From Brachionus manjavacas (Eukaryota; Rotifera; Eurotatoria; Ploima; Brachionidae), in assembly GCA_019054805.1 (NCBI GenBank), contig JAHQIY010000003.1, positions 2,604,001-2,668,000 of the forward strand: a stretch of DNA of 64,000 bases, in the 5' to 3' direction. This document shows positions 1 through 64,000 of the stretch, in pieces (position 1 is the stretch's first letter; each line of letters opens with the position of its first letter). Both the position numbers and the translations under genes were made by a program. The notes under the pieces were generated by a model. That model saw nothing but the letters and a program-made list of their open reading frames with translations, was not told the origin of the DNA and ran no database searches.

Positions 1-17
1 AATTTAAAATATGACAT
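1..17 (-). CDS. 5' end of an EF-hand ORF running off the window
   Basis: The first 17 bases equal the start of the EF-hand ORF seen whole at 4508-4768 (start codon complement at 15-17). Only the first codons are inside the window; the rest would lie upstream. The call rests on identity with the other copies. Confidence 0.5.
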
Positions 18-1894
18 TTTTGGAAACTCTGATTGGAAACTTTGAATTATTTTATATGCTGGTCTTTAAAATTTTTTCATACTTATTTATAGTTTCAGTT
101 GAGTAACAAATGAATGAATTATTCTCAATAATTGATGTATTTAAAAATTAATTATTTTTCTTAACGTCAATAAACTTTTTAATTGATTCATACCGATTTG
201 ATTAGTAAGATATTTTTTAACTTATTTTTATTCTTGATTTTTTTAAAATAATTAAATACAGGACATATAAATGGTCCAAGTTATGTTTACGCCAAATTAT
301 TTTTTCCATTTATTATTTTTTTAATATTTAATTACGTCAAATAGATATGAGTGAATCATTCAATTATCACTCAACTGAAACTAAAAATGAGTAAAAAAAC
401 TAATTATGATCTGTTTTGAATTTTTATTTTTAATTTTTGATCTTTTTTTGATCTGTTAAATACCATTTTTTTTGTTTTTTCTTTATGTTTACTCGATGAA
501 AGTTAATAAAATTTAATTGCATCTTTCTTTATTTTTTAAAATAAATTAATTTTATTCCTCCAATTAATACAAAATACATAATAACTAGATTTTAAACTTT
601 TCTTATAAAAAATATTTTCATTTTAAGATTATCTCTCTCGTTCTTGTACTGAGAAAACATTTTGGAGTTAATAAGGCGCCGTTTGCCGTTCAATTGAGTT
701 TAAAAGGCGGCCGCATTTAAAAATCCTCAGTCTCCTCTAAAAAAATTTCCTCTCTCAATTTTTACCTGCCGACCCAGGACTATTCAATTTTTTATAAAAA
801 GTCCTTGAGTAAAATTTTTCCCTTTATTCTTAAAAGGGGCGCTAAAAATTTTTCTCCCACTTTTCTTTCCCGAGTGAAAATTTTGTCGATTTGGTTAATG
901 GGCTGGTACTAAAACAAATAAGTGGGAACGCTCCTAATTTTTATCTTACTTGATTCTGCTTTTCCAGAGTAATCCCATTTTTTAATTTCCGTTCCTCAGC
1001 TTAATTTTTCCTACAATTTTGTTCCTAAGGGGATACTTTGTAAAATTGGAAGTTACGCTCTAAATTTTTTTTCCTCTACTTTAAGTTACCAAACATAGCA
1101 ATATTTCTTTCTTTGATTAACCCTAAATGTGAAGGGGTAATATATGATCTTTCAACGGAAATAGGAAATGAACCCATTAAAAATTTTAGATCACTGTTAG
1201 ATCAACCAACAAACATGATAAAGAATAAAAATCTTGGCGATGTATAAAATGGTCGACATAACTTAACTTAGCTTTAATTTATCTAGAGCTGTTTAAGAAA
1301 CTTATTCGTGAAAGTTCATTAGTTAAGTTTTTTAAGTTATAATCCTTTAAAAATTTAACAAAACAATTTTCACCGGATTTATATTATCATCCATATTTAA
1401 TTCTCCTATAATTGTGGTTCTACAATTTAAATAATAAGGTATTACACTGCTCAAGATTTTTATGAAATCAAAATCTGATAACGATTGTGGTTTTTAACAA
1501 AAAAAGGAAATCTACATTCCTTTTAACAGAGTAAAATTCAACAGATATATCTTCAAAGTCAGTGTGAAAATGACAGCTTGTAATTTTCAGACTCTTTTTT
1601 GCAAGTACCACAAAATAAAAAAGAAAAAATGAAATATTTGTTTCAGTAAATCACAAAAAAAAATTGATTTATCATTACCCAGATTTGTATAATATAATTT
1701 TAAATACTTATCAAACCATTTTGGAGAAATTTAATTTTTAAAACAATTCGAAATAATTATATTTGGTTTTAAAAATTGACTCAAGAAAATTGATTGAAAA
1801 TTGAAAATAAATAGAAAAATTTTTAAAAACACTTACCCAGCAAGTCCAGCGCTGGCAAGAAAAAAAAGATTTTTTGAATTTAAAAGAATAGATG

Positions 1895-2445
1895 AAATGA
1901 TGTTCGCCGGTCTTTTCTTAATCCAGACTGCTCCTGAATAAGGACTGAATTTTGTTCCAAAACATTGTATAATCTTAGAAAAACTATCTGTTAAAGTAAC
2001 TTTCCTAAACAACTCGTTATACTAATTGGTCTTTAATTTAAAGGATCTTGTAAAATAGAGGCCTTTTTTGAATCATAGTAATGTTCGAAGTTTTTCACGC
2101 TTTAGGAATCTAGCCTTCTCCAAGAGATAAATTAAAAAGTTCTATGATTTCTATTAATGAATTTCTAGGTTAGTTTATTTACATTAAATTATGAATTTGG
2201 TCAGGTCCTGATGCTGCCTCATTTTTCAATCTTTTTAAAGCCATAATTAATTCATTTAGAAAATTGGATCATTTAAATTACACTGATTATAATGTCTAAA
2301 GAATTCAGAGTTAGAATTAATTATTTCGAAATCTTTCTAAGTATCGATTAAATCAGAATTAGGACTAAAAAGATAAGATTTTTCCGAAGCATTTTCATTT
2401 TATTCATTAGTTTTGAATTCTATGTCATTTGAAAATTAGAAAGAA
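1895..2445 (-). mobile_element. Antisense LINE reverse-transcriptase fragment inside unit 1
   Basis: The complementary strand matches the linker and early RT part of the LINEs at 59172-60640 and 39661-41875. The segment near 2200-2270 corresponds to the AASGPDQIHNLM region of the 59-kb copy and 1900-2040 to the part around GFRKHRRTADN and SMTSCLGKL of the 40-kb copy. It is broken by stops and indels. It is present in unit 3 and mostly deleted from unit 4. Confidence 0.75.
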
Positions 2446-2519
2446 TTAAAATAATTTGTTTAATTTTAATAAAAATAGGTTTTTAGCTAACCTTTCCAAA
2501 AATCAAGATAACCTCTTAG

Positions 2520-3265
2520 AAATGAAGACGATGATTTTGATGAAGTATATGACGCATTTAACAGTGATGTTGAAGATGATGAAGAATGCGATGAAGATAA
2601 AAGCTTTGAAGTCGATGAAAATTCATGTTCAAACGAGGATTCTGATTACGAAGAGGAGGAATTTAATGATTCAGATTGTACTATTTATGATTCGGATTTC
2701 AGCGACAGTGAATTAGAAGAATCTAACGTGAATGAGTCAAACTCTTCTTTAAATAATAGCGATAAGGAAAAGGTTCTGATAATTATAATGAAGAAGATAG
2801 CGGTGATATAGAATGTGATAAAGAGAATACAGCTCCTAAAAGAAAAGAAAAATTCCTACTGGCTTTACTAGAAATGTGACCAAATTGAGAAAAATAATGG
2901 AAAATAATACAACTCAATCCAAAACTCCAACTCAAGCTAAAACTCCAACTCAAGCTAAAGAATCAGCTCTATCTAAATCCCAAGTAGCATCTAAAACTCT
3001 AACAAATGCTAAAAAGTCAGTCCCAGCTGAGTCGCCAGTATCACCTTTAAAAGAATATGAAATTCAACATTTCTCCAAACAGTGTCTTAGATGCAATTTA
3101 CATTTTAGGCTTTCTAAAGAAAGAGATGCTTGGATTTCTTGTGAAAAATGCGATAATTGGGTTTGCGGAAATTGTTGGCCTAAAGGATTAAGATCAAATC
3201 AATCTTATTATTGTATCGGTAAACGAACAAAAAGAGCTAAAATCATTTTGTATTCGTTTAATTAA
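2520..3265 (+). pseudogene. Acidic, NLS and Cys-rich zinc-finger protein, unit 1 copy
   Basis: An acidic stretch (EDDDFDEVYDAF onward, many D/E/S) opens after a possible splice acceptor (cttag, ending at 2519) with a stop just upstream, so an earlier exon is likely. After a frame change near 2770 comes a basic segment, then a Lys/Thr/Gln linker with a doubled KTPTQA, then a Cys-rich end: CLRC, about 17 residues, SCEKCDNWVCGNCW, then YYC. The spacing is PHD/RING-like and recalls Cys-rich tails of DDE transposases; the family is not established. This copy has one A fewer near 2843 than unit 3 and is therefore broken a second time there. Only the last 129 codons (2876-3265) are open from an ATG. 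Confidence 0.6.
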
Positions 3266-3443
3266 ATAAAAAAGATCAAACACACATATATAAGACTCTA
3301 AATAACAGTTTAAATAAATTTAGTTTCTGCAAACACATCTTTCAAATTTGTTCAATTAATTGCCGGCTAATATAATCAATCCTCTATTAGTCGTTAATTT
3401 TGACACTAATTTTTGCAAAAAATGACTATTTTGGTCATATTCA

Positions 3444-3547
3444 AATTTAACGACATGTCGTTAAATTGTTTTAAAATATTGTGTCCACCAATTACCGACA
3501 TTGTCGTTAAACCTAGTATCCCATATTTAACGACAATGTCGGTAATT
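3444..3547. repeat. Perfect palindrome and hairpin pair, unit 1
   Basis: 3444-3467 is a perfect 24-bp palindrome centred on CGACATGTCG. 3490-3511 and 3526-3547 are perfect 22-bp inverted arms around a 14-nt loop; they share the motif TAACGACA with the first palindrome. Unit 3 has the same structures at 9975-10078. Confidence 0.9.
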
Positions 3548-3554
3548 GAAGATC

Positions 3555-3885
3555 GTTACGTTAGCTTACCAAAAACTTTAGTAACATTAATTAAGGAAAA
3601 TAGAAAAGTAAGAAGGCTTTTCCAAAAATCTGGATATCTTTCTCTAATAAGTCGTCATTAATAAGCTTACATCTGAGCTACGTCACTGTCTAAAAAATTT
3701 TGGAACAAAAACTTGCTCGAATTCATAAATAAAACAGAAAAATATCCGCTGTAAAGTAGGCCTTTTTGGAGAAAAATTAATTAGATCAGATAAATGAAAT
3801 GCACAAGACAAATTTCATCACTTCTTAAAGACGGTAAAGAATTTAATACGAATAAAGATAAAGGAAAAATCTTTGATTATATATT
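3555..3885 (+). mobile_element. Sense LINE fragment inside unit 1
   Basis: The translation matches the region between endonuclease and RT of the local LINE family: SLPKTLVTLIKENRKVRRLF resembles SLPPNIVILIKERKKVRRNF of the 59-kb copy, followed by degenerate FWNKN, SRPFW and SSLLKDGKEFNTNKDKGKIF segments. Stops and frameshifts interrupt it. It lies in the opposite orientation to the RT fragment at 1895-2445. Confidence 0.75.
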
Positions 3886-4507
3886 CATATTCAATTCAAT
3901 TTATTACATATCTTTTCTTTTTTTAATTAATTTAATACAATCCTTTTTACTTTATTTTTATTTTATTTTATCTTACATCATTAACATTTTTTTTTAATTT
4001 AAACTTGTTTTCCAAAAAATTGAATAAAATATCTAATTTTAATTTGAAATGTTAATTATTTTCTTATTTCAATTCTTATTATTCATTTTGTGCTCTCTTT
4101 TGTTTTAAATATGATTTGAGGAGTAGTTCTAGAATTCTTCTGTTCTTCTCACTCGATTCTCTAAAAAGGTACCTTATCGATTCCATCGTTCCATCTTTGC
4201 TTCCTTTCTTGTTTAGCTTGCTTTCAAGCATTATTCTTTCACTCGCTTTCACTTAATGTTCTTCATCTTCTAGGATGGTTTTCATTTCATCTATCACGGA
4301 TATTTTTTATCAAATAGACTAGTCTAAACGTTACATTCTCTTCTTATGGCTTAAGTGAATTGTACTTTTTTGATGATTGCTAGAAATTATTTTAAAAAAG
4401 AAAAATTTAATGCAAAACTATGTTTTTATTTATTTAATTGATTAAATCGCTAAAAATATAAAGAAAGAAAGTTCTTAAAAATTGAACTAAAAATTTGAGG
4501 AAAAAAT

Positions 4508-4768
4508 TTAATAACTGTATCCTCCATATAAGTTAGAGCTGTAATATCCTGGGTAATATCCATTTTTTCGGTGCTCGGCATCTCTGAATTCGTGATAGTC
4601 AATTCGTCCATTTCGGTTTCTGTCAACCAAAGAAAATTCATCCTGTGAATTTTTGTAATTGGAATATGGGTTTGAATATGGATGAGAGTTTTGATAGAAT
4701 GCGCCGTATTCGTTTCGATCAATTGAATGATCCATCCCGGAAATATTTAAAAATTTAAAATATGACAT
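4508..4768 (-). CDS. Small single EF-hand protein (86 aa), copy 1
   Basis: An 86-aa ORF with one canonical EF-hand loop, DRNRNGRIDYHE (about residues 49-60): D at 1, N at 3 and 5, G at 6, I at 8, E at 12, all expected Ca2+-loop positions. A helix-like DEFSLV precedes and FRDAEHRK follows. The N-terminal half is rich in N, Y, H and S and the C-terminus is Tyr/Gly-rich (YPGYYSSNLYGGYSY). No signal peptide or membrane segment is seen. A second Met at residue 12 is an alternative start. The complete protein sequence is the same in all three copies although flanking DNA varies, which suggests recent amplification or constraint. EF-hand proteins bind calcium; the partner here is unknown. The overlapping 90-aa ORF in another frame is treated as a shadow. 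Confidence 0.7.
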   Translation of the reverse strand: MSYFKFLNISGMDHSIDRNEYGAFYQNSHPYSNPYSNYKNSQDEFSLVDRNRNGRIDYHEFRDAEHRKNGYYPGYYSSNLYGGYSY

Positions 4769-4970
4769 TTTTGGAAACTCTGATTGGAAACTTTGAATTA
4801 TTTTATTTGCTGGTCTTTAAAATTTTTTCATACTTATTTATAGTTTCAGTTGAGTAACAAATGAATGAATTATTCTCAATAATTGATGTATTTAAAAATT
4901 AATTATTTTTCTTAACGTCAATAAACTTTTTTAATTGATTCATACCGATTTGATTAGTATGATATTTTTT

Positions 4971-5775
4971 CAGGAGTCCTGACCCATGTGAGCAGGAGTC
5001 CCACATGGGTCAGTAATTACTCGACTTCTTTTTAGCATTTTTATAAATGACATACCAAAAAGAAACAAAACAAATTGCCAATACTCTTTTCTTTTCGTAG
5101 ATTATTTCGCTCCTTTTTTTGTTTTTAAAAAGACAGGAAATCTTGAAAAATTGATTAATAAGTACTTAAAAGAAGTTGAAAGATAGCTTTTCAAAGGGAA
5201 AATGAAAATTTCTATCGGAAGATTAGGTTACATGATCTTTGAGAAAATAACTAAATTTAAAATAAATCTTAACATTTTAAATTAAATAAAATTAATGACA
5301 GCAACTTAAATAACGAAGAAAAAGTGAAATTTCTAAGTATCACGTTAGACTCAAAACTTACATTTAGTCCAATGGTAGATGAATTAAAAGAACGCTGTAA
5401 CTCTAGACTTAATTTAATAAAATATCTTTCAAATAGAAAATGGGGTCTTAAACCAAAAACATTAGGTAATCTTTACAAATCCGTAATAGGATCAATTTTG
5501 GATTATTCTTTTCCTTGTTTAAATTTATTCTCAGAAACTAACATTAAAAAAATACAAGTTTTTCAAAATTCAGCAGTTCGATCTTTTTTGAAGCCTTCAA
5601 TAAACTTCCCCTCCAATATAATGCACCAAGAAGCCTTCAATAAACTTAATTACTAAAAGTTACAAATTGACTTTTTGAGTTGAGTGAGAGAAATGTCAAG
5701 GCAGGATTTAGTCATTCTGTCCCACTGGTCGTGAAACTGGTAGAAGAATATAGGGAAGGTTTGGAATCAAGATAT
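4971..5775 (+). mobile_element. LINE 3' RT fragment inserted in unit 2
   Basis: It encodes the C-terminal half of a non-LTR reverse transcriptase: QGSVIS-like start, FLFVDY in place of FADD, KTGNLEKLINKYLKE, then from 5324 an open stretch with LDSKLTFSPMVDELKERCNS, LGNLYKSVIGSILDYSFPCL and QNSAVRSFLK. The 5324-5656 part is almost identical to the minus-strand LINE at 39848-40554, so this is a young copy. The first 20 bases (4971-4990) are an inverted partial copy of the following 20. Confidence 0.88.
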
Positions 5776-5852
5776 ATCTTCTAGGATGGTTTTCATTTCA
5801 TCTATCACGGATATTTTTTATCAAATAGACTAGTCTAAACGTAACATTCTCT

Positions 5853-6122
5853 CAATTGGATATAACTTAACTCTTAGGTTTTTAGCGATTTTAATTCTTA
5901 AATTTATATTAGTCTTACGGATTTTTCTATTTTGATAAAAAATTGGTAAAAAAATGGATTCTCTAAGCAACATTTTTATGCTTTGAAAAATAATCGACAA
6001 TTCGATTACTCTTTGTTGTAAAGAAATTGCAAATTGTCATTTGTGCTAAGAAACTATTTAAGAATTAGAAAAGCAATTGAAAATCCTATGTACATAAAAT
6101 CATTATGGAAATCTTACTTAGT
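5853..6122. other. Unmatched insertion in unit 2
   Basis: This 270-bp AT-rich stretch is absent from units 1 and 3 at the equivalent position. It has no open frame of note, and I found no copy elsewhere in the window. Confidence 0.5.
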
Positions 6123-6288
6123 CTTATGGCTTAAGTGAATTGTACTTTTTTGATGATTGCTAGAAATTATTTTAAAAAAAGAAAAATTTAATGCAAAACT
6201 ATGTTTTTATTTATTTAATTGATTAAATCGCTAAAAATATAAAGAAAGAAGGTTCTTAAAAATTGAACTAAAAATTTGAGGAAAAAAT

Positions 6289-6549
6289 TTAATAACTGTA
6301 TCCTCCATATAAGTTAGAGCTGTAATATCCTGGGTAATATCCATTTTTTCGGTGCTCGGCATCTCTGAATTCGTGATAGTCAATTCGTCCATTTCGGTTT
6401 CTGTCAACCAAAGAAAATTCATCCTGTGAATTTTTGTAATTGGAATATGGGTTTGAATATGGATGAGAGTTTTGATAGAATGCGCCGTATTCGTTTCGAT
6501 CAATTGAATGATCCATCCCGGAAATATTTAAAAATTTAAAATATGACAT
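6289..6549 (-). CDS. Small single EF-hand protein (86 aa), copy 2
   Basis: Same 86 residues as the copy at 4508-4768, including the DRNRNGRIDYHE calcium loop. It lies at the end of the rearranged unit 2, so the EF-hand ORF survived although the rest of the unit was replaced. It reads toward the LINE fragment. Sequence just upstream of the start codon is the shared unit junction, so any promoter would lie in the first few hundred bases of the next unit. Function unknown beyond predicted Ca2+ binding. Confidence 0.7.
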   Translation of the reverse strand: MSYFKFLNISGMDHSIDRNEYGAFYQNSHPYSNPYSNYKNSQDEFSLVDRNRNGRIDYHEFRDAEHRKNGYYPGYYSSNLYGGYSY

Positions 6550-8424
6550 TTTTGGAAACTCTGATTGGAAACTTTGAATTATTTTATATGCTGGTCTTTA
6601 AAATTTTTTCATACTTATTTATAGTTTCAGTTGAGTAACAAATGAATGAATTATTCTCAATAATTGATGTATTTAAAAATTAATTATTTTTCTTAACGTC
6701 AATAAACTTTTTTAATTGATTCATACCGATTTGATTAGTAAGATATTTTTTAACTTATTTTTATTCTTGATTTTTTTAAAATAATTAAATACAGGACATA
6801 TAAACGGTCCAAGTTATGTTTACGCCTAATTATTTTTTCCATTTATTATTTTTTAATATTTAATTACGTCAAATAGATATGAGTGAATCATTCAATTATC
6901 ACTCAACTGAAACTAAAAATGAGTAAAAAAACTAATTATGATCTGTTTTGAATTTTTATTTTTAATTTTTGATCTTTTTTTGATCTGTTAAATACCATTT
7001 TTTTTGTTTTTCTTTATGTTTACTCGATGAAAGTTAATAAAATTTAATTGCATCTTTCTTTATTTTTTAAAATAAATTAATTTTATTCCTCCAATTAATA
7101 CAAAATACATAATAACTAGATTTTAAACTTTTCTTATAAAAAATATTTTCATTTTAAGATTATCTCTCTCGTTCTTGTACTGAGAAAACATTTTGGAGTT
7201 AATAAGGCGCCGTTCGCCGTTCAATTGAGTTTAAAAGGCGGCCGCATTTAAAAATCGCCAGTCTCCTCTAAAAAAAATTCCTCTCTCATTTTTTACCTGC
7301 CGACCCAGGACTATTCAATTTTTTATTAACAGTTCTTGAGTAAAATTTTTCCCTTTATTCTTAAAAGGGGCGCTAAAAATTTTTCTCCCACTTTTCTTTC
7401 CCGAGTGAAAATTTTGTCGATTTGGTTAATGGGCTGGTACTAAGACAAATAAGTGGGAACGCTCCTAATTTTTATCTTACTTGATTCTGCTTTTCCAGAG
7501 TAATCCCATTTTTTAATTTCCGTTCCTCAGCTTAATTTTTCCTACAATTTTGTTCCTAAGGGGATACTTTGTAAAATTGGAAGTTACGCTCTAAATTTTT
7601 TTTCCTCTACTTTAAGTTACCAAACATAGCAATATTTCTTTCTTTGATTAACCTGAAATGTGAAGGGGTAATATATGATCTTTCAACGGAAATAGGAAAT
7701 GAACCCATTAAAAATTTTAGATCACTGTTAGATCAACCAACAAACATGATAAAGAATAAAAATCTTGGCGATGTATAAAATGGTCGACATAACTTAACTT
7801 AGCTTTAATTTATCTAGAGCTGTTTAAGAAACTTATTCGTGAAAGTTCATTAGTTAAGTTTTTTAAGTTATAATCCTTTAAAAATTTAACAAAACAATTT
7901 TCACCGGATTTATATTATCATCCATATTTAATTCTCCTATAATTGTGGTTCTACAATTTAAATAATAAGGTATTACACTGCTCAAGATTTTTATGAAATC
8001 AAAATCTGATAACGATTGTGGTTTTTAACAAAAAAAGGAAATCTACATTCCTTTTAACAGAGTAAAATTCAACAGATATATCTTCAAAGTCAGTGTGAAA
8101 ATGACAGCTTGTAATTTTCAGACTCTTTTTTGCAAGTACCACAAAATAAAAAAGAAAAAATGAAATATTTGTTTCAGTAAATCACAAAAAAAAATTGATT
8201 TATCATTACCCAGATTTGTATAATATAATTTTAAATACTTATCAAACCATTTTGGAGAAATTTAATTTTTAAAACAATTCGAAATAATTATATTTGGTTT
8301 TAAAAATTGACTCAAGAAAATTGATTGAAAATTGAAAATAAATAGAAAAATTTTTAAAAACACTTACCCAGCAAGTCCAGCGCTGGCAAGAAAAAAAAGA
8401 TTTTTTGAATTTAAAAGAATAGAT

Positions 8425-8975
8425 TATCTGATGTTCGCCGGTCTTTTCTTAATCCAGACTGCTCCTGAATAAGGACTGAATTTTGTTCCAAAACATTGTA
8501 TAATCTTAGAAAAACTATCTGTTAAAGTAACTTTCCTAAACAACTCGTTATACTAATTGGTCTTTAATTTAAAGGATCTTGTAAAATAGAGGCCTTTTTT
8601 GAATCATAGTAATGTTCGAAGTTTTTCACGCTTTAGGAATCTAGCCTTCTCCAAGAGATAAATTAAAAAGTTCTATGATTTCTATTAATGAATTTCTAGG
8701 TTAGTTTATTTACATTAAATTATGAATTTGGTCAGGTCCTGATGCTGCCTCATTTTTCAATCTTTTTAAAGCCATAATTAATTCATTTAGAAAATTGGAT
8801 CATTTAAATTACACTGATTATAATGTCTAAAGAATTCAGAGTTAGAATTAATTATTTCGAAATCTTTCTAAGTATCGATTAAATCAGAATTAGGACTAAA
8901 AGATAAGATTTTTCCGAAGCATTTTCATTTTATTCATTAGTTTTGAATTCTATGTCATTTGAAAATTAGAAAGAA
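8425..8975 (-). mobile_element. Antisense LINE fragment inside unit 3
   Basis: Same fragment as at 1895-2445, shifted by about 6530 bases. It carries the same disablements, so it was already dead when the unit was duplicated. Confidence 0.75.
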
Positions 8976-9049
8976 TTAAAATAATTTGTTTAATTTTAAT
9001 AAAAATAGGTTTTTAGCTAACCTTTCCAAAAATCAAGATAACCTCTTAG

Positions 9050-9796
9050 AAATGAAGACGATGATTTTGATGAAGTATATGACGCATTTAACAGTGATGT
9101 TGAAGATGATGAAGAATGCGATGAAGATAAAAGCTTTGAAGTCGATGAAAATTCATGTTCAAACGAGGATTCTGATTACGAAGAGGAGGAATTTAATGAT
9201 TCAGATTGTACTATTTATGATTCGGATTTCAGCGACAGTGAATTAGAAGAATCTAACGTGAATGAGTCAAACTCTTCTTTAAATAATAGCGATAAGGAAA
9301 AGGTTCTGATAATTATAATGAAGAAGATAGCGGTGATATAGAATGTGATAAAGAGAATACAGCTCCTAAAAAGAAAAGAAAAATTCCTACTGGCTTTACT
9401 AGAAATGTGACCAAATTGAGAAAAATAATGGAAAATAATACAACTCAATCCAAAACTCCAACTCAAGCTAAAACTCCAACTCAAGCTAAAGAATCAGCTC
9501 TATCTAAATCCCAAGTAGCATCTAAAACTCTAACAAATGCTAAAAAGTCAGTCCCAGCTGAGTCGCCAGTATCACCTTTAAAAGAATATGAAATTCAACA
9601 TTTCTCCAAACAGTGTCTTAGATGCAATTTACATTTTAGGCTTTCTAAAGAAAGAGATGCTTGGATTTCTTGTGAAAAATGCGATAATTGGGTTTGCGGA
9701 AATTGTTGGCCTAAAGGATTAAGATCAAATCAATCTTATTATTGTATCGGTAAACGAACAAAAAGAGCTAAAATCATTTTGTATTCGTTTAATTAA
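9050..9796 (+). pseudogene. Acidic, NLS and Cys-rich zinc-finger protein, unit 3 copy (better preserved)
   Basis: The acidic domain opens at 9050 after the same possible acceptor as in unit 1. A frame change near 9300, shared with unit 1, separates it from a continuous frame running to the stop at 9796: DNYNEEDSGDIECDKENTAP, then PKKKRK (an SV40-type nuclear localisation signal), GFTRNVTKLRKIM, the KTPTQA linker and the Cys-rich tail CLRC / CEKCDNWVCGNCW / YYC. Acidic region, NLS and zinc-binding tail suggest a chromatin or DNA-associated protein, or the remnant of a transposon protein. If a tiny unrecognised intron or a sequence error explains 9300, the gene could be functional; otherwise it is broken. 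Confidence 0.6.
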
Positions 9797-9974
9797 ATAA
9801 AAAAGATCAAACACACATATATAAGACTCTAAATAACAGTTTAAATAAATTTAGTTTCTGCAAACACATCTTTCAAATTTGTTCAATTAATTGCCGGCTA
9901 ATATAATCAATCCTCTATTAGTCGTTAATTTTGACACTAATTTTTGCAAAAAATGACTATTTTGGTCATATTCA

Positions 9975-10078
9975 AATTTAACGACATGTCGTTAAATTGT
10001 TTTAAAATATTGTGTCCACCAATTACCGACATTGTCGTTAAACCTAGTATCCCATATTTAACGACAATGTCGGTAATT
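9975..10078. repeat. Perfect palindrome and hairpin pair, unit 3
   Basis: Same structures as 3444-3547: a 24-bp palindrome at 9975-9998 and 22-bp arms at 10021-10042 and 10057-10078. Confidence 0.9.
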
Positions 10079-10085
10079 GAAGATC

Positions 10086-10416
10086 GTTACGTTAGCTTAC
10101 CAAAAACTTTAGTAACATTAATTAAGGAAAATAGAAAAGTAAGAAGGCTTTTCCAAAAATCTGGATATCTTTCTCTAATAAGTCGTCATTAATAAGCTTA
10201 CATCTGAGCTACGTCACTGTCTAAAAAAATTTTGGAACAAAAACTTGCTCGAATTCATAAATAAAACAGAAAAATATCCGCTGTAAAGTAGGCCTTTTTG
10301 GAGAAAAATTAATTAGATCAGATAAATGAAATGCACAAGACAAATTTCATCACTTCTTAAAGACGGTAAAGAATTTAATACGAATAAAGATAAAGGAAAA
10401 ATCTTTGATTATATAT
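10086..10416 (+). mobile_element. Sense LINE fragment inside unit 3
   Basis: Copy of the fragment at 3555-3885, with the same SLPKTLVTLIKENRKVRRLF start and the same breaks. Confidence 0.75.
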
Positions 10417-11038
10417 TCATATTCAATTCAATTTATTACATATCTTTTCTTTTTTTTTAATTAATTTAATACAATCCTTTTTACTTTATTTTTATTTTAT
10501 TTTATCTTACATCATTAACATTTTTTTTAATTTAAACTTGTTTTCCAAAAATTGAATAAAATATCTAATTTTAATTTGAAATGTTAATTATTTTCTTATT
10601 TCAATTCTTATTATTCATTTTGTGCTCTCTTTTGTTTTAAATATGATTTGAGGAGTAGTTCTAGAATTCTTCTGTTCTTCTCACTCGATTCTCTAAAAGG
10701 TACCTTATCGATTCCATCGTTCCATCTTTGCTTCCTTTCTTGTTTAGCTTGCTTTCAAGCATTATTCTTTCACTCGCTTTCACTTAATGTTCTTCATCTT
10801 CTAGGATGGTTTTCATTTCATCTATCACGGATATTTTTTATCAAATAGACTAGTCTAAACGTTACATTCTCTTCTTATGGCTTAAGTGAATTGTACTTTT
10901 TGATGATTGCTAGAAATTATTTTAAAAAAAGAAAAATTTAATGCAAAACTATGTTTTTATTTATTTAATTGATTAAATCGCTAAAAATATAAAGAAAGAA
11001 GGTTCTTAAAAATTGAACTAAAAATTTGAGGAAAAAAT

Positions 11039-11299
11039 TTAATAACTGTATCCTCCATATAAGTTAGAGCTGTAATATCCAGGGTAATATCCATTTTTTC
11101 GGTGCTCGGCATCTCTGAATTCGTGATAGTCAATTCGTCCATTTCGGTTTCTGTCAACCAAAGAAAATTCATCCTGTGAATTTTTGTAATTGGAATATGG
11201 GTTTGAATATGGATGAGAGTTTTGATAGAATGCGCCGTATTCGTTTCGATCAATTGAATGATCCATCCCGGAAATATTTAAAAATTTAAAATATGACAT
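11039..11299 (-). CDS. Small single EF-hand protein (86 aa), copy 3
   Basis: Identical in protein to copies 1 and 2; one base (near 11081) differs and is synonymous in this frame while changing the overlapping 90-aa shadow frame (Q to L). That pattern gives slight support for this frame being the coding one. Same canonical EF-hand loop and Tyr/Gly-rich tail. Confidence 0.7.
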   Translation of the reverse strand: MSYFKFLNISGMDHSIDRNEYGAFYQNSHPYSNPYSNYKNSQDEFSLVDRNRNGRIDYHEFRDAEHRKNGYYPGYYSSNLYGGYSY

Positions 11300-13019
11300 T
11301 TTTGGAAACTCTGATTGGAAACTTTGAATTATTTTATATGCTGGTCTTTAAAATTTTTTCATACTTATTTATAGTTTCAGTTGAGTAACAAATGAATGAA
11401 TTATTCTCAATAATTGATGTATTTAAAAATTAATTATTTTTCTTAACGTCAATAAACTTTTTTAATTGATTCATACCGATTTGATTAGTAAGATATTTTT
11501 TAACTTATTTTTATTCTTGATTTTTTTAAAATAATTAAATACAGGACATATAAACGGTCCAAGTTATGTTTACGCCTAATTATTTTTTCCATTTATTATT
11601 TTTTTAATATTTAATTACGTCAAATAGATATGAGTGAATCATTCAATTATCACTCAACTGAAACTAAAAATGAGTAAAAAAACTAATTATGATCTGTTTT
11701 GAATTTTTATTTTTAATTTTTGATCTTTTTGATCTGTTAAATACCATTTTTTTTGTTTTTTCTTTATGTTTACTCGATGAAAGTTAATAAAATTTAATTG
11801 CATCTTTCTTTATTTTTTAAAATAAATTAATTTTATTCCTCCAATTAATACAAAATACATAATAACTAGATTTTAAACTTTTCTTATAAAAAATATTTTC
11901 ATTTTAAGATTATCTCTCTCGTTCTTGTACTGAGAAAACATTTTGGAGTTAATAAGGCGCTGCTGCCGTTCAATTGAGTTTAAAAGGCGGCCGCATTTAA
12001 AAATCGCCAGTCTTCTCTAAAAAAATTTCCTCTCTCATTTTTTTCCCTGCCGACCCAGGACTATTCAATTTTTTATAAAAAGTCCTTGAGTAAAATTTTT
12101 CCCTTTATTCTTAAAAGGGGCGCTAAAAATTTTTCTCCCACTTTTCTTTCCCGAGTTAAAATTTTGTCGATTTGGTTAATGGGCTGGTACTAAGACAAAT
12201 AAGTGGGAACGCTCCTAATTTTTATCTTACTTGATTCTGCTTTTCCAGAGTAATCCCATTTTTTAATTTCCGTTCCTCAGCTTAATTTTTCCTACAATTT
12301 TGTTCCTAAGGGGATACTTTGTAAAATTGGAAGTTACGCTCTAAATTTTTTTTCCTCTACTTTAAGTTACCAAACATAGCAATATTTCTTTCTTTGATTA
12401 ACCTGAAATGTGAAGGGGTAATATATGATCTTTCAACGGAAATAGGAAATGAACCCATTAAAAATTTTAGATCACTGTTAGATCAACCAACAAACTTGAT
12501 AAAGAATCAAAATCTTGGCGATGTATAAAATGGTCGACATAACTTAACTTAGCTTTAATTTATCTAGAGCTGTTTAAGAAACTTATTCGTGAAAGTTCAT
12601 TAGTTAAGTTTTTTAAGTCATAATCCTTTAAAAATTTAACAAAACAATTTTCACCGGATTTATATTATCATCCATATTTAATTCTCCTATAATTGTGGTT
12701 CTACAATTTAAATAATAAGGTATTACACTGCTCAAGATTTTTATGAAATCAAAATCTGATAACGATTGTGGTTTTTAACAAAAAAAGGAAATCTACATTC
12801 CTTTTAACAGAGTAAACTTCAACAGATATATCTTCAAAGTCAGTGTGAAAATGACAGCTTAAGTATTTCGAAATCTTTCTCAGTATCGATTAAATCAGAA
12901 TTAGGACTAAAAAGATAAGATTTTTCCGAAGCATTTTCATTTTATTCATTAGTTTTGAATTCTATGTCATTTGAAAATTAGATAGAATTAATATAATTTG
13001 TTTAATTTTAATAAAAATA
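11283..13019. repeat. Tandem array unit 4, deleted and truncated
   Basis: It follows the unit from its start to about 12860, then jumps over roughly 740 bases (unit 1 equivalent 1581-2323) to the LINE fragment remnant, and ends at about 13019 just where the zinc-finger gene would begin. This is the right-hand edge of the array. Confidence 0.88.
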
Positions 13020-13323
13020 ATTTTTTGTTTAGGACCCTAAATAATTTATTACCACAAATTAAATAAAAAAAAACAACACTAATGAAAAAATAACAAAAGT
13101 AAAAAAAACAATATATAAGTTTACCATGATTTCTTCTGATACTGCACAATCCGACGGTTGTTTTTGGTAAAATGATAAGTTTGTCTTTGATGCACCAACT
13201 TTTCTCTATATTGGAACATTCATAGCGATTTATTTAAAATATATTTAAACGAAGACGGTAACTTCATAAAATAATATGCGAGCAAACATTGTTCTTGGGC
13301 CAATCACAACAAGTTCATCGACT
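13020..13323. other. Spacer between array and gypsy element
   Basis: AT-rich, no recognisable gene. It could contain the 3' non-coding end of the gypsy element, but I could not recognise an LTR. Confidence 0.4.
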
Positions 13324-14457
13324 TTATTTCCAATTTTGCTTGTTAAATATGATTATTCGAATGCTATTTTTAGATAAAATATTTGAACAAATTGAGTCCA
13401 GGGCATTTCTTCGATCTCCAACAAAAATTGCTTTCACTCTTGTCTTGTTTTGCTCTGAAATTATTTTTGTTATTTTCAAAGGTTCACTCCATAAATCGTT
13501 TCGGAGTTTCTTTTTCAATCCAATTCTGGTTTGAGGTAATTTAACTCTCACTTAGTCACCAACTTTGTATGTTAAAGTTTTTTTTTAATATTTGGAATCG
13601 TAAATTTTCTTGTTCACTTCAGCCTGCTTGTCAATTCTATTTTTAGCTAACAACCAGTTCGTATGCAAAACCTTATTTAATTCACTCGGTTCATATGCAA
13701 TATTTTAATTGTCAAAAACTCCTAATCTTGCTTTCGACCATATAAAAAACTAAATGGTGAAAATCCACTTGAGCTTTGCTCAGCTGTTCTATATGCGAAT
13801 AAAACCAATAAGATATATAAATCCCAATAAGTTTAATTAGAATTTGGAAAAGCTGATAGCATTTTACAAAGTGTTTTGTTGAATCTTTCGACCAATCCGT
13901 CCAATCGCGATGGTATGGTGAAGTCTGAACTTTGTTAATTTTGAAATATTCGCACAAAATTTTTCATTAAATTTGATGAGAAATTTTCTCTTTGATCGCT
14001 TAACAAATTGGTGCTGAATGTTTTGTAACTATTTCATTGATCAAAATTTTTGCCTTTGTTTCTGCTTTCATATCTTTCATAGCAAAAGCTTCCATTCAGC
14101 AAAAGCTTTTTGTCAAATAGTCAGTAAACAATACGCCGTATTTATTACCAGAACTTGATCGACTAAGTTCGAGAATGTCTACAGCGATCAAATCAAAGAA
14201 GTTCGTGATCGGTTTTGATTCAGCTCGATTTCCTTGAGAATCTTTGATTTTTGCAAACATTTCGCATGACTCCACAAATTTTTAATTTCGTTATAAGAAT
14301 TTGGCCACAAAAATCTTTTTCTAAGTTTAATCCATGTTTTCTTTTGCACTAAATGAGCTCCGGTAAAGTTGTCTTGACAAAAATCTAAAATATCTTTTCT
14401 CATTTTGTGTGGTACCACTAACTGTTTAAACCCGTCTATTTTTCTGTTTTTAAGCAT
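13324..14457 (-). pseudogene. Gypsy integrase
   Basis: The zinc-binding part is degenerate: DNFTGAHLVQKKTW, FLWPNSYNEIKNLWSHAKC (usual GHxG and CxxC partly lost). The core follows with NFFDLIAVDILELSRSSSG and TDYLTKSF, a damaged LSDQREKF segment, and KVQTSPYHRDWTDWSKDSTK, matching the usual TxPYHPQxDGxxERFNK. The C-terminal segment (13324-13551) RVKLPQTRIGLKKKLRNDLW resembles the conserved tail after the core. Multiple stops and frame changes. It would insert element cDNA into host DNA. Confidence 0.8.
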
Positions 14458-14675
14458 TTAAATTAATTTCTGAATTTCAGCATCTTCTTTCTGTAGTTTG
14501 GACAATTATCTTTTATTTTCAAATCATCAGTTGCGTGTAATTTATTTAAACTCTCAAGTTTAATATCCTTGTTTAAATATATCTCGCATTCAATTAGGAT
14601 TTCATTAATTTTGACTGAATATTATCCCATCCGAGACTGATAAACATTTTTGGAAAAGCTTACTTGTTTAAACGA

Positions 14676-14924
14676 TTAGTTTTGCACTTCAACTGTATTT
14701 AACAATGGTTTTTCATTCGAACTTCTTACTATAATGTAAATTATAATGCGTCCATCTTTGTTGACCTTTCTTATACATTCTCCCACTCGTTTATTGTGCC
14801 TTTTTGGCGGAGTTAAACCATCGAAATTTTTGTTAACAAATTTGATTATGTCATCGTGTTTTGTAATACCTTTAGCTATTGTCAATGCTATCGGCTCGTG
14901 TGTTGTTGTTATATTGTCATCTTG
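14676..14924 (-). pseudogene. Macro-domain-like segment within gypsy pol (tentative)
   Basis: About 82 codons between RNase H and integrase: PIALTIAKGITKHDDIIKFV, KRVGECIRKVN, RIIIYIIVRSSNEKPLLNT. The pattern (I-A-x-x-I-A-x-G-I near the start, VGE-x(n) in the middle, R-x-IYxIVxxxxxxKP at the end) resembles the core of Appr-1''-p processing macro domains (…ISADxxMGxGIA…, VGEV…, IYYLVTK…KPT). The ADP-ribose loop is not well kept. Known macro domains bind or hydrolyse ADP-ribose. It is within the element in the same orientation as pol. Only eye-level similarity; it could also be an unrelated pol spacer. Confidence 0.35.
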
Positions 14925-14937
14925 ATACTTGATTTTA

Positions 14938-16530
14938 TCAGGTTTTGATTTTTTCGTTTATACTGTGTAAATTTTCTATCAAATCTTCCTTGCAAATAGT
15001 TTTTGTAATTTGTTTATCAACTCGTGATAGAGCATCAGCGTTTGTATTTTTACTTCCTTTTTTATATTAAATTTTGAAGTTGTATTCGGCTGGTTTCAAT
15101 CGCCATCTAATTAGTCTTGAAGATGATAATATTATGTTATTCAAATATGTTAATGAATTATGGTCTGTATATATAATGAATTTAGTTCCTTATAAATATT
15201 ATTTGAATTTTTTGACGCATATACAATTCCAAGAAGTAACCGCTCAATTGGTCTATAGTTCCGTTCGGCTTGATTTAAAGATCGGCATGCGTAGAATTCT
15301 ACTCGATCTCTACCATGGTTATCTTTTTGACTATTAACTGTTCCAATTACTACGTTTGATGCATCGGTTGACATGTAGAATTTCTTTGAAAAATCAGGAA
15401 AGCTAAGATAGGAGTAATTGCTCTATATGTTCCTCAAAATTTCTCGAGAACGTTTGGATATCGTCGGTGTATAAAGTTGAGTCTGTAAGATCGTTTAGGA
15501 TGAGTTTTATAATTCTTTGAAAAGTAGCTCCTGCGTTAGACAAACCTAAAGGAATAATTCGAAACGCGAAAAAACCTCGACTGCAAATGAACGTTGTTAT
15601 TTGTTTGGCTCGTCCAGTTAATTTGATTTGCCAATAACCTGAAGTATTATCTAGTGATGTGAAAAAAGTTGATCCGTTCAATTTATTTAATTTTGACTCA
15701 ATATTTGGCATTGGGAAACAATCTCTTACGGTTACCATATTTACTTTTCTGTAGTCTATGAAAAATCTTTTACTTAAATCTGGTTTCTTGACTAAAACAA
15801 TAGGCGAAGCCCAGTCGCTTTTAGATGGTTCAATTATCTTCATTTTTAGCATCTGTCGATAAACTCTTCTACCACTTTTTCTTTTACATGTGGAAAGTTG
15901 TATGGTCTTTGTTTTAAAATCTTTTTCTTCCGTTACTTTAAAATCGTCTTTGCCATATTTATCTGGAAAAGTACCAATGTCTTCATCGTTTCTTAAAAAG
16001 CATTGCCAGTAATTTTTGATTAGCTTTTTCAATCTCTGTTTTTGATCGTCGTTTATAATTTCATTGTTAATTTTGACTGAATTGATTGGTTTCAACGGTC
16101 TTTCTTTCTTAACCATGACTTCATTAATATGTCCAATAAACTCCATTTCAAATGCTTTTTTAATGAAAACCTTAGCTGATGTTGATTTTCTATGGATTTG
16201 ATTACTGTACAATTAGATATTATGCAAATAGGATTATTAGCATGGATAATTTGTTTGACGGGTGTTACATTTTCAAGGTGTATGGAAACTTGCTCACTAG
16301 CATCTGCGATAAATTCAACGATATTGAATCGTCCGTATTTTTCTATTAAAATTTTCCCATCTGTAAAGTTAAGTTTCGCTTTGTATACTAGTCTCGAATT
16401 AGGTTTAATTGTAATCGTATTCGACGTAAATATTATTTGTGCGGATTCCGGTTTTTTGTCCTAATTCGGATTTCTGAATTCCCTCATACTAATTTGTCGT
16501 TTTTGTAATCTATTATAGATTTTAAAATAT
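14938..16530 (-). pseudogene. Gypsy reverse transcriptase and RNase H
   Basis: The longest open part (15403-16212) carries RT blocks: PSKSDWASPIVLVKKPD, FFIDYRKVN, FPMPNIESKLNKLNGSTFF, LDNTSGYWQI, TTFICSRGFFAFRIIPLGLS and NAGATFQR, then TLYTDDIQTFS as the YxDD block. RNase H follows after a frame change: MSTDASNVVIGTV, YACRSLNQAERNY, then TDHNSLTYL, RLIRWRLKPAEYNF and NTNADALSRV. A TAA interrupts NFKI-YKKGS and a TGA ends the frame at 14938. LDNTSGYWQI replaces the usual LDLxSGYWQI, retaining the catalytic Asp. Upstream of 16212 the frame continues into GRFNIVEFIADASEQVSIHL, the post-protease linker. The enzyme would copy element RNA into DNA. Confidence 0.88.
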
Positions 16531-16571
16531 TGACTCCAAAAGTGATTTCATATGTTAATTTCTTACTTATA

Positions 16572-16640
16572 ACAGAGTATTTTGCAGACTTATTTTACTG
16601 CATTAAACAAATTTGCTTAAAATTAAGCATTTTACAGAAT
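16572..16640. repeat. Interspersed repeat related to 30896-30966
   Basis: The segment beginning cagagtattttgcagactta and continuing through tttgcttaa to catttt is clearly related to 30896-30966, part of the CTCTGCAA hairpin family described at 30828 and 49021. Only the right portion is present here. Confidence 0.7.
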
Positions 16641-16904
16641 TAAATTATCTCAAATAAAATTTCGTCTCAAAAATTGCAATATTTGTCCGTCAGCTTTTTA
16701 TTTGTCTTACTTGAAATGACATAATTTTACGTAATATTACAATTAATTTAACTCCATGTGATTTAATTCAATGTAATCTTACACATATTGATGTATTATT
16801 ACCCGTTCTGCTTTTTAAAGTATAACACTGTATTGTACTATTTTACACAATTGGAAAAAAATTTTATCGCTTTTGAACTGTAATTTTTGTCCAAAAATTT
16901 CAAA

Positions 16905-17115
16905 TTGGCTATCTATTAAATAAAGAGTTAAATTGGTCAAGTCTTAAATCTATTATAAATATTGATCCTGGAGAGCATTGGAAAAAAAAGGCAAAATATT
17001 TCATTTTTTATTAAATTTTCATTTTAGCATTTTTTGTACTCCTCCAACGTCAGTTTTGTCAGAACAACTTTTTTCTTGTGTCGGGTTTAGGCCTAGGGAC
17101 TATCATAATAAAATT
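16905..17115 (+). pseudogene. hAT transposase C-terminal remnant
   Basis: The translation reads NWSSLKSIINIDPGEHWKKK, then after breaks PPTSVLSEQLFSCVGFRPRD, matching the hAT dimerisation motif (PxTSxxSERxFSxxGxxxxxxR). Frame changes and stops interrupt it. No TIR or rest of the gene was recognised nearby. Confidence 0.6.
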
Positions 17116-17119
17116 TAAT

Positions 17120-18507
17120 TTGTTTATATATTTTTAGTACAATTTTGAACATTTGCTAGAGGAGATTAAAAAGCTTGGTCGAATTCGTTTTGGTTGAACT
17201 CAATTTCAATTTTTGTATCTTCGTCCCCGTTCATTTTATATAAATATAAATCTTTGTTTCTCTTGAGATTTTTGACCAGCTGACCACTATAAATTGCTTG
17301 ATCTGACCGTTCTGGACACTGCTAACACCAATGCTTCGCGTGAGTTTCTGATCCGTCACGGTTGATTGGTTTTTGATCGATCTTTGATAATTGATTTGCT
17401 TTACTGATATACGATCGAAAGAGGGGTCCCTATGGCACTTCTCAATAGCTTTTTGAATACTTTTCAATATACGGAAAATCTAGACTTCTCTGTACTTGAG
17501 TTGGTCAGCTTATGACCATTCCTTCGCCTTGTCCCTAGGGTCTCAAAGAACGAAGCAATAGGATTTTTTAATAATAGGATACTTTTCAGTAACCTGATAG
17601 ATGAATTATCATCACAATTGAACTAGAAGATACTTTTCAAGATCTTTTTCCGGAAAGAAAATTTAGCTATAATTTTTCTCATTAACTTTTCTAAAAATAA
17701 GTTCTAGGTCAAATTTGGAGTTCGTTCAAAATGCAGAAAAGAAAATTCATAGACATGATTTATTTTAGAAAAAAAAATTATCGAATCAGATTCATATTAA
17801 AAAAAAATTTTAGAATGACACTGTGGTGTTCACCACAGTTTTAGCGACTTCACATACACTTTTATTGAAAGCAAATAATATAGAAAAAATAATTATCGAA
17901 TTCTATAAAAAAATCGACTAATTAATGAGTTAATTTTCTCAATTTATTCATAGATAAATAAATAAGCTTTATTTATGGATAAATAAATTAGACTTTTTAA
18001 ATGCAATTTCAAAGTGTTTGAATCATAATTTTTAATAATGCGTTTCAATTTTTCATTTTTTTTTACTTGCCGCTTTTTTGTTATTTTAAATTTCGAAAAA
18101 TTTTTTTTAGCTAATGCCTCATCTGCAAAATTTAGATTTGTCCACTGTGTAGATATATGCCAACAAATAAAGATTTTAAAAATTTCCAAGTTAATTCTTT
18201 ATCTGTTACATCTAATGATAATTTATTCTTTTTTTTTTTTTTTAAGATAATTTTATTTAATTATTTAATTATTATTGATATTTTTTAATTTTTTAATAAG
18301 TGGATCATTAAAAACTGAACAATCATTGGAAACACTTTTACTACTAATAAAATTAATTTTGTTAACACCTGTCGCAAACTTCATCATGCTTCAATATATC
18401 TTTTTTTAATTCCAGGTTATTTAACTCTTACAAACCGTATTCATATTATTATTTTTATTATATGATTTTATTTTAATTAAATTTTTTAATTTTATTTTTA
18501 TTTTTAT
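17120..18507. other. Non-coding AT-rich interval
   Basis: No supported gene; short open frames here lack coding features. A perfect 9-bp-arm hairpin (ACTGTGGTG, 2-nt loop) lies at 17820-17839. Sequence becomes almost pure A/T after 18230. Confidence 0.5.
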
Positions 18508-18560
18508 TCTGAAGAAGTTTAAGCTCGATACAGTTAACAAATAAATAAAAATAATCATCA
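18508..18560 (+). mobile_element. LINE/SINE 3' terminus
   Basis: Carries a variant of the 3' tail shared by local LINEs: TCTGAAGAAG…AGCTCGATACAG followed by AACAAATAAATA. Nothing recognisable of the body precedes it, so it is a severely 5'-truncated insertion. Confidence 0.6.
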
Positions 18561-18917
18561 AAATCATTATTACTAATTTCGATAGAATTCAAATAATTTC
18601 TACTTCAATTTCTGATTTTTTATGGGTGCAAATCGAATTGACAATATTGTGAAAATCAGTTCTTACTGAATCAGTTTTTTGTTTTTGTTTTTCATTAAGC
18701 TTATTAATGTATGGTCAATTCATATTTCATAAAGTATGAATATTAAAGTGTCATTTATTTTTATTATTTTGTCAACAAAAAAATTAGTCAATTAAATGTA
18801 TGAATCGTAAATTAAAAGTATTAGTTGTCATTTTAAGAAATAAGGTATCACATAGAAAAATTTAATATCAATAAAAAAAACATTTAAATCAAAAAAAAAT
18901 TAAGAAAATATTTTCAA

Positions 18918-20425
18918 TTATTTCATAACTAAAGCTTTTGACTGCTTTTTTGGACGTCCTACTCCTCTTAATTTTCCTAATGGAATGTCGCAAGCTTCAG
19001 CTGTAAAGGACTCGAATAATCCTTGGCTATATGCAACACCAATTATATGCTTGCACATATAATGTTTGTGCCAAGACGGACAACTGCATGTGCTTAATTT
19101 CCAATCATTTTCATTTAGACTTATTACTCTTAATTCCTGGAATGATTCTACAGATTCAGAATAGGTTTTCCATTGGCATTCCTTAATTGATTTAAGAAAA
19201 TCAATGCATAGTTGTCTGTTCATTGTTCTAACAACTGGAATATTTGGCAATTGAATTTCAGCTTGATGGAGTTCCCATAATGGTTCATTTTCTGAGAGAC
19301 TCTGACTTTCAGGTATAACCTTTTTTTTCGACCTCTTTCCAGTAAACTTTGCGTGGCAGCTGTTGGTTCAAACATTTGATTTGTGTGTGGCATTTGTTGT
19401 TTTAAAAGGTAGCTTTGGTTGTTTGTCGGTAAAAAAGTTGGTTGTTTACATGGAGTTCTTTGTACAAAATAGAATTTCGTTGCTTCTTTTGTCTTGCAAG
19501 TTGTAATAGCAAGGCCAAACGGATGAAAAGCTTTGTTTCTGTCATATGCACCTACCATTAAAACTGGATACCCTTGCCAAATGCATTTATGAGTTCCATT
19601 GGCTGACAGCATTTGCACTTAAGAAGGAATAATTTTTTGAATTTATAAAGATTTGGTAACAAAATACTTACATTCATCACTTGCATAAGATAAAAGCTTT
19701 TTAGTTGACAAAAAAATTCAAAAACTTGTTATTTTGTTGTTTGAATACTTAATATCTTTAGCTGTTACAAACATTTTTAAATCTGAGTCAGGTGTATTTT
19801 CCATTAAGGAACACCATTTATGAAGTTGACCTAAATCTCTTTTTTTTATTTTTTTTGTTTTTTCCTTATAATAATTAACGAAATTTCGTATTTGAAGCTC
19901 TGAAGGTAATGGTTTTGGTAACGAATCTATTTTTGATAAAAAATGCTGTATATTTTGTGCACCTTGGACATTTTTTTCTATTAATGTTTCAATCTCTTGT
20001 TTAATCACCTTAGCAATCTTGACTGATTGATTACTATGAACATGATCATCTTTAGATAGATTTATTGTAACTTCCATTGTATTTATATGTGGAACTATTT
20101 GAAGACGTTTTGGGCATTTGTATCTTCCTGACATCGAACAATAATAATATCTAATTTTGAGACCAAGTTTGTTTACATAAGAATTTGCACTAGCCCACTT
20201 GCATTCTTCAATTTCATAATTCTCGATTAGTTTGAAAGCTTCTTCTAGATCATTTACCTAACTGTAAAATTCATAAATAAACTTGGTTCTTTTATTTCTT
20301 TTCGGAATCGGTTGTTCTATATCGTCTGCATCGTCTTCCGTGTGATCATGTAACTGTTGATGGAGAGGATTTTTAACAATAAGAATTGAGGAGCTTGATT
20401 CTGAATTTAATTCAGCATTTTATTT
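18918..20425 (-). pseudogene. Mutator-like (MULE) transposase 1 with SWIM zinc finger
   Basis: Read on the minus strand: an N-terminal acidic part, then a WRKY/GCM or FLYWCH-like zinc-binding stretch (EECKWASANSYV, IRYYYCSMSGRYKCPKRL, KDDHVHSN), a helical linker, a MULE core start (MLSANGTHKCIWQGYPVLMV, FHPFGLAIT) and a C-terminal SWIM finger CSCPSWHKHYMCKH (CxCx(n)CxH). Most of the core between FHPFGLAIT and SENEPLWELHQAEIQLPN is missing. The first catalytic Asp of the DGT motif is Asn here, a TAG interrupts near 20265, and at least two frame changes occur. A probable intron separates 19718 and 19620 (GTAAGT…TTAAG). Dead copy; would have moved DNA by DDE chemistry. Confidence 0.8.
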
Positions 20426-20603
20426 TTTCCTTTTTTAATCTTAGAATAACATCTTTAAACTATTTATTAATTTTGTTATTGTTATTAGAAAATAACCCAT
20501 CTCCAATATTTTTGATTCTAACTTATAAATTTTGTTTTTTTAAATAAATTTTTAATCAGACAATTACATTAAGTCATAAAAGTATTATTTATTATTTTCT
20601 GAG

Positions 20604-23600
20604 TTAGTATATTAAAAATATGTATAAACCTAAAATAAGGAATTTTAAATACATATCTTTTAATTCGTAAAATCGGGATGAATTATTGATAAAAGAATTG
20701 CCATTTTGTAATGTCGACTTGTTTGTCATTACGATCTCAGTAATCCAATTCAAATATGAAGAAACTTTCATATATCCGCTAAAAAATAAAGATTATTAAT
20801 TTAAAAAATTTTCAAATCGTTCTTGGGAGCATAATTGAATCCAATGAATCCAATAAAATATCACTAATTCAGTGGAAAAAAAAACAATTGAAATGAACTT
20901 TGCAAACCCTAATAATTAACTATGTATTTTTATTATTTTTTTCTGTAAATATAAAAAATAATAAAATAAACAACATCACTAATTTAATCAAATAGTAACT
21001 ATAAATAAATATCTTTTTAATTTAAAAAATAAAAACCAGATATAAATACAATGCAAGCCAATCGCTTTATCTTTGATTTATTAATATAATTTGCTGTTAA
21101 GGTAGCTCACATCCCTTTTAAAAAAAAATCAACGAAAAAATTTTAAAAAAAAGTACGGAAGAAAACAAATAAATAAAATCAAAATAATAAGATATGGTTG
21201 CATAGAAAAAATTAGTTGTTTCAGGGGATTTTTTTTTTAATCTTTATTATGATTAAATGATAGTAATTAGTAATAAATAAAAAAAAATTTCTTGTTAGTC
21301 TTTTCATCGATTTAAAAATAATAAAATTGCTAAAGAAATTTTTATTTTTTTTAGATTTTTGAATTAAAGTATTTTTAAAATTTTTTAACTTAAAAGACTT
21401 TTTTTAATTAAACATTCTTTTTTAGCTTTAATAGGAAGAAAATTATTTGAATTTTTATTTAAAGTAAAAATATATTCTCGATTTTAAGGAAATGTCATTA
21501 TGTTAGGATACCCAACTTTTGTGACATGTCGTTAGATTTCGAACTCTGGTTTCCAAAATGATATAATGACATGTAATTAATGTTAAATAACCTATAATTG
21601 AAAATTTTGCAAAATTACTGTTTCGACATAACAGAAATTTTCCAATTTTCCAAATCCAATTTCCACATGAAAAAATTTGGCAATTGGATTTGTGGAGATA
21701 ATTGACCTAAAACCTTTAGCAATGTCGCTTGCAAATCAAAGCGAAAATCTTCTGCGGATTTTCAAGAATTCGGTTAAGCTAAATTTGAAAAGCTAGAAAA
21801 ACCAGTATGACACAAGACTCTGTTCATTGCGCTCGATATCGCCTTAAACCAAGACGAAAATAATGCAATCACATCGATTTACAATTTTTGGTCCAATTAA
21901 GTATGAATAATCGAATTTAACTCGGCGTTTATCTCACAAGATATTTAAAATCGAACAATTAAAATTAATGGAACAAATTTTAATCTTGAAGACGCAAACA
22001 AATTACCGGACTTAGAACGTACAGTATTTTTCGTTTTCACTTTTTACTCAGTAATTTCAAATGTAATCAAAATTTTTTTCTGGTCCCGCTAATATTTATG
22101 GGTTAAGATGGGAGCGATTCAAATTAGCAGTAATTAAATTAGCATGATAAATATAGCAAGAGATAATTTTAAAATGAATGAATTAGCAAGTTTATTTTAG
22201 CAATTATTCAATTAATAATAGCAATAAATAAAAAAAAAAAGTTTTCATTTTAGCAAGTCTTTTTTACTTTTAATTTATTTTTCTAATACTCTAAAATTGA
22301 TGATAAACTTTCATAGTAATCTTCAAAGATATCTAATGAGTAAATTTTCTGTATTTCTCTTAATCTCTCGTCGAATAAAATATCATTCGGTTTTTTCTTA
22401 TATTGAATTCCTGTTTTTAATTAAATAATATTATCTTCTGTTTTTTTTGTTCTTCAATAAATTTTTCAATTAAAGAATAAACGCATGGATGATCGTTCAA
22501 CATACAACTAAAAGCATTATGCCATGCTTCAACAAAGTTGTTCGTCCTTGATAAACATTCGTTTATTCTGCTATTGATGTTCTACAACTCGATACCAAAT
22601 CTAGGTGGAACTTCAATTTATTTTAACACCTCTACCTCGTCCAGTTTTTTTAGTACTGACATAACAAAACCAATTTTCCTTTAAATATTTTATCAAATTA
22701 CTAATGCTTTCATAGCTTTCGATAGATGTATCTACCTCGCGTTTGTTTTTATTGAACAAAAACTTAATATCACTTGGGGGGACGAAAGCCATTACGTGAG
22801 CTAGCTTAAGTAGTTTTCTATGTTTAAGAGATATAGAAAATAAACGCTCAAACCTAACTCTTGAATTTTTCTCCAAACAGCTTGTTTGAAGTGGAAAAAA
22901 CAGCCATAAAGTAGTGATTGAGGAAAAACTTTCTTGACAGAGTTTAAAAAAGCAATTTCAAAATATGAAGTAACCGATTTTGGTTGAGTGTTTAAATATG
23001 AAGAAATGACATTTAAGACTTTTTCATACATGATTTGATTTTTTATTGGTAACAAGCAATAAACTAGAGGAATATATCGCCCATTTATTAAAGAATGGAT
23101 GCTATATACTTGCTCAAAAGTACTAGAGCGATACTAAACGTCCCGTCAGCAAAAATTTGATGGCTTTCCAAAAGTTTTAAAATTATTTGAGGTTAAGAAT
23201 ATGAAAAATCTGTCAATGTCATCAGCACCTGAATCATGTAATAAAAAATTCTTGGTGTCACCACTGGCGTCTTCCAATGTACGAGTCAAAAAATTAGGTA
23301 CTTTGATCTCTTTGAGTGTTTTTGGTGTAGGAGCCAATAATTCGGGTCTATTACGTTTTTTATATCGATTAACAACTAGTCTATCTGCGTTATATGATGG
23401 CATAATTGCTATAGCATCGGGACTTTTCACTTCGTTGACAACACTGGCTAAAATTTGTCTAAGGGGAACATTTGAAATGACTTTAGAACAAACTAATGTC
23501 GCCCCTTTTAATATTCATCTTTTCTCTTTTAGTTCCAGGCGACTAATTTTTGGAGCATGACAATGCATCGCATCTTCTGGATTGTTAAACTTAACATTAT

Positions 23601-26600
23601 ACTCTTGACCAATTACATTACCACTTGTGTTACATTTGGCTTTACATTTTTGTTATGTTTCAATGCATCGCCAATTAACTTTGGTATCAGATTGATAGGA
23701 CATTCTAAAAAAATACCCAGTATAACATAACTGCGGTTGATCTCGTTGTGATGCCGTTATCAGTCCAACGTTTAAATCTATATTATTAAGTTGATTCGCT
23801 ATATTGTCAACATCACACATTTTACTCAATTTAATTTGATAAAAATATCAAATAATTAATGACTCAAATAATTTTTTTTTTGCTAATTTTTATTGCTTAC
23901 TTATTCTTGCTTTATTTAGCTTAGCAAGTTTGCTAATTTAGAGTCTTGCTATATTAATTATGAATATTGTTAATTATATTAAAGTGCTAAATTAAATTCG
24001 CTAAATTGAACTTGCTTAAATGTGTTAGCTGATTTTATGTCTACTAAAATAATAAAGACGCGTTAAGATGTGTAGTCTCTTTTGTTGTTCAAAAGCCTAA
24101 ATGCTATTTTTGTAACAATGAAAATAATCTAGCAAAATGTCCAGTTAAGGAATCCTTATGCGGAAAATGTCATTAAAAAGGTCATTTGACACATAAATGT
24201 ACCATTGCTGTTAAATTGAAGTCGATAGAAAGACAAAATATAGACTACAGTGAGCTCTTTATAGAACAAGAAGAGATTCAAACAAACACTAATGAAAATG
24301 TGGATGAAATGCCAAAAAACCCAGAATTTGATAAATTTGGTTGATGATTCAGAATGTATATTTCTAATTGTAGAAAAAAAAAGAATTTTCAAAAAAAGGT
24401 TAGTAATTTTACATTGGAATTGAGCTCATCTCCATATTAAGGTAAAGTCCTGATATAGTATTACTTAATGAAATAAAAATCGATTTAAGTGAATCAAATA
24501 TTTATTTTGATTTTAAAAATTACATTTTAAGTACTTAGCCAGGTAATAAATATTAAAGGGGAGTAGCTTTTTTAGTTAAGGAAGGAATAGAATTTATATA
24601 AGACTTTTCATTTGATTTTTCTTCAGAAATTCTCTTAATTAAGCTAAAATATGGAAAAACGATCCATTCTTTTGTGTTTAGCCTGTATAACCCACCTAAT
24701 GTACTCCTTAATTTTGATCTTTTTGAAAAAATAAATATGAAATGTAAAAACTATATTCTTTTTGTTGATCAAAACGCTCGGACAAAACTACTAGGCTGTA
24801 AAGGAGAAAATCAAAATGGAATTTTTTAAAAAGATAATTAATGATAATACCCCTACTTTTAATATCTTTAATAGAGAATATTTTGAAATCCTTGATTTGT
24901 TTTTAGTTTCATCCTCATTAATAAATAAAATAAGTGAGTTTCGAGTTCTCAATAATCAAGATATGACAAGTGACCATTTTCCAATCGAAACCTCCATAGC
25001 TTTCGATTACTTATTTACCTCGAAATCCCAATCAAAAAAGTTTAATTAAAGAGCAAATTGGTATTTATTTCGTGAAGTTTTAAATATCCCAAGAAATTTC
25101 TTAGTGGCCTGTACAGGGATGATTGACTATCAAAACGAAATAATTGCCAAAAAATATTGTCAGCTGCACAAAAAAGTATACCTTTTCAGTCTCAAATATT
25201 TTTCAAGAGCAGTCTACCATCTTATTTTTAAGATTTGATTAAAGAACGTAGAAAGATAAAAAGATATTTTAAAAAAACTTGCTGTCAAATGACCAAACAA
25301 AGATATAATCATTTAACATTGGAAATTAAAATTCGCCTGAAAAAACTTTTGAATAAAAATTGGGTTGATTTTACTAAAAAGATGGGGAAAAACCCGCTAT
25401 CAAGCAGGAGATTCTGGAAAAAATTAAATAAGTTTAGATCAAACAAAGGATCAAATTTAATGCCGACTCTAACTCTTAACAACATAGATTTCAAAACAGA
25501 TGTGGAAAAAGGAAAATTATTTGGAATAATATTATCTTCAACATTCAGTCTTAATTCTGACCTCGAAAACACTGGAAAAGATATAGAAATATGGCATAAA
25601 AAAGGTTAAAGGGAGAAGCAGCTTGCAGATCTGACCTTATCCACAATTTAATGTTAAAAAACCTCCCTTTAAGATTATTAAAATAAATAAATAATTGATC
25701 TTTTTAATCTTAGTCTCAAAGGTACAGTTTCTAAAGCATGTAAAAGTGCCAATATCACAATGATACCTAAGAAATCTTCTCCTACACAAGACCAATCTAA
25801 TTATCGCTCTATAAGCATTAAAAGCTGTCTGCTCGCACGTATTATTTTTTCAAGGTTAAATGATTTCTCTGAAAAAAATTCTTTGCTAATTCAGGTTAGG
25901 AACAATCTGATTTGGAAAACATCGAAGAACAGCAAATAATTTAGTTTTCCTTATCCAAAAAGTTGTCGAATCTTTAAATAGAAAGAAGAAAGTATGTTGC
26001 TTATTTTTTGACATTTCTAAAGCTTTCGACAAAGTTTGGCATGAAGGTATGATTTACAAGCTGATAAAGAAAAATATACCTGCCGACTTAATTTATTGGA
26101 TTAATTCATTTCTTAACTTTAGAACATTTAAGGTAAATATAAATGATCACATTAGTGATAAATTCAAAATATCTGCTGGTGTTCCTCAAGGATCAGTTAT
26201 TAGTCCTTTATTTTTTAGTAAATTTATCAATGATATTCCTAAAAGAAATAAATCTAATAATCAATTTTCACTTCTCTTTGCAGATGATCTTGTCACTTTT
26301 TTTATTTATAAAAAAAATGGAAATTTAGAAAGTAAGATGAATAAGTACTTGGTTGAATTAGAACAGTGGCTTTTCAAGTGGAAAATGAAGATTTCGGTTG
26401 AAAAGTCTTGCTCAATAATTTTTACTACAAACAAAAAAGAAAGTTCTATGTTTTATTTAATGATTTATGGGAATAAAATCGAAAGCTAAAAAAAAATAAA
26501 GTTCCTAGGAATCAAATTTGATTCTAAATTAACCTTTTCTTCAATGATAAATGAAGTTAAAGAACGTTGCAATTCTAAGCTAAATTTAATAAAAATCTTG

Positions 26601-29600
26601 TCGAATGGGACATTGACTTAACAATTTAGGAAAAATTTATAAGTCTTTGATTAGATCTATTCTAGATTATTCTTTTCCTTGTGTGAACTCTCAAATATCA
26701 AAAGGTTAGAAGTAATCCAAAATTCAGAAGTTCGTTCTATACTAAAACTAAGATATGATACTCACTCCAACATATTACATAATGAGCCATATAATAAACT
26801 CAAACTACTCAAAGTATCAAATCGACTTTTTGAGTTGAGTGAGAGATATATTAGAGCAGGGCTGAGCCATTCTGTACCCTAACTGTTAGACTGTTGGAAG
26901 AATATACGAAAGTTTCGAATCAAGGTACATCGAAAACCAAACTCCATTGTATAATTGCTACCTAACTATTTCTTCCTTTTTTCCTGAATCATCAAATATT
27001 TAAAAAATATGAAATCTGTTACTCTCTATCAAAATATATCTAATTTTAATTTAAATATTTATCACCTTTTTAACTTTTATCATTTAAACTTGATTTTTTT
27101 CTTATTTTTTTTTAACTTTATTTTAATTTTTTAATTTTCTTTTTTTTTTTAATCTGAAGGAGCTTTTGCTCGATACGGATTTACAAATAAACAAATAATA
27201 ATTCTCTTTACAAAATTTTTTAATTTATTAAGAATAATTAAAATTACTGACATGTCACTTTTGTCGAAACAGAAATTTCGCAAAATTATCAATTTTAGAT
27301 TTCATAAATTCGATTTGAAAACGAGTGTTTGAGTAGTTGGGTATCCGAACATCAAAAATGAATTCAAAAAATAAGAGAAATTTCATATATTTACATTTTA
27401 ATATATTTTTTTTCAAATATTCTCCTTCGGATGCTAGGTTTAAATTTATTTTTACCATACTTTTAAAGGTTATTACTAAAACCCGGACCACCTATTTATT
27501 ACTAAAAAAAGTACCTATACTTTAAAGACGAAAAAAAAGCCGGACGAAAGCCGACTTGCTTTGTTCTTGTTGTAAATTTTATAAGCTTTCACGCAAGACC
27601 ATAAGCTAAGCTCTAGGACTTACCATTAAGCTTGCATCGGCCTTAAAATACAAAAAATCAAAAAAAAAATTAAATACATTTATTTAAAATTAAATTTTAG
27701 GTTTTAGGTTATTTTAGGTTTTTTGAAGAAATTGCTGATGGTCAAATAATTACTTATAAATCAGCAATCTTTGAAACAGGAGACTATGAAGTTTTGTGTT
27801 TATTTAGAAATTGTTCGGTAAAAACGAGTTTTTGGCATCTTTTAAGGACTACTCAAAAAGAAAACAAGTTTAAAAAATTCATGAAAAAATGACCGGAAAA
27901 TAAAAAAAAAAAAATGATGAAAAAAATGTTTCAGCAAACTTTAATTTACAAAAATAATCATTTTTAATAATTAAAAAAAAATATTTAATCAACAAAAGAT
28001 TATATTATATTTAAAAATTTAATTTTAAATAAATGTATTTAATTTTTTTTTGATTTTTTGTATTTTAAGGCCGATGCAAGCTTAACGGTAAGTCCTAGAG
28101 CTTAGCTTATGGTCTTGCGTGAAAGCTTATAAAATTTACAACAAGAACAAAGCAAGTCGGCTTTCGTCCGGCTTTTTTTTCGTCTTTAAAGTATAGGTAC
28201 TTTTTTTAGTAATAAATAGGTGGTCCGGGTTTTAGTAATAACACCAACATAGTAAAAAAAAATTAAGATTTAGCAGACGAATCGAAAGCATATTTTTTAG
28301 CTAAATGACTTTGGAGTAAAAACTCCAGAGCTATATTAAGAAGCCTTGAACAAAAAAAAGATAGCATTTCTTAATATAAAAATCCAGATTTGATCATTAT
28401 GTTGACAACGATAAACAAATTTTTTTAGATTGTTCATTGCAATAATGCGGTTACTAGGATATACAACCAAGTGTGACCATAACCATTACAAAAAGCAGTT
28501 TTGTTCCTGTCCAGCAAGTGAACTTTCGAACTTTAATCAGTATAAAACTATTGGACCAGTCAAATTTCTAACTAACTGATATGATTCTTTCGGGTTGGAA
28601 ACTTTTACTCGTTTCAAATCGTTTTTAACTTGACTTTATTTGTATGTTTTTTGAAATTTGTTCAACTTTTAGACCATTGATTTTTACAGCATCGAAAAAG
28701 TCTGGAAATAATTCCTTGTTGAGATCTTCTGAGAGTAAATGAAACCAAAATTTCGAGTATCTTCTTGTCAACGGTAATTTGTTTGCATCTTCAATCTTCA
28801 ATCTTCAATAAAAAATTCACCATTAATTTCAAAGATTTAACGTTCAAAGACTTCCGATGCTGTAAAGGCGTGTTCGAACTTTATAATCCATATTTTTTTC
28901 GAATATATAAGATTTTGTAGATTGCAGTAATTTCTTTAAAATCCGAGTCATTGAGTACACATTTGAAATGCTTAAAGATTGTTTTGTGATTACTAGATTT
29001 CTCCAACTATTTTAAAATTCAGTTTGACTGAATTCTTAAAATTCCAACATAGAATTTCGCTTGGGTTCGCTTACGAGCTTTCCATTTGAAATTTAGCTTT
29101 TAAATCACGTGATGACGCTATAAATAACGATCAAGATTGCTAAGCCAAAAGTCGAATTTTGCAAATTAGGCCGGTTTTTTGGCCGCCTGTGTATTTTAGA
29201 CCGTTTATTTTGGCGGTCCAAAAATTTGACCTGCTAACTAACTGGCCAAATGACCGCCCGCCAAAAATTTGGCTGGTTTTTTGGCCGCCCGTTTATTTTA
29301 GACCGCCTAGCTGACCGGCCAAATGACCGCATAAAACCGTTCGCCAAATGGACCGGTTTGGTCTGACCGCATCCAACACTAATTAGTAACATAGAACAAA
29401 AGCTCTCACTGTAGCGCATAAGAATGGCAGCAGAAAAATCCAATTATTATAATTTTTTCAAGTACGAAGAAAAATCTGACAAATAAATTAAATTTAAAAT
29501 TTTTATAAAGACCTAAAACCTACAGATTACATTTGTTTTTTGGGTAAATGATTCGATCATGGTATGATTTTCAAACAGGTCAAATTTCTTAAAAAAAAAT

Positions 29601-32600
29601 TGTCAGCAGCGTCTTAATTGCTTGAAAAATTCTTTCGCATAAATCGTGGAAATTGTCTAAAAATACCTTAAAACAAATCTACTTTGCTCTTGTACGATCG
29701 GTGCTAGACTATTCTTTGGTTATTTTACCAAGATTGTCTGCAACAAATCTAAAAAATTTACAGAGAATTCAAAATTGTGCTATTAAGGTAATTTTTAAGT
29801 TAAATTATCTGGAAAACACTCAAAACTTTCATAAAATAGCAGGTATTAAAGTTCTAGAGGACAGATTTCGGGAACTAAATGAAAATTACTTAAACGATTC
29901 AATTTAGAATCAAAATCTATTAATTAATGATTAAATAAACGAATACAAACTATTTAAAAGAAGTTGAACAAATAAACTTAAATTCGATACTATTCTTGGT
30001 AACCGAAAAGTGTAGCAGTAAAAGAAAAAAATAACTAAAATAAACATTGCCTAATTTGTGTTATTTTTTTTCTCAATTCTTTTCTTTTCTTTTTTCGGAT
30101 TTAAAAAAACATAAAAAAACAATAATATTTTTTCTCCTTTTTTTTTTTATTTTCTAAATTACAACTTATGATATTTATTTTATATTTCTTTTTTTTTTGG
30201 AACATTTTAAATAAGTTTTGGCAAAGGAGCGAAAGCTCGAGACAATATTTATTTATTTACATAAAGACGTTTATCATCATCAAATTCCCTCAGCTTTACT
30301 TTAATTTACTAATTACTTACTAAAACAATTGAAAAATGATGTATCTCGACTCCGACTCTTCGAATACGACTAGTTCCGAGAACACCGAACCTAGCAGTGA
30401 GGAATCATTCGAAGTGGCGCCACGAAAAACTTCCCCTTTATCTCCTTCTTTTTCTAATTTTTAAGTTTAATGGAGAATAGTTTCATACACAACTGGTCAA
30501 ATGAGAGAAATCCAATTGATAATCTTGATTTAATAGATATTTGAAAAAGTTAATTACAATAATTTAAAAAAGATAACAAAACTAACATAAATCTGTAATT
30601 AATCTTATAAAAATTTGGTCAAAAGAATAAAATTCATTTAAACTTATACTAAAAAAAAATTCGCAAACTTCACCATCACCATCACTTAAAAAACTGGGGT
30701 TGTGAAGTTCATTTCAATTCGATCGTTTCAATTCGGAAAAACTTGAATAATATTTTACAAAAATAGATAGTTAACTTATATGAAATGCTTAGTGGTTAAG
30801 CAACTTTGCTCAATCCAAAAATATATGTCTGCAAAAACTCTGCAATGTAATTGCTACCTTGATTAGAATGCTTTTTAATCGTGTGCAAATTGCAGAGTAT
30901 TTTGCAGACTTATTTTGCTGCATTTAGCAAATTTGCTTAACAATTTAGCATTATACAAAACTAAATTATTACTTTTAGTAAAACAGTTATTCAAGTTTTT
31001 CTGAATTGAAAAGATCGAATTTAATTTTTTAATTTTTCTTTTGATTTAAATCTTAAATTTTATTTTTCATTTACATTTTGTATTTCTTCTTTTTACAAAT
31101 AGAGAAATGAAGCGTAAATTTCGTAAACATCCAAATGACTTAGTTCTTTCAGTTGTTTTATTTTGTTATAAAAAATAAATTGGTCATTGGAAATGAATTG
31201 AAAATATTTATAATTGTTATTACTATCAGAATTTGTAATCAAAACTTATAAATTACCCGAATTTTCCAGGTAACGCGCATCCTTCTCCAAAAGAAGTGAT
31301 CCCAACAATAATGTATTTTTCTTCACCATCATAGCTGTCTTTGACAAACAATGGCCCTCCCGAGTCTCCTTGGCATGTGTCTTTTCCTCCTTCTTGTTCG
31401 CCTGCATACAAAATTTTTCCACTTGAACAACAAACTAATGTTATTTTGACATTTTGCAGGGTATCCGAAGTTGGACCACCAGAAAATAATGTTCCCCATC
31501 CAGCCGCCCATGACTCAACATTCATCGTGGTAGGATACTGGGAATCTTTTAAATATGGCAAACATGCTGGTTGTATAGAATTACTATAAGTTATTTCATT
31601 TTTAAGTCGTATAATTCCAACATCATCTTGATTCTGATTTTTATAATCGGGATACTAAATTGATTTATTTTTAAATTTAAAATTTTTATAAGGCATTGAT
31701 TTAATCAACTTATTGAGATTAATTATTCAGATATTCAGATTAATTAATTTAGTAACAAAGCATTAAATGGTGATTTTGAAGGAAAAATATTTGGAATAGA
31801 AATTAAAAAGAGAGAATTTTAATCAAAGTTGAATTCTAATGTTTATCATTTGTTCGAATCTAAAAAAAAGTAATCTAATCAAGAAAAGGCATTTGAAAAC
31901 TTAAGTAAAAAATTTGCATAAACATTCAAGAACTCATAAACAGCAAATTGGCCTATGGTTGAATGAATCTGAAAAGTATTCAACAATGAACAAACTTTGC
32001 TTGTCAAGAAAAAAGAAAAAAGTGTTTCAAATTCAAAAGGCATTGAAAATTTTGAAAATTTTTGAATTTAACATGAACAAATTAGTTGGAATTGTTTGTG
32101 ATGGGAGTTAAAATCTTGAAAGACTTATAATCTAATGTTCAGAATGATTAAAGTCATAATGACAATTATCAAAATGATGAAAATGATAATGAGGCAACCG
32201 AGTAGAGCCTTTTTAAACAGTTCCTTATGAGACAGAGTCTTATTTATTGGGTAAGATCGTTTCTGCATTTAAGATCTTTTGAGTAAATGTAAATGGTCAT
32301 CTAAGTGATCAATTCCCTATTAAAGCAGGAGTTCCGCAAGGGTCGGTAATTAGTCAACTTCTTTTTTACATTTTTATCACATACCAAAAAGAAACAAAAC
32401 AAACTGCCAATAAGCTTATGAAGTATTTTAAAACGTAACAAAATGCTGTTGAATATAGTTTGGAGCAAATAAAGAGTAGCCTCATTTTCAAAAATATACG
32501 CGGAAATTAGATAGAGATATTGCAATTGTAAAATTATTTTCTATATCTTTTTTTCATTTAATGAATTCTGTAAAATCATTCAAAATGCATTTTTTATGAA

Positions 32601-33959
32601 ATTAATTGGTACAAAAATCCCAAATTAAAGTCCAAGGCGATTGTACATTGTCACTTGCTATTATGAAAAAAAATAAAATTAAAAAAAATAAATAATAGTC
32701 TTTGGCTTGGACTTATGAAAAAAAAGTTCGGACTTGAACTTGTCTTAAGACTTGTGACTTGTGACTTTTAAATAACTCTGAGCAAAACAAAGTAAAAAAT
32801 TTTTAGTGAAATCTTTAAAGTAAAAAAATCTAATCTTTATTCATCAAAGAAGCAGCGCTAGTCTAGCCTGAAAATATATTATTTTTAAAACAACTTGTCT
32901 TTCTAAGTAGAAAATCTTAAAATTTGTTGACACCTCCTAGAATAACCTTGTACAGACCATGCTTTGTTTAAATTTTAGTTTTCGGATTACAAGAAATTTA
33001 TAACTATCGAAATATTAAATTTTCAATGGCATTTTGGATTTTCGAAAATTTCTTAAAAAATAAGCAATAAAAATCAAATTAAATAGTCATTTTAACAAAA
33101 TAAATTTTTTTTAGAAATTTTCTCTAATTGGAAAATAAAATTATCTTTGAATTTCTATCTAAATAGATTTTTTTTAAAGGGTATTCCAAAATGAAAGATC
33201 AAAATTTTGACAAGTAAAAAAACATATTCTTATTAACCGAATTTAACCAAATATTGTACAAACAATATAAAGACTCTTATATGTTTAATAGTTTATTTTA
33301 AAGAGTAATATAAAAGATTAAACTTGAGCTTTTAATTATTATATCATGTCATTCAAAAATTCTTGAAAACTAAAATTTTACTTTTTAGAATTACTTAAAA
33401 AAGTTAAGTATCTATTAATTTAATTTGAAGAATATTTTATATACTAAAATGTAATCAAAATTTCTCTTACCAGAGTAAATGCTTCAATTTCATAGAAAAA
33501 ATTAATATTGTCAGCATTGTGAACACCCAAATAAACTCTATACATTGATTCGTAAGTTGGATTATATGAGTTTGGTCTAACTCTAATATTAACGCCATTA
33601 GACAATGACAAGGTGCTTACAAAACAATGAGCTGCAGTTAAAATGGAGTCTTTGTTGATTACTGATCCACCGCATCTATATTGAACAGTTCGCGTTGATG
33701 ATAAAAAATCAAATTTGTAGCTGAAAATTATAAGAGCCATTGATGGCCAGCTATTTGGTTCTGCTTCAGTACCACCAACAATACGAAGATTTGGAACTGC
33801 AAATGATATTCCACATTCTTATTCAAATAATCATTTAAATTATTTTTGACAAAATTTAATTTCTATACCATCACAAAATGGAGGGGTTCGTCCATTTGAG
33901 CAGTTTTGGCATATACAATGCTGAAATAAAATAAAAACAGAAAAAAGAATAAAAATCAT
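20604..33959 (-). CDS. Trypsin-like serine protease A with hydrophobic C-tail (4 exons)
   Basis: Exons on the minus strand: 33959-33869 (signal peptide MIFILFSVFILFQHCIC, then QNCSNGRTPPFCD), 33817-33471, 31654-31257 and 20778-20604. All junctions are GT-AG and phases agree, giving 336 aa. Features: activation site LRIVGG, His in LTAAHC, Asp in DDVGIIRL, Ser in KDTCQGDSGGP; the Asp six before Ser predicts cleavage after Arg/Lys. The last exon gives GGYMKVSSYLNWIT and ends in a hydrophobic tail (YLKFLILGLYIFLIY), suggesting a membrane or GPI-anchored enzyme. The last intron (about 10.5 kb) holds MULE 2, LINEs and a long-TIR element; linking exon 4 to exons 1-3 rests on phase and similarity to gene B, so it could instead belong to a lost paralogue. 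Intron 2 holds LINE and hAT scraps. Confidence 0.8.
20779..21498. other. Intronic AT-rich sequence
   Basis: Within the long last intron of protease A. Poly-A/T tracts only; no gene or repeat recognised. Confidence 0.5.
21499..21640. repeat. Interspersed repeat, inverted partner at about 27240-27350
   Basis: Shares GGATACCCAAC, a TGACATGTC palindrome and the stretch attttgcaaaattactgttt (similar, not identical) with the complementary strand of 27240-27350. The two lie in opposite orientation flanking MULE 2 and the LINE. Confidence 0.5.
21760..22035 (+). pseudogene. Unrecognised retroelement-like ORF fragment
   Basis: Broken reading frame containing FEKLEKPV, TLFIALDIALNQDENNAITS, IYNFWSN and NGTNFNLEDANKLPDLER. 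The EDANKLP stretch recurs on the minus strand at 28625-28810, so this is a dispersed coding family, probably a gag-like or ORF1-like protein. Not identified further. Confidence 0.4.
22115..24030. mobile_element. MULE 2 element with TAGCAA-rich ends
   Basis: The transposase gene at 22283-23820 is flanked by stretches dense in TTAGCA/TAGCAA on the left (22115-22260, about seven copies) and their complements on the right (23880-24015). Such subterminal repeats in opposite orientation are expected at ends of a DNA transposon. Exact ends and target duplication are not resolved. Confidence 0.6.
22283..23820 (-). pseudogene. MULE transposase 2 (FLYWCH type)
   Basis: From an ATG at 23820: an N-terminal FLYWCH-like finger (LCYTGYFFRM, NWRCIET, KCKAKCNTSG, MHCHAP), linker, then MULE core: IFADGTFSIALVLL (first catalytic Asp kept), LPIKNQIMYEKVLNVISSYL, SVTSYFEIAFLNSVKKVFP (second Asp of the TDFE motif replaced by Tyr), GCFFHFKQAVWRKIQELGL, and RTNNFVEAWHNAFS carrying the catalytic Glu. 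The frame ends at a TAG at 22283 after SLDIFEDYYESLSSILEY. A TAA and a TGA in the finger region and several frame changes show it is dead. It lies in the last intron of protease A, same strand as that gene. Confidence 0.85.
24085..27200 (+). mobile_element. Full-span but degenerate LINE (jockey/CR1-like)
   Basis: ORF1 end: two zinc knuckles, CYFCNNENNLAKC (His replaced by Asn) and CGKCH-KGHLTHKC with an internal stop. ORF2: endonuclease start RLVILHWN, then NPPNVLLNFDLFEKIN, DQNARTKLLGC (usual GDLNA damaged) and TSDHFPIET. A linker follows (RRKIKRYFKKTC, KNPLSSRRFWKKLNKFRS). RT: FFDISKAFDKVWHEGM, SAGVPQGSVISPLFF, LLFADDLVTF, KWKMKISVEKS, SLIRSILDYSFPC. The FADD catalytic pair is intact in an open stretch 26049-26489. 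3' end at 27153-27200: CTGAAGGAGC-TTTT-GCTC hairpin and AAATAAACAAATAATA tail. Many stops and frameshifts; inactive. It lies inside the last intron of protease A, opposite strand. Confidence 0.9.
27240..27350. repeat. Inverted partner of repeat 21499-21640
   Basis: The complementary strand reads GTTCGGATACCCAACTAC…AATTTTGCGAAATTTCTG…TGACATGTCAG, related to 21499-21640. Family identity unknown; possibly ends of a MITE-type element. Confidence 0.5.
27469..28242. mobile_element. 774-bp element with about 227-bp terminal inverted repeats
   Basis: Left arm 27469-27694 and right arm 28014-28242 are near-perfect reverse complements beginning GTTATTACTAAAACCCGGAC. The interior (about 320 bp) has no convincing ORF. 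No clear target-site duplication was seen at the flanks. It is a non-autonomous DNA transposon or foldback element, or a processed inverted duplication; family not assigned. Confidence 0.85.
28243..28620. other. Intronic non-coding interval
   Basis: No gene recognised. Ends near the retroelement-like fragment at 28625. Confidence 0.4.
28625..28810 (-). pseudogene. Unrecognised retroelement-like ORF fragment (EDANKLP family)
   Basis: About 60 codons ending at a TAA: EDANKLPLTRRYSKFWFHLL, SEDLNKELFPDFFDAVKING, LKVEQISKNIQIKSS. Upstream a frame change separates TASEVFER and FEINGEFF. The same EDANKLP block occurs at 21975-22020 on the plus strand. Function not known; gag/ORF1-like is the best guess from the surrounding retroelements. 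Confidence 0.4.
29168..29380. repeat. GC-richer two-copy tandem repeat
   Basis: Two head-to-tail copies of about 100 bp containing GGTTTTTTGGCCGCC, TATTTTAGACCG and GGCCAAATGACCGC. It stands out because surrounding DNA is nearly all A/T. No ORF is convincing. Confidence 0.75.
29640..30265 (+). mobile_element. 5'-truncated LINE, RT thumb and 3' end
   Basis: The open frame 29653-29907 (84 codons) reads LKQIYFALVRSVLDYSLVIL, ATNLKNLQRIQNCAIKVIF and VLEDRFRELNENYL, the C-terminal part of a non-LTR reverse transcriptase. The 3' end at 30221-30265 has the GGAGC-GAAA-GCTC hairpin variant followed by ATTTATTTATTT, divergent from the main family. Confidence 0.75.
30336..30464 (+). CDS. Small Ser/Glu-rich ORF (42 aa)
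   Basis: Open frame ATGATGTATCTCGAC… to TAA giving MMYLDSDSSNTTSSENTEPS, EESFEVAPRKTSPLSPSFSNF. Local GC is higher than around it. The SDSS/SEE composition is like the N-terminus of a LINE ORF1 or gag, but nothing recognisable follows. Could be chance. Confidence 0.25.
   Translation: MMYLDSDSSNTTSSENTEPSSEESFEVAPRKTSPLSPSFSNF
30828..30970. repeat. CTCTGCAA hairpin repeat, copy 1
   Basis: Arms TCTGCAAAAACTCTGCAAT (from 30828) and ATTGCAGAGTATTTTGCAGA (to about 30909) are inverted and nearly perfect, around a loop containing GAATGCTTTTTAAT. Sequence to 30966 extends into the part shared with 16572-16640. Related copies at 49021 and 53617. Confidence 0.75.
31975..32110 (+). pseudogene. Possible hAT-type transposase scrap
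   Basis: A 65-codon frame ends LKIFEFNMNKLVGIVCDGS before the stop; the GIVxDGS block with a preceding Asn/Lys-Leu resembles the start of the hAT catalytic region (GxxTDGA). Short and isolated in intron 2 of protease A, on the opposite strand. Weak. Confidence 0.3.
32205..32412 (+). mobile_element. LINE RT fragment in intron 2 of protease A
   Basis: Across frame changes the translation gives NVNGHLSDQFPIKAGVPQGS, VISQLLFYIF and YQKETKQTAN, matching the palm region before FADD in the LINE at 39661-41875. It is antisense to protease A. Confidence 0.7.
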
Positions 33960-34436
33960 GTTTTTGTGTTGAATTTTTGTTAAAATTATTCAGGTAATTT
34001 ATAAAACCAATTTATAGATGATAAAAATATCTGATTTAAAAAAATAAGCATCAGAAAGCAAGTTTATTGTTTTGAAATTGCTAATTAGAAAATAGTCAAG
34101 CGTACAAATTTAAAAAATACCAAGCATTTTATAACTAGCTTATTCAACAGTTTCAAACTACCATTGGCACACTATTCCTACATAAGTTTGATGATTAATT
34201 GGGAATGTATAATCAAAGCAAATTATTTAGAACATTTTATGGTTCGGCCAAAAATTTAATTCAACTAATTATTTGAAAAAAAATTAAATAAACTTGATCA
34301 TAATATTTCTTTATAAAAATTTTCTCTTTTACCAATAACCTTAAGACGGCGTTTTCAAAGAAAATTTGATAAATTATTCAAAGTGATTAATCTACCGCAA
34401 CTGTTTTTTTAATTGAGTGAGTTTGCAATTAAACAT

Positions 34437-34552
34437 TGTATTTTTTAAATTTTTTTAAATTTTTTTTTAAATTTTTTTTTAATTTTTTTTAAATTTTTTT
34501 TTTAATTTTTTTTAAATTTTTTTTAAATTCTTTTTTTAATTTCTTTTCAACA
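34437..34552. repeat. T-rich minisatellite (TTTTTTTTAAA)n
   Basis: About a dozen repeats of a run of T closed by AAA or AA, 8-12 bp each. The tract ends at aattctttttttaatttc. No coding potential. Confidence 0.85.
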
Positions 34553-34559
34553 GTTTTAT

Positions 34560-35030
34560 CGGATTCCTTCAAAACACGAAGTCAAATTTTTCAAAAAGAC
34601 ACACCATGGTGTGTTAGGCAAATTGAAAAAAAGTTTTGTATTTTTAAGTCTTTTAATGTTAATCTGGACCAGTTCTTTCATAAAATCATGTTTTTGGAGA
34701 AAATCTTCAATGAGATATTCTCGTTTACTGCACACAATAGCACATTTTTGATTTATGTCGACACACCCTCAAACATCTTGGAAATTCTGAAAAAGAATTA
34801 AAAGATCTTTAAGTCAGAGTCTTGATGACAAGACCAGTTAATTAAAATCACATGAAATTTTTCAAACATGACTTCATCGTCATGTAAAAATATAAAATAT
34901 ATTTAAATATTTAAAATCATAATTAAAATTAAAAACAGAGACAGATTCAAAAGATCTTGTAATACCCGACGGGCAACTTCGAGTATTGATACATGTTTTT
35001 TTTTGAAAAAAGAGTTTCATAGAGAGTTTT
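34560..35030. other. Intergenic, no gene
   Basis: Between protease A and protease C. Holds a perfect 16-bp palindrome ACACACCATGGTGTGT at 34599-34614; otherwise nothing recognised. Confidence 0.45.
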
Positions 35031-35034
35031 ATAG

Positions 35035-35190
35035 TTTCATTCAGGGGTGTCAAGCTGATGGTATAATGATTCGATCAGTCGCTTTAAATAAGTGTAACCT
35101 ACACTTACTTATAGTTTGCGATTGAAAAGGATCATCAGCATCAAAGGCTTTTCTGCAAGCGCGTAGCCTAACTACCCGACCGCCTAAGTA
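35035..35190 (-). mobile_element. Possible tRNA-derived SINE
   Basis: The complementary strand begins GGCGGTCGGGTAGTTAGGCT, similar to a tRNA 5' half with A-box, and has CCTTTTCAATCGC about 50 bases on, a weak B-box. It then has a non-tRNA body with an inverted repeat (AAGTGTAGGTTACACTT). No poly-A or LINE tail was found. A decayed tRNA is the alternative. Confidence 0.3.
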
Positions 35191-36159
35191 TAAAAAAATA
35201 GTAACAAAGAAATCACGAACCAAGAAAGAAGCTTAAGAGAGTAGTGGTAACATCCCAATGGTCCATACTACGTCAGTCATGACGCTTGAAATTGAAAAAC
35301 TATGGGGAGGTTGCAAGCAGAAAAGTGGGATATCTACTGCGAAACACTTCTTTGGTTTTCATAATTTGTTATTTGAAATGTAATTATTTTTGTTTTCTGT
35401 TCTCTTGTTCATTATGACTTGGAAGCTGCTTTTAAAATTTTAGTTTATTTTTTTGAAGTGACTCTTGTTTATAAAGTCGATCTAACTATATGCCTATGAT
35501 TCCAACAATTACAAACGTTACGCAACTCTATAAATATAAGCTGATCGGACAGCTTTCGAAACTTTTTCTTATTTAATTTTTAATAAAACTGACTGACTCG
35601 TGGTCATCCACCGGTCAGCCAAACATTTTTGATATTTTCTGGATTGGGACAATGAAATGGACATTTTGTAGATTCATTTTTTAATGTTTTATCCTTTGAT
35701 GTTCTTTTTTTAGCTTTTAAAATTTTATATTTGTTTGAGTTTTTTATGGTCTAGTGCTAGTTATTTTTTCTAGGGATGTTGTTATTCATATTTTATCAAG
35801 CATCTTCAAGACCAGGCATTCAATCACAAAATTGAAATATTTTTAAAATTATATATATTCTGAAAGATCAGAAAATTTTTTCTAAACTTTGGTGTGTTTT
35901 TATTTAAAAAAAAAAGGTTTGTCAATTTTTTTTTATTGAAAAAATCCGAACATTTTTTTTCACTTGAATCGTATGAAGTCCAAAGGATCACTTCCGAGAT
36001 CCAATTTTGTTTTTTTTTTAAATAAAATTGGCAAGATTTAGAACAAATAAAATGGTTTAATTTTTTTTAACTTGCTAAAAAAGTTTCAAAAACATTTGAT
36101 TTTTTAAAATTAACAAGTCCTTAGAGTAAAGAAATCGCAATTCTTCTCCCAATAAATTT

Positions 36160-36262
36160 TGTGTATCAATTATATCATATAATTGATATATATTGACATA
36201 TAATTGATATATATAATTAATACCTATAACCTAATACCTATAACCTATAAGTTATAGGTAAA
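36160..36262. repeat. Cluster of AT palindromes
   Basis: Overlapping inverted repeats: ATCAATTATAT/ATATAATTGAT, two ATAATTGATATATAT copies, then repeats of ACCTATAACCTA closing with ACCTATAACTTATAGGT-type symmetry. Likely cruciform-forming; no gene. Confidence 0.6.
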
Positions 36263-36644
36263 AAAAGCTGCGGTAATTACATAAAGTCAGAAACTTTTAG
36301 ACAAATAAGGAATAATGTTCGACAACAGGTAAATCATATATTTTATATTTAATTTTTTATTTTAAGAAAATTATTTATTTAGAATTTTGGTTTGCACTAA
36401 AAATGATAAAATATGAGCAATTGAATGAGCTTGATATTTTTATAGTCCTACAAAAATAACAGATAATTTTATAGTTTTCTGAATTAACACAATGTTAATA
36501 ACTAATTCAAAATGAGTATTAGAAAAGGCTTTTAAAAAGGGAAAAACATATTTAAAAGAAAAGTCAATAGAAGAATTAGAATTCAGTTTAATAAAAAAGT
36601 CTTTTAATCAAATTCATTTTCAATTGATAAATTAATTAATGATT

Positions 36645-36735
36645 AATTTTGGAGGAGACTTTTGTAATGCAAACCATCGATTTTAAAAATAATCAGCTTC
36701 CTAGCAGACACATTAATATGCGCGGCAGAAGAAAA
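36645..36735 (+). pseudogene. Possible LINE endonuclease scrap
   Basis: Reads NFGGDFCNANHRF with RGRRK further on, similar to the GDFNAxHxxW block of jockey-type endonucleases. Very short. Confidence 0.25.
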
Positions 36736-37371
36736 ATAAAAGAGAATTCAAGCGATTTAGATGTTAATAATTAAAAATATTTAAAATAAATAAAATTTTA
36801 TTAATAAAATCTTTGACGACCATCAACGAATACCACTCAACCAGTCGATACACTACATACATGTTGCAATGAATACGAACTAGCTTTCAATGTTTTTTAT
36901 TGAATGCTGCTATCAATGAATCAATTCTGGACTAACTGACCCAATGAAATACTTTCTTACTTGTTTGTCTTTTAATTACTTTACCCTTTTTTATAAATAA
37001 AAACATATTTAAATGTACCCATGAGAATTAAAATTTAATTAATTAACTAAAAAGAAGGTTGGTTTAATTTTTTAATAAAGCTCTTTATGAATTTAAAATT
37101 ACTTATTTAAAATTTTAATATTTGAATAAATATTAAAAATTAATAACGCGTTGAAGTTTTACAATCAAAGTAATTGTTAATTCCAAACAATCAAACAGGT
37201 TTATTCCAAATCGTAACATTTTGAAATTTTCAATGAAATAATAAAAGCTAAAGCATATCAAATAAACTCGATAGAAAAAAAATTTTAGTTTATCGAATTT
37301 ATTTTTTAATGTATTTAACTTTTTTAGTTGAAATAAAAAACTTTTTTATTCGTGGTCGAAATTGTGGCAAT

Positions 37372-40300
37372 TTAAAAATAAAACATCAATTGAATTAGAA
37401 TAGTAAGAGTCAAAATAAATTTTGTTGAATAGCTAACTGCTGAATTCTCTTTAATTGTTATAAGTCGAACATCATAAATCCATTCAAGATATGAATTAAC
37501 TCTGGCATAAATACTTAAATTTATTTAAAATAATTTTTTTTATATCCTTATACTTTAAACAAACCCAACTGTTTTTTTGTTCCAAAATACTCCACGAGAT
37601 GTAATTCCGACAACAACTTGCTTGTTATCTTTAGTTTTCATATAAACTGGTCCTCCAGAATCGCCTTTCATTGTATCATTGCCATCTAACAAATCGCCTT
37701 AAAATAGTTAAAATTCAACAAAATCAAAACAAGAATAAACATGGCATCGTGAATTTTGAAACAATAATAATCTTAGTAGAACTAGATTATTTTGGACTAC
37801 AGGTTTTTCTCTAAGTTTTAAAGATGGAACAAAATAATTTTTTTTATTATTTATTATTTATTAGTTTAAAGCCCCATAGGCAAAAATACAAAAAATTACA
37901 TTAAATTCGAGTTAAATTAAAAAAAGAAAGAAGGAAAATTGCATTAGCGTTACTAAGTAAAAAACTTTACTCTCAAAAGATCATTTAAAATTTTATAAAA
38001 ATAAAAGTAATCCAAATTTAGTTCCATATTGATTTTTATTTGCGAGCACATAAACTTAACCGAGTCAACCAAGCCACTATAATAGAATTGATGGATAATA
38101 TTTTTGCAATTATAGCTACCAAATTCAGAATTATTTAAATTACCGATTATAGAGTTTTAACTTTTAAATAAAATAAATTCAAATTTTGAAAAAATAAAAT
38201 TGGTATAAAATTAAATAATTATTGTTGTGAAAACCCAAAGTTTGAACGCGGATCAAAGTGACAGGTTAGAAAAAAATCTCTACTTCTTCGAATATCTACA
38301 AAATAAGCGAGAAATTAAACGCATACTTGAAACCAAGAAACTTAAAGATTCGAAAAAATTAGACAGCACAATGACATTTCCCAACCGAATTAGAATCAAA
38401 GCGTCAAAAATCACCAGAAAGGCTATTATACGGAGCTTAATGTTAGAATTGCTTCATGAAAAACTGGATTTTAGTATTTAAAAACAACCCAAATTATCTT
38501 TATGACAAAGAATTAACTATCAATGAGATAAAAACAATAGCAATGCATGCTAGAATTCCTTGAAAATTAAACACTAATGAGTACTCTACGGAAGTGACCA
38601 TGATAATGACCAGATAAAGTTGAAATCCATATTATTAAAAGTCAATGAACTAGGTCATGTACCAAAATCGTGGAAAATAGCAAGTTTAATCATGATACCT
38701 TAGTAATCTTCTTCCACTCAAGATCATAACACTTATCGCCAAATTAGTATGACAGGATGCCTTTACAAGTTACCTGAACGTATTATTTACACTAGAATAT
38801 TTAATTTTCTTGAGAACGATTAATTTTTTATTCAAGATAAACATGTTTAAACATGTACATAGTTTATCCGTTTCGGTGTTAGAAATGATTGATAATTTGA
38901 ATGAAAGTCGGATTTTAACTATATTCGTTCGACTGCAAATATGGCTCGGATAGAGCAAAATTTTTAAGAGAGACGAGAAGAACAGACGAGAAAGAATCAA
39001 AGAATAGAAGCACCTATACGAAAGATCAAATTTACGCCGAGGTAAAGCGACTTCGGAATTTAAACTTGTAAGCAAATACGAGAAGGAGAATCAGTAAACG
39101 AGATCGAGTAGAAGATTCAAAAAGTTTTGCCAAAAAAACTCGAAGAGACAAATAATATGCATTTTGAATATTTGGGACGGCATAGAAACCATAATTTCGA
39201 TGATTGTTTTTTTTTTCCTTATTTCGTAATATAATCAATAAAATCTTAAAAAAAACTTTTTTGCTCTGTTTGGTTCTTAAAAAAACTTATTTTTTCTTAA
39301 AATTTAGTGTTTAATTACGATGGTATTAAATTCCTATTGGTATTAAATTCTTAAATTTTTTTAGGGATAAAATTCCCTTAGTATAAATTTCATTGTTGTT
39401 AGATTCGTGGTAATTGTTTCTTTTACCTTATCCGTTGTTATAATAAAAAAAAACGAATTATTGCATTTGCTAAATAAATACATACGCCAAAATTATAGAT
39501 CCAATTTTATTATTGGTATTGATATTCCATTCAGCAATAAACCAAAAGTTACTTGTATTCAATTAAGATTTTCAGTATCTGTTCAATAAAAAGAGAATTT
39601 TATTTTAGAAACTGAAAGTTCTTCAGGTAATGACAAACCAAGACCCAAGATGATTATTATTTATTTATTATTTATTTATTTGTTTATCTGTACCGAGCTA
39701 ATGCTCCTTCAGAATAAAAAAAAAAAAAAAAAAAAAAATGAAATAAAATAAAGTTAAATAAGGCAAAATAGAATAAAAAAAAAAAGGATAAATAAGTCAA
39801 AAGAAAATTAAGAACGATATGTTTAAATAACTAGAGTTAGGACATGTTTAAATATCTGATAGTTCAGGAAAAAAAGAGGAAATTTCTAGATAGCAATTAC
39901 ACAATGGAGTTGGATATTCGATATATCTTGATTCGAAACCTTCTCTATATTCTTCCACCAGTCTGACGACCAGTGGAACAGAATGACTCAATCCTGCCCT
40001 GACATATCTCTCACTCAACTCAAAAAGTCTATTCGAAATTGTTAGGAGATTAAGTTTATTGAAGGCCTCTTGGTGCATAATATTGGAGGAAGTATCATAT
40101 TTCAGCTTCAAAATAGATCGAACTGTTGAATTCTGAAAAATTTGTATTTTTTGATGTTAGTTTCTGAGAATGAATTTAAACAAGGAAAAGAATAATCCAA
40201 AATTGATCCTTTTAAGGATTTGTAAAGATTACCTAGTGTTTTTGGTTTTAGACCCCATTTTTTATTTGAAAGATATTTTATTAAGTTAAGCCTTGAATTA

Positions 40301-43300
40301 CAACGCTCTTTTAATTCATCCACCATTGGGCTAAAAGTAAGTTTTGAGTCTAATGTTATTCCTAAGAATTTAACTTTTTCCTCTTTATTTAAATTACTAT
40401 TATTAATTTTAAGGTCAAGATTAATTTTAACTTTAGTTTTTTTCTCAAAGATCATATAACATGATTTTTCAATAGAAATTTTCATTTTCCATTTGAAAAG
40501 CCATATTTCAACTTCTTTTAGATACTTATTAATCACTTTTTCAAGATTTCCCATCTTTTAAAAAGTAAAAAAGGTAGCCAAATCATCTGCAAAAAGAAGA
40601 GAGTATTGGCAGTTTGTTTTGTTTCTTTTTGGTATATCATTTATAAAAATGCTAAAAAGAAGCGGACTAATTACTGACCCTTGTGGAACTCCTGCTTTAA
40701 TAGGGTATTGATCACTTAGATGATTATTTATATTTACTTTAAAAGATCTTAAGTGCAGAAATGATCTTATCCAATAGATAAGATAAGGTGGTAGATAAAT
40801 TTTTATTAGCTTGTAAATTAGTCCATCATGCCAAACTCTATCAAAAGCTTTAGAAATGTCAAAATATAGACAACATACCTTCTTCTTTCTATTAAAGGAC
40901 TCTGAAACTTTTTGAATAAGAAAGTAAAGATTATCTGCAGTGCGTCTATGTTTTCTAAATCCTGATTGTTAATCAATAAGTAGACTATTGTTCTCCAGAA
41001 AATTATATATTCTTGTAAAGGTGATGCGTTCAAGTAACTTTCCAAGGCAACTTGTCATACTAATTGGACGATAGTTATTAGGATCTTGAGTGGGTGATGT
41101 TTTCTTGGGGATCATGGTTATACTTGCTATTTTCCAAGCTTTTGGCACTTGACTTATTTCCAAACTCCTGTTAAAAAGAATACTTAGTTCAATTAAAGTC
41201 TCTTTTAATTTTTTTAAAGCATTTCTTATTTCCAAAAGAGTAATAGGCTCGTCCAAGTTATTTTGTACCTTATTTTTTAAGAAGTCTGTAATGGTTTGTG
41301 ATTTTTCAGAACTATCGTCTGATTCAACAAGATCTAGATGAGGACTAAAAGTTGAGGCTAAGATATTTCCAAAGATTTTTCCTTTATCTTTATCTGTCTT
41401 AAACTCAACACCATCTTTGAGTAATGATGGTATCTGTTTTGAACATTTCTTAGATCTGAACTTATTTATTTTTTTCCAGAAAGGCCTGCTTGATAAAGTA
41501 TTCCTTCCCATTTTATTTATAAAATCTTGTCAGTTTTGGTTCCAAAATTCTTTAAGAGCTAGACGTACCTCAGATGTAAGCTTATTAAAAATTATCTTTA
41601 AAGAAGGACACCTGGTTTTTTCGAAAAATCTTCTAATTTTTCTTCGTTCTTTGATTAATAAGACAATGTTTTTTGGTAAGCTTGATTTAAAAGACTTTTG
41701 AGTGTAACCTGTAACACTTTTTTGGGCAGCATTAACGATCTTTTCTGAAATGTGTTTATTTATGTCATCAATGTTTGTAAAAGAACTTAAATGTTGATTT
41801 GATGACTTCAGTAAATCTCGGTAAAGTCCCCAATTTGCTTTTTTAAAATTAAGACTAGTTTTCAAGGGTTCAACTGTAATTAAATATTCAGCTGATATAC
41901 ATGATGATCCAAAAATTTATTTATTTATTTATTTGTTTTCTGTACCGAGCAAGAGCTCCTTCAGAAAAAAAAAAAATTGTCTCTTTTCTATGCTATAATA
42001 GGGAGACGCTCATCTAATTTTCAAGTAACTTTTTGAGCAACGGCTTCGATCTGATACATAGGCTACTGCATCGAATTGATTATCTATCCCGCAATTATCA
42101 CCCAGTCGAAACTGGTTCCGCTATTTTTATGATGAAAGAGGTTAAAACATTCACCCCGTATTGCAGAGATATTTTGAAGATTTTTTTCACCCTCAACGGG
42201 TTTTGAACCCTTGATCCTTTGCTTGCATGACTAAGATTCTGTACAATTAAAAGAGAATGCCATTTTAGAGACTGACTGTTCTTTTGATGATGGCGAACCA
42301 AAACCCAAGATTATTCAAAAAAACATAGATCAAATCCATCATGTTCATAATCAGGTATTTTCTAAGTGTGATATTAATAAAAGATAGTTGCATTTCCGAA
42401 ATTATGAAAAGAGTAAGCATTAGATTTATTTTGTTAATTCATCTTTTATCAATTAAAATTAACTTTTTTTTATAATTTGTTCTAAATTAAAATTTTAAAT
42501 TTAGATTTTTTATAAAGTAATGTAACACCCTAGTCTCTACCCCCTTATTTATGATGAATATAAATATATTATTATCATCATATATTCATCATTATATATC
42601 ATCTTTCTTTTTTAATAAAGTAGTTGAAGTTTAATTTTTTTAATTTGATTTTCCCTCCAGCTCCTACTAAAGTTATTAAATGTTATAATTAAAATTGTGA
42701 ATAAATTCAAAAAAATTAAGTCACATTCTTTTAATAAAAAAATTACTTTTATTTTGTTTCTGAAATTTAGTAAATTATTCATTAAAATTTATTCATTACA
42801 TTCATCACATTCAAAAAAAACCCTTCAAAGATTTTTATATATCTTCTAATGATTTCGGTAAACGAATCTTTCAAATCAAAAAAGATCGAAAAATTTAACT
42901 ATCTACTTATCACATTTTCTTAATGACCCTATTTTAAAAAAATTTAATTTTTAATTACCTATACACAATTCGTCAATAGTAATCGATCCACAATAATTTT
43001 CATCGATGAATTTAAGTTTAACATTTTTAAGAATATTCGAAGACACGGAGCTATTCAAACTAATCGCGCCCCATCCAAGAGCCCATACAACCGCATCAGG
43101 CACAAAATTAACTTCTACATTAAGAGGAATGCATGCAGGCTGAATTTTTTCGTTAAATGATGCTTTTTTCTGTAATTTAATTATTGCTATATCATTTACT
43201 AATGAATTAGGATCAAAATTAGGATGCTTTTGATTAAAAAAAAAAGTAGAAAAAATAGAAAGATATCTATGGCATATTTTACCAATTTAAATGAGTCTAA

Positions 43301-43647
43301 ATTATAAACATTTTCCGGCTTAATAGAGGATTTATCATGCAGACCAAGATAAATCTTGTACATTGAATTAAGATCCTTGTGATATGTATTGGGTTGTACT
43401 TGAACTTTTGTCCCATCGGACAAGGTTACCGATGTTTTGAAGCAGTGCGCGGCACTCAAAAGCTTGTCATCTTCAATTAAAGTTGCTCCGCATTCACCTC
43501 TTACTGTTCTTGTTGTAACAAAACCGTTTGTTGTGAGAGAAAATTTATATTGAAATACAAGTAAGGCAACCGATGGCCAACTATTAGGCAGAGCTTTTTC
43601 TCCACCTTGAATCCGCAAATTCGGCTCATTGAAAGTTTTTCCGCATT
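37372..43647 (-). CDS. Serine protease C, unusual (first exon not found; possibly broken)
   Basis: Exons, minus strand: 43647-43283, 43226-42959, 37697-37561, 37513-37372. Features: ECGKTFNEPNLRIQGG (activation site), LLSAAHCF (His), LVNDIAIIKL (Asp), NDTMKGDSGGP (Ser; the Asp six before Ser predicts trypsin-like specificity). The Cys normally just before QGDSGGP is Met and its usual partner Cys is also absent (SRGVFWNKK). The last exon encodes IYARVNSYLEWIY and a hydrophobic tail (STKFILTLTILIQLMFYF), suggesting membrane or GPI anchoring. The exon 37697-37561 ends in phase 0 (VGF then GT) but the last exon needs a two-base remainder, so the junction is out of frame by canonical splicing. A signal-peptide exon upstream of 43647 was not identified. 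The 5-kb intron contains a LINE and a SINE. Confidence 0.72.
38630..38830 (+). mobile_element. LINE RT fragment in intron of protease C
   Basis: Reads VPKSWKIASLIMIP, SSSTQDHNTYRQISMTG, IIYTRIFNFLEND with stops, matching VPKAWKIASITMIPKK, NYRPISMTSCLGK and FTRIYNFLENNS of the LINE at 39661-41875. Antisense to the host gene. The ORF at 38227-38481 just upstream has no recognised relative. Confidence 0.75.
38840..39589. other. Intronic interval without recognised gene
   Basis: A slightly G-richer, purine-rich stretch (38930-39180) is followed by AATAAA at about 39236. It might be a decayed LTR or gene tail, but nothing can be assigned. Confidence 0.35.
39590..39655 (+). pseudogene. Dispersed coding scrap, copy 1
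   Basis: Reads ENFILETESSSGNDKPRPKM and is clearly related to 42247-42320 (ENAILETDCSFDDGEPKPKI). The two copies bracket the LINE and SINE. Protein unknown. Confidence 0.4.
39661..41875 (-). mobile_element. LINE, 5'-truncated, relatively young copy
   Basis: On the minus strand: linker (KKANWGLYRDLLKSSNQHLS, IKERRKIRRFFEKTRCPSLK, LSSRPFWKKINKFRSKKCSK), then RT with VPKAWKIASITMIPKKTSPT, NYRPISMTSCLGKLLER, CLYFDISKAFDRVWHDGL-like block, AGVPQGSVISPLLFSIFIND, LLFADDLATFF, KWKMKISIEKSCYMIFEKK, LGITLDSKLTFSPMVDELKE, KSLKGSILDYSFPCLNSFSE and LSERYVRAGLSHSVPLVVRL. Breaks are few: frameshifts near 40555, 40110 and 41000 and a stop near 41525. The endonuclease is missing. 3' end at 39661-39713: CTGAAGGAGCATTAGCTCGGTACAG hairpin and ATAAATAATAAATAA tail. 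It sits in the same orientation as protease C, in its intron. Confidence 0.92.
41914..42245 (-). mobile_element. tRNA-derived SINE with LINE-type 3' tail
   Basis: Read on the minus strand: a tRNA-like head with B-box GGGTTCAAAACCC (42198-42210) preceded by a plausible anticodon-arm region, a body ending GATGAGCGTCTCCC, a T/A stretch, and the local LINE 3' tail CTGAAGGAGCTCTTGCTCGG and (AAAT)n at 41914-41965. Sharing the LINE tail implies mobilisation by that LINE. The GGGAGACGCTCAT block recurs at 51468-51480. Confidence 0.6.
42246..42340 (+). pseudogene. Dispersed coding scrap, copy 2
   Basis: Reads ENAILETDCSFDDGEPKPKI, IQKNIDQIHHVHNQVF, related to 39590-39655. Probably a gag-like or other retroelement protein fragment; not identified. 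Confidence 0.4.
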
Positions 43648-43649
43648 CT

Positions 43650-44833
43650 AAAATGTCAAATAAGTTTTTTTAATTCAGTAATTTTTAGTGCTTAAATTTT
43701 ACGGGATGGATCGAGTTGTGCAAAAAATTTAGCAACAGATATTGTAATAAGTATAAAAAAATTTTCAGCTAATAAGTTTGAGTATTTGCCATATAAATTC
43801 ATTGCTGCATAAAATAATCTGATAAAATACCTATTGAAATTTTTCACTAATTTATATTCGAATATTTTTGGCAATTTTATTTGATGCGCATGATACTTTT
43901 TGACTAATAAATTAAAAAATATAAAAACAAGAGCATAAAATTGAACATTGTTTGTAACACATATCAATAAACATAAGAATCAAATTAATTTAATTTCAAA
44001 TATGGAAAATTTTCTAAAATAAAAAAAAATTCAAATCGATTCATTACCTCAAATTTTATTAATATTTTTTTTAAAAGATTGATACGAGTATCATACGAAT
44101 TAATTTAATGGGAAGCCAGAGCGAATATTTAAGCAATATGTAAGTAAAATTATACATCAAAATGAAACCATGTATTTCATTGACATGGGAAATTTTTTTT
44201 ATTTTATTCTAAGGTTAATGTTCTTTTTAAAATTTTTTTAAATAAAAATCATTTAATTATTATTTTCATTTAAAATTGATTATTGAATTATATGCAATGC
44301 ACTCAACAAATTTGACCAACAAAATAAATCTGATAACTTATTTAAAAAATTTTTTTAATCATTATCTAATCAATATCATAGCGATTGAGGGAAAAATAAT
44401 TTTGATAACTCTCTAGATAGGTCATTTTCAGGCTGTACCCGCACAAAAATATATTTAAAATCATGGGAAAAATGTAAATACTATTACATTTTCATATTTT
44501 TATATTTTCTAATAATATTTGTGCAATATTTCAGATTTTTTATTAAATCTCAATCATGAATATTCATAATTAATTAATTTTTCTTGTTTTAAAGGAGTAA
44601 GAATACAAGAAAATTTATTACCACTAATAAGTTTTAATAAAATCTTAATTTTTTAATGCATTTGTAAAGAAAATCTTTGAGGATAACTTTTTTTCACTAA
44701 ATCTGCTACTGATCACTTAGTTCATCGCTTCTGAATGCGAGGTGTCCGATTTGATCTAGCACCTTGAATCAATGGGTTCTCATGGGCAAAAAACCTTGAT
44801 CTAGTGAAGCGCATTCATAAGTTTTATTTTAAG
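43650..44833. other. Upstream region of protease C
   Basis: A minus-strand open frame 43692-43967 has a hydrophobic start (FYALVFIFFNLLV) that could be part of a missing first exon, but it lacks the CxxC… and FCD pattern of genes A and B, so I do not join it. The rest is AT-rich with no other feature. Confidence 0.35.
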
Positions 44834-45071
44834 TGAACTCAGAAAGACTTTCGCTAATGATCTAAGAAATTTTGATATTAAATCAAAAAGTATAGTGATG
44901 GCTGTCAAGTTAGCCAGCATTTTTTTAAATCAGGGTCCGGTTGAAACCGTTGTAAAATCTAGACTTGAAATTAATGTCAGAATAAATGGATTGATACAGG
45001 ACGACAATTTGAAAATTTATTTTGGCGACAGGATTCAAATACAAGGACATTACGAAAAAAGTGGGGATAGT
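44834..45071 (+). CDS. Unrecognised exon (79 codons)
   Basis: Bounded by a splice-like acceptor (tttaag, ending 44833) and donor (AGT|GTAGGA). It reads ELRKTFANDLRNFDIKSKSI, VMAVKLASIFLNQGPVETVV, KSRLEINVRINGLIQDDNLK, IYFGDRIQIQGHYEKSGDS. Codon use is less A/T-biased than the flanks and it looks like a real, beta-rich protein segment. No motif lets me name the family, and neighbouring exons were not found. It could be an orphan exon of a gene broken by TE insertions. Confidence 0.45.
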
Positions 45072-45773
45072 GTAGGAAAAAATTTAAATTTAGTTAAGTT
45101 TTTATTTTTTTTTGTATTTTTTTTAAGATGTATTTTGTTTAATTTTTTTTTCTTAAACTTTTAAAATAGCCGATCAATTTTTTGATCTTATTATCTCTGT
45201 GGCAAGAATAAGCTTTTTTATTTAAAATTAATCATTAAAAACTAGAAAATAAACATAATTAGAAATTTTTTTAATCTACACTGTAAAGGTTGTACCTAAA
45301 CTTAACTTTTCAAAAGTTTTAATGTGTTCATTAAATGCCTTTCATTTATTCTCTTTTTTTTTAAACCAATATGTAAACCAATGAAGATATAACTTATTTC
45401 AATTCCTTTCCAGTTTTAAGTTAATATCGAATCCTTGAGGATATTTTTTTAGGAAAGTAATGAATGCCGCGAGAAAGGGAATTACTACACAACAGAAATT
45501 TTATTTGGCACTAGTAAAACCTTTAAAGCTTGTTTTTTATAAATTAATTTTACTTATATTAAAGATGATTCAGAATTATAAATTAATTTTTAAGATATAG
45601 TTTTAAGATATATTATCATTTAAAGATAAAAAATATACCTTTGGCTAAAATGAATGTTTTTATAATTTTTCTAATTTTTAGTCGATTATTTTAATGAGTT
45701 ACAATTGCAAAGAGATTAATTATTAGTATAGAAAAAACTTTCTGAATAATCCGTACGAAAAACGTGTAAAGTA

Positions 45774-46439
45774 CAGTCCGTTTATAACGAACACGCTTAT
45801 AGTGAAATTCGTTTTTAACGAAAATAAATTCTGTATTTGGCAGAACAAGAATCTTTTCAATGTAATTTCTTATGGATATAACGAAGTTCGGATTTTACGA
45901 AAATTCGGTTATTACGAATCACTTTTTAACAAATATTAGTGAATTTCTCTTGGTTTATAACATAGTTAGGAAAAAAAATATTTTTGGTTTCTTTGTTTTT
46001 GTTTGATTTTAAAGAATAAGTTCTAATTTATTAATTAGTCAAGTGATGACGAATCAGATAACGAATCTTCAAATGTTATCGAATCATTTCAGGACGAAAA
46101 TATATCAAATCAACAAGCTTTAAAATTAATTGATCAATTAAGAAAACATCTTTCAAAATCTACACACAATTTTGAATCGTCTATTGAAAATTTGGAAAGC
46201 ATTGAAACCGAAATTTTAGGCTTAATAGTCAAACAAAAAACAATATTGGATTATTTTAAAAAATAATTTTTTTGATTTCTGATTTATGAATTATGATTTA
46301 TTGTACTAGATTATGCTTTTTAAATTAATAAAAACTCTAAAAATAACATTATTTTCTCTTATTTGGATAAAACGAAATTCGTTTATTACGAACTGCTTTT
46401 GGATTCCCCCAGTGACTTCATTAAAACCGTACTTCACTG
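45774..46439 (+). mobile_element. Deleted pogo/Tigger-type Tc1-mariner element
   Basis: Starts CAGTCCGTTTATAACGAACA and ends …AAAACCGTACTTCACTG, flanked on both sides by TA (45772-45773 and 46440-46441), the target duplication of Tc1/mariner elements. Internal copies of TATAACGAA and TTATTACGAA lie near both ends. At 666 bp it keeps only the end of the transposase gene. Confidence 0.8.
46039..46266 (+). pseudogene. Last exon of pogo/Tigger transposase
   Basis: After an acceptor (taattag) 75 codons and a stop: SSDDESDNESSNVIESFQDE, ALKLIDQLRKHLSKSTHNFE, then KQKTILDYFKK. The acidic stretch and the QxTILDYF ending are typical of the C-terminus of CENP-B/Tigger-like DDE transposases. The DNA-binding and DDE domains are gone. 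Confidence 0.7.
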
Positions 46440-46441
46440 TA

Positions 46442-47090
46442 TCTTGAAATAAAAATTAATAAAGTTAATGTTTCTTGGTTTAAAAATATAAAAATCATAC
46501 TTATCTTTTTGATATTTCCCTGTATATTTGAAGGTTCATTAACTACTGATTTATTTGATTAAAATATTAATCAGCTACATTTTTTCACATAAAAAAAATC
46601 AGACTGTAAATGAAATCAACTATCCTGCATTAAAAAAGGAAATAAGTAATTAGGAATAAATTTAGAGATTTTCGAATGAAAATAAAAAAATTTATTTTTA
46701 TAAAGATAATTTTGAAAGCTTTTTAAACGTTAATTAAAAAATTTCAACAATACTGAATCTAATAAAGAAAATTAGAATTAAAAATCGAATTACGGAACAA
46801 TTTTACTTATCAAATTTAATTCATAGTTAAATTTATTTTTTTTAAGCTTAATTTTTCTTTAGAAAATAAAATATTTTATTCCCTTTATTAAACAAAAATT
46901 TCATCTCTACTATTCGTCTTGATACACCTGTAAACTTTTATCAACACTTAAATATTTTTGTTTGTAAATATTTAAAATTAAGATTTTATTAAATTGTTTC
47001 TGTTTATAAATTTTTTTAAATATTTTGACTGCTTCAAACAAGAAAAATTAATTAATCTTGAATATTTGTAATTAAAAACAAATTCTGAAT
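46442..47090. other. Non-coding AT-rich interval
   Basis: No gene or repeat recognised. Confidence 0.5.
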
Positions 47091-47097
47091 AGCACAA

Positions 47098-47173
47098 AAA
47101 AAATGTAAAAATGTAAAAATGTAAAAATGTAAAAATGTAAAAATGTAAAAATGTAAAAATGTAAAAATGTAAA
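47098..47173. repeat. Microsatellite (TAAAAATG)n
   Basis: About nine perfect 8-bp repeats. Because 8 is not a multiple of 3 the repeat gives long pseudo-ORFs with repeated FLHFYIFT on the complementary strand; these are not genes. Confidence 0.95.
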
Positions 47174-47289
47174 TGCAAGACTGATTTGACCGTTAATTAT
47201 TTCTAATTTGTAGATATTAAAATAATCAATATTTGCAAAACAGAGAAAGCAGAACTTTATATGAGAGGACAAGACATTTTCTTTATGAT

Positions 47290-47425
47290 ACACTTAAACC
47301 TTGGTACACAGTCCTTGTGAGGCCACATTTGAAATACGCAAGTAAGTACGTAGTGTCCAAATTATAAGGCAGACTTAAAAATTTTAGAAAAAGTTCAAAG
47401 AAGAGCTAGTCTTTATTTGCTACAT
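47290..47425 (+). mobile_element. LINE RT thumb fragment (second family)
   Basis: Reads LYDTLKPWYTVLVRPHLKYA, then after a stop a degenerate LExVQRR-type segment. VRPHLKYA is the block found in CR1/jockey-type elements and differs from the SILDYSFPC of the main local family. Confidence 0.6.
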
Positions 47426-47779
47426 GGATTTTACGTAAAATTACGTAGATATACCAAAATTTACTTAATTTTTGGTAAATTTATGTAAAGATTGCAATTA
47501 CATCTTTAAGGAAGTAAATAAAAAGTACTTCTTTTATTACTTTGTTTTGTTATTTGAGTAAACGGTACCTGGAGTATCCAAAATAAACAATTATGAATCG
47601 AAACCTTGCGGGATTCATCCCAAGATGTGATGTTATGGTTCGAACGATTCGAATTGCAAATACCAAGATGGACAGACGAAGCAAGTAGCAATTCCGACTG
47701 ATGAAAACAAATAAATCAAGTTATAAAGCAATCAAATAAACCTAAGTGACGAATTTTCGACATTATAGAACGAGCGACA

Positions 47780-48260
47780 TCCAATGTAATTTTTACGGGG
47801 CTAAGCAACGAGCCGATGAAAGCGTTGAAAAATTCAGCGCTTATATTTTATTCATATGACAAATTTATAAAAAGTATATGACAAATTTTTCTTTTATTAA
47901 CTGACAAAATAAAAATAAAAAGGATAACAAAATTATAGAAGCTACTGACAATTTTTTTTTATAATAATAACAAACATTTATTTTTGACAAAAAGTAGCAA
48001 TAAAATAATGACAAATGTTTAAAAAAAAAAGGGGTGTAAAATTATAAGATTAGGTGAAAATTTTTCCAAATTATTATAAGAGCAAAACAGCAAATATCGA
48101 AGCAAACATAGAAATTATCAATGCTGTAAAGAATGATCAAGAACAAAAAAGCAATGAAATTAAAGTTTTTTGTTTAATATGCGACAAAAACAATCATGAA
48201 ACAGGAAAATGTTTCAAACTGAAATCTTTAAAATATTTCAATATAAGTAAATTATCTATT
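47780..48260 (+). pseudogene. Retroelement gag remnants with CCHC knuckle
   Basis: At 47791-47850: NFYGAKQRADESVEKFSAY, a gag-capsid-like block (KQxxxESVxxF). At 48168-48212: FCLICDKNNHETGKC, a CCHC zinc knuckle (C-x2-C-x4-H-x4-C). Stops intervene and a stretch of simple AT sequence separates them. Confidence 0.55.
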
Positions 48261-48399
48261 TTTGTAAAAAAGTTATTCAAGTTTTTCCGAATTGAAATGA
48301 ACTTCTCAACTACAAAATGTTTATTAATAAGTGATAATTCGAACAATTGTTTTCTTTTATCAATTAAAAAAAAATTAAGGTTTTTTTAACAAATCAAAC

Positions 48400-49020
48400 C
48401 AAATTAAACTTTATTTAAGAAGATTTTTATTTTTACATTTTTTTTCATAAATTTAATTATACCATGAGATTAAATCTAATCATTTTTGTAAATTTTTGAA
48501 TTTAACATTAATCTAAATGCAAAAATTGATTTAAACAAGACATTTAGTTGATTTTACAATTCATTTGTGTAATTTAAGTTTTAAATTTATTTTTTGTTCA
48601 AATATTCATTTAATTAAATTTCGTTTTAAAAAATAAGATCAATTAATTTGTCTGGAAAATTGAGGTTTGAAATAACGATTATTTAAAGATTATAGAGAAA
48701 ATATAAATTTTTTCTCTATGCTATTTCATGAGATGTAAGACAAATTTTAAAATGTCCCTTTTTTAACTTAAAAGGGTTTAAATTAAAAAAAAACTTTTAA
48801 AGCCATTTATCTAAATTTTCCACTGTAGTAAAAGACAAATATAATTTAATCCTTCATAATTCCTAAAAATCTTCTAAATTCAAGGCAATATTTGACATCT
48901 TGAATTTAGGATCAAAAAAATCAGATCAAAAAGTATTTTTTATAACTTTTGAATGCTATTTGAGTAAATCTCTCTGCAAAATGCTAATTAATGCAAAAAC
49001 ATGCTAAATATTAGAAAAAG
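48400..49020. other. Non-coding AT-rich interval
   Basis: Nothing recognised except the lead into the CTCTGCAA repeat. Confidence 0.45.
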
Positions 49021-49112
49021 CTCTGCAAAAACTCTGCAATTAAATTGCGCAGTTGAATTAAATGCTTTTTAATTACGTGCATTTTCCTGCAAAATTGCAG
49101 AGTTTTTGCATT
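49021..49112. repeat. CTCTGCAA hairpin repeat, copy 2
   Basis: Perfect 18-bp inverted arms TGCAAAAACTCTGCAATT (49024-49041) and its complement (49093-49110) around a 51-nt loop with AAATGCTTTTTAATTACGTG, as in the copy at 30828. A non-autonomous short element or fold-back RNA gene is possible. Confidence 0.85.
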
Positions 49113-49863
49113 AGTTAACTTCAAGATGCCGCAATATACAGGGATGTTTTCTGTTCAGATTTTTAATGATGCTTTGGCAAATAAGCAGCTATTTCCAGCA
49201 AAAAATTTTATTTTGAATGTTCCCAATTGTAAAAACGTTTTAAATTAAGTTTAATAGAATAATGATTTCGATAAGTAATTTAAATTTTTTATTTTTTATT
49301 TAGTGGTAGAATGTTATCTTATTTAAATTTTCGCATAAAATTTATTATTTTTACGCAATTTTACAGGATTTTACAAAAATTCTTTTTTCAAACAGCATCA
49401 AGACTCCATAGCTTTCATTAAATCAGGTTTTCATCTAAGTAAATTAATTGGAAAGAGCTTTAGCAAATTTCTTGTATTTACGCTCAATTCTTCATCTAAA
49501 GTTCCACGACTCTAAACTATTCTTTGGTACTTTTCTTAAATCTGAATTTTCGATCGCCAAATCAATAAAATTGGTCTCATAATTAAAAAAAAACATTAAA
49601 ACTGACCGAACTTAAAGACTAGAATGGAAAAGAGAAATTTTTTCTCTTTTATTTTTTCTATGTAAACAGCTTTCATATAAATGTTTCAATAAAAAAAAAT
49701 TCTTTATAAAGCGTGATAGCGCCAAGTCAATTTTTATTTTTATGAAGAAATCCTTTGAAGGATGCACTTTCGCGAATAAAATACACTAGTGCTGACAAAT
49801 AATGCATTGAAGATTCTTTGATAAGAGGGAATTAAAAAAAATAAATTAATTTTTTATTAAAAG

Positions 49864-50892
49864 TTGTTTGGCTCTGAGTCATGTGACAGATATAGACTAT
49901 TCTGCTTCAATAAACAGCTCAAACAACGCTCAAAAAACATAAATCAAATGAAAAACATGAAACGCTTCATAGACTACTTAGAAAAGCGTTTAGACAAAGG
50001 AATCGACCTGTTTAGCTCTGTGTCTGATTCTGTCGAAGAGAATGAAGCGGCTAAATTAGCCGATACCAAAAGTCCACAGCACCAATCGGCCATCAACTGC
50101 TTACAAACCATCTTTGCTTGGTTCGGCTATTACATTTACAAATCGTATCAGCCTGTGAACCATCATATAATACGGTTGATACCTCAATTGTGCAGTGTGG
50201 ACAAAATAGCAGCCCAAGAGGTTACAATTAAAACCCAACTGCCAATGATCCGAATAGCCTTATCGATGTGGATAATGGACAAAAAAAGCTCTAGAGAATT
50301 CATAAATCAATTGGCTGTCATAGTAAAAATGAAGAGTTGGATGTCCAGACTGGCTGGTGTGCAAATGCTGCAAAATTTTGGAATTTTTAATCTGTTCCTT
50401 GTTGAGAATGAAGTTAAAGCTTTTATAAAAAATTTAATATTAGATTCTCTAGTGGACGAACAATTGGAGGTTCGAGTGTGTGCAAGTCTAGCACTTACAG
50501 CTTTGATTCACTCGAATTTTATTCAAGTTGATGATGAGCTTGTGTCAAAGCTAAAAAGTTTGAGTGTCATAAAAGCAAGAAAAAAAGATAAGGAAACAGG
50601 CAAAATTGTGACTAACATGTCCAATTTGGTAAAGAGACATGGAGGAATTTTGGGTCTGTGCTCGATTGTTAACTCGTGTCCTTACGATGTACCGGATTAT
50701 CTACCCGAAGTAGTCACTTATTTGTGCAGCTTTACCAACGATCAAGTGCCAATTCAGAGCTCAGTTAGAAAGTGTCTGAGTGAGTTTAGGCGAACGCATT
50801 ACGACAATTGGTCAGAGCACAAGCTTAAGTTCGATGAGAGCCAGTTGTCAATACTGATGGACATTCTTATTTCACCGAGCTATTATGCCTAA
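49864..50892 (+). CDS. PSME4: Proteasome activator PA200/Blm10, C-terminal exon
   Basis: 342 codons, open from a splice acceptor (attaaaag, ending 49863). They match the C-terminal fifth of PA200 (about 1840 aa in animals): HEAT-like repeats with WMSRLAGVQMLQNFGIFNLF, LVDEQLEVRVCASLALTAL, LVKRHGGILGLCSIVNSCPY-DVPDYLPEV, and the ending FRRTHYDNWSEHKLKFDESQ, LSILMDILISPSYYA. The terminal Tyr-Tyr-Ala is the conserved tail that docks in the 20S proteasome alpha-ring pocket. PA200 caps the proteasome in the nucleus and aids histone and peptide turnover. The codon at 49864 is TTG, so this is not a start; upstream exons were not found within 5 kb, so they are far away or lost. The frame is intact and less AT-biased than surroundings, which suggests constraint. 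Confidence 0.92.
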   Translation: MFGSESCDRYRLFCFNKQLKQRSKNINQMKNMKRFIDYLEKRLDKGIDLFSSVSDSVEENEAAKLADTKSPQHQSAINCLQTIFAWFGYYIYKSYQPVNHHIIRLIPQLCSVDKIAAQEVTIKTQLPMIRIALSMWIMDKKSSREFINQLAVIVKMKSWMSRLAGVQMLQNFGIFNLFLVENEVKAFIKNLILDSLVDEQLEVRVCASLALTALIHSNFIQVDDELVSKLKSLSVIKARKKDKETGKIVTNMSNLVKRHGGILGLCSIVNSCPYDVPDYLPEVVTYLCSFTNDQVPIQSSVRKCLSEFRRTHYDNWSEHKLKFDESQLSILMDILISPSYYA

Positions 50893-50958
50893 TTTTTCTC
50901 ATTTAAATATAAATATTTATTTATAAGATTTAATTTCTTTTAAAATATTTTTTATATA

Positions 50959-50964
50959 AATAAA
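50959..50964 (+). promoter_or_regulatory. Polyadenylation signal of PSME4
   Basis: AATAAA 67 bases after the PSME4 stop codon, in AT-rich 3' sequence. Confidence 0.5.
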
Positions 50965-51260
50965 ATGTAATATCTTTTAAACTTTTATTTTAATCATCAA
51001 AAGTTTAAATACATTTGAAATTTTTTTCAAATTTTAAATTTTAAATAAATTTTTTTTAATAAACTACAATAATTTTTAAAATGAAAAATGTGCAAATACG
51101 GCTTCTAATTTTTTTTTCAAAATTTTGTAAAATCAAAGTCCAGCCACCGACTTGACTTTTAAAAGACTTTAAAATGAATTTTTTTTGATTTTTGCCCACG
51201 TCTGCTTAATATGATCCTATTATAAAGAGGTACAGTGCCGGAAATTAACTTGTCACATCA

Positions 51261-51353
51261 TATCATATGATATCATGATATCATATGATAATTTCATTTG
51301 ATATTGTCTATTTGAAAACTATATTAAAGGAAAATATAGTTTTCAAATAGACA
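51261..51353. repeat. 30-bp perfect palindrome and 21-bp-arm hairpin
   Basis: 51261-51290 is a perfect palindrome built of ATATGATATCATG. 51305-51325 and 51333-51353 are perfect inverted arms (TGTCTATTTGAAAACTATAT…) with a 7-nt loop. Both lie downstream of PSME4 and of protease B (converging 3' ends). Confidence 0.9.
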
Positions 51354-51636
51354 AAAAAATATTTTTAAAAGGCCAATGATATCTAATAGCAGGATTTTAT
51401 TAAATAAAAGTTACATAAAAAAATATAAAATAAAATTAAAATTGACAGATTGAAAGACTAATGTAAGGGGAGACGCTCATAATCTAATTACCGGTTTGTA
51501 GTTTACGAACTCTAGATTTGACTCAAAATTATCTTGATAGTCTAAAAAAGTGCTTGATTTGTTTATAAATAAATTTAATTAGAAATTTTAGCTTCAAAAA
51601 TTTTATCTCGTTGGTTCATTTTATTTTAAAATTTAT

Positions 51637-53228
51637 TCAGTTCAAAAATTTATATTTGATTTGAAAAAAACTGAACAAAATCAATAAATAATTATTGGAA
51701 ACAATTACTGATGCGTTCAAACCATCGTTGGTCCAAAATGAAGAAGGTGAAGTAGAAGTTGAAGTTGGAGTTGGAGTTGGAGTTGGATTTGAAGTAGTAG
51801 TTGAATTAATTCTTTCAATTCCATAATTCAATGTATTCTTATCCGAAGTAACAATCCTTGTTATCCAGCTCAAAAAAGAACTAACTTTCATGTATTCTCT
51901 TAGAATTTATTTTATAAATCATTTTATTTAGAAAAAATTAAATATTGTTTTAAAAAACTTGAAGCTATTTTTCCAAAAGTAAAATTTAGATATCGAAAAA
52001 GGTGCATCAAGAATTGTTTAAGGCGTTTAATTATATATTATAATAAGTATAATAATTATAATAATAATAGCTAAGGTTGGGAAAGGGAGTATCTAATTAG
52101 TGAGGATTTCACTCACTATAGAAATAAATTATTTAGAAATAAAATTTCTTTTTTGAATTGTAGCTAATCAAAAATGATGAAAAAATAATGCAACTCAGCT
52201 TTTTCTAATGCACTTGGTTCGATTAATTGCAAAATATTTTAAAAAATTTTTAAATTACCCGAATTTTCCAGGTATCGCGCATCCTTCTCCAAAAGAAGTG
52301 ACCCCAACAATAATGTATTTTTCTTCACCATCATAGCTGTCTTTAACAAACAATGGTCCTCCCGAGTCTCCTTGGCATGTGTCTTTTTCTCCTTCTTGTT
52401 CGCCTGCATACAAAATTTTTCCACTTGAACAGCAAACTAATGTTAAATTGGAATTTTGCAGAGTATTCGAAATTGGACCATCAGAAAATAATGTTCCCCA
52501 TCCAGGCGCCCATGACTCAACATTCATCGTGGTAGGATACTGGGAATCTTTTAAATATGGCAAACATGCTGGTTGTATAGAATTACTATAAGTTATTTCA
52601 TTTTTCAGTCGTATTATTCCAACATCACTTTCACTTAGCTTTCTTTTGTCATAATCGGGATGCTAAAAAATAGATGTTTAAAAAAAATAATTTTAAATAT
52701 TATAAAGAAAAAGAAAAATTTTGAAATAAACTAACTAAAGTAAATGATTTAATTGCATAGAAAGAACTATGACTATTAGTGCCATGAGCACCCAAATAAA
52801 CTCTATACATTGATTCGTAAGTTGGATAATATCTATTTGGTCTAACACTAATACTAACACTAATAACGCCAGTAGAAGATCGCAAAGTGCTGATGAAACA
52901 ATGAGCAGCAGTTAGAATGGAGACTCTATTAATCACCGATCAACCGCATCTTATTTCAACAGTTTCCGTGGAAAATAAAAAATCAAATTTATAGTTGAAT
53001 ATTAAAAGGGCCATTGATGGCCAGCTATTTGCCACTGCTTCAGTACCACCCACAATGCGAAAATTTGGACTTGTTACTCCACATTCTTAATCAAAAAAAT
53101 CATTTAAATCCTTTATGACAAAATTAAATAGATATACCATCACAAAATGGAGGTGTTCCTCCGTTTGAGCAGTTTTGGCATAAACAATGCTGAAATAAAA
53201 TGCAAATAGACAAAAAAATAAGAAACAT
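51637..53228 (-). pseudogene. Trypsin-like serine protease B (paralogue of A) with in-frame TGA
   Basis: Exons, minus strand: 53228-53138 (signal peptide MFLIFLSICILFQHCLC, QNCSNGGTPPFCD), 53085-52736, 52662-52259, 51898-51637. All junctions are GT-AG with matching phases (368 codons if the stop is read through). IVGG, LTAAHC, SDVGIIRL and KDTCQGDSGGP are all kept. However TGA at 52940-52942 replaces the second Gly codon of CGGS, before the catalytic His. The last exon has EYMKVSSFLSWIT, then a Ser/Thr/Pro-rich stalk (NPTPTPTPTSTSTSPSS) and a hydrophobic end (VIVSNNYLLILFSFFQIKYK), consistent with a stalked membrane-attached enzyme. Everything else is intact, so loss is recent, or the TGA is a sequence error or polymorphism. 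Confidence 0.88.
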
Positions 53229-53616
53229 GATTATTTAAAGTTTTAAAAAGTTTAAACTGTTAGTACTCTTTAAATATCAAACATTTTTTGAAATTTCGTA
53301 CTTATTTCATACTTATATCGTACTTATTTAAAAATAGAATTTTTGACAGAATGGTTAAGTTTTCAACATTGATCTTATGGTTTAATTTTGCTCAGTAGCT
53401 CTGTAATAAAAAGAAAATTACAAAATAACTGCGGTTGCTTTAAAGGTAATTTTTTCTCTTTTTTTAATACCACCTTTTGGTTTTTTTTTTGATTGAAATA
53501 TCTATGCCAATAATAAATATTTTTTATCAATAATTTAATTTTTTTATTTTTTAATATTTTTATTTATTATTTTTTACTAACAGGAGTTGCTTTATACTTA
53601 ATCAAGTTTATATATC

Positions 53617-53697
53617 TGCAAAAATTCTGCACGGTTGATTCGAATACTTTTTAATGGCTAGTATATTGTAGAAATTGCAGAGATTTTTGCAGAATTA
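53617..53697. repeat. CTCTGCAA hairpin repeat, copy 3
   Basis: Arms ATCTGCAAAAATTCTGCA (about 53614-53631) and GCAGAGATTTTTGCAGAAT (to about 53695), imperfect inverted repeats around GAATACTTTTTAATGG, as in the copies at 30828 and 49021. Confidence 0.7.
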
Positions 53698-54161
53698 TAT
53701 TTAATAGCAAATTAAATTTATAATAAAATTACAAAATTTGAAATATGTTGAAAATGTTTTAGCCCTCAAACAGCTAAGAGTAGAAAAATATAATTGTTTC
53801 CTAGAATAGGTCAATATTGACCCTGTCTATTTTGTAACCATTAAAACAACTTTAATTATTCAAAAGAAAGATTCAATTAGGATTCACCCTTTTAGTTTAG
53901 GGTAAATTATAGATTTTCCCCGTTTTAATTTTTCCCCCTTTAAAATTTTCCCTGTAAAATTTCCCCTTTTTTATTTTTCCCTCTTTTTATTTTCCCTGTG
54001 TAAAATTTTCCCTTGTATAATTCTTCCCCTAATAGGAGGAGTTGTTGATTAGCCAATCAAAAATTAATTAATTAAAATAAAAAAAAATAGTCATTGATAT
54101 TTTATTGATAAAAAAAAGTAATAAAAATTAATTAAAGAAAAGAGATAAAAACGGAAAGAAA

Positions 54162-55297
54162 TTACCAATTAACAATTATTGGGTTTAAAATTTTTTGTTT
54201 ATTAGATATTTCAATTGCTTCGAAATCAAGTAAATGGCCAGATTTAACAAAAAAGCTGTATAATTTCCTAATGGAATTTTGGTTGAATTTGTATTTGAAA
54301 GGATCTTGATAAATTGATAGCATTTGTGTGTAGGCGATACATAATAATCCGCAGTCATTTGAACCATCTTGTTGCTCTACATTTACCATTGAGACCTTCC
54401 CACAGTTTTTGTTTGGATATAGTAACGAAATATTTGACTAGCTTCATAAACATTGTTAATATTATTCATGCTGTCATAAACGTACCATTCTTCCTTTATT
54501 GTCTGATCCCATCCATAATATTTATCAGACGGACTTATGTTTGTCGGATTTATATTTGTTAGCAAAATCCAATGAACAATACTGACATAAACAATAAATA
54601 TTTTAGCAACTTCGGGAGACGCTTGTAAAAAAAAATTATTTCTCATACATTCGTCAATCTTTCATAATTCAATAATTGACAAATTAAGATGACCACGAAA
54701 GATCGCCCGTTTGCTTATATAGTCTAACGCTAGGTCGATATGACGTGATATTAACCACTTGTTGTCTTCAATGAAATTGGTTACTGGTTGAACTTTGACA
54801 TTCTCTTCAACATAGATTGTTTCTGGATAAATTATTGCTTCAGCGATGTTGCTTGTATTTTGACACTTAACTTTTTTGTTTGACCTTTGGGTTGGTTCTG
54901 ACATTTTCCTTTTATGATCTTTATTAATTTCTAACGATACGTCCGGCTTTTCCAAATTCACCTCACTCTTTTTTCTCGCTTTTGCTAGATTTTGAATATT
55001 GCCAAAAAAATTGAGATCTTTATATTTGTTCGATAGCTTGACAACTTTGATTTTTGATTCCATCTCTTTTATTGGTTCTTCGTTAACATCGTCTTCTTCG
55101 CTAAATTCTTCTAATTCTTCGTCAATTTCTTGCTCATACGGTGACATAACTTGATGCGTAAGATTGTCAAAATAATTCTTGAATTCAATTTGGTTTCGCT
55201 CATAGTCTTCATGTATTAGAAAAATTCTTATGTCTTTTTCTATTTCACGCTTTGCTTGTTTTGGCTTTTTCTGAGCGGATCTTGATACAAATTGCAC
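54162..55297 (-). pseudogene. ULP1/SENP-like cysteine protease in MULE 3
   Basis: A long acidic and basic linker (MSPYEQEIDEELEEFSEEDD, NLAKARKKSEV, RSNKKVKCQN) leads to a C48-type peptidase: NKWLISRHIDLALDYIS, then VHWILLTNI (catalytic His), WYVYDSMNN (catalytic Asp), EQQDGSNDCGLLCIAY (Gln of the oxyanion hole and catalytic Cys). All expected active-site residues are present. A TGA near 54662 and a one-base frame change near 54390 interrupt the frame. ULP1/SENP enzymes remove SUMO or related modifiers. Its position and strand, directly after the transposase and inside the same ends, mark it as element-encoded. Confidence 0.82.
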
Positions 55298-55319
55298 ATT
55301 TTGGCCTCTTCCCTCTTGA

Positions 55320-56861
55320 TACAGTCAATTACATCTTTAAATTTTGGATGGTACTTTGGTAAAAATTTAGTTAACTTTGAGTGGAAGCCGTCGAGATCAT
55401 TGTTTGTTCTTTTTTGTGAGCGATGGTGATTTCATATTTCTGGAGAAATTGAGCCATTGAGCCATTGCTTTTGAAAATCAACAATAAATCTTATTTGATC
55501 TTCGTCGAATTGATACATTTCATCGATAATAATGTTGATACCATCTTGTAACTTTTTGATTGGAATAAGGGCTAATGCTACGAACCGTTTGAGCCAAAAT
55601 CGCAATAGCCAGTTGCCTAAATATTTCTCCTTGAAGCCCATTGAGAAAAGTCTTCGTCTAAGAAGCTTGTGAAAAGTGAAACCAACAGCCTTTTAACTCA
55701 ACCCCTGGGAAAACAGATACTATACTTTTCATTAGACTTGACTCGAAATCACACAAAACTCTCTTTAAATTTTTAGGAAAACATAAATTTCGAATTTGTT
55801 CAAGGGCTACATCTTGAGTGAATTCAATGTAAATCGACCGGATTTTAATTTTCTTTTTACTATTTTTTTATTGGATATAAATAAAATTATAATAATTTAT
55901 TCAAAATTAAATTAGATAAATGCAATTTTGGATAAATTTTATTATAAGAAAAATGAAAAACATTTTATTTGAAAGAAAATTTATTAACAATATAAAGACA
56001 ATTTAACTTATTTTACATTTTTTTTACTTTCCTCTTTTTGAATAAAAAAATTTGATTTTTTAACAAAAATCTTTCATTCCAAATTTCAACCAATCAAAAT
56101 ATATGTAATTTTTAAAAATTCGGACGATTCACTCACTATGAAAATGTAAGTCTTGGTAATTTTTCGCTCCAAAAAAATGTACGCACATGGATACGTTTGG
56201 TTATTTAAAACCGCGTGAATAGTTAAGATTTGGTAAAACATTTTTGGAGCGTTTTTGAAAGTCCCATCTATATAATACACTTCAGCTTCGTTCAAATTTT
56301 GATGCCGGTGTCGGTAATAAATATTACAATCCGATTGATTTATTTGCTTTGATTATCGTAGCGCGAAAACGCTTGTTGTTTGTTATTGATTGTAATATAT
56401 TTAAGGCTCTCTTCAATTAGAATATCGATAGTTGTTTTTGGTTCAGCTTTAAATTTTTTCGATCGGTCCATTAGACACGTAACTCGAGCTGTTTCCTCGG
56501 ATGGAAAATATTCGGCAACTTCTCTCGGATCGTTTGCAGCTTGAAGTTGTTGAAGAATTTCTCTATATCGCTTTGAAAAATTAAAGTTTGGGTCATTTTT
56601 TGCCTCATGCTTTAAAAATTCATATTGTGCAAGGCAGTGTTTTTGAACAGGAAATAATTTTATGCATACATGTGGAATATGCTTTACGTTAGGCTTCGGT
56701 TTTCTGATGATATCATTTGAGTCGACTGTAAGGCTAACTGTTTTACAAGCTTCGCATCGCCAACGAACGCTACCATTTGTATTGTTTTCTTTTCGATGAA
56801 ATTTGTAATTTTCAAAAATCAGAAGATGTTTAGAAAGGTCTAAGTATTTTCCTCTTTCCAT
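55320..56861 (-). pseudogene. MULE 3 transposase with FLYWCH finger
   Basis: Starts MERGKYLDLSKHLLIFENYK, FHRKENN, then the zinc-finger residues WRCEACKTVSLTV and HVCIKL, a helical region (FNFSKRYREILQQLQ, LMDRSKKFKAEPK), and the MULE core: VYYIDGTFKNAPKMFYQILT (first Asp kept), a probable intron from about 56085 to 55860, KNLKRVLCDFESSLMKSIVS (second Asp kept), LKGCWFHFSQAS, then after a frame change YLGN-LLRFWLKRFVALALI and RTNNDLDGFHSKL (usual Glu position Asp). Some frame changes interrupt it; the copy is probably inactive but well preserved. Role: DDE-type cut-and-paste transposition. Confidence 0.83.
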
Positions 56862-57261
56862 TTTTAATTTTTTTATGTATTTCAGTAATGTTCATGGCAT
56901 TTTTTATTTAAGTTTAATTCATCAAAGAATTTTTTTTGTCATTTCAATCAATTATCCTTTAGGAATTATGCCCGAACATTTTTATTTAGATCAATTATTA
57001 GGCGTTCTTTAAGGTAACGGAATTGGAGTATTAGAAAGATAAAAGATTTACTCAAAATTTAATTTTCTATTATTAATCTGCTTATTAATTCAATTAACTT
57101 TTGATTAGCTAAAATAAAAAAAAAAAAACGGGGAAAAATTTACTCAGGGAATTTTAAACGGAGAGAAATTTTTATAGGGGAAAATTTATATAGGGAATTT
57201 ATTAAACGTGGAAAATATTAAGGGGGAAAAATTTAACGGGAAAAATCTATACAGAATCGAT

Positions 57262-58070
57262 CTCAAAGACAGAGCAGTAAAAACTTCGGAAAAACCGAGA
57301 GAAATTATTACCGATATGTTACTTAAAATACCTCCAAATGTTGCTTCTTAATTGCCTACAATTCAAAATCTATCACAAGTAATAAATAGAGAAGGAAGAA
57401 AAATTAACCCTTTTGGGAAAAATAAGAAGTCATTAAATAGATTTGGTAATAGTTGACGAATTCAGGAAAATAATTTTTATTCTTTGATTCTCAGAATGAA
57501 AATCCTGAAAGACTTATTATTCTCTCAACTGATGAAAATATTGCTTTGCTCAGCTATGAGCCATGCTGGTTCATTGATGGAACTTTTGAGATCAGTCCTG
57601 AGGCTTTCAAACAAGTTTTCACTATAAACATTATAAAAAACAATCTAAATATTCCATTAGTTTATGCTTTTCTTGTAAATAAACAAGAGAGAACCTATAC
57701 TCGCTTTTTTAATGTGAAATGCAAAGACCTAAAAAAAAAAGCAACACATGTAATTTGTGCCACAAATAACGGGTTTTTTAAAAAGCTTTAATAAACTCAG
57801 TGCTCAAATCTTTTCAAGATATTTTAATCAATGGTTGCTTTTTTCATTTAAATTCCAATTTGTGGTAATTTGTTCAGAAAAATAATTTAAAACAACTTTA
57901 TTCAAAAAATGTTGAGTTTAACAAAATTTTTTATTATTTAAAAGTCTTGCCATTCATTCCTATTAAGGACACTATTAATGCATTTAACTACATTAAAGAA
58001 ATATGTCCTAGAGAGGGTAAGCCATTTATTAAACAACATACACAATGTACTGTTATGACTAAAACTTAAC
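57262..58070 (+). pseudogene. MULE 4 transposase fragment
   Basis: Plus strand: LKDRAVKTSEKPREIITDML (the post-FLYWCH helix block), LPTIQNLSQVINREGRK, then CWFIDGTFEISPEAFKQVFT with the first catalytic Asp, IPLVYAFLVNKQERTYTRFF, GCFFHLNSNLW and FIPIKDTINAFNYIKE. Frame changes and stops throughout. The N-terminal finger is absent where MULE 3 abuts, suggesting MULE 3 may have inserted into it. Confidence 0.75.
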
Positions 58071-58079
58071 CGTTTATAT

Positions 58080-59130
58080 TGCAAAAACCGAACGTTAAAA
58101 GATCTCGGAGTACCAATCTAAAACGACCTTGAGTGCTAAAGTAAACAAAGCACCTTCAAAAGCAAATAGTTTATTGGGTCTCCCTAAAAGGACATTCGTT
58201 TTCAGAGACGCTAAACTCTGGAAAAAACTTTATGGGCTCTGCAGTATTTCATAATATATTAATAGGGCATAAAAATAGAAGACTTAAAGCTTACATATTA
58301 AACTCTGTACCAAATACAAAAAGTATCAATAGCAGAATCTCTAATAAGTTTTTCGAAAAAAGTAGAATACTTAAAACTTACAACTATTTTTTGAAATACG
58401 ATTCATAATCAAATAAAGTCTTGAGCAAAAAAAAATATTTCTCCAACCTTAAAATCATTTATCTACAAAACATATTTTTTATCCAAATTCACATTTGGAT
58501 TGGGTATTACAACTCTAAAAGAAGTGACAAAAAAGTTATTGAACACAACCCAGAACAATTTAATTAGACTAATGTTTGGTATTATTTATATAGCTGTCAT
58601 ATGTCCAGCATCCTCAAAGTGTTAAAAATATTTAATATCGAACAGCTATACTTTTTTTCCAAACTATCTTTTATTAGTAGCTTGCAGTATAACCCATTAG
58701 CTTCTTATATTTTTGAATCAATTTGCATAGTTACTCCCCTCTTAAGAATGCCAAAAACAAATCACTTAAGCATGACATAGCCATCCTTGAAAAATATTTT
58801 AATAAAGATATAATGTTTATAAAAAATAATTTTAATCAACTAAAATTGGTTCTTAAAATGGAACTGGAATTTAATGACTCAATAAAGCTATGCTAAGAAA
58901 ATTTTAGGTTCAAGGAATATAAAACCTAATAAAGTCTTTTTAGTAATGGTCTCATTATTCTTGGACTCGATCAATCGATATCTATATACTAGACTATCAT
59001 TTTTTCTTATTATTAAATTGTATTTTTTCTAATTTATAAACCTTTTATTGCATAATATTTAAATTTTACTTCTACAAAATGGAGGTTAATTGCTAATCAA
59101 TAAATAAATAAATAATCAAATAAATAAATG
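58080..59130 (+). mobile_element. Decayed LINE (second family), 3' part
   Basis: Reads RTLKDLGVPI, SKANSLLGLPKRTFVFRDAK, LWKKLY, the RT thumb of CR1/jockey-type LINEs (DLGV, KANxxLGxxKRxF, LYK). Further 3' there are only scraps. The end at about 59075-59130 reads ACAAAATGGAGGTTAATTGC followed by AATAAATAAATAAATAA, a 3' terminus different from the CTGAAGGAGC family. Confidence 0.65.
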
Positions 59131-59171
59131 TGAATGATCATCTGAGCGAAGAATATAAAATAACTGCAGGT
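59131..59171 (+). mobile_element. 41-bp LINE RT scrap joining two elements
   Basis: Reads VNDHLSEEYKITAG, the segment just before GVPQGS in the main LINE family, on the plus strand. It lies between the tail of one LINE and the opposite-strand LINE at 59172. Confidence 0.6.
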
Positions 59172-60640
59172 GAGTTTTTTAACATTAGATTATGAATTTG
59201 GTCAGGTCCTGATGCCGCTTCATTTTTCAATCTTTTTAGAGCCATAATTAATTCATTTAAGCAAATTGGATCATTAAAATTAGACTGATCATAATTTTTA
59301 GAGAATTCAGAGTGAGAATTAAGTATTTCGAAATCTTTATCACGATCTATTAAATCAGAATTAGGACTAAATATTGAAGATTGGAGTTCTCTAAAGCATT
59401 TTCCCTTTTCTTCATTAGTTTTGAATTCCTTGTCATTTAAAAACAAATTTCGGATTAAATTTGATCCTTTTTTTGATCTAAATTTATTTATTTTTTTCCA
59501 GAATGGTCTACTTGTCAGTGGGTTTTTTCCCATTTTCTCAATAAAATCAAACCAATTTTGATTCCAGAATTTTTTTAAAGAGGCCTTTAACTCGAATGTA
59601 AGTTGATTAAATTTTTTCTTGAGATTTTGACAGCGAGTTTTTTGAAAGTTTCTTCTCACTTTCTTGCGTTCTTTTATCAGAATAACAATGTTCGGGGGAA
59701 GACTGGTTTTGTAGATTTTCTGCGAATGATAAGGAATGCTTTTATGTGAAGTAGAAATAATTTTTTCTGTAATTTTATCACTTAGTTGATCTATTGTGAG
59801 GGAACTTTCAGTGATTTTTACTAATTGAGAATTTAAAATCTCGCTGAATAATTGCCAGTTTGCTTTCTTATAGTTAAACTTTTTAGCTGCTGATTTATTT
59901 TCTAATTGATAGCCCATAGAAATCGATGCTTCGATTGGGAAATGGTCAGTATTTAGGACACAAAAGTCGGTAATTTTGTCAATTAATGAAGATGAAACTA
60001 AGAAAAGATCAAGAATTTCAAAGTAATTTCTATTAAAAATATTGAAAGTAGGACGCTTATCATTGATTACTGAGAAGTCTAACTCATTGATTATTCTTTC
60101 CAACATTATGCCGTTTTCATTTTCCCTTACGCAGCCTATTTGCTTTGTTCTGGCGTTAAGATCACCACCTAAAATGTAGTTTCTACATTTTTTATTAACA
60201 GTTTTAAAAAACTCAAAGTTCAGAAGCATATTGGGTGGATTTTAAAGACTGAATATAAACAATTCATTATTCTTTCCTTAGTTCATTTTTATACAAAGGA
60301 GTTCGGAATTGAATTCCTCATAAGAGAAATCTTGTATAAATTCAATTCCTTCTTTAATTAAAATTGCTACTCCTTCTCCATACTTGTTGCGTGGTTTTGT
60401 TATGAATTGATAATTGTGAAAATCAAGATAAATATTTGCCCCACTTAAATCTATCCTTAGTTCATTGAGCAAAACAATGTCGGGACATTTTTGAGCTAAA
60501 AAATTGGCTAAGAGATGAACCCTACTAGGTAAATGAAGACAATTCCAGTGTGTAATTACTAACCTTGTTTTATTAAGAGGTTTTGTTCTTAAAGTTGATT
60601 TATTTATCTTCTTGTTCATTCTAAATTTTCTTCAATGCTG
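59172..60640 (-). mobile_element. LINE ORF2 5' part: endonuclease and linker
   Basis: Minus strand from ATG at 60619: TRLVITHWNCLHLPSRVHLL, CPDIVLLNELRIDLSGANIY, NKYGEGVAILIKEG, then NPPNMLLNFEFF, NYILGGDLNARTKQIGC (catalytic DLNA), LDLFLVSSSLI and LNTDHFPIEASI (catalytic Asp-His). These are blocks of an exonuclease-endonuclease-phosphatase domain. Then the linker (KERKKVRRNFQKTRCQNL, KNPLTSRPFWKKINKFRSKK) and the first RT part (AASGPDQIHNLMLKN), where it stops. Two nonsense codons lie between 60278 and 60229; 59138-60229 is otherwise open for 363 codons. The endonuclease would nick target DNA for target-primed reverse transcription. Confidence 0.9.
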
Positions 60641-60649
60641 TTTTGACTG

Positions 60650-60934
60650 GCAGTTTGCTGACCAATTACCGCATGTTAAAATTTAATTAAATCTTTTTCT
60701 CACAGAAACAATTAAATTTATCAATTTTTTAAGTAATTAAATGTTAAATTTTTTTAATAAAAAATGATTATTAGACCAATATATAGTAAAAAATTTAATT
60801 AATAAAGTTTTTTCGTTCAATTTGAATTTTATCTCAACATTACAACCTTTTAAAAAACATTTTTTCAGACATTTTTTCAGATTTCAATTTTTTTTCATAA
60901 AAAAAACGTTGCAAAATTTAGGGTAAACAGGCAC
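60650..60934. other. Non-coding AT-rich interval
   Basis: Nothing recognised between the LINE start and the inverted repeat. Confidence 0.45.
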
Positions 60935-61358
60935 AAGCCACTTGAACGTAGGAGACTAAAAGTAATTTTACAATTATTTAGTAATCCTTAATTTATAAAT
61001 TAATATATTTTATTGTATCGATATATGGATACATTTTATTTTCAATTTAGAATTATTTGTTTTTACAAAGCGAAATTTATAATCATTTAAAAGAAACGTT
61101 AAATGACTAAAAAATAGAATAATAATATAATTGATAGAATTTTGATCAATTTAAAAAAAAAAATTATAAAATATCAACTGAAACAACAATGTGTTTTTAA
61201 TAATGAATTAACAAAAAATTCAGAAAAAACAAAACTTCTATTTAAATAAAATTAATATTACAGTTGATTAATTATTAAATTAATAATTAAAAATTAAAAC
61301 TCATAACAATCCTAAGTATTAGAAGAGTTGATTAGCATTCATTTTAGCTAAAGTTTAA
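60935..61358 (+). repeat. Left arm of 424-bp inverted repeat
   Basis: AAGCCACTTGAACGTAGGAG… is the reverse complement of the last bases of the window; the match runs 424 bp to GTTTAA at 61358 with very few mismatches, mainly near the inner edge. The pairing is limited by the window end, so the arm may extend left of 60935 if the right arm continues past 64000. Confidence 0.95.
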
Positions 61359-62511
61359 GCTGTTGTTTTGTATTCAATTAAAACACTTTATTATAAATTT
61401 TTTAATAAATTTAATTGTCACGAATCATTTTCAATAAACCATTAAAATCAATTATTTTTTTATAAAATAAGAATTTATTTGAATAATATAAATTGAAAAT
61501 AAAGTTAACAGAAACAAATTTTAAATTTAATATTGGGCTAACCAATTTTTGGCTAAACGGCCATTTATATTTGGTTAACCTAGCAGTCAATAAACAACAT
61601 CACTAAAAAAAGCCAACTTTTTTTTTAGTATCGAAAGTAGGAAAAAATCCCATCCAGTGGCTATTTTAGAAAACTAAATAGACTTGTGGAAAAACTCTAA
61701 CAAGGACCTTTCGATCAATTTTATTTCCATCTTAGAAATTTAAGAAGTGTACCGCCATATTTAATAAGCCGTTGAATAACTGGTCGAACAAAAGGACTTC
61801 ATTTCTCCGATCAGCTCTCTGAGCACAAATTCAAATGAATATCATTTAATTTTCAATAAAATATTTTCTTTTATTTTCGGCATTGTGAACGAAAAGTATT
61901 TCCATTCCACTCTGTTACACTGGAGCTATAGACAATGAACGTGTTTTTATAGCTAAATAATCTTTTGTGTCCTTGGCTTATTAAGAATAAAATATTGTTC
62001 TTTTGTGTCCTTTTGTGTCTTTTAATTAGTTTTAAAAATTTTCAACATTTTTAAAACTTCAACATTTTTAATTTTATCTCTTATATGCTTTTACAAAAAT
62101 ATTAGTCTAACTACGGTTTTGGTGAATGAACTTAAAAAAAAAAGCTTTTTTTTTCGATTAATTATAAAGCTATGAAATTAAAAAAGAAAATGTTTAAAAA
62201 GTAATATTTCAAATTTTTTGTTTGATTTCAGTTGATTGTTATTCAAAAACAAAGGAATTACAAAATTAAACACATAACTTTGCGTTGCATTTATGAAAAC
62301 CGATTTGAGTTTTTCATACCAATATAGATGCATAAATTTTAAAATAGGAGTAGAATTTTAATTTTATTTGGTTTAATTTTAATTCACTAAAACATTTGAA
62401 GCATTAAATGATGGCCATATTTAAATAATAGGAAAAAGCTTGTCATTAAAAAAAAAAATGAACACACCAAAATTTTTTAATAACAATTTCTTTGATATTT
62501 CTGTATGAATA
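61359..62511. other. Spacer inside inverted repeat, possible gag scrap
   Basis: AT-rich. At about 61630-61830 a broken frame reads SKVGKNPIQWLF, then LNRLVEKL, which recalls retroelement gag (NPxxWLF…). Not secure. Upstream of protease D no signal-peptide exon was found. Confidence 0.3.
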
Positions 62512-63313
62512 TGAAGTATTTGCTGTAATTAATCCTCCGAAATGTGGGAAAAGAATCAATGAAATAAGCGAGAAAAGTTTAAACAAAATTGTCAATGGAC
62601 AAAAAGCAGGCCCCCAAGATTGGGGATGGCAAGTTTATGTTCAATATTTGTCTTTTATCTCACAAAGTTTTTGTGGAGGATCTTTAGTTAATTCCCAATG
62701 GGTTCTAACTGCAGCTCATTGTGTTTTTTATTCAGAGAGTAATGTCGTTCCAGACACATCATTTTACATAATTTATTTAGGTCTTCATGATGCAACAAGT
62801 GAAGAAAACTTTAGTATCTACAGAGGAGCATCTAAAATAATCTTTCATCCAGAATATGATGATTCAAATTTACAAACAGAAGGTCTTAAAAATGACATAG
62901 CATTAATTAAATTAACAGTATAATTTTCAAAAAAATTGTAACCATTTTTATGATAAATATTGTCTTAAAGGAACCGGTACAATTTACTGATCAAATTTTA
63001 CCTGTTTGTCTACCCGCACGAAATAGTGACTTTTCAAATAAAATGGCATGGGCAACTGGTTGGGGAAATTTATATGGGGACGGTCCTCAATCAAAATATT
63101 TAATGGAAGTTAATATTCCTATTCATAATGATACGTTTTGCGCAGCAAATTTTCAGTATAACAGTAAATATTCTATTTGTGCTGGAGGAAATAATAAAAG
63201 CACTTGCCAAGGAGATTCTGGAGGTCCATTAGTGGTAAAAGATGGTGACAAATGGATGCTTGCAGGTTTTTATTGATTGGATTAAAAAAACTATACAAGG
63301 TAAATTTTTCTAA
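62512..63313 (+). pseudogene. Serine protease D, truncated
   Basis: Exons: about 62512-62917 and 62971-63273, with a 53-bp GT-AG intron in phase 0. Features: PPKCGKRINE, NKIVNGQKAG (activation site), FCGGSLVNSQWVLTAAHCVF (His), LKNDIALIKL (Asp), ICAGGNNKSTCQGDSGGP (Ser; Ser six before it suggests chymotrypsin- or other non-trypsin-like specificity). After KDGDKWMLAG the frame hits FY and TGA; one base later the frame reads DWIKKTIQGKFF and a stop at 63313. DWIKKTI is the usual end of such proteases, so roughly 40 codons that should lie between them, including the Cys of the specificity pocket, are deleted. It lies between the 424-bp inverted arms and differs in sequence from A-C. Confidence 0.82.
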
Positions 63314-63576
63314 AATCGAATTAAATTAAATTCAATAATTTTTTATAAATATAAATATTAGAAAATTCTTCATCAATTCCAACTGCAACATTTGCTGTTT
63401 TTAATTTTTCGATTAGTTTTTTTCTTTTTCTTTTCTGTTTTAATTTTTAAATTATTTTGGACTTTATTTTATGCATTTTTATAATTTAAAGCAAGTTTGA
63501 TTAAAAAATAAAGATTTAAATGTTAGGTTGATTTAAATACTTTTTTAAAAAAATCCTTTTAAAAAACTTTCATTTT
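63314..63576. other. Downstream of protease D
   Basis: Non-coding; T-rich tract at about 63400-63480, nothing else. Confidence 0.4.
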
Positions 63577-64000
63577 TTAAACTATAGCTAAATTGAATGC
63601 TAATCAACTCTTCTAATACTTAGGATTGTTATGAGTTTTAATTTTTAATTATTAATTTAATAATTAATCAACTGTAATATTAATTTTATTTAAATAGAAG
63701 TTTTGTTTTTTCTGAATTTTTTGTTAATTCATTATTAAAAACACATTGTTGTTTCAGTTGATATTTTATAATTTTTTTTTTTAAATTGATCAAAATTCTA
63801 TCAATTATATTATTATTCTATTTTTTAGTCATTTAACGTTTCTTTTAAATGATTATAAATTTCGCTTTGTAAAAACAAATAATTCTAAATTGAAAATAAA
63901 ATGTATCCATATATCGATACAATAAAATATATTAATTTATAAATTAAGGATTACTAAATAATTGTAAAATTACTTTTAGTCTCCTACGTTCAAGTGGCTT
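63577..64000 (-). repeat. Right arm of 424-bp inverted repeat
   Basis: Reverse complement of 60935-61358 with equal length, running to the very end of the window. Confidence 0.95.

Follow-up and report, generated by a model that had tools for sequence, protein, structure and literature searches.

A 64-kb stretch of the Brachionus manjavacas genome (hereafter the window; C3:2604001-2668000 of a 114.17-Mb assembly in 61 contigs) holds what is probably a dead cut-and-paste Mutator-like transposon. Its single gene encodes one polypeptide in which a MULE DDE transposase, preceded by an N-terminal zinc finger of FLYWCH-like type, is joined to a C-terminal C48 (ULP1/SENP-type) cysteine protease, and the protease would help transposition or expression. 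The original prediction, a MULE carrying its own ULP1-type protease, is supported by a search of the genome for other copies linking the two domains, which found four further sites (L046, L057, L058 and L059), three of them with target-site duplications (TSDs). The same prediction had treated transposase and protease as two separate genes; this has to be given up, as all eight coding pieces of the window copy are collinear with one 799-aa ORF, i.e. with a fusion.

One fused gene in a decayed copy

Eight ORF pieces lie between the two terminal arrays of the window copy, all of them on the minus strand (Table 1). The reference for reading them is P0001, the 799-aa protein that starts at the first Met of a stop-free frame of 802 codons in L057, on contig 8. 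All eight pieces align in order to P0001 with E-values from 6e-14 to 6e-5 (single-sequence search, filters off), and all eight also match pieces of L046, on contig 18, in order; four of the seven L046 pieces (starts 4864, 5137, 5431 and 5981) themselves align in order to P0001. The collinearity of the window pieces with a stop-free, two-domain protein indicates one fused gene and not two. The joint between the domains can be followed within the window, where one frame of the ORF at 54662..55324 matches both the transposase tail (50%) and the protease start (55%) of L046.

Table 1. Features of the window copy, in window coordinates; percentages are identities to P0001 or to L046, L061 and L062 as indicated.
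Feature	Coordinates	Strand	Remarks
Left terminal array	53914..54040	.	On the gene's 3' side; TTTTCCC-like units ~15-16 bp apart
C48-type protease, Gln and Cys (EQQDGSNDCG)	54162..54437	-	Frame differs from that of the 54383..54661 piece; 34% to P0001 aa 725-786; 47.5% to L046, 51% to L061, 47% to L062
His (VHWILL) and Asp (VYDS) of the C48-type protease	54383..54661	-	Shares the frame of the preceding ORF, from which one stop separates it; 34% to P0001 aa 670-698; 43-45% to L046 pieces
Fusion joint: transposase tail, charged linker and protease start in a single 220-aa ORF	54662..55324	-	24% to P0001 aa 412-518
Transposase with RTNNDLDGFH	55240..55431	-	30% to P0001 aa 366-426; outside the Pfam scan
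Transposase, catalytic region continued	55432..55692	-	35% to P0001 aa 274-351
Second Asp of the DDE domain (CDFE); GCWFHF motif	55658..55867	-	MULE PF10551 22.9 bits (cut-off 27.6); first ~19 codons within the inserted repeat; 38% to P0001 aa 220-279, the first dozen aligned residues being inserted repeat
Unrelated ~331-bp repeat (CATAGTGAGTG...CACTCAAGATG)	55810..56140	.	Lies within the DDE domain and separates its two Asp motifs
First Asp of the DDE domain (YYIDGTF)	56086..56352	-	MULE PF10551 23.5 bits (cut-off 27.6); 42% to P0001 aa 182-236; its end enters the inserted repeat
FLYWCH-like zinc finger, N-terminal piece (RWRCEACK...)	56340..56891	-	Pfam FLYWCH E=0.001, 19.6 bits (cut-off 23.6); 27% over P0001 aa 7-158; 42.5% to L046 4315-4752
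Right terminal array	57119..57254	.	On the gene's 5' side; inverted GGGAAAA-like units

A FLYWCH/MULE transposase with DGTF and CDFE motifs had been predicted; both motifs are present and relatives in the genome score above the MULE cut-off, but the window's own Pfam scores stay below it and the DDE domain is split by a repeat. Seven of the eight pieces were scanned against Pfam: two matched MULE and one FLYWCH, each under its curated cut-off, and Peptidase_C48 had no match at E<=1 among the seven. The profile search bears out the MULE and C48 assignments in relatives, P0001 passing the MULE cut-off as a whole protein and the C48 cut-off with its last 240 aa, and not in the window pieces. A complete set of C48-type His, Asp, Gln and Cys had likewise been proposed on the transposase's strand: all four residues are present, on the minus strand, but the His/Asp and the Gln/Cys pieces lie in different frames. 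Further upstream in the gene, the window reads NNDLDGFH where its relatives read NN.LEG.H, with Asp in place of Glu, and this position is probably that of the third catalytic acid.

The pieces either sit in different frames or are separated by in-frame stops. Together with the inserted repeat, these frame breaks and stops leave the window copy, as read, unable to make the protein, and we regard it as dead. Of at least 43 genome matches to the element's DNA, 41 of the 43 listed fall within the inserted repeat only, and 11 other loci among those listed show the junctions of this repeat.

The TTTTCCC-rich inverted ends were correctly called. TTTTCCC-like units span 53914-54028 and their reverse complement 57130-57245, and the 65 nt at 57119-57183 are 71% complementary to 53914-53978. 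The two arrays are inverted to each other, and nowhere else in the entire window are TTTTCCC and GGGAAAA so dense: the arrays hold 13 and 11 matches per 150 bp, and the next-best clusters 7 and 5 (matches with <=1 mismatch, overlapping ones included, counted in a 150-bp span). No TSD candidate of 7-10 bp with <=1 mismatch was found between 53886-53920 and 57241-57280. The GC content of the window is 23-31% in 2-kb steps; the window is rich in repeats and contains a further MULE-like piece at 57474-57791.

Intact and divergent relatives in the genome

The intact family is represented by an element of ~2.93 kb, of which three copies are 98.6-99.1% identical: L057, with the stop-free frame, and L058 (contig 8) and L059 (contig 3), in which the frame is broken. 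P0001 matches MULE PF10551 over aa 182-278 with 50.1 bits (cut-off 27.6). When its last 240 aa are excised they match Peptidase_C48 with 23.2 bits (cut-off 20.7), and the L059 frame does so with 22.3 bits; with the whole 799-aa protein as query, C48 is absent from the Pfam matches at E<=0.1. FLYWCH gave no Pfam match in the N-termini of P0001, L046, L049 and L050.

In L057, L058 and L059 homology stops at perfect, mutually different 8-bp TSDs (AAATATAG, TCGCCTAC and ATGGAAAA), the last of which looks 9 bp long, since the base that follows it is identical to the first base of the element. Agreement between two random 8-mers of the window occurred in 32 of 200000 draws. The ends of this family are 20 bp long, with 16 of 20 positions matching between the inverted ends when counted by eye. 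The same ends next to distinct TSDs indicate three independent insertions, each carrying both domains, and the high identity of the copies, taken with their different TSDs and preserved ends, points to recent mobility. Two deletion derivatives keep both ends of the protein, C4:3154800 (aa 1-38 and 674-799) and C8:3020632 (aa 1-134 and 662-771).

Judged by its sequence, L046 is a divergent second family with identical domain order. Its MULE piece (34.3 bits, cut-off 27.6) and its protease pieces lie on one strand between inverted ends at 3966-4063 and 6464-6561 that are 74.5% identical and carry TTCCC arrays; no convincing TSD was seen at L046, where the candidates are T-rich. The C48 profile gave 14.4 bits for L046 and 14.6 bits for L062, both under the cut-off of 20.7, and no match for L061 and L064.

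Eleven other loci show pieces of one half of the gene in the stretches examined: transposase pieces stand without protease in six (L049, L050, L054, L055, L056 and L060), and protease pieces without a transposase recognised at E<=0.001 in five (L051, L061, L062, L063 and L064). GGGAA arrays lie beyond the protease in L061 and L062, and L062 also has TTCCC on the opposite side. L060 contains in addition a frame of the Pax type, paired plus homeodomain (named by eye), which is an animal gene.

Several apparent copies were set aside. The near-identical one at C3:2672046, 11 kb away, is not an independent insertion because it belongs to a segmental duplication, inverted and at least 8.3 kb long, with 99.6% identity, and it was rejected as proof of transposition. 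Two protease copies on contig 18, at 1106675 and 1118946, were rejected as independent elements, since each duplicates the 3' portion of L046 at ~99.4%. A search of viral contigs for relatives yielded one stretch that fitted a pattern, and it was not confirmed.

The protease and what it may do for the transposon

P0001 carries NHWIVL, IYDS and KQKGNKDCG in the same order as VHWILL, VYDS and EQQDGSNDCG in the window, and we take these motifs to hold the catalytic His, Asp, Gln and Cys. Asp, Gln and Cys are conserved in the window, L046, L057, L061 and L062, and His in the window, L046, L057 and L064, the loci in which that part was read. The protease pieces otherwise share only ~22-50% identity.

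Selection was assessed in eight codon comparisons of 63-129 codons by simple counting. For the protease, dN/dS was 0.20 between L046 and L061 (dS 1.7) and 0.21 between L046 and L062 (dS 2.1), with dS near saturation in both pairs. In five of the eight comparisons dS was saturated, and pN/pS was 0.40, 0.30, 0.42 and 0.60 for protease pairs and 0.24 for a transposase pair. One comparison, L061 with L063, gave a dN/dS of 1.01, which we read as the decay of dead copies. These values indicate that the protease has mostly been under purifying selection between subfamilies.

The ULP1 region had also been put forward for comparison with host genes, and no close match was found. Five host-type ULP domains, taken from the 54 C48 matches in the genome and assumed to be host genes from their high C48 scores, give 48.5-93.6 bits when compared with one another and no more than 35.4 bits against eight transposon-type protease pieces, with 7 of 40 between-group pairs giving no match. 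The transposon-type pieces reach 26.6-95.1 bits among themselves (2 of 28 pairs without match), the lowest scores, from short pieces, overlapping the top between-group score of 35.4. The longest piece, that of L057, scores no more than 30.8 bits with any of the five host-type domains and as much as 66.6 with other transposon-type pieces. On these scores, a recent capture of the protease from the host, as represented by the five host-type ULPs compared, is unlikely and was rejected. This distance from the host-type ULPs, together with the mostly purifying selection, suggests that the protease probably serves the transposon.

As to its substrate, matches to solved structures are weak. The best value in the profile search was 0.032, for SseL; in the single-sequence search SENP5 gave 0.12, a value that a SETD1A chain, which is unrelated, reached as well. 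The weak matches span SENP5 (SUMO), SENP8, whose substrate is NEDD8, and SseL (ubiquitin), a mixture of specificities that does not single out SUMO.

In the mechanism that we propose, the zinc finger and the transposase would bind the short units repeated at either end of the element and would thereby bring the protease to the element's own DNA; there it could strip a ubiquitin-like modifier from the transposase or from repair or silencing factors, and removal of the modifier would aid transposition or expression. A narrower form of this explanation, in which the targets of the protease during transposition would be the transposase or DNA-repair factors, and not silencing, is a serious possibility that we place a little short of probable. 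Ulp1 and OTU domains have been suggested to activate repair factors during or after transposition, as described in PMC2836005; the narrower form is close to this published proposal for the Ulp1 domains of Ginger1 and Mutator, and the fusion would place the protease within the transposition complex; such a role is not distinguishable here from one in silencing. A role against SUMO-dependent silencing had been put forward in the original prediction. This silencing role in its specific form, with the transposase delivering a selectively maintained protease to the end arrays and the protease stripping SUMO from silencing complexes in cis, seems to us rather doubtful. The genome holds 18 matches to the SUMO/ubiquitin fold (PF11976), six of them in tandem in one frame and probably a polyubiquitin, and 20 stretches with the Argonaute/Piwi fold (PF02171), so that components for SUMO/Piwi silencing exist in the host; in Drosophila, the piRNA effector Panx requires SUMO for transposon silencing, according to PMC13195609.

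It is unlikely that the protease is only a passenger, a captured gene fragment without a role in the manner of Pack-MULEs. Gene fragments are common in plant MULEs, as described in PMC6431247 and PMC2528002, and most copies here are decayed, several of them down to one half, with deletion derivatives among them. Yet the protease lies in frame within the intact 799-aa ORF, and its union with the transposase in one polypeptide argues against passive gene capture. Its catalytic residues are kept although the pieces have diverged so far, and the dN/dS of ~0.2 in two pairs and the pN/pS of 0.30-0.60 in the four protease pairs with saturated dS also speak against a fragment without function.

A single long intact ORF amid decayed copies could be expected of a domesticated host gene, a reading that we consider very improbable in view of three copies with 98.6-99.1% identity, different TSDs and preserved ends, which indicate recent mobility. 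That two unrelated elements or genes are chance neighbours, the ends belonging to one of them only, might be suggested by the repeat-rich window, the repeat inside the element and the MULE-like piece close by, but is refuted for practical purposes by four other sites with both domains in this order on one strand, the single 802-codon frame and the TSDs that enclose both domains in three copies.

Relation to known transposons

The combination of a MULE with a protease of this kind, which the original prediction held to be undescribed in animals, is not new for them. According to PMC2836005, Mutator transposons encode Ulp1 domains in hydra and lancelet as well as in Arabidopsis, maize, rice and melon, as does Ginger1, and the legend to Figure 1 of that paper assigns Ulp1 together with PHD domains to 'Ginger1 TPases, Mutator TPases'. 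The MuDR elements of hydra and lancelet (Repbase Reports, via PMC2836005), compared here by their description, are a close parallel and probably represent the same type of fusion in other host species. Ginger1, also a DNA transposon of animals, has a C-terminal Ulp1 domain fused to its DDE transposase, but that transposase resembles Gypsy integrases (PMC2836005), whereas the present one is a MULE (PF10551). The cnidarian MuDR-6_HM is a MULE with a ubiquitin-type protease gene ('Ovarian Tumour Gene' in Table 1 of PMC6446971); by that description its protease belongs to the OTU family and not to C48.

Among animal MULEs more generally, Phantom and other groups share the MULE transposase and have TSDs of 8-10 bp, and some of them carry FLYWCH, as described in PMC6446971, in the main text of which none of the terms peptidase, protease, ulp or C48 appears. 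For the superfamily as a whole that paper gives TSDs of 8-11 bp. The TSDs are 8 bp in all three copies of the L057 family, and terminal inverted repeats are present as 20-bp ends in that family and as inverted arrays of short units in the window copy and L046.

Plant KAONASHI (KI) elements are also MULEs with a ULP-type protease, but in the account of PMC2528002 they are non-TIR elements whose ULP domain runs opposite to mudrA; the present element has inverted ends and its protease on the transposase's strand, in one frame, and falls outside the definition of KI. In some ULP-MULEs of grapevine, melon and rice the transposase is followed downstream by a ULP1-like region that points the same way, and several grapevine families have ULP-like sequence in this downstream position; these are plant elements and are classed in PMC2528002 under transduplicated cellular gene fragments.

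What the present family adds is a stop-free, recently mobile form with a single ORF. ULP1 proteases recur in unrelated DNA transposons, with Mutator, Ginger1 and CACTA named in PMC2836005 and PMC2528002, and a compact element of ~2.93 kb encoding 799 aa makes the reason for this recurrence testable by one point mutation.

Sequences inserted in and adjoining the element

The element, a decayed Mutator-like transposon on the minus strand, has its DDE domain split by a short repeat (window 55810-56140) with the ends CATAGTGAGTGAATC and ATTCACTCAAGATG, for which at least 41 other match rows were found genome-wide, many of them 95-99% identical. A distinct MULE-like fragment on the opposite strand adjoins the element; its first piece scored 17.5 bits against Pfam MULE, under the cut-off, and the second was without a MULE match in the Pfam scan. 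The element is also adjoined by frames of a trypsin-like serine protease.

Features adjoining the element and related pieces elsewhere in the genome
Feature	Location	Strand	Remarks
Trypsin-like serine protease frames	window 52255-52939	-	AAHC.. and CQGDSGGPLF motifs; named by eye
MULE-like fragment, two pieces	window 57474-57791 and 57869-58069	+	Pfam; carries FIDGTFEISPEAF
L064 protease piece, transposon-type	L064 1778-2218 (contig 31)		66.6 bits vs L057 protease
L071	C4:3154650-3155450		internal deletion derivative

Partial relatives of the element

No recognised transposase was present within the stretch fetched around the L064 protease piece. In L071, a single 170-aa open frame holds residues 1-38 and the protease part, 674-799 (numbering of the 799-aa L057 ORF), and a brief duplicated stretch lies at the deletion joint.

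Large duplications

Window 53037-61358 is duplicated in inverted orientation at C3:2667577-2675900, over at least 8.3 kb and with 99.6% identity. The arms are ~2.2 kb apart at the inner end, and the arrangement may be either a genuine palindrome or an assembly fold-back. Loci L047 and L048 on contig 18 (C18:1103000-1124900) hold further large duplications, inverted and direct, of ~99.4% identity; this assembly may contain many large palindromes.
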